A stretch of DNA of 30,530 bases. It comes from a virus. The DNA lies in IMG/VR virus record IMGVR_UViG_3300037322_000293, positions 1 to 30,530 of that record; one strand, written 5' to 3'. A program made the translations under genes and the position numbers. The notes below the pieces were generated by a model. It was not told where the DNA came from and ran no database searches. It saw nothing but the letters and a program-made list of their open reading frames with translations. Positions 1 through 30,530 of the stretch are shown piece after piece; the stretch's first letter is position 1, and each line of letters begins with the position of its first letter.

Positions 1-45
1 CCAACAGGAAGGTTGCGCGCAGTCCCCGGCGCGCTCGGGATGGGA

Positions 46-276
46 TTATGCCGTAACGTGTTTGACCGCCCACATGACTGCCTGTTCCGCATTGGTCACG
101 GCCAGCGCAAGTTCGCGGCTTTTGCCAACCGCATTGCACTTCGCGATGAATGCAGCCCCGAGGTCCTTCAATTCGACCATCTGCGCTTTTTCGTCATCGG
201 TCAGAACGCGGTAAGTGTGGCGCACCGTGTTGTTTGCGGTACGGTCGTCGGACTCGGACTTTACGTGATCTGCCAT
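46..276 (-). CDS. Acb2/Tad1-like hairpin-domain protein (candidate anti-CBASS/anti-Thoeris sponge)
   Basis: 76-residue protein. Seen: YRVLTDDEKAQM near residues 20-31, then KDLG, then SRELALA and an EQAVMWAVKHVT end. This YRxLs...K..G...SRE.A.a.T..e.AvmWAvkH pattern is what I recall for the small helical Acb2/Tad1 hairpin family (DUF7681). Members bind cyclic oligonucleotides or gcADPR-type signals and so blunt CBASS or Thoeris defence. The start is chosen at 276 because AAAAGG lies just upstream; a longer open frame upstream is low-complexity Pro/Arg. It lies beyond the integrase, past a terminator, so it may have its own promoter (none clear). The family call is from memory; the function is inference. 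Confidence 0.6.
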   Translation of the reverse strand: MADHVKSESDDRTANNTVRHTYRVLTDDEKAQMVELKDLGAAFIAKCNAVGKSRELALAVTNAEQAVMWAVKHVTA

Positions 277-303
277 TCGATTACCTTTTGGTTGTGGTTT
301 CGG

Positions 304-339
304 TAAAAAGCCCCGGCGACAGGGAGGGTGCCGCCGGGG
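304..339 (-). terminator. Rho-independent terminator after the integrase operon
   Basis: Read on the minus strand, CCCCGGCG (339-332) and CGCCGGGG (318-311) form a perfect 8-bp stem followed by CTTTTTA. It lies about 95 bases past the integrase stop and ends about 28 bases before the 46-276 gene. It probably ends the long leftward transcript, leaving the small gene beyond on a separate or readthrough transcript. Confidence 0.75.
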
Positions 340-344
340 AAGTG

Positions 345-377
345 GCGCGGGCCGGAAAACAGGCGGTCGGCCCGCGC
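345..377. repeat. 10-bp perfect inverted repeat next to the terminator
   Basis: GCGCGGGCCG (345-354) pairs perfectly with CGGCCCGCGC (368-377) around a 13-base loop, between the integrase stop and the terminator stem. It has no T-tract. It could be a second stop structure, an RNA-stabilising hairpin, or part of an attachment-site region, which in temperate phages often lies beside int. No core sequence can be proved from one end. Confidence 0.6.
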
Positions 378-434
378 GGTGGTTACGAAACGGCCAGCAG
401 ATAGGACTGCTTTGGCCAGTAGTGTCGCCGTGCG

Positions 435-1613
435 TCACGGCTGTTGCGTTTTGGTTCTGCGCAACTCGATGACGCGGTTCATGTCGTCCTGCCTGCCGCG
501 CATGTAGCGGTCTGTGGTGCTGGCATTGGCGTGATTGGCCTGGTTCCGAATGGCGATCAGATCGGCTCCCTGTGACCGGGCGTGGTTCATGGCGCCGGAT
601 CGAATGTCCATCATCGTGACGTGATCGGGAACGCCCGCGGTTTGCGCGTGCTTGCGCCAGTGCGCCGCCCAGAGGCGCTGCGTGAACGGCCTGCCGTTGC
701 TTTGCCGGATCACCGGGCCAACGCGCTGCTCTGTTGGGATAGCCTCAAGCCGGGCGATCACCTCGGGCAGCGGTGTCAGATCCCACTCGATCGCATCGGG
801 CATAGAGCGCGCGGTCTTGGAGGGAACCTTGCGGATCAGGGGAAGGTCGATCATGTCCCATGTCAGACCATCGGCCCACCGGCTGTTGCCGTCCTCGGTG
901 AACCACTGTCCGCGCACATCAACGGCGCGCAGCGTGAGCCACCATTGGAGCAGGGCCCCGAGTGCAAAGCCTGCGTCTTGGGCCTCGTCGGCCGACTCAA
1001 CCACCGCCATGACGTGCGCCTCGGTTGCCTGCACCTGACGCTTGCCGCCCGCCCGAAACCGCATTTCTCCGAGAATGTCGCGCAGCCGGTTTGCGCCGGC
1101 CGCCTCGATCATCACGCCGTAGCCGACGACGATCCGCATCTTGGTGAACATCGCTCTGATGTAGTGCAGGGACCGGCCCTTGGCTTCCATTGCGATCTGC
1201 CACCGCTTTATGTCGCCGTGGCCGCAGTCTGCCACCAGCACGTCGCCAATGGCCTCGACCCACCGGTTCAGCGACACGTCATAATCGACTCGCGTGTTCG
1301 GTTTCACCTCGCGGTAGGGCGACACGTCGTCCGACCTGTAGCGCGCGATCAGCCAGTGCCATGTGCCCGGCTCGACCTTGGGGCCGGATAGACCGTCACG
1401 CCAGCGCATGAGGTCGCGTGTGAGGCTGTGGGCGCGTCTGACGATCATGTCGCCCTGCCCGTCATTGGCCTTGCCCAAGGGCACGGTCTTGACGCTGTAG
1501 CCTGCCGCTGCGTCCTTCTTGGTGCAGCGCCAGTATAGGCTGGCCCCGACCTTGCAGACGCCGGGCAGATAGGTGAGGTCGCCCGCGTCGAGGCGGGCCT
1601 TATCAAAGAGCAT
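435..1613 (-). CDS. int: Tyrosine-recombinase integrase
   Basis: 392-residue site-specific recombinase that would integrate and excise the phage DNA. Seen: N-terminal arm/core-binding region to about residue 190, then the catalytic domain. Arg229 lies in LTLRAVDVR, a candidate catalytic Lys266 in SKTAR, Arg338 in MMDIRSG, His361 and the nucleophile Tyr370 in NHANASTTDRYM. The usual His of the HxxR box appears to be Met335. The ATG at 1613 overlaps the end of the excisionase-like gene by 11 bases; a frame open 24 codons further upstream is only that gene's shadow. It is the last gene of the leftward operon and is followed by a terminator. Confidence 0.9.
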   Translation of the reverse strand: MLFDKARLDAGDLTYLPGVCKVGASLYWRCTKKDAAAGYSVKTVPLGKANDGQGDMIVRRAHSLTRDLMRWRDGLSGPKVEPGTWHWLIARYRSDDVSPYREVKPNTRVDYDVSLNRWVEAIGDVLVADCGHGDIKRWQIAMEAKGRSLHYIRAMFTKMRIVVGYGVMIEAAGANRLRDILGEMRFRAGGKRQVQATEAHVMAVVESADEAQDAGFALGALLQWWLTLRAVDVRGQWFTEDGNSRWADGLTWDMIDLPLIRKVPSKTARSMPDAIEWDLTPLPEVIARLEAIPTEQRVGPVIRQSNGRPFTQRLWAAHWRKHAQTAGVPDHVTMMDIRSGAMNHARSQGADLIAIRNQANHANASTTDRYMRGRQDDMNRVIELRRTKTQQP

Positions 1614-1842
1614 CGTGGTTTTCCTTGCGTGGTGCTGGCGCTGTGTGCGCTTTGGCACAGTCCGCCACAACGCGCCGCCGATCAAGCCATGCTTTCACGT
1701 CGGCAAGCTGGGTCAGCCCGATCAGGCCGTCAACGCGGGGGAATCCTTGGCCCTCCAACCTGCTGCGGTTGTCGCGCAGCCACTTCTGCTGCTTGTTCAG
1801 CATCGCGGCAATCTCGCGCTCTGTGAGGTAGGCCGGGGTCAT
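1603..1842 (-). CDS. Excisionase-like small HTH protein
   Basis: 79 residues. Seen: YLTEREIAAMLNKQQKWLRDN near the N-terminus, then GFPRVDG and ADVKAWLDRR. This is the winged-helix pattern of excisionase/AlpA-type proteins that bind beside attachment sites or promoters. Its position directly upstream of int supports the role. The ATG at 1842 sits in an ATGA overlap with the preceding gene. The C-terminal 25 residues (cysteine, Ala-Pro and basic residues) are not part of the fold. It could instead be a repressor of the integrase segment. Confidence 0.65.
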   Translation of the reverse strand: MTPAYLTEREIAAMLNKQQKWLRDNRSRLEGQGFPRVDGLIGLTQLADVKAWLDRRRVVADCAKAHTAPAPRKENHDAL

Positions 1843-2423
1843 TTCGGTGCCCCCAATGCGTCGATGTTGCCGTGCTGCACGTCGAAGCTGATGGCGGACA
1901 CCCAAGGGTTTGCGTCCCATGCCTCGGGGCCGTGGATGCTGTTCCAGAGATCCCGAAAAGCTGCTTTGGCAGTTTTGAATCTGATCTCTGCGTGATCGTG
2001 GTAATCAAACAAACCATCCCCGACTTGCATTATCCCTTCGGCCTTCGCATCCGACTCGTTGATTTCATGCAGCCGATCAACCCGCGCATCGGTGACGGTC
2101 AGGGTGAGGCGGCTGGCCCATCGGGGCATGTGGATGGATGGACGCCAGCCAAGACCGGACGAACCACCCGGATACGCGGCGTCATAGTCAGCCCGGTAAA
2201 ACACGCTGCCCGGCTCCGACACCTTGTCGATAGCCTCCCGCACATAGAGGCGGTCGCCGGTCGCGTAATCCATCTGCACGGCACCTTTGTTCGGGCCATC
2301 GGGCAAAATAAGATTGCGTGACGCTGGACAGCCTTTTTTCAAAATCCTGCGCGTCTGTGTCTTGCTCCCCGCGATCAGGGCTTTCACCATCGGGCCGGAA
2401 AATATGATCGGACGGTCTGTCAT
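1839..2423 (-). CDS. ASCH-like phage protein
   Basis: 194 residues. Seen: an N-terminal RPIIFSGPMVKALIAGSKTQ followed by TRRIL, then GDRLYVREA, MPRWASR and DPxV-type segments ending in NPWVSAISFDV. This opening (F..pMv.all.G.KTqTRR) marks a widespread phage family related to ASCH domains, often labelled morphogenetic protein without proof. ASCH folds bind RNA or nucleotides; the role here is unknown. ATGA overlaps join it to both neighbours. Confidence 0.6.
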   Translation of the reverse strand: MTDRPIIFSGPMVKALIAGSKTQTRRILKKGCPASRNLILPDGPNKGAVQMDYATGDRLYVREAIDKVSEPGSVFYRADYDAAYPGGSSGLGWRPSIHMPRWASRLTLTVTDARVDRLHEINESDAKAEGIMQVGDGLFDYHDHAEIRFKTAKAAFRDLWNSIHGPEAWDANPWVSAISFDVQHGNIDALGAPK

Positions 2424-2878
2424 GGCAGGGGCGGCCTTCCTTGTTTGATCAGCGCGGCATTGATCGCGGCCTTGTCAGTTTTCATGGACCTGACGACAGG
2501 CTTGCGCGAGACAGGCCTTGCTTCGGGATTGGGTCCGCTGCGCGTTCCTGCAAAGTGCAAATTGAGAAACCGTGCCCTCGCCACAACGGCAGAATAGGTG
2601 ATGCCCAAGTGATCTGCCGCACCTTGCAAAGTCATGCCAGCGGCTTGGCAGTCCTCGTATTGCAGATTGGAGATTGAGCCCCGGCTGCGAAACTCAAGCC
2701 CGAACAAGACGGCCAGAGCGACGAGGCGATTCCGATGCACGCCAAGGATTTTTGCCGCTTCGGTCTTGGAGACGCCTTTGCCGTGCAACGCCCGCAACTC
2801 GGTTTCAATCTCGTCGGGTGCGCGGTGAACGCCATTTTTCTGGGGCATGGGAACAAATGTGCGTCGAATGTTGGTCAT
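2420..2878 (-). CDS. Double helix-turn-helix DNA-binding protein
   Basis: 152 residues. Two similar helix-turn-helix segments can be seen: VSKTEAAKILGVHRNRLVAL (about residues 37-56) and MTLQGAADHLGITYSAVVAR (about 81-100), each followed by a short LFGLEF/FLNLHF element, suggesting an internal duplication. A basic proline-rich tail follows. The ATG at 2878 overlaps the upstream TGA (TGATG); upstream in-frame residues are a shadow. Likely a phage regulator acting on DNA, target unknown. Confidence 0.6.
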   Translation of the reverse strand: MTNIRRTFVPMPQKNGVHRAPDEIETELRALHGKGVSKTEAAKILGVHRNRLVALAVLFGLEFRSRGSISNLQYEDCQAAGMTLQGAADHLGITYSAVVARARFLNLHFAGTRSGPNPEARPVSRKPVVRSMKTDKAAINAALIKQGRPPLP

Positions 2879-3069
2879 CAGATCAGCCCCTTTTCCAGCG
2901 CCAAGGACTCGGGCAGGGTAATAGTCCAAATCGGGTGATTGTCCTCAATTTCAATCTGGGAAAGCGGCAACCACTCTGCGTTGGACTTATTCCCGTCTAC
3001 CGAAAAAAAAACTGCTTTTTCTGTCCTGTGGTGAACCATTCCTTCAATGTCGATCAGGTTGCTTTTCAT
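2878..3069 (-). CDS. Small conserved phage protein
   Basis: 63 residues, no domain that I can name. The pattern VHHRTEKAVFFSVDG, EWLPLSQIEIE, TITLPESLALEKGLI matches a small protein often met in phage early operons (a core that reads as: alter with charge state, WLPxSQIE, then MPxWLAxxKGLI). Probably a compact beta fold. ATGA overlap with the upstream nuclease gene and TGATG with the downstream HTH gene indicate translational coupling. Function unknown. Confidence 0.6.
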   Translation of the reverse strand: MKSNLIDIEGMVHHRTEKAVFFSVDGNKSNAEWLPLSQIEIEDNHPIWTITLPESLALEKGLI

Positions 3070-3419
3070 TTGGTCATCCTCGCGTCTGAAATTTCGATCA
3101 CGCCCATGTGGACCATGCGCGCTTGCGTCTCAGCATGGCCCCGCAGCATGGCGTCCAGCACCATTGCCGCTGTCAGCCCGCGCCGCTCCCACCCAAACGT
3201 GTCGATCGCCGTGTGGCAGGCGCTGCACGCAAAGGCCGTGTGCAGGTCCGACACCTTCGACCCCATCGACTTGCCAATGCCGGGCAGGTGCGCCGTGACG
3301 GTGGTGGCCGGATTGTGGTTGCAGATGCCCGGCAGTCGGAGCGAGCAGGGCATACCTGATGCGGACGACATGATCCGCTCAGACCGAACCTTGGGCAAAA
3401 GGACGGGCGGCAGGATCAT
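3066..3419 (-). CDS. DUF1364 (YbcO-like) HNH-type nuclease
   Basis: 117 residues. Seen: PCSLRLPGICNHNPATTVTAHLPG, then DLHTAFACSACHTAID. The Cys-His pattern (C..pg.Cn.np.TtvlaHl, then ACs.CH) is that of DUF1364, the family of the E. coli DLP12 prophage protein YbcO, thought to be a metal-dependent HNH-type nuclease. The first 18 residues precede the family core; the ATG at 3419 overlaps the upstream TGA, which supports this start, though the ATG at 3369 is possible. Role probably in phage DNA recombination or processing. Confidence 0.75.
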   Translation of the reverse strand: MILPPVLLPKVRSERIMSSASGMPCSLRLPGICNHNPATTVTAHLPGIGKSMGSKVSDLHTAFACSACHTAIDTFGWERRGLTAAMVLDAMLRGHAETQARMVHMGVIEISDARMTK

Positions 3420-3634
3420 AAGGGCCCACCAAGGCCAGCGATCATCCTGGGTTGGCGCGGCTTCACGATGTAGTCCGAGGCCGTATCAGCAACCTCAGCG
3501 GCAATTTGAACAGGTGCCGGATTGCCAGACCGATCCATTCTGGATTGCCCAGGCTGCATCCCGCAGTGTTGACAGAAGAAAATTCCAGCACTGCGCTTGG
3601 TGGTGTGTTTTTCTCCGCACTTCCGACAATACAT
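3416..3634 (-). CDS. Small zinc-ribbon protein
   Basis: 72 residues. Cys3-x-x-Cys6 and Cys21-x-x-Cys24 form a classic two-knuckle zinc ribbon, followed by an unstructured tail. AAGGAAA precedes the ATG. It is the first gene of the int-side sub-operon, directly below the twin palindromes at 3728-3772. Such mini-ribbons in phages can bind nucleic acid or host polymerase, but nothing here decides between them. Confidence 0.6.
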   Translation of the reverse strand: MYCRKCGEKHTTKRSAGIFFCQHCGMQPGQSRMDRSGNPAPVQIAAEVADTASDYIVKPRQPRMIAGLGGPL

Positions 3635-3727
3635 GGCAGTTTCCTTCGATGATTACGGCGGGTCAACCGGATGGTCACTTCACCTTTGAAGCCCCACGCT
3701 ATCCATCCGATTGACCCCGCTGTTGTT

Positions 3728-3772
3728 GCTGTTGGAGTATATCCAACAGCCCTAAGTCCGCATGGACTTAGG
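3728..3772 (-). promoter_or_regulatory. Twin perfect palindromes with a TATACT -10 candidate
   Basis: Two adjacent inverted repeats: CCTAAGTCC-GCAT-GGACTTAGG (3751-3772) and GCTGTTGGA/TCCAACAGC around GTATA (3728-3750). On the minus strand the loop of the second gives TATACT (3741-3736), a near-consensus -10, and the spot where a -35 would lie falls on the centre of the first palindrome, where there is no -35 consensus. This would fit an activator- or repressor-controlled promoter for the 3634-to-435 gene set, or RNA hairpins that process the leftward transcript. The 190-base gap 3635-3824 holds no other gene. Confidence 0.45.
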
Positions 3773-3824
3773 CTTGGGCGCTCCTATGGGGCTAGGCACT
3801 AGGTCACGCCGAAATCTGATGCAG

Positions 3825-4247
3825 CTACTCGGTGAGGGGCTTTTCGCTCTCGCCGTGGCTGGTGAGGGACAAGCGCGCAATGCTGTCCTCGTGGTCCTTG
3901 AACATGGTCTTGCGCAGGTCCTCTTTCTTGCGGCGCAACTCGGCGGCTTGAACCGCTGAAATCGCCAGCAACTCTTGCGCGATCACGGCGTCAAAATCGG
4001 CTTTGTTGATCTTCTGAACGGCCCACAGGATTGCCGTGGTTCCATCGAAGTTCACGTCAACGTCCACCTCAATCACCTTCACGACCGTCATCAGGTGGCG
4101 GGTGCTGGACTGCACAACAGCCAGGTCGCCAACGGCAATCGTTTGGTCAAAGGTCTTGAACACCTCTGCGCTGCCGCCGTCCTCGTATTTCGCCTTGATT
4201 GCGCGAACGGTGTCGTTGATCAGAAAAACGATTCTTGAATTGTCCAT
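3825..4247 (-). CDS. Conserved phage protein, coiled-coil C-terminus
   Basis: 140 residues. Seen: an N-terminal alpha/beta part with VGDLAVVQSSTRHLMTVVKV and EVDVDVNFDG, then a charged helix rich in Glu/Arg/Lys (AELRRKKEDLRKTMF) likely to form a coiled coil. The ATG at 4247 is preferred to one five codons upstream because AAGGAAA sits at the right distance. A similar protein is common in alphaproteobacterial phages as I recall; no function is known to me. It is separated by 27 bases from its upstream neighbour, one of the few gaps in this operon. Confidence 0.55.
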   Translation of the reverse strand: MDNSRIVFLINDTVRAIKAKYEDGGSAEVFKTFDQTIAVGDLAVVQSSTRHLMTVVKVIEVDVDVNFDGTTAILWAVQKINKADFDAVIAQELLAISAVQAAELRRKKEDLRKTMFKDHEDSIARLSLTSHGESEKPLTE

Positions 4248-4274
4248 GTGATTTCCTTTCATGGAGTTGGGTTT

Positions 4275-4562
4275 TCAGATGGGCCCGCCAAGGCCGCAGA
4301 ACCCGCGCGTTGGGGCCATGCCAAACGCGGGCATATCGTCGGCCACAGCACGAGCAGCCTTGGCATACGGCGGTTTTTCTCCGGTCGCCTCCGCCACGCC
4401 TCTGACTGCGGCCGTCCAAAGCGGGTTAGACGTTGTGGTATGCACCCACCGCCATGCCGCGCACGCCGGGCCGCGACAGCCATCCTGCGCGGGGGATACA
4501 GCAAAGGTGCGCGCCGTGGGGCAAAGCAACTGTGCGGCTTGTTCTGGCGTGTGTGCGGTCAT
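4275..4562 (-). CDS. Small Cys/Trp-motif phage protein
   Basis: 95 residues. The N-terminal half carries LCPTARTF...CRGPACAAWRW, with three cysteines and paired tryptophans that look like a metal- or nucleic-acid-binding knuckle; the rest is Ala/Pro-rich and ends GFCGLGGP. The ATG at 4562 lies in an ATGA overlap with the upstream gene. I recognise the opening as a recurrent phage motif but know no function. Confidence 0.55.
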   Translation of the reverse strand: MTAHTPEQAAQLLCPTARTFAVSPAQDGCRGPACAAWRWVHTTTSNPLWTAAVRGVAEATGEKPPYAKAARAVADDMPAFGMAPTRGFCGLGGPI

Positions 4563-4816
4563 GCCTGCGCCTCCGTTTTGATGATGATGTGCGAGCATTG
4601 CAGCCCGGACTCGTGCCTGTCCTCGTTGATCTGCACGCTGCCCATGTCGATTTCCCTGTCCAGCCCGGCCACGAACGACTCCAGGTCGGAGCGAACGCGA
4701 TCCGGGGGCCTTTCAAACAGGAACGCCTCGACGGTCTGTCCGTTGGCAAGGTCAAGAGGGCAGTCGCAAACGTCCTCGATGAACTCGATCGCCTCGACCA
4801 AAGTGAGGCGGCTCAT
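4559..4816 (-). CDS. Small acidic phage protein
   Basis: 85 residues, acidic, mostly predicted helix, no recognised domain. The ATG at 4816 is preferred to the GTG at 4825 because AAGGG lies 8 bases before the ATG, while the GTG would have no spacing, and because the ATG makes an ATGA overlap with the 32-residue gene upstream. Function unknown; its place between recT and int suggests an accessory early role. Confidence 0.55.
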   Translation of the reverse strand: MSRLTLVEAIEFIEDVCDCPLDLANGQTVEAFLFERPPDRVRSDLESFVAGLDREIDMGSVQINEDRHESGLQCSHIIIKTEAQA

Positions 4817-4911
4817 TGCGGGCACCCTTCTGTCCGCGCCACAATCAGGTCGTTGATTTCATTCATGTGGTCAACTTGCACATTGCGGCTGAGGGTTTTG
4901 ATCGTGGTCAT
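4813..4911 (-). CDS. 32-residue peptide between recT and the next gene
   Basis: Reads MTTIKTLSRNVQVDHMNEIN and on to a CPQ end. Its ATG (4911) overlaps the recT stop as ATGA and its TGA (4813) overlaps the next start as ATGA. Without it there would be a 91-base hole in a chain of overlapping genes, so the double coupling is the main support. No function is known. It may serve partly to keep ribosomes moving along the operon. Confidence 0.6.
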   Translation of the reverse strand: MTTIKTLSRNVQVDHMNEINDLIVARTEGCPQ

Positions 4912-5765
4912 TCCCCCGCCCTCCGTGCGCCGCGCATTGCGTCCAGCCAGTCGAGCGAGTCCTGCGTGCCCTCGGCATAAGGGCAGTCAGCCTCGGCCAC
5001 GGTTGCGACCAGCCCATTGCCCCACGCCTTGCTGCCGGGGATGCCCTCGCCGCCCTCGTAGCTGGCCGTCCAGTGCTGTGCGGCGGGATCGGGCAGGATT
5101 TCGGCTTCCTGCGGCGCATCGGGTTCTACGGGCTTCGCACGAGCGGCCAAGGCCATGCGTGCAAGTGGTCCCGGCTCCCTCGGCGTCACGTCCTTCGGAT
5201 AGTCCTGCACTTCCTCTGCCACTTGCAGGCCCATCAGCGCATCGGCGGCGCCGTCACGACAAGCCAGCGTGCGGGCGCGCATCGACAACATGCGGGGCTT
5301 GTAAAGCTGCCACGGCCCGGCCTTTCCCCAAAGCCCAGCGGCCTTGGCGTCCTTGGCCGCAAACGTGCGAACAATGGTTTGGCCGGTGTCGCCCCGGATC
5401 AAGGTTGCGGTGGCGCTCATTTCGTCGCCCTCGCCCGTCACGGTGCAGTCAAGCTGGTGGCCCGCGCGCTGCATCAAGGCGGGCAGGGCATCACCCCAAA
5501 CAGACGCACGGCCATTGATCACCGCGATGTTGGAAAGAGCCTGCATTGGCGCAAGGCCGATTTCCAAGCCGCGGATGATTGCGGCCATGGTCGCCTCGGG
5601 GTTGCCCTGAAAGTGCTTGGGCACCATGTCCCCTGCGGCGGCCAGCGCCTTGGCAAGACGAAACGCATCTTCCAGCGATTGCGGGATCAACGCGGCGATC
5701 ACCCCGCCCGGCGCGAGTTTCGCATTGGCAATAGCTGGTGGTGAGGTGGTGGTGAGGTCATTCAT
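4908..5765 (-). CDS. recT: RecT-family single-strand annealing protein
   Basis: 285 residues, normal for the family. Seen: VPKHFQGNPEATMAAIIRGL followed by EIGLAPMQALSNIAVINGRA and WGDALPALM, the conserved RecT core at about residues 45-105; then TAKDAKAAGLWGKAGPW and KPRMLSMRARTLACRD. It would anneal single strands produced by the exonuclease encoded one gene upstream, giving phage recombination and possibly concatemer formation. The C-terminal third is acidic and variable, as usual. Start is in an ATGA overlap. Confidence 0.93.
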   Translation of the reverse strand: MNDLTTTSPPAIANAKLAPGGVIAALIPQSLEDAFRLAKALAAAGDMVPKHFQGNPEATMAAIIRGLEIGLAPMQALSNIAVINGRASVWGDALPALMQRAGHQLDCTVTGEGDEMSATATLIRGDTGQTIVRTFAAKDAKAAGLWGKAGPWQLYKPRMLSMRARTLACRDGAADALMGLQVAEEVQDYPKDVTPREPGPLARMALAARAKPVEPDAPQEAEILPDPAAQHWTASYEGGEGIPGSKAWGNGLVATVAEADCPYAEGTQDSLDWLDAMRGARRAGE

Positions 5766-5962
5766 GGCGATACTCCTTCAATATCTCTGAGCCTCGGATC
5801 GCGGTATCCGTCCACTTTGCATCTCTGGCCCGGAAGCAGGATTGAGGCGAAAGCCTTCGGGCGAGACACGGCGCACTGCGGGCAGTCCACCCCTAGGCGG
5901 GCACGGCGATCCCTTCGGTCGTCGCGCATGGCATTAAACAATTCGCCCATATCCCCTATCAT
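5762..5962 (-). CDS. Small Cys-motif protein between exonuclease and RecT
   Basis: 66 residues. Seen: DMGELFNAMRDDRRDRRARL, then GVDCPQCAV and ILLPGQRCKVDGYRDPR. The CPxC plus a later cysteine may bind zinc. It starts at 5962 in an ATGA overlap with the exonuclease stop and ends in an ATGA overlap with recT. This placement between the two recombination genes is common in related phages as I recall, and suggests a helper of the RecET pair, which is inference. Confidence 0.6.
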   Translation of the reverse strand: MIGDMGELFNAMRDDRRDRRARLGVDCPQCAVSRPKAFASILLPGQRCKVDGYRDPRLRDIEGVSP

Positions 5963-6924
5963 GGCGATACTCCTGCGATCTGCATCTGTTCCAGCAGCAT
6001 GAGGCGCTGCCACTCGGGCCGCTGATATGCGCCAACGTCGTCGCCCGGCCCCGGCCAGTGACCGGACTCAAGGCACTCGTGGATCAAGCGGATCGAACGC
6101 CTGTTGCGCCACTTCGCCAGCAGCAGGTCGTCCATCCCGATTTCGCGCAAAATGACGTGGTGCGGCGCTGCGTCCGACTGCGCGACAATCCCGGCCACGC
6201 CCGGCCATTCGTTTGTCAGGTATTGGAAACCCTCGGCCGCAAACGCGATCTGCATGTCGTAGCCGTGCTTCGTGATACGCTGGTCCACGATCCGGTGCGA
6301 GAACGGCTCGCCCTGCGTGTTCATCTTTTTGTAATCCGTCACCGCCCCGTCGAAGGACACAGTGTCGGGCCGCGACAGCAACCAAAGCCCGGTTTCATCG
6401 TCCTGCCACGCCATTGTCACCTCGGGCAATCCGCCCATGACAGCCGTGGCGGCAGGATCTGCCGCAAGAACCTTGCCCATGGTCAGGATCAGGTCAAACT
6501 CGGTCGAGGTCAGGAACCCACCAGGCTCACCATCCACCGCGCGCCAGTATTCCACGCTGGCCTTGCCTGCGTCCGTGGCCTTGCCCTTGTCGTAAGCGTC
6601 GGTCTGCGCGGCGGTCGGCTTGCGCGGCTTGTCCTCGGGATGCACGCTGAACCCTTCCAGCACGCGCTCTGGCCCGCCCTCCACGAACAGGGCCATGGCA
6701 ACGCCCATTCGCAACGCCGCTGTCTCTGGCCGCTCCCACCGATCGGGATTGAGCCGCGAGAATGCCCAAACGTCTGCGGGCGTGCCCAACTCCATCTGCC
6801 GCAGGACGCCGCTTGTGACGCTGGGGCCGCTGCATGGCTGGTTGTGGTGGCGCGAGAGCGGAAGGTTGTAGAAGCCGGGCTCCGTGATAATCTGGTCGGG
6901 GCCAAGGATGCGAACGTCCATCAT
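5959..6924 (-). CDS. RecE-like PDDEXK exonuclease (exodeoxyribonuclease VIII type)
   Basis: 321 residues. Seen: SRHHNQPCSGPSVTSG start (substrate-opening motif of the DUF3799/exo VIII family), LRMGVAMALFVEGG, then SRPDTV and TDYKKM giving the D and D-x-K metal ligands, and HGYDMQIAFAAEGF giving the conserved Tyr-Gln helix. It would resect double-strand ends 5'-to-3' and hand 3' tails to RecT, its downstream partner. The family is often longer; this is a nuclease-only version. First Met of a Met-Met pair fits the ATGA overlap. Confidence 0.88.
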   Translation of the reverse strand: MMDVRILGPDQIITEPGFYNLPLSRHHNQPCSGPSVTSGVLRQMELGTPADVWAFSRLNPDRWERPETAALRMGVAMALFVEGGPERVLEGFSVHPEDKPRKPTAAQTDAYDKGKATDAGKASVEYWRAVDGEPGGFLTSTEFDLILTMGKVLAADPAATAVMGGLPEVTMAWQDDETGLWLLSRPDTVSFDGAVTDYKKMNTQGEPFSHRIVDQRITKHGYDMQIAFAAEGFQYLTNEWPGVAGIVAQSDAAPHHVILREIGMDDLLLAKWRNRRSIRLIHECLESGHWPGPGDDVGAYQRPEWQRLMLLEQMQIAGVSP

Positions 6925-7214
6925 TCCCCGTCACCCACTTCGTTTTCCATGCGCCGGGTGTTCCAGTCGTCATAATCCTCGTCGGCTGGGTCTGGCTGCT
7001 CGACCGGCTTTTCAAGTTCGAACATCGATTCCGCGTAGTCTTCGGCCATCACCGTTGCCACGCCCAAGGGCAGGTAGAGGTAGAACGAGGCATCAGCGTC
7101 CTTCATCACGAGGGTGGAATAGGGGACAACCTCGGACACGGCGTTTTCGTGCCCCGTGACGCTCAAAGGCCTGTGCATGTGCGCTTGGTGGGCCCGCATC
7201 GTTACGTCGATCAT
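6921..7214 (-). CDS. Hypothetical early protein
   Basis: 97 residues, acidic C-terminus (EDYDDW and EVGDGE). No recognised domain; the middle FYLYLPLGVATVMAEDYAESM might form a helix but is not a clear membrane span. ATGA overlaps on both sides place it firmly in the operon directly before the exonuclease gene. Function unknown. Confidence 0.55.
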   Translation of the reverse strand: MIDVTMRAHQAHMHRPLSVTGHENAVSEVVPYSTLVMKDADASFYLYLPLGVATVMAEDYAESMFELEKPVEQPDPADEDYDDWNTRRMENEVGDGE

Positions 7215-7390
7215 TTCTTGCGATCCTTTATTTCGGCCAGCGCAATCTCGGCGCGGCGGGTGGTAATCAGTTGGAGCAACGTCACATTCAGGTTGCCGTC
7301 TGCTTCAAGCTGGCCCGTAAATCCGTCCAACTCGCGCGGGCAATGAATGGCTGCAATCTTCTGCGGAAGCGTCGGTTCAGGGCGCATCAT
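7211..7390 (-). CDS. Small hypothetical protein (59 residues)
   Basis: Reads MMRPEPTLPQKIAAIHCPRE, later LEADGNLNVTLLQLITTRRA and an EIKDRKK end. ATG at 7390 overlaps the upstream TGA (ATGA) and its TGA at 7211 overlaps the next ATG. It fills what would otherwise be a 172-base gap. C-terminal half is probably a charged helix. Function unknown. Confidence 0.6.
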   Translation of the reverse strand: MMRPEPTLPQKIAAIHCPRELDGFTGQLEADGNLNVTLLQLITTRRAEIALAEIKDRKK

Positions 7391-7974
7391 GCCCCCAACG
7401 CGCTGTAGATCGAAATTCGCCCGGCGCCGTCCTCGTCCACCTCGATGATCGGCGGGATTGCCAGAAACCCATCGGGCGCGATGACCTCGTAAACGTCGGG
7501 TTGATTGCCGGGGCGGTTGTTCACGATCACCTCAACGGCCAATCCGCCCAAGTCGAGCGTGAAGCGCATGTGCGGCACTGCCCCCACGAGGCGGTTGGTG
7601 AAATCAACGTGCGCCACCGCCGCGCCGGTGCCGGGGATGAGCGTTGCCGTCGATCCGGCCCAATGGTGCGATACGTCCGCAAACGCTGCGGCTATCGCCA
7701 CGACCCAAAGCACCGTGGCTGCGGCTATGATGCGTGGAAACTTGATGCGCTTGGCCTTTGGGCGGCTGGCACGGGCGATCACGTCGAGTATCAGGTCAGC
7801 GTTCAGGTGATCATTCCAATCACCTAGCATCTGCAAGACGTTGCAGGCATGGATCATGGACGCGGGCGGCACATTCCCATGGCTGCGGAGTAATTTACGG
7901 GCAGCGGCGAGGTCGCCCTCTTGGCTCGCCAGCCGATCCTGCATCGTGTCTTTTTGGGGAAACGGGAGGATCAT
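7387..7974 (-). CDS. First gene of leftward operon, single-span membrane protein
   Basis: 195 residues. A helical N-terminal part is followed by a basic stretch (RPKAKRIKF) and one membrane segment, IIAAATVLWVVAIAAAFADV (about residues 80-100), then a beta-rich C-terminal domain. By the positive-inside rule the N-terminus is cytoplasmic and the C-terminal domain outside. Start 7974 has GGAG seven bases upstream; an ATG at 8007 would lie inside the promoter -10. As the first product made from the left promoter it could act early at the membrane, for example in superinfection exclusion, but nothing in the sequence proves this. Confidence 0.6.
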   Translation of the reverse strand: MILPFPQKDTMQDRLASQEGDLAAARKLLRSHGNVPPASMIHACNVLQMLGDWNDHLNADLILDVIARASRPKAKRIKFPRIIAAATVLWVVAIAAAFADVSHHWAGSTATLIPGTGAAVAHVDFTNRLVGAVPHMRFTLDLGGLAVEVIVNNRPGNQPDVYEVIAPDGFLAIPPIIEVDEDGAGRISIYSALGA

Positions 7975-8002
7975 TTGCGGCTCCATCTGAGGCGATGAAC
8001 CC

Positions 8003-8031
8003 TGCATAAAGTGCTAAACGGCACACGTCAA
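8003..8031 (-). promoter_or_regulatory. Leftward early promoter (PL-like)
   Basis: On the minus strand TTGACG (8031-8026) and TATGCA (8008-8003) are separated by exactly 17 bases, a near-consensus sigma-70 promoter. The operator copy at 8011-8024 fills the spacer, so a bound repressor would block polymerase directly. Transcription would begin about 20 bases before the 7974 start. Confidence 0.75.
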
Positions 8032-8053
8032 CATAAAAAGTGCTGAATGGCAC
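8011..8053. promoter_or_regulatory. Left operator: two GTGC-N6-GCAC palindromes
   Basis: GTGCTAAACGGCAC (8011-8024) and GTGCTGAATGGCAC (8040-8053) lie 29 bases apart centre to centre and share flanks (CATAAA upstream on the plus strand). One lies within the PL spacer, the other just upstream of the -35. The same palindrome occurs at 8584-8597 and 20289-20302. Likely sites of the phage repressor and/or the Cro-like protein. Confidence 0.7.
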
Positions 8054-8130
8054 CAAGAAAGACGTGCGGAAAACGCTGACCTGTGTTAGCCAGCCCACTA
8101 CAGTTTGCAAGAGGTCAGGGGTAAACGCAG

Positions 8131-8295
8131 GTGATCGAAAATTCTGGGATAGAGGCGCTGTTTGCTCAACTTACGGAGCAGGAACAAGAATCCATCATTG
8201 CTTCTGTGGAGTCGCTTGTTGCCTTGCGCGAACGAGAATCAAAGTTTGGATTTGTTCCTCGATCAACTCCTGATCTGCAGGAGACAGTTGGTTAA
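8131..8295 (+). CDS. Possible small ORF opposite the repressor gene
   Basis: GTG start with an AGGGG 8-9 bases upstream; 54 codons. The part LFAQLTEQEQESIIASVESL resembles the repressor tail LFNQLSPADQELIEEQIQTL encoded on the other strand of the same stretch, and the two frames overlap tail to tail by about 100 bases. It may be a short regulator related to the repressor, or a chance frame. No other support. Confidence 0.3.
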   Translation: MIENSGIEALFAQLTEQEQESIIASVESLVALRERESKFGFVPRSTPDLQETVG

Positions 8296-8517
8296 AAAGC
8301 GGCGTCATGTTCCGCTTTTCGCTTGAATCCTCGCCGTCACTGAATTTGCTCGCGTCTATCCCGTAGTAGGCGGCAACGCGCACCGCATCGTCGCGTGAGG
8401 CCTTGAGCGGACCTTTTTGATCACATCAGCGGAAACACCTGACCCCTTCGCCAGATCGGCAATGGTGGTCCCGTGCTTGTTCATGTGGATCAGTAGGGAG
8501 TCGCGGAATCTGTTCAT
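8195..8517 (-). pseudogene. XRE-type phage repressor, frame broken
   Basis: The first frame (start 8517, stop at 8356) gives MNRFRDSLLIHMNKHGTTIA then DLAKGSGVSADVIKKV, a typical XRE helix-turn-helix. It then stops. The -1 frame continues DDAVRVAAYYGIDASKF and a helical tail to 8195, exactly what should follow. Both frames are open together between about 8359 and 8427, which includes an A5 run (8414-8418 on the minus strand). So a one-gene repressor of about 107 residues is split by a net one-base shift. Options: real mutation, sequencing error, or -1 frameshifting on C-AAA-AAG. Its place between two operator sets matches lambda cI. Confidence 0.7.
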
Positions 8518-8564
8518 GTGGCGGCAAGAACTACTCGAAACCGATGTTGCGTAAAGCGGGTCAT

Positions 8565-8607
8565 TTGGCACTTGCGCGATTTTGTGCCGTGTGGCACTTT
8601 CTGACCC
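8565..8607 (+). promoter_or_regulatory. Right operator and probable rightward promoter
   Basis: GTGCCGTGTGGCAC (8584-8597) is a full GTGC-N6-GCAC operator, and a half-site TGGCAC lies at 8566-8571. The Cro-like ATG is only 11 bases past the operator with no ribosome-binding site, so a leaderless transcript starting at or near 8608 is likely. TTGGCA (8565) or TTGCGC (8572) could be the -35; no good -10 is visible. Confidence 0.5.
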
Positions 8608-8940
8608 ATGGATAAAATCACCCAAGTTCTGGACGCCGTTGAGGATTACAGCAAGACCCACGGCATTCTCCCTTCGACGGTGGTGCGCAACGCCACCGGC
8701 AACCCGCGCTTGCACGGCCGCCTTTTGGTGCGGCGCGAGAAGCTGGACGAGGATTTGGCAAAGATCGCCACATACATAAAACTGGACATCTCCACGGTCG
8801 GCCTCTTTCCTGATGGGCTGACAGACGCGGGAGTGCCAAGTAGCACAGATAGCGGTGCCGATCAAGGGCAATCGGTTGATTCTTTTGATCTGCCGTCCGC
8901 AATCCCATCCCCAGAGGCTCTTCCAAACCCCGCTCGCTGA
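8608..8940 (+). CDS. Cro-like small DNA-binding protein
   Basis: 110 residues. The first 55 match a small alphaproteobacterial phage regulator pattern: ITQVLDAVEDYSKTHGILPS, TVVRNATGNPRLHGRL, RREKLDEDLAKIATYI, a helix-turn-helix-like fold. The tail after residue 65 is Ser/Asp/Pro-rich and disordered. It is the first gene on the rightward transcript, facing the repressor across the right operator, the position of lambda cro. No ribosome-binding site precedes the ATG. Confidence 0.65.
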   Translation: MDKITQVLDAVEDYSKTHGILPSTVVRNATGNPRLHGRLLVRREKLDEDLAKIATYIKLDISTVGLFPDGLTDAGVPSSTDSGADQGQSVDSFDLPSAIPSPEALPNPAR

Positions 8941-9043
8941 GGGGGGAACGACCGTCTGCCGCGCGGTCTCTTGGGGTCTGTGGTGGAGCGCAAAGACAGC
9001 CACCAGGCGCACGTCCCCGGCGAAACGGGGGCAACCCCGCCAC

Positions 9044-9056
9044 AAGGAGGTGATCC
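9044..9056 (+). promoter_or_regulatory. Full-length anti-16S ribosome-binding site
   Basis: AAGGAGGTGATCC directly before the ATG at 9057 is complementary over all 13 bases to the usual bacterial 16S 3' end. Such a complete match is rare and implies very strong initiation. The 103 bases 8941-9043 upstream hold no gene but have GC-rich self-complementary stretches. Confidence 0.8.
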
Positions 9057-9578
9057 ATGGCAAAAAAATCAGAAGGTGCTGAGGTGCGTGCCGCGTTTGT
9101 CGGGCCGCAAGTCGAACATGACGAGTTTATGGATTTTGTCGGAGCGCGCAATGCAGAGGACAGCAAGCGCGCGTCCAGTGCCGCCGAAAGTCGCCAGAAA
9201 ATCGGTGAGTTTCTGGACGAGACAAACCTGAACGGCAAGGCGGTGTCGATCGCGCGCCAAATCCTAAAAATCAAGGACGAGGACAAACAGGCCGATCTGA
9301 TCAGGTCGCTCGATGCCGTGCTGCCGATGGTCAAGTTGCACGTCAGCGGCCAATCGACGCCTGATATGTTTCCGGGCGTCACCACCACCGCGGTCAAGGA
9401 GAAGCCAGTGGCGGCGGAGGTTTCCGACGCTGATCTGGCAAATTTCGGTCCCGCGACCACCACCCTTTCGGCGCAGACCTACACCGAGAACTTTGACGTG
9501 TCGGACGGCGATGCGGACCTTGAGGGGGATGCTGAGTTGGACGATTTCGACAAGCATCTTGCGAAACTTGCGGGATGA
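9057..9578 (+). CDS. Early rightward protein of unknown function
   Basis: 173 residues. Residues about 40-90 form a helical segment (NLNGKAVSIARQILKIKDED, then KQADLIRSLDAVLPMV) faintly like the helical core of GapR/DUF2312 proteins; the C-terminal third is Thr/Val then very acidic (DGDADLEGDAELDDFD), perhaps a DNA mimic or disordered tail. It has the strongest ribosome-binding site in the window and overlaps the resolvase gene by ATGA, so it is likely made in quantity early in lytic growth. Function not known; the GapR likeness is weak. Confidence 0.55.
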   Translation: MAKKSEGAEVRAAFVGPQVEHDEFMDFVGARNAEDSKRASSAAESRQKIGEFLDETNLNGKAVSIARQILKIKDEDKQADLIRSLDAVLPMVKLHVSGQSTPDMFPGVTTTAVKEKPVAAEVSDADLANFGPATTTLSAQTYTENFDVSDGDADLEGDAELDDFDKHLAKLAG

Positions 9579-10108
9579 AGGTCATCGCCTTCGACATTGC
9601 AACTGTAACCGGCGTGGCTTTTGGCCTCGCCGGGGGCACCCCCAAGGCCTGGGCGGTGGATCTTGGCAAGGGGCAGTCCGAGGACGCGCGCTTTTCCAAG
9701 GCTCTCCGAATGACCGCGCATTACTGCACGTCGCTACAGCCTGATCTGGTGGCCGTAGAGGCCGCTATCGGCGGCAAGGATGCCAACGCCTACCTGATCG
9801 GGCTGGTGGCCTGTGTGCGGGGCGAGGCAACGCGGCATGGCGTGCGCTGCGTGTCGTATCACTCGGGCTCGATCAGAAAGCATTTCATCGGCAAGGCCAT
9901 GACGACGCGGGATTTCCCCGGCATGTCAGCGGCCAAGGCCAAGCTGGCGATCAAGGGCAAGGTTCTGTGGCGGTGCAACCTGCTTGGCTGGAACGTGACG
10001 GGGCTTGACGCGGCCGACGCTGCGGCAACGTGGGATTTTGCCTGCGCCATGGAAAGCCGCGCGCATCAAATGAGCAGCGTTGGCGGATTGTTCGGAGGGA
10101 AAAAATGA
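9575..10108 (+). CDS. RuvC-like Holliday-junction resolvase
   Basis: 177 residues. RNase H-like fold: Asp7 in VIAFDIATVTG, Glu62 in LVAVEAAIGG, and the C-terminal acidic helix GLDAADAAATWDFA (Asp145, Asp148). This matches phage-type RuvC-like nucleases that cut branched DNA before packaging. TRDFPGMSAAKAKLAIKGKV forms the basic connecting helix. Start overlaps the upstream stop as ATGA; its own stop overlaps the start at 10105 as ATGA. Confidence 0.82.
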   Translation: MKVIAFDIATVTGVAFGLAGGTPKAWAVDLGKGQSEDARFSKALRMTAHYCTSLQPDLVAVEAAIGGKDANAYLIGLVACVRGEATRHGVRCVSYHSGSIRKHFIGKAMTTRDFPGMSAAKAKLAIKGKVLWRCNLLGWNVTGLDAADAAATWDFACAMESRAHQMSSVGGLFGGKK

Positions 10109-11736
10109 CATGGCAACACGTCCCACACACGGATTGTCCCTCTGCTCAGGCGGCGGCGGATTGGATATGGGCCTCATGCTCGCAGAGCCCGGCTTCCACA
10201 CCCGTTGCTTTGTCGAATGGGAGGAACACCCCCGGTCAACCCTCATTGCCGCCCAGCGGGCCGGATACCTCGCCCCGGCACCGATCTGGGACGACGTTAC
10301 TACATTCGACGGGCGCCCTTTCCGCGGTGCTTTTGACACTGTGCTTGCCGGATACCCCTGCCAGCCTTTCAGCCAGGCCGGACAGCGGCGAGGTGAGGAC
10401 GACGAGCGGCACCTGTGGCCCGACGTTGCCCGGATCATCCGCGAAGTCGAGCCTGAGTGGGTGTTCCTCGAAAACGTTGCCGGTCACATCACCCTCGGCC
10501 TTGAAACCGTTCTGCGCGAGTTATGGGGAATGGGCTGGACTCCTGCGGCTGGCGCATTCTCGGCGGCTGAAACTGGTGCGCCGCATGAAAGGCTCAGGGT
10601 TTTCATCGTGGCCCACCGCGATTGCGAAAGAGGCGGGCGGGATACCTCTGCCGGCGCAAGCGGCGCAATGGCCCAGTCCACAAGCCAGGGATTTTCGCAG
10701 CGGGGATCAACCGGACAGCCCAAGGCAGACGCGCAAGGCCGATCTGGGATGGTCGCAGAACCTGAACGATATAGCGGAGCAAGGCACATGGCCGACGCCA
10801 GCGGCGCGGGATCACAAGGGCGAGAACAGCCCGGACCACCTGACCAACGGCACGGGCAGGCTGCACCTCGACCAACTGCCGAAAGCGGTGGCGCACCTCT
10901 TTTCCCACCCGGCCCCGGTGACAGCGCAGCATGGGCCGAAGTCCTTGGAGGCAATCCGCTTGTCGCGCCAGCTATTTCGGTCGGCGATGTCAAACGTGCC
11001 TGCGACCACTTTGCGCAGATGGTTGAAAGCGGGGAACTGGCGGAAAAGGAGGTTGAATCCGACCTTCGTTTGTGCATTTATGGGATGGCCGAGAGGTCAC
11101 GGATTTTGCGGCTTCTTGGGAACGGCGTCACGCCAATCACCGCTGCCTTGGCATGGCGAACACTTTCCGCAGCACATGGGTTGCATCAATGATCGAGAAA
11201 GAATGCCCACAATGTGGGGTGGTGTTTCAAGCGGAAAGGTCGCGGAGCAAGTATTGCAGCAAGCCATGCCAGCACAAATCCAGCAGGACGGGGCTTGGTT
11301 ACGTTCAGACGGATGCAGGATTGGAGCATCGTGTGAAAATGGAAAATCATCTCGGCCGGAAGTTGGAGCGATGGGAGCATGTTCATCACAGGAACGAAAA
11401 CAAGCGAGACAACAGAATCGAGAATTTGGAGATACTAACGATTCAGGGCCACACAAGCCTTCATATGTCCAAGCATCCGAAAGTGAAGGAGTGTCAGTCT
11501 TGCGGAACGCAGTTCCAGCCGGACGCGCGGCAACGGGGGCGCCAGAAGACATGTTCCAAGGTGTGTCGATACAATCTGACGGCAATAACCCTGCGCTTGT
11601 CTCGTTCCTAGACTGGCAGCGGCAAATGCGTGGCGCACTCTCGCAGTTGCCCATGGCCTCGGGCCCGTGGATATGGAAGCCACTGGTCGAGACGGCGGCG
11701 CCGATGCAGCATGATCTTTTCGGGGGGGTGGCATGA
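10105..11736 (+). CDS. Long overprinted frame (WPTP-repeat protein) over the methyltransferase
   Basis: 543 codons with no stop, in a different frame from the methyltransferase and HNH genes it covers. Its ATG has GGAGG 6 bases upstream and an ATGA overlap with the resolvase stop; its TGA overlaps the next gene's ATG as ATGA, the rule in this genome. It begins MTWQHVP, has repeated WPTP/WPSPQARD blocks, LDQLPKAV, RLNPTFVCAFMGWPRGHG and an end QLPMASGPWIWKP. I recall WPTP...LNPxFVxxLMGWP proteins as a recurrent phage family of unclear function, sometimes labelled methylase. The last 125 bases (11612-11736) are covered by no other frame. The part over the HNH gene looks less protein-like. Confidence 0.5.
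   Translation: MTWQHVPHTDCPSAQAAADWIWASCSQSPASTPVALSNGRNTPGQPSLPPSGPDTSPRHRSGTTLLHSTGALSAVLLTLCLPDTPASLSARPDSGEVRTTSGTCGPTLPGSSAKSSLSGCSSKTLPVTSPSALKPFCASYGEWAGLLRLAHSRRLKLVRRMKGSGFSSWPTAIAKEAGGIPLPAQAAQWPSPQARDFRSGDQPDSPRQTRKADLGWSQNLNDIAEQGTWPTPAARDHKGENSPDHLTNGTGRLHLDQLPKAVAHLFSHPAPVTAQHGPKSLEAIRLSRQLFRSAMSNVPATTLRRWLKAGNWRKRRLNPTFVCAFMGWPRGHGFCGFLGTASRQSPLPWHGEHFPQHMGCINDRERMPTMWGGVSSGKVAEQVLQQAMPAQIQQDGAWLRSDGCRIGASCENGKSSRPEVGAMGACSSQERKQARQQNREFGDTNDSGPHKPSYVQASESEGVSVLRNAVPAGRAATGAPEDMFQGVSIQSDGNNPALVSFLDWQRQMRGALSQLPMASGPWIWKPLVETAAPMQHDLFGGVA
10110..11192 (+). CDS. DNA (cytosine-5) methyltransferase
   Basis: 360 residues from ATG 10110. Motif I LSLCSGGGGLDMG (9-21), motif IV GYPCQPFSQAGQRRG with catalytic Cys84, motif VI LENVAGH (Glu121), motif VIII-like GAPHERLRVFIVAH, and near the end LLGNGVTP (motif IX/X region). 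The part between about residues 172 and 300, the target-recognition region, is low in complexity (Ala, Gly, Gln, Arg, Ser), which fits constraint from the overlapping frame. No cognate restriction enzyme is seen, so it probably protects phage DNA or marks it. An in-frame codon run upstream to 10080 is less likely the start. Confidence 0.88.
   Translation: MATRPTHGLSLCSGGGGLDMGLMLAEPGFHTRCFVEWEEHPRSTLIAAQRAGYLAPAPIWDDVTTFDGRPFRGAFDTVLAGYPCQPFSQAGQRRGEDDERHLWPDVARIIREVEPEWVFLENVAGHITLGLETVLRELWGMGWTPAAGAFSAAETGAPHERLRVFIVAHRDCERGGRDTSAGASGAMAQSTSQGFSQRGSTGQPKADAQGRSGMVAEPERYSGARHMADASGAGSQGREQPGPPDQRHGQAAPRPTAESGGAPLFPPGPGDSAAWAEVLGGNPLVAPAISVGDVKRACDHFAQMVESGELAEKEVESDLRLCIYGMAERSRILRLLGNGVTPITAALAWRTLSAAHGLHQ
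11189..11611 (+). CDS. HNH homing-type endonuclease with zinc knuckles
   Basis: 140 residues. Seen: N-terminal CPQCG...YCSKPC, then the HNH core EHVHHRNENKRDNRIENLEI with HTSLHM, then a second CQSCG...TCSKVC pair. This layout is that of free-standing phage HNH endonucleases. Its bases are poorer in GC than the neighbours, and it interrupts the WPTP frame between GWPRGHG and WQRQMRGALSQL, both signs of later insertion. ATGA overlap with the methyltransferase stop. Confidence 0.85.
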   Translation: MIEKECPQCGVVFQAERSRSKYCSKPCQHKSSRTGLGYVQTDAGLEHRVKMENHLGRKLERWEHVHHRNENKRDNRIENLEILTIQGHTSLHMSKHPKVKECQSCGTQFQPDARQRGRQKTCSKVCRYNLTAITLRLSRS

Positions 11737-12419
11737 CGGCCAGCACAAAGTCCCTGTTCCGCGCAATTAAAGCCAAGCCCTCGGTCGATGGCCGTCAAGA
11801 CACGATGGCGGACATTGCGGTGTCCCTCCGCCCAAAGGACGACAAGCGCCGCGCCGATGATTTCTATCCGACTGGCCAGCCGGAAGCGATCCGTGCCCTG
11901 CTACAATACGATGCCACCCCTATCCGGGCTGCTGGCACGGTATGGGAGCCTGCTTGCGGTGATGGGGCGTTGGTGCGCGAGATCCGGGCCGCTGGCCTGC
12001 CGTGCTGCGCTTCCGACCTGATCGACCGGGGCTGCGAGGACAGTTGGATTGCGGATTACTTCACTTGCCTGACCTCGTGCGGCGAAGCGATCATCACTAA
12101 TCCGCCCTACAACCTGATCAACGCCCGCGATGGGCACGGCCGCTGGCTGCGTCACACGCTTGCCATGCCGGGCTGGACCTATCTGGCGCTACTGCTGTCA
12201 TGGGACTGGCCCGCTGCTCGTCAGAACGGCCTGGGCGCGCTGCTTGACGCCAATCCATTCAGCTATTGCTACCTGATGCGCTGGAAGCTGGACTTCACTG
12301 GCGAGGGATCGCCTCCACAGCGCAACGCTTGGTTCATCTGGCAGCGCGGTTGGGACCAAGTGCCCATGCAAATGCGGTTCATGGACCGAGTAGATTACCG
12401 ACAGGAGGCGCTATTTTGA
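11733..12419 (+). CDS. N6-adenine-type DNA methyltransferase
   Basis: 228 residues. SAM-binding motif I VWEPACGDGALV (70-81) and catalytic NPPY (123-126, ITNPPYN), preceded by DDFYPTGQPEAIRALL (motif X-like, 42-57), so order X-I-IV. The end (RNAWFIWQRG, then MRFMDR) matches small phage adenine methylases. It would modify adenines, probably shielding phage DNA from restriction. ATGA overlap with the frame ending at 11736. A second ATG lies at codon 25. Confidence 0.85.
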   Translation: MTASTKSLFRAIKAKPSVDGRQDTMADIAVSLRPKDDKRRADDFYPTGQPEAIRALLQYDATPIRAAGTVWEPACGDGALVREIRAAGLPCCASDLIDRGCEDSWIADYFTCLTSCGEAIITNPPYNLINARDGHGRWLRHTLAMPGWTYLALLLSWDWPAARQNGLGALLDANPFSYCYLMRWKLDFTGEGSPPQRNAWFIWQRGWDQVPMQMRFMDRVDYRQEALF

Positions 12420-12449
12420 CGTTTCCTGTTTACCCCTGTGTATTGGCAC
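12416..12449 (+). promoter_or_regulatory. Candidate internal promoter with operator-like half-site
   Basis: TTGACG (12416-12421) and TGTATT (12439-12444) are 17 bases apart. TTGGCACT follows at once (12444-12451), matching one arm of the phage operator; the other arm fits only in part (CTGT for GTGC). It lies in the 120-base gap 12420-12539, which otherwise shows nothing. It may give the replication genes a separate start. Confidence 0.35.
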
Positions 12450-12539
12450 TCATAGCCCCTGCAAGCAAAACAGAACGACCCGGACGAGGTGTGCCAACAC
12501 CTGCCGGGCCTGACCGATGCAGACCTATGGAGGGTCCGA

Positions 12540-12758
12540 ATGGCTTATGACAGATCTACAGATATTTCCGTGTCCGGTCAAACGGCACTTGGTTGGCGCG
12601 AAAGCACAGATAAAAGCGTTCTCCAAACTGCGGTGCGAAGGCTGAAGCGTGCCGTCGATATTGCTTGGTGGCTTTGTCTTGATGATGACGCATCGAATTT
12701 TCACGATGATCTGGTGTCTGCGGAATGGCGGCTTCGTCAGGCAGAGCGGCGCACATGA
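12540..12758 (+). CDS. Small hypothetical protein before the replication genes
   Basis: 72 residues, helical, ending SAEWRLRQAERRT. ATG 12540 is preceded by GGAGGG at five bases; a GTG at 12489 would add 17 residues including LTDADLWRVRM, which also reads like protein, so the start is uncertain. Its TGA overlaps the DUF1376 gene's ATG as ATGA, which supports it. Function unknown. Confidence 0.5.
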   Translation: MAYDRSTDISVSGQTALGWRESTDKSVLQTAVRRLKRAVDIAWWLCLDDDASNFHDDLVSAEWRLRQAERRT

Positions 12759-13486
12759 GCCTGTCCTATTTTCCCATGTTCCCGTCTGATTTTGACGGCA
12801 AGACTGCGCACCTTAGCTTCGCTGAGGATGGGGCTTATAACCGCCTGCTGCGCATATCTTGGGGGTGCCCGGAGGCCAAGCTGCCGGATGATATTGAGTG
12901 GATTTGCCGCAAGGCTCGGGCCGTCACAGACGAGGACAAGCGCATGGTTGCCGCTCTCTTGTCGGAGTTTTTCACCCGCAAGGGACGCAAGATTTTCAGC
13001 GAAAAACTGCATGGCATCTGGTGCGCGTCAAATGAGGCATACAACAAGCGTGTTTTGGCTGGAAAAATGGGAGGTTCCGCCAAGTCGTTGAAATCAAGGG
13101 ATTTGGCTTCTAGCAATGCTAGGGCAATGCTAGGGCAATGCTCTAGCAACCAGAACCAGAACCAGAACCAGAAAGAGATAGAAGAAAGAGAAGCTATCGC
13201 TTCTCCAAAGAAACCTTCTCCGAAAGCCTCAAGAATGAGTGGCGATTGGCAGATACCTGGCGACTGGATTTCTGAGTCTGTCGCCAAGGGTTGCCCGGAG
13301 CAAATTGCGATCCGAGAAAGCGACCGTTTCAAAAACTACTGGCTCGGCAAGGCGGGGCGGGAAGGATTCAAATTGGACTGGCGCGCGACATGGCGAAACT
13401 GGATCGGGAAGCGGATTGATGAATTGCCCCATCAGCCTGTTTTTGGCGGTTCGAATGGCTGGTATGACGACAGGAACATTCGATGA
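12755..13486 (+). CDS. DUF1376-type replication protein
   Basis: 243 residues. The N-terminal 105 show the DUF1376 pattern: LSYFPMFPSDFDGKTAHLSF, then DGAYNRLLRISW, RKGRKIFSEKLHGIW and VLAGKMGG. A linker with NQNQNQNQ follows, then a C-terminal domain with SDRFKNYWLGKAGREGFKLD and WRATWRNWI, as in phage replication-organiser proteins. It probably recruits the helicase encoded downstream to the origin, which may lie within this gene (13108-13193). Start in an ATGA overlap; an in-frame ATG ten codons upstream is a shadow. Confidence 0.75.
   Translation: MSLSYFPMFPSDFDGKTAHLSFAEDGAYNRLLRISWGCPEAKLPDDIEWICRKARAVTDEDKRMVAALLSEFFTRKGRKIFSEKLHGIWCASNEAYNKRVLAGKMGGSAKSLKSRDLASSNARAMLGQCSSNQNQNQNQKEIEEREAIASPKKPSPKASRMSGDWQIPGDWISESVAKGCPEQIAIRESDRFKNYWLGKAGREGFKLDWRATWRNWIGKRIDELPHQPVFGGSNGWYDDRNIR
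13108..13193 (+). repeat. Iteron-like repeats plus purine tract; candidate replication origin
   Basis: Four tandem 11-base units: TTCTAGCAATG, CTAGGGCAATG, CTAGGGCAATG, CTCTAGCAACC (13108-13151). They run into four AACCAG units (13148-13171) and a purine-only tract with a single T (13172-13193). They lie within the linker of the DUF1376 gene, as lambda's origin lies within gene O. The strand-biased tract could ease melting. Alternatively this is just slippage in a disordered linker. Confidence 0.45.
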
Positions 13487-13749
13487 TGGACTTGGAGCAA
13501 TTTGAGGGGCAGGCCGCCCGGCTGGAATATTCGGACGGCGAACCCAGATTTCGCGCTGAAACAATCGCGGCGGCACATCAAGGTTATCGCAGGGGGGAGT
13601 TTCTGGATGCAATCGAGCGACGAGATTCTGAGGCGGCACAAAATCGCCGTGAAGCGGTGGCACGGCACAGTCAGGACGCGGTGCCCGGAGTGCAGCGACA
13701 TGAGGCGCAACAAGGTGGACCCCTGCCTGAGCGTGACGTTCAAGACTGA
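13483..13749 (+). CDS. Small hypothetical protein overlapping the primase zinc gene
   Basis: 88 residues. The first 43 (LEQFEGQAARLEYSDGEPRF, AAAHQGYRRGEFLDAI) look like a real helical protein; the rest overlaps the zinc-domain gene in another frame and is low-complexity. ATGA overlap with the DUF1376 stop supports the start. In relatives it may end earlier. Function unknown. Confidence 0.45.
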   Translation: MMDLEQFEGQAARLEYSDGEPRFRAETIAAAHQGYRRGEFLDAIERRDSEAAQNRREAVARHSQDAVPGVQRHEAQQGGPLPERDVQD

Positions 13750-14086
13750 TGGCGTAGTCTGGAAGTGCTGGCACTGTCCCTTTGAAGGAGGCGAATTTTA
13801 TGAGCGACGTGATGAAATGGCTTCAAGAGGTCCGCAAGCTGGACGCCGGGCTGTTGAAGGAAATGGCCGTTCGGGAAACGGCTCACAAGGGGATCGAGGG
13901 GCCAGCGGTGGCGTTTCCATACCTGCGGAACGGCAAGCCTTATGCGGGAAAATTTCGCGGGATAGCCAAGCGGAAGTCGGACGGAAGCGCGAATTTCAGG
14001 GCAACGCAAGGGGTGTCTCGGAGCCTTTACAACAGCGACGCGCTTTTGCGGGACACCGATCAGCCGATAATTCTGACAGAAGGTGA
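13607..14086 (+). CDS. Primase zinc-binding domain protein
   Basis: 159 codons from the ATG at 13607, which has GGGGGAG seven bases upstream. Residues 1-65 carry RCPECSDMRRNK and VWKCWHCPFEGG: two CxxC pairs, the zinc ribbon of T7-gp4-like primases, which reads the primer template. After about residue 65 the frame runs on for some 95 low-complexity residues over the start of the helicase gene, so the useful protein may be only the first part. The zinc and TOPRIM-helicase parts, one chain in T7, are here in two frames. Confidence 0.6.
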   Translation: MQSSDEILRRHKIAVKRWHGTVRTRCPECSDMRRNKVDPCLSVTFKTDGVVWKCWHCPFEGGEFYERRDEMASRGPQAGRRAVEGNGRSGNGSQGDRGASGGVSIPAERQALCGKISRDSQAEVGRKREFQGNARGVSEPLQQRRAFAGHRSADNSDRR

Positions 14087-15242
14087 GATTGACGCGCTGA
14101 CCGTCATGCAATGCGGCTTTCTGCGCGCTGTGTCTCTGCCTGATGGTTGGACGGAGCAGGGCAATAAAACTGAGGTGCTGGTAGAAGCCGAGGAAATGCT
14201 GCGCAAGTCGCCGTTCGTGGTGGTGGCCGGGGATAACGACAGCGCCGGGGAAAGCCTGCCGCGCGTTGTTGCCACAATCCTGACCGGGCATGACGTTCGC
14301 TACGTCCAGTGGCCGGAAGGCTGCAAGGATGCCAACGACGTTCTGATTGCCCACGGAGAAGGCGTTGTTGCAAAGTGCATTAATGAGGCGCGGCGGATCG
14401 ACCCACCGGGGGGCGTTATATCTGGCTTTTCGGACATGCCGCCCATGTCATCGCAGCGCGTAATGAAAATTCGGCAAGAACCATTTGACGAGGTGATCGC
14501 CTTGGAGATTGGGGAAACTTCGGTTTGGACTGGCCTGCCGGGCATGGGTAAATCAACGCTGGCTGTCTGGGTGGCCGATGAAATATCCAAGTCGGAAAAT
14601 GTGCGGGTTGGCATGATCGGGTTCGAAACTCATGCGTTTCGCATCCGCGACCAGTTGGCCCGGAGCCGCACGCACAAGCCCTGGAAAGACCTGTCGGACG
14701 GTGAGCGGGAAAAGGTGCTGGCAGACCTTGATCGGCGCTGGCGGCTGGTTCACACGTCGTCTGACGCACAACACCACCTTGGCTGGCTGCATCCCATGAT
14801 CAAGACGCTGGCGGTGCGGGATCGGTGCCGCCTGATCATCATAGATCCTTGGAACGAGTTGGAACACCTGCCCGAAAAGGGCGAAAGCATGACCAGCTAC
14901 ATCAACTTTGCGATCAAAACCATTCGCAGTTGGGCCAAGGCGCTTGAAGTTCACATCGTTGTGGTTGCGCATCCTGCCAAGATGAAAACCGATGGGCGGC
15001 CCCGGCCCCCGACAGGATACGACATTGCCGACAGCGCGGCGTTTTTCAACAAGCCCGGCTTGGGGATCACGATTCACGCGGGGGAACAGCCGGGGGAGGT
15101 GCAGATCATCAACTGGAAAACCCGCGATCGGTTGCTTTACGGGACAGCGCCACAGCGCATTACTGTCGAGTATGCAGCGGCTTGGGGTTGCTACAGGCGG
15201 TGCGGCGTTGTCGCGCATCAAGCCGACATGGAGGGCTTTTAG
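13800..15242 (+). CDS. TOPRIM primase-helicase (T7 gp4-like, no zinc domain)
   Basis: 480 residues. TOPRIM domain: LTEGEIDAL with Glu94 and VVAGDNDSAG with Asp145/Asp147. RecA-type helicase: Walker A TGLPGMGKST (Lys251), GMIGFETH, Walker B LIIIDPWNEL, and VVVAHPAKM as the H3 region. It would unwind the phage fork 5'-to-3' and make primers with the zinc protein encoded just upstream. Start at 13800 follows AAGGAGG by eight bases. Close to full family length without the zinc ribbon. Confidence 0.88.
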   Translation: MSDVMKWLQEVRKLDAGLLKEMAVRETAHKGIEGPAVAFPYLRNGKPYAGKFRGIAKRKSDGSANFRATQGVSRSLYNSDALLRDTDQPIILTEGEIDALTVMQCGFLRAVSLPDGWTEQGNKTEVLVEAEEMLRKSPFVVVAGDNDSAGESLPRVVATILTGHDVRYVQWPEGCKDANDVLIAHGEGVVAKCINEARRIDPPGGVISGFSDMPPMSSQRVMKIRQEPFDEVIALEIGETSVWTGLPGMGKSTLAVWVADEISKSENVRVGMIGFETHAFRIRDQLARSRTHKPWKDLSDGEREKVLADLDRRWRLVHTSSDAQHHLGWLHPMIKTLAVRDRCRLIIIDPWNELEHLPEKGESMTSYINFAIKTIRSWAKALEVHIVVVAHPAKMKTDGRPRPPTGYDIADSAAFFNKPGLGITIHAGEQPGEVQIINWKTRDRLLYGTAPQRITVEYAAAWGCYRRCGVVAHQADMEGF

Positions 15243-15736
15243 TGAAAATCACAACCGAGTTCATGCGCGCCGTGCAAGAGGCTGGCTGGATCATTCAGCA
15301 CGCTACAGACGACTCGGTTGTGACTGTGTGCCCAAGGGTCGGCTGCGGCATCCGCAAGCTGTTCAAGCCCAGCCGGCGCATCCTGCCTACATGTCAGACC
15401 GGCCCCGATCTGGCCGAACATGCGATGGAAAGTTTTGATAGCACGCTGGCCTTCCTGATCAGCCGTCGCCTCGATTTGGGCCTTAACATCGCAGAAACAG
15501 AGGAATCCATCGGTCTGACAAAGGATCACCTTGCAAAGGTCGAATCCAAGGCCAGAGTCCCAAACATCAACACCTTCATGGAGTTGGCCCAGGCTCTAGG
15601 ATATCAAATTGTTCTTCGTCCAGTTGGTCTGCCTCGTCTGACGCTTCGGACGGTTGCGCAGACTCGATCGGAGGCGGTGGCGCGTCTGAAACGCCGGAAA
15701 GCCGAGCAATCCGTTGCAGTGTCCGCGTTGCGTTGA
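15242..15736 (+). CDS. XRE-family regulator with N-terminal cysteine knuckle
   Basis: 164 residues from GTG 15242, which overlaps the helicase TAG by one base and has GGAGGG upstream. Residues about 25-50 hold CPRVGCGIRKLF...TC, possibly zinc-binding. Residues about 65-120 are an XRE helix-turn-helix (LISRRLDLGLNIAETEESIG, LTKDHLAKVESKARVP). A basic tail follows (RLKRRKAEQ). Last gene of the rightward early operon, so a regulator of late genes is plausible. Its last 161 bases overlap the opposite-strand gene. Confidence 0.65.
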   Translation: MKITTEFMRAVQEAGWIIQHATDDSVVTVCPRVGCGIRKLFKPSRRILPTCQTGPDLAEHAMESFDSTLAFLISRRLDLGLNIAETEESIGLTKDHLAKVESKARVPNINTFMELAQALGYQIVLRPVGLPRLTLRTVAQTRSEAVARLKRRKAEQSVAVSALR

Positions 15737-16022
15737 GCAAGCCCTCTGCGGCCCGTTGCAGTTGGTCGGGCAGATCGTGCCAGTCCTGCATGATGCGTTC
15801 GGCCTTGGCCTCGCTGTTGATCCACTGGTCGAGCGTGAACAGGACCGCGAAGGGCACGTTGCTTTCACGTTTCCAGCGAAAATAGGTCTGGCGCGACACG
15901 TCGAAGTCCGCGGCGAACACCTCGGCGGTGAGGCGGCGGCCATAGAACGCGGCGCAAAGGCTTTCGAACAGTTTTGTTCGCGCCTCGGGTTTCATCGCGT
16001 GCAGGGTTTCAGGTTTCAGCAT
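15576..16022 (-). CDS. HTH-like protein with acidic tail
   Basis: 148 residues. The middle holds TAEVFAADFDVSRQTYFRWK, a helix-turn-helix-like segment (residues 32-51), then a helical part; the last 45 are Pro/Glu/Asp-rich. It ends the leftward accessory block. Its C-terminal 53 codons overlap the converging XRE gene on the other strand. GAGAAAAG precedes the ATG, and GAGAGGAT lies about 40 bases upstream. The gap 16023-16153 holds no gene. Likely DNA-binding; target unknown. Confidence 0.55.
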   Translation of the reverse strand: MLKPETLHAMKPEARTKLFESLCAAFYGRRLTAEVFAADFDVSRQTYFRWKRESNVPFAVLFTLDQWINSEAKAERIMQDWHDLPDQLQRAAEGLLNATRTLQRIARLSGVSDAPPPPIESAQPSEASDEADQLDEEQFDILEPGPTP

Positions 16023-16153
16023 GGCTTTTCTCCGTTCGTGTGGTAGTTCTGCGCGGCTCGATCCTCTCGGGTGGCCGCAAGGTCTGGGGCGGCTGGTGTG
16101 GTGCCGGTCGCCCCGTTGGGTTCAGGTGCCCAAAGTTGCCCCGAACAGTTTTG

Positions 16154-16465
16154 CTAGAACAGGCTCATTTGCGCGGCGCCAGTTTTGCTGGGCTTGCCCT
16201 CGGCGGCCGGCACGAATGACAGTTGGATTCCTGCCGGGGTCAGTTCCTCGCGGTAGGGGGTGGAAAGTGCCGCGTGCGCCGCGTCCGAAAGCGCCTGGCA
16301 TCGTGCGGCCTTCGCGGTAAGTTCCGCCACCCTGTGCGCTGAGCCCCTTTCCCTGATGCGGCGCTCCTTCGCGGCCTGCACCAAGATCTGCGCGGCAATG
16401 CTGGCATATCCGACAACGGCGGCCCTGATCTGGTCTGCGGTCATGTCTGCGAATTGGTTGGTCAT
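16154..16465 (-). CDS. Hypothetical helical protein
   Basis: 103 residues, Ala-rich and helical: MTADQIRAAVVGYASIAAQI near the start, then AKERRIRERG and AELTAKAARC. The end is KTGAAQMSLF; a final SLF/QMSLF-type end resembles a sliding-clamp-binding peptide, though the consensus (QxxLF) is met only as QMSLF, which does fit. The TGA of the upstream gene lies one base before its ATG (TGACATG). Function unknown. Confidence 0.5.
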   Translation of the reverse strand: MTNQFADMTADQIRAAVVGYASIAAQILVQAAKERRIRERGSAHRVAELTAKAARCQALSDAAHAALSTPYREELTPAGIQLSFVPAAEGKPSKTGAAQMSLF

Positions 16466-16466
16466 G

Positions 16467-16751
16467 TCAGTGGTCCCAGTGTGCGCGGCCATAGCGTTTC
16501 CCCTCAATCAAGATGCGGTCGCCCGCGTCAATCGGGACCGGGACCGACACAAGCCCGCCTGTGTCGGCGACCTGATAAACCATTGCAGAATGGTCGCCGC
16601 GAAAGCCGATGATCTGGAATCGCCAAATCTTTGAGCCATCTTCGCGGCTCTGGAACCAGCCGCGCCAGTTGCGCGCCGTCCATGCGCCATCGCGCCAAGT
16701 CGCCCCGTGCTTTGATCTGTCGATCAGGTCAGAGAATAGTGTGTCGGTCAT
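16467..16751 (-). CDS. Hypothetical beta-rich phage protein
   Basis: 94 residues, Trp-rich: SKHGATWRDGAWTARNWRGW and KIWRFQIIGFRGDHSAMVYQ, then YGRAHWDH at the end. No named domain; probably a small beta-barrel. ATG at 16751 overlaps the upstream TGA (ATGA). Upstream in-frame codons are a shadow of the neighbouring gene. Function unknown. Confidence 0.5.
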   Translation of the reverse strand: MTDTLFSDLIDRSKHGATWRDGAWTARNWRGWFQSREDGSKIWRFQIIGFRGDHSAMVYQVADTGGLVSVPVPIDAGDRILIEGKRYGRAHWDH

Positions 16752-16951
16752 GCCGCAACCTCGAAATAAAAGCGGCTTTTGCGGCGCTGGACCTGCACCC
16801 CGTCCAGCCTTTCCAAGCCGTGCGCCCAGTGGACAGCCCAAAGGCCATTTTTGACCGGGATCAAGGTTTTGCTCTCGCCGCAATAAAACCGCGCTATGCA
16901 ATCTTGGATCGCGTCGAGCGTGGCGGCGGATGCGTAAACGGTGGGCTTCAT
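16748..16951 (-). CDS. Small hypothetical phage protein
   Basis: 67 residues: a helix (ATLDAIQDCIARFYCGESK) followed by strands (GLWAVHWAHG, VQVQRRKSRFYFEV). No recognised family. The ATG follows a GAGAGGAT leader at about 10 bases, the same leader used by several genes of this block, and its stop overlaps the next start as ATGA. Confidence 0.5.
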   Translation of the reverse strand: MKPTVYASAATLDAIQDCIARFYCGESKTLIPVKNGLWAVHWAHGLERLDGVQVQRRKSRFYFEVAA

Positions 16952-17036
16952 GGTGTGGTCTATCCTCTCTCTGTGCCTCTCTCGCTGCCGTAGCTGCGCA
17001 AGGCGTGGGGTCTGTCATGTTTCGGGCGTGTGGGTG

Positions 17037-17062
17037 GCAGGGCAAGCCTTAACCTGCCCTGC
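17037..17062. repeat. Intergenic GC hairpin
   Basis: GCAGGGC (17037-17043) pairs with GCCCTGC (17056-17062) across 12 bases. It sits between the stop of the 27-residue gene and the next gene of the block. There is no T-tract, so it is more likely an mRNA stability or processing element than a terminator. One of five such structures in the block. Confidence 0.55.
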
Positions 17063-17070
17063 GCAGCGTT

Positions 17071-17154
17071 CTAGGGCGTGATCCAAGCTAGGGCGATAAC
17101 GGTCGCAAACAGGGCGGCAACGCATAGCAGATCAAGCAGGGCGCGGCGGATCAT
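17071..17154 (-). CDS. 27-residue single-span membrane peptide
   Basis: Reads MIRRALLDLLCVAALFATVI then ALAWITP. Two arginines followed by about 20 hydrophobic residues make a clear N-in single span. GAGAGGAAAAACC directly precedes the ATG, matching the block's leader. Small membrane peptides in phage accessory regions can act in exclusion or lysis control; no function can be read here. In the gap 17155-17243 only hairpins and GGTGTG repeats are seen. Confidence 0.6.
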   Translation of the reverse strand: MIRRALLDLLCVAALFATVIALAWITP

Positions 17155-17212
17155 GGTTTTTCCTCTCGTGGTGTGCCGGTGTGGTGTGCCGGGTCATGCG
17201 TGGCGCATGGTG

Positions 17213-17234
17213 GCAGGGGCCGGGTAGCCCCTGC
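17213..17234. repeat. Intergenic GC hairpin
   Basis: GCAGGGGC (17213-17220) pairs with GCCCCTGC (17227-17234) around CGGGTA, directly after the stop of the DUF4942-methyltransferase gene. A second small one, CATGCG-TGG-CGCATG, lies at 17195-17209. No T-tract. Confidence 0.6.
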
Positions 17235-17243
17235 TGCAATGCG

Positions 17244-18653
17244 TCAAGCGGCGAAAAACGTCGCTATTCCGGTGTTTATGTTCGTGCCGCTCTCGCTGAA
17301 TGAGCCAACCGGCAAATCTCGCCACTTGTCCTGGCCGTAGCGTTCAACCGTGACAAAGCCGTGATCTGTCAAGGCGGTGATGGGCAGGATTGCCAGCAAC
17401 GTGCCTCCGGGCTTCAAAAACTTGCGCGCGTGTTCAACGTGCTGTTGATAGTGCTTTCCGTAGAAGGGCGGATTCATCAAAACAAAGTCAAAATCCGCCT
17501 TCGGGGTCACTTGCAGAAAGTTTGCCTCGTGAACGCTGTAGCCTTTTGCTTTTGCCTCGGCCGCGCGCTTCTGGTCATACTCAACGCCGCACACGCGCAC
17601 TTCTAGCCGGTTCTTGATGGCGTGGCGGCGCAAGGCGTCCAGAATTGCCCCATCGCCGCAAGACGGCTCTAGCACTCGCGCGCCGTCGCGGATTCCCGCT
17701 TGCGACACCAGCATATCGGCAACGCTGGCCGGTGTGCGGTAAAATTGCAGGTCTTTGGCAATGGCGGAGCCTGCGGCCTTTGCTGGCCGTTCCTCGGGGC
17801 AGTCGGGCAACACGTCGCCATAGTATTCGCGCAACGCTTCGTTAACCGCCGCCAGCATGTCAGGCCCAAAGAATAAATGACCGTTGCCGTTCGCAAAACG
17901 CTTGAGCCACAAATCGCCCAAGACGCCCGGCATGGTGCCGCCTAAAACCTCCTTAGAATATCCGATCTTCTCGCCAAGGTTCACCATTGGCTGCAAAACC
18001 TCCTGCAACCGTCCATCGCCGCGAAGGGCGCTTTCCAGCATTGCCGAAACCTGCCCATGGGTCGGGCGCTTAACGCCCAGATAGACGGCCAGGGCGTTCA
18101 GTATGTCAACAAGCTGACTAGTGCCCCTGCCGCAATAGCCCCGGCTCGTGACGCTGTTCAAGATGATCCGCTTGGGCAGGCCTTTGACGCCTATTTTCAT
18201 TCGGTCATGCGATTTGAAAGCCATATCCAGCGCGCCGAACGCCTCGGCCAGCCCCCGCAGAATGTGGCCGCGGGGGTCTGCGATATACTGGCCGAAAGTG
18301 GCTGCGATATTGTCGAGGGTGAAGGGGGCCGGGTTTTTCAGCGCCAGGTCAAAGCGGCTGCGATCAGATGCCGGGGCGATCTTGTCGAGTTGCAGGCCGG
18401 TGTAAACGTGCTTCCATGCCGATTCCAGCAAGTTCGCGCGCAAGTGCTGCTCTGACAGGCTGGGCGTGTATCGCTCAAAAACCTGCCGCGCGTAGGTGCC
18501 GCCAATCGTTGCGCCCATTTCCGCCGCCGTGCAGGCCGCCTTAAACCCTTCCACAGTTGCAGGGATTGCCGCCGTCTTTTCATCGTATTCCGCGACAATA
18601 TCGCTCAAGCGGCGCAGGGTGGCGGGCAGGTTGTGGGGTGTGTCGTCAAGCAT
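17244..18653 (-). CDS. DUF4942-methyltransferase fusion
   Basis: 469 residues. N-terminal about 280 residues match the DUF4942 pattern (RFDLALKNPAPFTLDNIAAT, then ALDMAFKSHDRMKIG, GLPKRIILNSV). The C-terminal domain is an N6-adenine-type methyltransferase: FYRTPASVADMLV, motif I VLEPSCGDG (327-335), GVEYD acidic loop, NPPF (394-397). It would bind and methylate adenine in DNA, the third methylase of this phage; the DUF4942 part may give targeting. Preceded by GGGAGC. Confidence 0.82.
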   Translation of the reverse strand: MLDDTPHNLPATLRRLSDIVAEYDEKTAAIPATVEGFKAACTAAEMGATIGGTYARQVFERYTPSLSEQHLRANLLESAWKHVYTGLQLDKIAPASDRSRFDLALKNPAPFTLDNIAATFGQYIADPRGHILRGLAEAFGALDMAFKSHDRMKIGVKGLPKRIILNSVTSRGYCGRGTSQLVDILNALAVYLGVKRPTHGQVSAMLESALRGDGRLQEVLQPMVNLGEKIGYSKEVLGGTMPGVLGDLWLKRFANGNGHLFFGPDMLAAVNEALREYYGDVLPDCPEERPAKAAGSAIAKDLQFYRTPASVADMLVSQAGIRDGARVLEPSCGDGAILDALRRHAIKNRLEVRVCGVEYDQKRAAEAKAKGYSVHEANFLQVTPKADFDFVLMNPPFYGKHYQQHVEHARKFLKPGGTLLAILPITALTDHGFVTVERYGQDKWRDLPVGSFSESGTNINTGIATFFAA

Positions 18654-18665
18654 GGCTTTTGCTCC

Positions 18666-19037
18666 CTATGCAACGATGTGTGAAAAAAGGTTCTGAATGG
18701 CCTTCCAGTCGGGTTTGCCATCGGCCAGCGCAATCACGGCGATAGCGTCAAGTTTTTCCTCAACGGTCGCTTTCCAGTTCGCCGCGATCTTGGGCGAGGG
18801 CTTGCGCGGCATGTCGGCAATGTGCACCTGGCCGTTGTGATCGTTCAGCAGGTCATAGGAATGACCGAAAGTTGTGTGCAGCGTCCGATAGATCGAAAGT
18901 TTCAAGCCACGGCGCCGCGCGTCCTTGTGGTAGGACATTTTGACCTCAAGCATAGGCTCGCCCGGATCGCTTGCCAGCATGTCGGACAACAGGGCGCGGT
19001 CTATGGGGCGCGCGTGATCAATGATATAATCGGCCAT
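18666..19037 (-). CDS. Hypothetical protein
   Basis: 123 residues, no family I know. Seen: DYIIDHARPIDRALLSDMLA, MLEVKMSYHKDARRRGLKLS and a helical end with AVIALADGKPDWKAIQNLF. The ATG follows GAGAGGATCTTAGACC, the block's leader. It lies 12 bases upstream of the DUF4942-methyltransferase gene, so both are probably on one transcript. Confidence 0.5.
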   Translation of the reverse strand: MADYIIDHARPIDRALLSDMLASDPGEPMLEVKMSYHKDARRRGLKLSIYRTLHTTFGHSYDLLNDHNGQVHIADMPRKPSPKIAANWKATVEEKLDAIAVIALADGKPDWKAIQNLFSHIVA

Positions 19038-19099
19038 GGTCTAAGATCCTCTCAAGTGTTGCGCTGTGTGGTGTGCAGCGTTGGCGACGTGCCACTGAT

Positions 19100-19125
19100 C
19101 CAGCCCCGCAAGGCTGGACTGCGGG
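19100..19125. repeat. Intergenic GC hairpin
   Basis: CCCGCA (19105-19110) with TGCGGG (19120-19125), or alternatively CCAGCC (19100-19105) with GGCTGG (19112-19117). It lies just after the stop of the 19130-19360 gene, the same position as the other hairpins in the block. Confidence 0.45.
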
Positions 19126-19129
19126 AACG

Positions 19130-19360
19130 TCAAGCGGGCAATAGTGCGTCCAAGTCTGCAAACTCGCCAAAGCGGATCGAGAAGCCGGAAGCCATCGCCC
19201 AACGCGCAAAGGCCGGACCCTCGGACCCCCATAGCCCCGCATCTTGCGAAGGGTCTTGACCCATGCCGCGCAGCACGTCGCGCGCGCGGTCGGTCAGTGG
19301 CCGGATGAATGTCATCGCGGGGGTTTCAACATGCAGGAAGTCAGGGGCTGCATAGGTCAT
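19130..19360 (-). CDS. Hypothetical protein
   Basis: 76 residues: PAMTFIRPLTDRARDVLRGM, then a GLWGSEGPAFARWAMASGFS segment, ending FADLDALLPA. No recognised family. ATG follows GAGAGGATCACCAC. Flanked by GC hairpins on both sides, as one unit of the block's cassette pattern. Confidence 0.5.
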   Translation of the reverse strand: MTYAAPDFLHVETPAMTFIRPLTDRARDVLRGMGQDPSQDAGLWGSEGPAFARWAMASGFSIRFGEFADLDALLPA

Positions 19361-19385
19361 GTGGTGATCCTCTCAAGGGGGTGGT

Positions 19386-19404
19386 CCTGCCCGCGTGGGG
19401 CAGG
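19386..19404. repeat. Intergenic CCTGCC-type hairpin
   Basis: CCTGCCC (19386-19392) pairs with GGGCAGG (19398-19404) around five bases, just after the stop of the Ala-repeat gene. It is nearly the same as the hairpin at 20018-20038. Confidence 0.6.
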
Positions 19405-19412
19405 CGGGGGGG

Positions 19413-19994
19413 TTAGGCGGCGGCAATCAGCGCAAGCAGCGTGTCGCGCTGCCGAAGTCGGGCACCGGCATGGGCGGCATAGTCGGCGGCGGCACCGGCG
19501 GCACGGGCGGCATCGGCGGCATAGGCGGCATAGGCGGCGGCACCGGCATCGGCGGCGGTAGTCCATTCTTGTCCGTTGGCTAGCATATCCATGCCCAAGA
19601 TAACCGGATCAATTGCTGCCTGCACCGCGTCTGTCGTGGGGGGCAGTGCTCGCAATTCAGCCGCCAGAAACGCCCACACCACACGGCTCAAGTCCTTGCC
19701 GTCGCGGTCAACAGCATCAGGCAACGCGGCAAAAAACGCCTTACCCTCTTGAGCAGGCAGTGCCTCAAATATATTTTCAGCAATGCGCAGCAATGCAACG
19801 GGCAGGCCAAACCGCTCATATGCGAATTCAGGGCGGCTATGATGCGTCAAGCATCCGATAAAACAGCCTTTTCCGCCAACGTCGTTTTCTCCGGGTTTCC
19901 AATACGATCCGAAGCTGCGCACCAGAGAATCGGCGGCGATATGCGCAGAAACCTCGGCGCGTAGAATGTCGGTGTTGCGAGTTAAGATGGTCAT
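19413..19994 (-). CDS. Ala-repeat phage protein
   Basis: 193 residues. N-terminal part has SYWKPGENDVGGKGCFIGCL and HHSRPEFAYERFGLP; the C-terminal part is an Ala/Tyr/Asp tandem helix (AADAGAAAYAAYAADAARAA) ending RQRDTLLALIAAA. This layout, a GCxxGC segment plus Ala repeats of variable number, recurs in phage and plasmid proteins of unknown role. The repeat is GGC/GCC-rich at DNA level and likely length-variable. Start at 19994 follows AGGAGA. Confidence 0.6.
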   Translation of the reverse strand: MTILTRNTDILRAEVSAHIAADSLVRSFGSYWKPGENDVGGKGCFIGCLTHHSRPEFAYERFGLPVALLRIAENIFEALPAQEGKAFFAALPDAVDRDGKDLSRVVWAFLAAELRALPPTTDAVQAAIDPVILGMDMLANGQEWTTAADAGAAAYAAYAADAARAAGAAADYAAHAGARLRQRDTLLALIAAA

Positions 19995-20017
19995 GTTCGT
20001 ATCTCCTGTGTGGGTGA

Positions 20018-20038
20018 GCCTGCCTGTGTGGGGCAGGC
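20018..20038. repeat. Intergenic CCTGCC-type hairpin
   Basis: GCCTGCC (20018-20024) pairs with GGCAGGC (20032-20038) around TGTGTGG, between the stop of the 20048-20245 gene and the start of the Ala-repeat gene. Confidence 0.6.
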
Positions 20039-20047
20039 GCTGGGGGT

Positions 20048-20245
20048 TCAGTCGCAGATGCAGAGAAGTGCGCACGCTTCACGGGTGCTTGCGGCGCGCG
20101 CCTTTTTCACGATTTCCGCATAGTCGGCAAAGGGCAGGGCGTTCAGCGCGTCCTCGATCGCGTTCCAGTGCTCGACGTGGTTCCGGCTGAATTGGGTGAA
20201 TGACAGACACAGGCGCATTGCGGTGCAGGCTTCGCGGTAGGTCAT
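20048..20245 (-). CDS. First gene of the accessory block, hypothetical
   Basis: 65 residues, helical: YREACTAMRLCLSFTQFSRN, NAIEDALNALPFADYAEIVK, then a Cys-rich end. No known family. The ATG follows GAGAGGATACCCCG. The operator palindrome at 20289-20302 lies about 45 bases upstream, so this gene and those below it may be under repressor control. Confidence 0.5.
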   Translation of the reverse strand: MTYREACTAMRLCLSFTQFSRNHVEHWNAIEDALNALPFADYAEIVKKARAASTREACALLCICD

Positions 20246-20288
20246 CGGGGTATCCTCTCGGGGGCTGGGTGGATCACCTGACCCACTA

Positions 20289-20302
20289 GTGCAGATTGGC
20301 AC
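20289..20302. promoter_or_regulatory. Distant copy of the repressor operator
   Basis: GTGCAGATTGGCAC matches GTGC-N6-GCAC of the immunity region. It lies in the divergent gap 20246-20409 between the accessory block and the terminase genes; a further half-site CGGCACT is at 20340-20346. It could control one or both directions. No promoter hexamers are convincing here. Confidence 0.5.
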
Positions 20303-20409
20303 AAGGCTGGAACCGTGTAAACCCCTGATAGTTTCATATCGGCACTATCTCGCATTAAATCTCACCTCGTGCATTGGCCAGGGCGCTGCATCGCGGGAAT
20401 GCTGCACAT

Positions 20410-20916
20410 ATGAACAGCCCAACAAAGCCCCACACAGGCAGTGCAACACACCTCACAACGCCCCAGGCGGTGCGCCATAGCCCCAAGCTGCGCCTCGCAA
20501 TCAAGCTAAGGGTAGAGCAAGGCATAGTCATAACAGACGCCTGCGCCCGGGCGGGGATCAGCGAAGCCGGATGGCATAAGGCAATGGCAAGGCCCGCCGT
20601 CCGTGACCTATACGAACAAACCCAACTCCAATTCGTCCAGACCATTGACCGAAGGCGCGAAGGATACAAAGCCCGCGCAATCGAAGTCGCCGCCGATATC
20701 ATGGAGCGCGGACTGTCCGAAGCCTCAAGGATGAAAGCCGTCGAGTTTCTCGCGGGCGAGGGACGCCAACCCCTTGTAAACGTGAGTATAAATCGCCATG
20801 CCGAGCCTGCATCTGGCTACAGTTACAGAAGACCCATAGATACGCCATCTGCTGTTGAAGATGCGCAAGTAATTGAAGATGATGGACAATCTGGCAATGC
20901 TGACGCAATCGACTGA
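20410..20916 (+). CDS. Terminase small subunit
   Basis: 168 residues. The N-terminal HTH region (AIKLRVEQGIVITDACARAG, ISEAGWHKAMARPAVRDLYE) is followed by a long helix (AIEVAADIMERGLSEASRMK) and a variable tail: the usual layout of phage small terminases, which recognise the packaging site. It is the first late gene and lies upstream of the large terminase. ATG at 20410 with GGGA about 10 bases upstream. Confidence 0.68.
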   Translation: MNSPTKPHTGSATHLTTPQAVRHSPKLRLAIKLRVEQGIVITDACARAGISEAGWHKAMARPAVRDLYEQTQLQFVQTIDRRREGYKARAIEVAADIMERGLSEASRMKAVEFLAGEGRQPLVNVSINRHAEPASGYSYRRPIDTPSAVEDAQVIEDDGQSGNADAID

Positions 20917-20962
20917 CGCAACGCCCTATTTCGGCTCAAGGTCAAAGGTCTGGACGGCCCAC

Positions 20963-21024
20963 CGGAGCCAGATCGGAGCCAGATCGGAGCCAGGGGGGGG
21001 GCTCGACCGAGGGGGAGGGGGGGG
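20963..21024 (+). repeat. Tandem repeat and long G-tracts between terminase genes
   Basis: CGGAGCCAGAT occurs two full times and once in part (20963-20993), then G9 (20993-21001), G5 and G8 (21011-21024) on the plus strand. The 320-base region 20917-21239 has no gene that I can support. Its place beside the terminase genes makes it a candidate packaging (cos/pac) region, and the G-runs could form a quadruplex. Neither is proved. Confidence 0.5.
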
Positions 21025-21239
21025 CAAAAACGCGGGCGCCCTGTAGATACTCCACTCCCCCTCTCTCGTCATTTTGTATTATTTTTTTCCGAAACCCATT
21101 TTTCCTTGGTGCCGGGTTTTTGTGGAAAGTGCGGTCGGGACGCGGGGCTGAGACTTTGTGTTTTGGGGATTTGGGTTGATTTTGGGTGATTTGCGGCGCG
21201 TATTGATACTGAGGCGGTTGGTTTTGGGAGGAAACGGCG

Positions 21240-21338
21240 ATGATTATGGATTTTGTTCACGGCGCTGGTGAGGCTGTTTTTTGGTTTGGGGTTGGGTTTG
21301 GGGTTTTGTATCTTGTGGGGTGGCTGCGGTTTCGGTGA
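21240..21338 (+). CDS. 32-residue membrane peptide
   Basis: Reads MIMDFVHGAGEAVFWFGVGF then GVLYLVGWLRFR: one hydrophobic span with a basic end. GGAGG lies eight bases before the ATG. Codons are nearly all G and T in composition. Its stop overlaps the next start as GTGA. Possibly a holin-like or other small membrane protein. Confidence 0.55.
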   Translation: MIMDFVHGAGEAVFWFGVGFGVLYLVGWLRFR

Positions 21339-21415
21339 TCTGGCTGTTGGTTTGTGGCGGTCTGGTTGGGTTTGGGGGTTTTGTTCTGATATGGGACGGA
21401 TTTTGGGATGAGTAA
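21335..21415 (+). CDS. 26-residue membrane peptide
   Basis: GTG start overlapping the upstream TGA (GTGA). Reads MIWLLVCGGLVGFGGFVLIW then DGFWDE: a hydrophobic span and acidic end, so opposite in charge to its neighbour. Overlaps the next gene's start by eight bases. The pair of tiny coupled membrane peptides, one basic and one acidic, could act together. Confidence 0.5.
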   Translation: MIWLLVCGGLVGFGGFVLIWDGFWDE

Positions 21416-21662
21416 CGTGGTTTCGCTGTCTGGGGTGGTTTTGCCGGGTGAGGTGAACGAGGATTTGGTTTCCGACCTTGAGGGGCTTTTGTCTGAGGCT
21501 CGGTCTGGGGAATTGCTTGCGATCGGGTATTGCACGGTTCGCCTGAGCAACGTGACGGGCTCTGGCTGGTCTGGCTCTGACGGGACGGCGGACAAGCTAT
21601 CGACGGCAATTTTGCAACTGACGCACCGGTATTCGCGGGCTTTATTGGAGAGTGATTTATGA
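21408..21662 (+). CDS. Small conserved phage protein upstream of the large terminase
   Basis: 84 residues: SNVVSLSGVVLPGEVNEDLV, LLSEARSGELLAIGYCTVRL, then STAILQLTHRYSRALLE. I recall this small protein (VxxLxG... LLxxAxSGxLxaia) from many proteobacterial phages and prophages, function unknown. ATGA overlap with the large terminase gene. Codon use is G/T-biased like its neighbours. Confidence 0.6.
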   Translation: MSNVVSLSGVVLPGEVNEDLVSDLEGLLSEARSGELLAIGYCTVRLSNVTGSGWSGSDGTADKLSTAILQLTHRYSRALLESDL

Positions 21663-23152
21663 TCCGACCGTATGAGCCTGACGGAAAGGTGCTGTCGGAG
21701 TTTTTTTGGGACCGGTCGCGCTTGGGGGTTATTCAGGGACCTATTCAGTCTGGAACTTCGACGGCGTGCTGTCACAGGCTTTGGGTGCAGGCTTGCGAGC
21801 AGGCGCCGGATGATGACGGGGTGCGGCGCACGCGGTGGATCATCACGCGGGACACCTACAAGGATTTGAAGGAAACGACGATCAAGACGTGGCTGCACTG
21901 GTTTCCCGAGCATGTCTGGGGGCCGATGATCAGGGCAGAGCCGTCGATGCACCGGTTGGTGCGGCCGCATCCGAGCGGCGATGGGACGTCGGTGGACTGC
22001 GAGGTGATCTTTCTGGCGCTGCCCGATCCTGATGTGGCGGAGAAGGTTCTGGCGTCTTACGAGATTACGGGTTTTTTTCGGAACGAGGCGCAGTTCTGCG
22101 AAAAGCGGGTGATTGACGAATTGCTGTCGCGGTGCGCGCGGTTTCCATCCAAGAGCTTCGGGCCGGGCGCATCTTGGTATGGCGGGATACTGGATCTTAA
22201 CGCGCCGTCTGAGGGGCACTGGATTCCCTACATGCGCGGCGATCTGAAAATGCCTGCGGACTGGACGGACGAACAAAAGGCGGTGTTCAAAAAGCCAAAG
22301 GGGTGGGATTTCTTTGTGCAGCCGCCCGGCTTGAACGAGAGCGTGCGGGACGGCAAAATCAGCTACAGCCCAAACCCCGAGGCGGAAAACCAGACGTGGA
22401 CGACGCAGCCCTACATGGAGATTATCGAGGGGAAAGAAAAAAGCTGGATCGACCAGCGCGTGATGAACCGGATCGGGGTCTACCAAAACGGCAAGCCGGT
22501 CTATCCGGCGTTTTTCGTGTCAGATCACATCGCGCGGATCGACGCAGCGCCGGTCGAGGGCATCCCGATCGTTGTCGGACTGGATTTTGGACGCGAGCCG
22601 GCCGCCGTGTTCTGTCAGTGCATCAACGACCAGTGGCGGTTTTTGAGCGAATTGATCGGATCAAACGAAAGCGCCATCATTTTCGCCCCAAGAGTGAAAA
22701 AACACCTCGCGCAGACATATCCGGGCTTTCATGCGGACTTCTGGGGCGATCCCCGCGGCGCTGATCGAGGGCAAAACGACGAGACGACCGCCTATGACAT
22801 TTTCAAGCAACTCGGAATGACGGTTTTGCCCGCCACAACGGACAACAACCCCGAAATGCGCCGGTCTGCGGTCACGTCGGTCCTGATGCGGCGCAATGGC
22901 ATGAGGATTAACCCAAGCTGCACCACCCTCAAGGTCGGCATGGGCGGCGGCTACCACTATCCGAAGATCAAAGGGACCGGCATGTTCTCGGAGCGGCCCC
23001 GAAAGAACCTCTACAGCCATATCTGCGAGTCGCTGGAAAACGCCATTCTCGGCGGAGGCGAGGGCGATGCGATCGTCACCTCCCCGTCACGCGGAAAGCC
23101 GGTCCCGTCGAAAATCAGGCGGCACAAGGTGGAATTGAGACGGCGCGCATGA
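21659..23152 (+). CDS. terL: Terminase large subunit
   Basis: 497 residues. N-terminal ATPase: variant Walker A GPIQSGTST (about 27-35) and a Walker B region near CEVIFLALPD; the middle has EITGFFRNEAQFCEKRVIDE. C-terminal RNase H-like nuclease: VVGLDFGREPAAVF (about 306-319) and FWGDPRGADRGQNDE. It cuts and drives DNA into the capsid with the small subunit. Its first few hundred bases are G/T-rich on this strand. Confidence 0.88.
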   Translation: MIRPYEPDGKVLSEFFWDRSRLGVIQGPIQSGTSTACCHRLWVQACEQAPDDDGVRRTRWIITRDTYKDLKETTIKTWLHWFPEHVWGPMIRAEPSMHRLVRPHPSGDGTSVDCEVIFLALPDPDVAEKVLASYEITGFFRNEAQFCEKRVIDELLSRCARFPSKSFGPGASWYGGILDLNAPSEGHWIPYMRGDLKMPADWTDEQKAVFKKPKGWDFFVQPPGLNESVRDGKISYSPNPEAENQTWTTQPYMEIIEGKEKSWIDQRVMNRIGVYQNGKPVYPAFFVSDHIARIDAAPVEGIPIVVGLDFGREPAAVFCQCINDQWRFLSELIGSNESAIIFAPRVKKHLAQTYPGFHADFWGDPRGADRGQNDETTAYDIFKQLGMTVLPATTDNNPEMRRSAVTSVLMRRNGMRINPSCTTLKVGMGGGYHYPKIKGTGMFSERPRKNLYSHICESLENAILGGGEGDAIVTSPSRGKPVPSKIRRHKVELRRRA

Positions 23153-23571
23153 TCGAGTGGTTCTTCGGCTTCCATGACGCATGGCGCGACCCCCGCGGCT
23201 GGTTCGGTCATTGCGAGGCGTGGGGCTATAACGAGGACCAGACGTGGGTGTTTCTTGATCCGCAGTCTGCCGGGCTGCGCGTGACAGCCCTGCACAGGCA
23301 TGACGACGTGCTGGACGCCATTGCCGACAGATACGACCGGTGCAGGCTGATCCTCAAGGTCAAGACGAGCAGGGACTTCGTAATTCCCCCAGCCGGATTT
23401 CACAGTTGCGCCTCAATCTGCGGGGCCTTGGTCGGCTTGCGTGCATTGTTCCCGAGTGGCTTGGAGCGGAAGTTGCTCGCTACAGGAGCAGAGGTCGCAC
23501 ATGGGAAAGCCAAAGGAAGATCCGAAAGACAAGGCGGCGCGGGAACGCGAGCGCCGGATTTCGGAAATTGA
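23149..23571 (+). CDS. Conserved phage protein between terminase and portal
   Basis: 140 residues: MIEWFFGFHDAWRDPRGWFG, CEAWGYNEDQTWVFLDPQSA, DFVIPPAGFHSCASICGALV. ATGA overlap with terL. I recall this protein in podoviruses and prophages at the same place; role unknown. The final 24 codons overlap the next gene and may not be conserved. Confidence 0.6.
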   Translation: MIEWFFGFHDAWRDPRGWFGHCEAWGYNEDQTWVFLDPQSAGLRVTALHRHDDVLDAIADRYDRCRLILKVKTSRDFVIPPAGFHSCASICGALVGLRALFPSGLERKLLATGAEVAHGKAKGRSERQGGAGTRAPDFGN

Positions 23572-23728
23572 ACGCAACACGTCAACGCAACAATCGGCCT
23601 CCAGCCTGACAACCGATCTGCGCGCCATCTACGGGATGCGCGGCATTCCCTTCATGCAGGGAACAGCAATGGCCCCGGCAGCGGCAGCCCGGCCAAGCTA
23701 TCAAGCGCCTAGGGGCTCTGACAGATGA
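23501..23728 (+). CDS. Small basic phage protein before the portal
   Basis: 75 residues. N-terminus very charged (KPKEDPKDKAARERERRISE), then DLRAIYGMRGIPFMQG and an Ala/Pro tail. It overlaps the previous gene by 71 bases and the portal start by ATGA. Probably a minor structural or assembly protein, by position only. Confidence 0.55.
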   Translation: MGKPKEDPKDKAARERERRISEIERNTSTQQSASSLTTDLRAIYGMRGIPFMQGTAMAPAAAARPSYQAPRGSDR

Positions 23729-25236
23729 AAAAGCCGACCGAGGACTTCACGACCCGCTTTGACGCGGCAAAACGCTGGCGCGATGCGGCCAAGCCGTTCA
23801 TCAATGAAATTTTTCGGTTTACCTGCCCCGGCCGCGAGCATGACTTCGACCGCAAAAGCGTGAGCGAATACGAGACGGACGTGTTCATTTCGCTGGGCGA
23901 AGAACTGGCCCGCGATCTGGCCGGTGACATAATCACCTACTACACCCCCGGCGAATCCAAGTGGGCAACGTATCTGGTGACTGCCGAAGTCCCGGAAGAT
24001 CAAAAGGATGCCGTGCTTGAACTGGTGCAGGGGCGTGAAGATCAGGTTGCAGAAGCGTTTCAGTTGTCGAACTACTACGACATTTCCCCTCAATGGGCGT
24101 TCGAGGCAGCAAGCCATGGCACTCCGGCCCTTTGGGTGCAGAAATCATTCCTGTCAGGGCCGCTGCACTTCGAAGTGGTGCCGCCGCACGAGTTGTTCGT
24201 AACGCCCGGCTATCTCGGCATTCTCGACCGGTTCCGCGAAACCTCCGTCCTCTATTCGGCCATCGCCGCGCTGTTTCAGGGATGGGACGTTGATCTGAAC
24301 CAGCCCAAGCTGAAAGAAAAGCTGAAAAAGCCCGGCAGCATGTGCAAGGTGTGCTGGGGGTTCTGGCTCGACTGGAAAGACCCCGGCAACCCGCGCTGGC
24401 GCTGCGAAATCACCGTGGACGGCATTCGCATCACGCCAGAAGAACCGCTCGACCTCGGCGGCATCTACGGCTCCTGCCCCCTGCTGATTGGCCGGTTCAA
24501 CCCGCAGCCCGGAAAGCCGTGGGGCCGGGGGCCGGGATGGACCGCCCTGCCCGATCTGCGCGTGCTGGACAAGGTGGACGAAATCGTGCTTTCCGGTATG
24601 GATCAGTCGATCAGCACCACCCTGATTTATGCCGACGACGGTATGCTTGACCTGTCCGAAGGCCTGGAAGCGGGCCGGGCCTATCCGGCCAACCGGGGCT
24701 TCACGCGCGAGAAAATCTACGACCTTTCAAGGTCGGTGAACGTTGATCAGGGATGGTTTGCCGAAGAACGGATCGAGGAACGGATTCGCCGGGCGTTTTA
24801 TCAAGACGGCCCCCGCCAGCGTGGGGATACGCCGCCAACAGCATCACAGTGGCTTGACGAGCGGCGGCGGGTGCAAGCCCGCTTGGGAAAACCCTCGGCG
24901 CCACTTTGGTCCGAACTGATCCTGCCGATGATTCAGCGGGTGGAATATCTGCTGGTGCAATCCGGCGACATGCCCGAAGCGATTTCGCACAACGGCAACG
25001 CCATCACGGTCAAGTCGATTTCACCCCTGCAAAAGTCGCAAAATCAGGATCAGGTGATGATTGCCCGGTCAAACCTCGAACTGGCCTTTTCGGTCTTGGG
25101 CGAAGGGGTCGGGCAAGTTGTCGATCTGCCGGGCTCGTTCAGCGGGATTGTCAAACAGTCGGGCGACACGATCACCAAGATTCTGCCTGAACAGCAACAG
25201 CAACAGCAACAGCAACAGCCAATGCCAGCCCAATAG
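23725..25236 (+). CDS. Portal (head-tail connector) protein
   Basis: 503 residues, the size and pattern of T7/BPP-1-type head-tail connectors: TRFDAAKRWRDAAKPFINEI, SISLGEELARDLAGD-like helix, a barrel-rich middle (PPHELFVTPGY), RWRCEITVDGIRI, YGSCPLLIGRFNPQPGKPWG, then LDKVDEIVLSGMDQSI and a helical C-terminus ending in a poly-Gln run. It forms the dodecameric ring through which DNA enters. Confidence 0.85.
   Translation: MKKPTEDFTTRFDAAKRWRDAAKPFINEIFRFTCPGREHDFDRKSVSEYETDVFISLGEELARDLAGDIITYYTPGESKWATYLVTAEVPEDQKDAVLELVQGREDQVAEAFQLSNYYDISPQWAFEAASHGTPALWVQKSFLSGPLHFEVVPPHELFVTPGYLGILDRFRETSVLYSAIAALFQGWDVDLNQPKLKEKLKKPGSMCKVCWGFWLDWKDPGNPRWRCEITVDGIRITPEEPLDLGGIYGSCPLLIGRFNPQPGKPWGRGPGWTALPDLRVLDKVDEIVLSGMDQSISTTLIYADDGMLDLSEGLEAGRAYPANRGFTREKIYDLSRSVNVDQGWFAEERIEERIRRAFYQDGPRQRGDTPPTASQWLDERRRVQARLGKPSAPLWSELILPMIQRVEYLLVQSGDMPEAISHNGNAITVKSISPLQKSQNQDQVMIARSNLELAFSVLGEGVGQVVDLPGSFSGIVKQSGDTITKILPEQQQQQQQQQPMPAQ
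25192..25218 (+). repeat. CAG/CAA microsatellite (poly-Gln)
   Basis: Nine alternating CAG and CAA codons at the end of the portal gene. In frame and harmless to vary in threes, so a likely length-variable site. Confidence 0.8.
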
Positions 25237-25246
25237 GAGCCTTGTC

Positions 25247-25300
25247 ATGGCAAGAAAACCAAAACCGTCATATGGCGGAAAGAAACCGGGCGGCAAATAA
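25247..25300 (+). CDS. 17-residue basic mini-protein
   Basis: Reads MARKPKPSYGGKKPGGK. AGGAG lies seven bases before the ATG, and its TAA overlaps the next ATG as TAATG. Lys/Pro/Gly-rich, no fold expected. Small Lys-rich peptides lie at this place after the portal in other podoviruses as I recall. May bind nucleic acid or be a coupling leader. Confidence 0.5.
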   Translation: MARKPKPSYGGKKPGGK

Positions 25301-25665
25301 TGCTACCGCAAGCCCTCAGTGAAGCTGGCCCGATCCTCACCTACCTGGCGAAACTCAGCGTGTCGCACCGCAAGGACGCGGATCGGGTCATGCAGCAAAT
25401 CCGCGTGATGCTCTCCACACCGGAGGGCGTCATGTTTTTGAATTTGCTTGAAGTTTCGACTCAACTGACCCTCACGCCGATCCTTGGCGAAGTGCGTGCA
25501 TTGGAAGCGCGGAACGCCCAAGGCTTTATCGTCGCAGATTTGAAACGGATTGCGAGCGACGAGCATGAGAAACTTCTTCAACGACAAGATGATGCGGGAA
25601 GCGCCAGACGCTCTGTCGCCCGCAGCGGCGGCACAGGTCGCCCCGGAGCCCGCAGCGGGGCCTGA
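25300..25665 (+). CDS. Small late protein between portal and scaffold
   Basis: 121 residues. Residues 1-85 are helical (SEAGPILTYLAKLSVSHRKD, NLLEVSTQLTLTPILGEVRA); the last 30 overlap the scaffold gene and are low-complexity. TAATG overlap with the mini-protein. Unknown minor structural or assembly role. Confidence 0.55.
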   Translation: MLPQALSEAGPILTYLAKLSVSHRKDADRVMQQIRVMLSTPEGVMFLNLLEVSTQLTLTPILGEVRALEARNAQGFIVADLKRIASDEHEKLLQRQDDAGSARRSVARSGGTGRPGARSGA

Positions 25666-26296
25666 TCTGTCGTTTGTGCCCACCGATTATCACACGGACG
25701 GCAACCCCGATCTGGTGAAATTCGGTGCGCACTATCAAGACCTTGTGGCCCAAGACGCCCAGCGCCGGGAATCCATGGTCGATGTGCCCGAAGATGGGGC
25801 CTACAATTTTGCCCTGCCAGATGACCTGAAATTCGACGGCATCGACGTTCCGGCAGATTTCAAGGTGGACCTCGACACCGAGGGCATGAAGCCGCTCTAC
25901 GACGAACTCGGCGCGATGCTGAAAGAACTCAACGCCCCCCAGGCCGCAGCGGGCAAAGTGGCTGGCATGATCGCCACATACGAGGCGATGAAGGAAGCCC
26001 GCGCAATGAGCGAGTGGACCGCCGACATGAAAACCCTCGGGTCCGAAGCCCAGATTTCCGCCCGGTTCGGCGCTGTGCAGCGAAAGCTGGAAACCATGCT
26101 TCCCGCCGCAGACGCAAAGGCCTTGCTGTCGCGCGGCATGATCAGCGCCAAGGGCATTCAGGCTCTGGAAAAGCTGGTCGGCCCCAAGGGGATGAACTCC
26201 CCGGTGGCGCAGCCCAACAACAACGCCGAACTCGAAGGCATGTCGGCCTTTGACCGGTTGAAATTCATCAACGCAAAAAACGCCAAGGCGTCATAA
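25565..26296 (+). CDS. Head scaffolding-type protein
   Basis: 243 residues, acidic and helical, with MKPLYDELGAMLKELNAPQA and YEAMKEARAMSEWTADMKTL, and a C-terminal LVGPKGMNSPVAQPNNNAEL then a short helix. Position directly upstream of the major capsid gene and composition fit a scaffold that shapes the prohead and is then released. The ATG at 25565 has weak upstream signals; a TTG at 25550 is the alternative. Confidence 0.65.
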   Translation: MRNFFNDKMMREAPDALSPAAAAQVAPEPAAGPDLSFVPTDYHTDGNPDLVKFGAHYQDLVAQDAQRRESMVDVPEDGAYNFALPDDLKFDGIDVPADFKVDLDTEGMKPLYDELGAMLKELNAPQAAAGKVAGMIATYEAMKEARAMSEWTADMKTLGSEAQISARFGAVQRKLETMLPAADAKALLSRGMISAKGIQALEKLVGPKGMNSPVAQPNNNAELEGMSAFDRLKFINAKNAKAS

Positions 26297-26310
26297 GAAA
26301 GGACTGAGAA

Positions 26311-27279
26311 ATGACTGGAATCAATCTTCTCGAATACGCCAAGGGTTTTGACATTGGGTCGAAGCAACGCGCGATCATCGAACTGTTTCCCGAGGCCGTC
26401 GATTTCATGGGGGTAATCCCGTTCATGTCGGCGCCGGGCGGGGTTTACCGCTACGAAGAAGAAGGCGCGCTTGCAACGAATGTCGCTTTCCGCGCAATCA
26501 ACGAAGAACCGGCCAAGGGTTTTGGACTGATCCTTGATCGGGTCGAGCAATGCTACCCCATTGCGGGCAACATCGACGTGGACCGGGTGCTGATCAACCG
26601 GCACGGCATGGAGCGCCGGGCGCAAGTCGAGCGGATGCGCGTCAAGGAAAAGGCTTCTCTCTGGGCCAACACCTTCATGTTCGGCAACAACGCCACGAAC
26701 GCCCGCGCCTACACCGGAATGCGCAACCGCCTTAAAGCTGTCGGCGGGTCGGTGGACGGCTCAAACTACATGAGCCGCATTCTGGCAAACTCCGCGGCGT
26801 CTGGCGGGGCCGCAATGTCGCTGGCGCAACTCGACCGGGCCATTGGCCTTGTTGACGAGCCCAACGCAATCATCATGCCCAAGGCCTTGAAGGATCGCTT
26901 CCCGGCCGCAGAGCGTGACACCGGGATTGGCGGTTTTGTCACCCAAGACAAGGACGACATGGGCCGGGTCGTGACGCGCTACAACGGCCTGCCGATCTAC
27001 TGCGGATATGGAATCACCAAGTTCGGTGAGTTTCTTCCCTTCAACGAAGTGGGCGCGGGCGGCGGCGCGGCTGTCACGTCGTCGGTCTACATCGTCAAAT
27101 TCTCCGATGAAGGCGTCTGCGCCCTTCAAACAAGCCCGATGGAAGTCACCGACATGGGCATGACGGACGGCGGCGTTTTCTACCGGACGAACATCGAGCA
27201 TGATGTGGGCATGGCCGTGCTGAACCCCTTCGCGGCCATGCGCTTTTCTTCGATCACCAACGCCGCAATCGTGAAATAA
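26311..27279 (+). CDS. Major capsid protein
   Basis: 322 residues. Typical of podovirus HK97-fold capsid proteins: INLLEYAKGFDIGSKQRAII, FMGVIPFMSAPGGVYRYEEE, RVLINRHGMERRAQVERMRV, a GLPIYCGYGITKFGEFLPF region and an end with TNIEHDVGMAVLNPFAAMRF. AAAGGA precedes the ATG. It lies between the scaffold and cement genes, the standard order. Confidence 0.85.
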   Translation: MTGINLLEYAKGFDIGSKQRAIIELFPEAVDFMGVIPFMSAPGGVYRYEEEGALATNVAFRAINEEPAKGFGLILDRVEQCYPIAGNIDVDRVLINRHGMERRAQVERMRVKEKASLWANTFMFGNNATNARAYTGMRNRLKAVGGSVDGSNYMSRILANSAASGGAAMSLAQLDRAIGLVDEPNAIIMPKALKDRFPAAERDTGIGGFVTQDKDDMGRVVTRYNGLPIYCGYGITKFGEFLPFNEVGAGGGAAVTSSVYIVKFSDEGVCALQTSPMEVTDMGMTDGGVFYRTNIEHDVGMAVLNPFAAMRFSSITNAAIVK

Positions 27280-27291
27280 GGAGCAACAGAA

Positions 27292-27720
27292 ATGACGAGC
27301 AAGTATTTTGCAATCGACGCGGCGGTTGGCCTTATCAAGCGAGAGCTTGGTCTGGCGGCCGTCACGGCAACCGGCTACGTCGGCACCCAATGGGATCAGG
27401 GCGGAGCCGTCATTACAGACGGCATCTGCGTGATCCAGATCGAGGCGGTAAAGGTTTCCGCCGCAAACGAGGTTTACACCCTCCAAGTTGTCGGATCGAA
27501 CGTGGCAGACCGGTCTGATGCTCAAATCCTGGGCACGGTCGCTACCGGCATTGTCGTAGCGCCCGGCACGGTGGCCGGTGCCGCAGGAGATCAGCGCACG
27601 ATCCGCTTCCGCACCGAACGGAATACCACCCAATTCCGTTTTATCGACCTTCATCTGACGGTCGCAGGAACCGCGCCGTCGATCACTCTTGGCGCGTTCT
27701 TCAGTAAGGAAATCGCCTGA
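27292..27720 (+). CDS. Bbp16-like capsid cement protein
   Basis: 142 residues, beta-rich: AVSAANEVYTL-type strands, VVGSNVADRSDAQILGTVAT, RTIRFRTERNTTQFRFIDLH. Size, place after the capsid gene and pattern fit the cement (decoration) protein of Bordetella phage BPP-1 (Bbp16 family), which steadies the capsid. GGAG precedes the ATG. Confidence 0.65.
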   Translation: MTSKYFAIDAAVGLIKRELGLAAVTATGYVGTQWDQGGAVITDGICVIQIEAVKVSAANEVYTLQVVGSNVADRSDAQILGTVATGIVVAPGTVAGAAGDQRTIRFRTERNTTQFRFIDLHLTVAGTAPSITLGAFFSKEIA

Positions 27721-28046
27721 TGCAAGTGACCATCATCCCCAACCCGGCCTTTGCTCCAACGCCCGATCAAAGGGAGGCTTTTGCTCAGGTCAAGAAGCAC
27801 GGCCAAATTGATGGCGTGCCCATGACGACCGCCATGGAAAACATTCGCCTGTCGGGCGGCATGTATGCGATCAAAAGCAGCGCCCCGGACGCAGCGCCCA
27901 GCATGGACCTCGACGGAATGAAGGCCGAGGAACTGAAGGTGATGATGGTCAAGATGAACATTGCGCCGCCGAAGAAGATGACCAAAGCCGAAGCCGTCGC
28001 AATGATCCGGGCCAAACTGGACGAAACGGAAATGCCCGAGGACTGA
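27720..28046 (+). CDS. Late protein with SAP/HeH-like C-terminal helices
   Basis: 108 residues. The C-terminus DLDGMKAEELKVMMVKMNIA, TKAEAVAMIRAKLDE looks like a small helix-extended-helix (SAP/HeH) domain; the N-terminal half (PNPAFAPTPDQREAFAQVKK) is unassigned. TGATG overlap with the cement gene, and followed by a strong terminator. Possibly a minor head protein. Confidence 0.55.
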   Translation: MQVTIIPNPAFAPTPDQREAFAQVKKHGQIDGVPMTTAMENIRLSGGMYAIKSSAPDAAPSMDLDGMKAEELKVMMVKMNIAPPKKMTKAEAVAMIRAKLDETEMPED

Positions 28047-28070
28047 ATCGGGATGCGTGTCAGACCTTGA

Positions 28071-28101
28071 GGGGCGGTGGGGAAACCCGTCGCCCCTTTT
28101 T
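28071..28101 (+). terminator. Rho-independent terminator between head and tail genes
   Basis: GGGGCGGTGGG (28071-28081) pairs over 11 bp (one G-U, one U-G) with CCCGTCGCCCC (28086-28096) around a GAAA tetraloop, followed by TTTTTC. It would stop or thin transcription after the capsid genes. The 28047-28145 gap holds no gene. Confidence 0.85.
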
Positions 28102-28145
28102 CATGTGCATTGGTAGCGGCTGTGCCTGCCCGCACATTGCCCGAC

Positions 28146-28742
28146 ATGGCAACGTATTTTTCAATGCTGGAAATAATGAACACGGCCCTGATCACTCAGG
28201 GCTACAACGACATTGTGACCGAAAACGACGGCTCCGACGAGTGGCGGCTATTGTCGCGGAACTGGTCGGGCATCGTTGAGTCCGAACTTGAGGATGGGCT
28301 TTATTCCTTCACAAAAGAGCAAGCTGAACTCCTGTCGCGGCAGCCCGGAAAATTCGGCTACAAGGACGCATATCTGGTCCCTTCGGCGTCAATCCATGTG
28401 CGCCGCCTGTGGGTGGAGGACACCAACGGCGAGCGCGATACCAGCCTCGATTGGGTGCAGGACGGCGAGCGCGTGTTCGTCAACAACGCAGACGGCGTGT
28501 TCATCGAATATGTGACCGTGGCCGATCCCGCGCTGTGGTCGGCAAACTTTGCGCGAGGCGTCCAGATGAAGCTGGAAGCGACCCTGCTGCGCACGCGCGA
28601 GGAACTTGGTGAGGCCAGCAACATGGAGCAGGCCGCAGAGGTCTATTTCCAGCGGGCGCGCACCAACTCGTCCAAATCCCGGTCGGCCACCAATCCGTTC
28701 AAGGCCAGCCGGTTTGCCCGCGCGAGGTTCAACCGTGGCTAG
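28146..28742 (+). CDS. Head-tail adaptor / tail tubular protein A-like
   Basis: 198 residues. Opens MATYFSMLEIMNTALITQGY, then NDIVTENDGSDEWRLLSRNW: the N-terminal helices of T7 gp11-like adaptors. Later VPSASIHVRRLWVEDTNGER, EYVTVADPALW, and a basic tail (FKASRFARARFNRG). It would bind below the portal. Start is uncertain: no good ribosome-binding site; an ATG at 28167 is the alternative. Confidence 0.65.
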   Translation: MATYFSMLEIMNTALITQGYNDIVTENDGSDEWRLLSRNWSGIVESELEDGLYSFTKEQAELLSRQPGKFGYKDAYLVPSASIHVRRLWVEDTNGERDTSLDWVQDGERVFVNNADGVFIEYVTVADPALWSANFARGVQMKLEATLLRTREELGEASNMEQAAEVYFQRARTNSSKSRSATNPFKASRFARARFNRG

Positions 28743-30530
28743 GAACAAGCAATCGGTCACGCAGCGCAGCTTTTTGCTGGGCGAACTTCGTGAGGACTTC
28801 CTCAAGGCGCACGATCTGGAAGTGCGGGCCGCGTCATTGCGCAAGGCGAGGAACGTCCGCATTTCAGCAACCCGCACAGTGCAGGCGCGGCCGGGTCTGC
28901 CCTATGTGCGGACCCTTGAAAATGCGTATGATCTGATCGAACTGCGCCCTGAAACCGGGCTGGTGTTCGGCCTGCTGATCAACAACAACAACCTCCAGAT
29001 TATCGACGCATCGGGAACCTTGTTGCAAACAATTTCGCCAGTGCCTTGGACCTCCGGGGCAAATGTGTGGGTGGAGACGTTTCGGGAAGAAACAACGATT
29101 GGCGGCGCTTGGGGCCTCAAGACCCTGAACTACAAGGCCGGGGTCTGGACATTTGCGGACTTCGGCTTTCTGGACGCGCCGTCCGGCGAGGTCGCGCAGC
29201 CCTATTGGGCCTTCTACGACGACGTTCGAATCCAACCGTCTGCGGTGACGGGCAGCATTACGGTGACGGCAAGCAGCGGGATCTTCACGCCAGCCTACGT
29301 TGGCCTGCGCATCCGCTACGGTTACAAGGAAATCCTTCTGACCGGCTATGTCAGCCCCACGTTGATGGCCGGGTCGGTCGTGAGCGGCTTGCCCCCCAGC
29401 TTTGACATTACCCTCGCCAGCACCACCAGCTTCCGCACAGGTGACGCTGTGACCAGTCAGGACACGAACTATCAAGGCATTGTGCTGGCAATATCCGGCA
29501 ATGTCGTGAGCGTGGCTACCACTTCGTTTTTCGATGGCCCCGACGTGAACGAAAACCTGTCCAGCCCGCTTGGCAGCGCGAAGGTGACGGCCAAAGCCAC
29601 GATTGCACCTTTGTCATCCCCGATCTGGGATGAACCTCTGATTTCAGCCGTCCGCGGCTACCCGCGCGCCGGGGCATCCGCTGTTGGCCGACTGGCTCTC
29701 GTTGACTTTCCGCAAGTGCCCGATCTGGTGGTCATGTCATCGGTGCGGGACTGGAAAGACTTCAAGGTGGGGGCCAGGGACGACGACGCGATTGCGCGCC
29801 AGTGCGGCGACAGTGCCCCACGGTTCCTGCACGCGATCAACGCGGGCGATCTTCTGCTGTTTTCGGACCAGGGGCTTTACTACATCAACGTGCGGGACGG
29901 CTCGGTGCTGACGCCTTCCACGTTCAACGTGGTGCGGTTTGACAAGCGCGCGTCCAGCCCGGTCAAGCCCGTGTCCATTCAGGATGGCGTGGTCTTTGTA
30001 GAAGCCAACGGCGAGTCGATCGCGGTGGCGCTGCTGGACGGCAACATTTATCTCAAATGGTCGGTTCGGACGATTTCGACCTATGCCGATCACCTGATCC
30101 GCGCCCCGATCAAGCTGTGCGGCCCGTCGATCTATTCGGTGGCGCCCGAGAAGTATATGTTCGTGGTCAACTCGGACGGCACGCTGGCTGCAATGTCATG
30201 GTTCGACCAATTCAACGCTGAAACGGTTGGCTTTACCCTCTGGGATACCCAAGGGGCCTTCACCAGCGTGTCACCGATTTTCGGCGGCTATTGGGCTATC
30301 ACGCAGCGCACGATCGGCGTCACCGGCAGGCAATTCCTTGAGCGGTTCTCAGATGAATCTCTGGTGGACTGTCAGCATGGCATTTCCGGCAACGGGATGC
30401 TGACGGTCAACGGGGTGGCCCTTGTCGCAAACGGGGCCTCGCTGATGGTGCAGGTCGCGGCCCCAATCGTATTGGCTGGCTCGAACGTGCATGTGGTGGC
30501 GGGAAACGGCTATTACGGCACCTATGATGT
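28735..30530 (+). CDS. Large tail protein (nozzle/tail tubular B-like), runs off window
   Basis: 598 codons to the window edge with no stop; C-terminus missing. GTG start overlaps the adaptor stop by eight bases. It reads MARNKQSVTQRSFLLGELRE, then LRKARNVRISATRTVQARPG, PDLVVMSSVRDWKDFKVG, DLLLFSDQGLYYINVRDGSV and KYMFVVNSDGTLAAMSWFDQ. These beta-propeller-like phrases fit a short-tail nozzle or large tail protein found after the adaptor in podoviruses. Exact family name not certain. Confidence 0.65.
   Translation, partial: MARNKQSVTQRSFLLGELREDFLKAHDLEVRAASLRKARNVRISATRTVQARPGLPYVRTLENAYDLIELRPETGLVFGLLINNNNLQIIDASGTLLQTISPVPWTSGANVWVETFREETTIGGAWGLKTLNYKAGVWTFADFGFLDAPSGEVAQPYWAFYDDVRIQPSAVTGSITVTASSGIFTPAYVGLRIRYGYKEILLTGYVSPTLMAGSVVSGLPPSFDITLASTTSFRTGDAVTSQDTNYQGIVLAISGNVVSVATTSFFDGPDVNENLSSPLGSAKVTAKATIAPLSSPIWDEPLISAVRGYPRAGASAVGRLALVDFPQVPDLVVMSSVRDWKDFKVGARDDDAIARQCGDSAPRFLHAINAGDLLLFSDQGLYYINVRDGSVLTPSTFNVVRFDKRASSPVKPVSIQDGVVFVEANGESIAVALLDGNIYLKWSVRTISTYADHLIRAPIKLCGPSIYSVAPEKYMFVVNSDGTLAAMSWFDQFNAETVGFTLWDTQGAFTSVSPIFGGYWAITQRTIGVTGRQFLERFSDESLVDCQHGISGNGMLTVNGVALVANGASLMVQVAAPIVLAGSNVHVVAGNGYYGTYD

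Follow-up and report, generated by a model that had tools for sequence, protein, structure and literature searches.

Two overlapping reading frames of a phage locus appear to encode the two halves of one C5 DNA methyltransferase

In the window, the whole 30,530-nucleotide stretch of viral DNA analysed here, a C5 DNA methyltransferase gene (alpha) and an HNH endonuclease gene are overlain by one long second frame (beta), which raises the question of whether this frame is a gene and, if so, what its product does. Beta occupies 10105-11736 on the + strand and has 543 codons, an ATG start, and no internal stops. GGAGGG at 10094-10099 lies ahead of its ATG, and the ATG of alpha follows at 10110, five bases after that of beta; this single Shine-Dalgarno-like site could serve both predicted starts. 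ATGA overlaps were found at both ends of beta, with the stop of the upstream gene at 10106-10108 and the start of the downstream gene at 11733. The beta product carries WPTA, WPSPQARD, WPTPAARD, RRLNPTFVCAFMGWP, and SGPWIWKP, and the final 125 bases of the frame (11612-11736) lie beyond the HNH stop. In all these points (the stop-free frame, GGAGG and the ATGA overlaps, start codons five bases apart, WPTP/WPSPQARD blocks with a SGPWIWKP end, and a terminal 125 bases in no other gene), the locus is as the initial annotation described it. Its features are:

10094..10107, + strand: GGAGGG Shine-Dalgarno-like site and beta ATG (sequence; nested starts in relatives)
10105..11736, + strand: beta, 543 codons, proposed recognition/motif IX subunit, with the first ~165 residues lying over alpha motifs I-VIII (frame conservation, substitution tests, PHROG matches)
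10110..11192, + strand: alpha, 360 aa, core of the C5 methyltransferase, containing motifs I-VIII and X and lacking IX (PF00145, phrog_363, PDB matches)
10356..10364, + strand: alpha motif IV, catalytic PCQ (alignment)
10575..10613, + strand: alpha motif VIII region, GAPHERLRVFIVA (alignment)
10609..10830, + strand: beta WPTP-type blocks WPTAIAK, WPSPQARD, and WPTPAARDHKG (sequence, substitution tests)
11047..11100, + strand: beta motif IX-like segment, RRLNPTFVCAFMGWPRGH (profile match, hhalign)
11112..11135, + strand: alpha motif X, LLGNGVTP (alignment)
11129..11612, + strand: inserted cassette, comprising the HNH gene and a 3' end that replaces that of alpha (blastn against uninserted relatives)
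11189..11611, + strand: HNH endonuclease gene (PF13392, 2e-9)
11612..11736, + strand: beta C-terminal tail, single-coding in the window (comparison with L004)
11613..11714, + strand: stranded original alpha 3' end, LAAANAWRTLAVAHGLGPVDMEATGRDGGADAA plus stop, now beta-coding only (blastn against uninserted relatives)

The upstream neighbor is a RuvC-like resolvase gene (9575-10108; phrog_159, E 2e-9) that overlaps the beta start, and the downstream one is a second methyltransferase-like gene (11733-12419; phrog_799, E 5e-39) that shares an ATGA with the beta stop. Since the window also has integrase, RecT, terminase, and capsid genes, and genome matches in GTDB were mostly from Rhodobacteraceae, it probably derives from a temperate phage of this family.

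When only the methyltransferase part of the window was shuffled with synonymous codons, the +1 frame also stayed open in 4.5% of cases (P = 0.045). The opening is only moderately surprising at this level, as would be expected if beta were no gene but a codon-usage artefact of GC-rich DNA, and the decisive evidence comes from the relatives. IMG/VR and GTDB were queried with the alpha frame alone, and every frame was scored afterwards. The +1 frame was fully open, with motif IX in it, in 164 main-type loci, and the +2 frame of the same loci had a mean of 8.8 stops. Another 70 loci, for example in Paenibacillus larvae phages, have a shorter beta nested inside alpha, which starts near alpha motif IV in the example that was read (L097). 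Thirty alphas with less than 70% mutual identity had 9 stops in +1 against 96 expected (the minimum of 200 shuffles was 79), and these 9 are apparently confined to the margins of the overlap. A coupled start, either a beta NTG and an alpha GTG combined as NTGTGG or ATGACNTGG as in the window, could be identified in 78 of these 164 main-type loci, and 44 of the 78 also have a Shine-Dalgarno-like site. The artefact explanation is further contradicted by selection that is specific to the frame, by the conserved single-coding tail (76% amino acid identity to L004 over 38 codons, with 5, 7, and 13 substitutions at beta codon positions 1, 2, and 3), and by a frame that stays open through the HNH gene (P < 0.001). 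It is already refuted by the comparative data, and we leave it practically no chance.

Conventional enzymes of the M.NgoMIV type behaved differently: in 17 loci with motif IX in frame, beta was found in 0/17, and the 15 classified by regular expression had a mean of 9.6 stops in +1. Locus classes, including motif IX in these 15, were assigned by regular expressions, and 9 beta-containing and 2 conventional loci (L108 and L110) were assigned by eye from printed tails. Many loci in the set are closely related to each other. The type A loci were chosen partly for a stop-free +1 frame, so that zero-stop counts in the substitution tests give no separate support, unlike the silent-change and position-ratio tests, which do not depend on this selection. 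An IMG/VR search with the beta protein returned no match, and the beta alignment offered no stretch conserved enough to serve as a query there. On the strength of sequence comparison, the alpha/beta overlap is real, as the initial annotation had proposed, and it is conserved; the two-frame arrangement is, by the same comparison, common in phages and prophages. Translation of both frames is inferred from selection and was not observed.

The substitution tests located the constraint within the overlap. In 64 independent pairs, 95% of the alpha-nonsynonymous position-1 transversions were synonymous in beta, against 67% expected (z = 16), and in the recognition region alone the values were 95% and 62% (z = 17). 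The frame effect was absent in conventional enzymes at codon position 3, the sole class with enough changes (3 pairs). In 67 independent pairs, the ratio of alpha position-3 to position-1 substitutions was 3.18 and 3.88 in motifs I-VIII, 0.34 and 0.50 in the recognition gap between VIII and IX, 0.27 at the beta motif IX, and 1.22 at motif X. Because of these ratios, the constraint is read as passing from alpha in the catalytic core to beta in the recognition region and motif IX, and to both at motif X. The alpha third position changes more slowly than the first in the recognition region, and under the WPTP-type blocks (10609-10830) the alpha frame is unconserved filler; the earlier proposal that the low-complexity region of the methyltransferase is shaped by the second protein was thus borne out. 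Against its own relatives, the window had ratios of 1.8-3.4 (core), about 1 (gap), and 1.4-3.8 (motif X), the gap signal being weaker in this comparison and the gap hard to align.

Beta over motifs I-VIII acquired 0 new stops against ~90 expected, in loci preselected partly for a stop-free +1, and synonymous position-3 changes there were conservative in beta (z 7.5-8.5). The nested relatives provide an internal control, as there is no beta constraint ahead of their beta starts (10 new stops against 10.7 expected from position-3 transversions). Two other measures were dropped. Raw similarity in the alternative frame was high in +1 (z = 49) but also in the +2 control (z = 31), probably because third-position conservation lifts similarity in both frames, and it was therefore replaced by the substitution tests. 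Flanking ORFs as a codon-position control probably include spurious ORFs, and consequently segments within the gene were compared.

A change of constrained frame after motif VIII and again near X would also be produced by a single polypeptide if ribosomes shifted from alpha into the beta frame after VIII and back before X, and natural frame-fused variants (L134, L196, L138) are in keeping with such a product. However, two opposite shifts would be needed, and beta start codons are conserved, often near a Shine-Dalgarno-like site. The double frameshift is less likely above all because the N-terminal half of beta, for which the frameshift product has no need, is open and evolves conservatively over motifs I-VIII; we regard it as very improbable.

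The motif content showed what each frame contributes. Alpha has the C5 motifs I, IV (PCQ), VI (ENV), and VIII, and meets the motif X criterion (GNxV.P) with LLGNGVTP, but it lacks motif IX, which a profile match to single-chain relatives placed in beta. PF00145 matched alpha at 8e-31 over residues 9-171 only, phrog_363 matched at 3e-55, and the PDB matches (HhaI/HaeIII) covered only the catalytic half, with both Pfam and PDB matches ending after motif VIII. Beta matched phrog_27243 (1e-25) and phrog_1008 (5e-23). Its segment RRLNPTFVCAFMGWPRGH lies just upstream of alpha motif X, and the beta IX profile matched single-chain actinophage enzymes just before their motif X (L096, 7e-8; L095, 1e-6), as did the profile-profile comparison with hhalign (96.5%, E = 8e-10). 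In beta, RRLNPTFVCAFMGWP holds the motif IX position of these enzymes. Motifs I-VIII, LPTP blocks, IX, and X are all in one frame in four loci (L288, L308, L310, and L315), and the structure model of L288 matched M.HhaI (9e-13). The likeness of LNPxFVEWLMGxP to the canonical motif IX (LTPREcaRLQGFPD) is positional and was not significant alone against M.NgoMIV.

Beta is long and conserved, has its own start and tail, and has no known homologue for its N-terminal half, and might accordingly be an independent overprinted protein, such as an anti-restriction or regulatory factor, on the DNA of a self-sufficient methyltransferase. Yet alpha lacks IX wherever beta is present, while conventional IX-bearing enzymes lack beta; in relatives, a single chain holds the IX segment of beta together with I-VIII and X; and the stretch of alpha from VIII to IX is an evolutionary passenger. 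An unrelated function was rejected because the motif content is complementary and single-chain relatives exist, and we consider the independent protein improbable. Since the constraint moves to beta over the recognition region and IX, beta is best interpreted as the C5 methyltransferase half that alpha lacks, with translation, dimerisation, and methylation inferred. The purpose of the pair had been called unknown, which no longer fits, given that beta looks like a recognition/motif IX subunit from its motif content and its single-chain relatives. Homologues with many stops in +1 and an intact methyltransferase would have spoken against the overlapping pair; they were met only among conventional enzymes with IX in frame, and not among relatives with a full-length beta and no IX in alpha.

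Other divisions of the same motifs also occur. Intermediate forms have IX and X in the second frame (Gordonia phage Geodirt, L292-L297) or I-VIII, WPTP, and IX in one frame (L196, L197). Among actinophage-type loci (L292-L297, L303, L306, L307, L309, L314, and L321), IX and X lie together in +1 or +2 relative to I-VIII, which amounts to an AquI-like division in overlapping frames. Natural frame-swapped forms were seen in L134 (compared with L127-L129), L138, L196, L197, L203, L212, and L250, where single shifts join the alpha core to the beta WPTP/IX region or unite IX and X in one frame; some of these may be sequencing errors. The number of WPTP-type blocks varies (L004, L005, L006, L011, and 10609-10830 of the window), and some blocks, WPTPMAGTPAQNGNSAAG among them, are repeated both inside a single locus and from one locus to another, which suggests modular recognition units.

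A folded recognition domain in the WPTP/LPTP region was not demonstrated by structure prediction. AlphaFold modelled beta alone mostly at low confidence (mean pLDDT 55), with confident helices only at 140-161 and 281-330, and a fold search from this model was dropped for that reason. The LPTP region was unstructured in the single-chain (L288) model too, and the beta profile found no relative by sequence in the PDB.

The HNH part of the overlap has a different history. The blastn match between the window and its uninserted relatives (L004, L006, and L014) ends at 11128 and picks up again at ~11612, and the HNH_3 domain scored above the Pfam cut-off (37.1 against 24.8 bits). From this alignment, the cassette is a mobile insertion that arrived later, at the codons for motif X, and gave alpha a new 3' end. 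Beta is stop-free across the HNH part in the window (0 stops against 6.6 expected, P < 0.001) and in L005 (4314-4733), the only other carrier found (P = 0.11). The initial annotation had one frame overprinting both genes; the frame is indeed open throughout, but residues ~336-498 of the 543 are the cassette, which lies outside the core family and is missing from L004 and L006. The conserved motif X sequence is a possible homing target for the cassette. L024 was rejected as a third insertion, having only lost its beta stop.

Taken together, we hold it highly probable that one C5 methyltransferase is made as two polypeptides from overlapping frames. Beta (10105-11736) and alpha (10110-11192) would be translated from the same ribosome-binding site in comparable amounts, alpha supplying the AdoMet-binding/catalytic core (I-VIII) and motif X, and beta supplying motif IX and the WPTP target-recognition region and choosing the target sequence. 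The two would then assemble into an active heterodimeric enzyme, and the HNH gene would be a later mobile insertion at motif X supplying the new alpha 3' end. Heterodimer formation, DNA methylation, and the reading of the target by the WPTP blocks are, like translation, inferred.

Annotations frequently present just one of the two halves. The gene annotated in Synechococcus phage Ssp-JY39 and in Acidovorax phage Alfacinha1 corresponds to the beta frame, with the catalytic frame left out. At L002 2581-3696, L003 2245-3378, L102 1472-2563, and L094 1787-2653, the CDS given in the record is the beta or second-frame protein, the catalytic frame being unannotated, and 2 of the four records label it methyltransferase. 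Of the families matched by beta, phrog_1008 and phrog_27243, the former is labelled 'DNA methyltransferase' although the matching stretch has no catalytic motifs, and such labels probably arise where gene calling picked the beta frame instead of alpha. The two-frame reading predicts that database entries for phage 'DNA methyltransferases' in many cases represent half an enzyme, and one annotated gene cloned alone would then give an inactive protein. Each frame of the overlapping pair appears to supply one half of a single enzyme, and selection passes visibly between the frames at a domain boundary, providing a natural test system for the evolution of one DNA stretch under two protein constraints. 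It is likely that phage and prophage C5 methyltransferases include a large and old class, for the most part unrecognised, that carries its catalytic and recognition halves in two frames, that recognition, IX, and X were repeatedly moved from frame to frame to give single-chain, AquI-like, and EcoHK31I-like forms, and that a homing-type HNH gene was accommodated in a third frame with both proteins kept intact.

Two-polypeptide C5 enzymes have precedents. M.EcoHK31I has the target YGGCCR and M.AquI the target CYCGRG. The beta of EcoHK31I is short, and Lee et al. reportedly found in 1995 that this small subunit is encoded in another frame inside the large-subunit gene. If so, the two systems share a second subunit in an alternative frame of the first, but the beta described here begins ahead of alpha and covers its whole length. 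The large subunit of M.EcoHK31I carries motifs I-VIII and X and the small subunit IX, and its target-recognition domain was placed in the large subunit (PMC3404938). Alpha likewise has I-VIII and X with IX on the other polypeptide, whereas the recognition-region constraint here lies in beta (0.34-0.50). M.AquI is also a two-subunit C5 enzyme with I-VIII on the large subunit, but its beta carries both IX and X (PMC3404938), while X is in alpha here; Geodirt (L094) has the AquI-like division, but in overlapping frames. The single-chain actinophage enzymes (CheeseTouch, Fushigi, L288, and L310) have the same core, the same LNxxFxEWMMGLP-type IX, and in some cases in-frame LPTP blocks, but all motifs in one frame. 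Only EcoHK31I and AquI were found as precedents in the open-access papers searched, subscription papers and REBASE being outside the scope of the search. M.EcoHK31I is the closest known precedent, judged without sequence comparison, and the features that appear to be new are the full overlap with a common start, its wide spread, the repeated swaps of domains between frames, and the HNH cassette at motif X with a stop-free beta.
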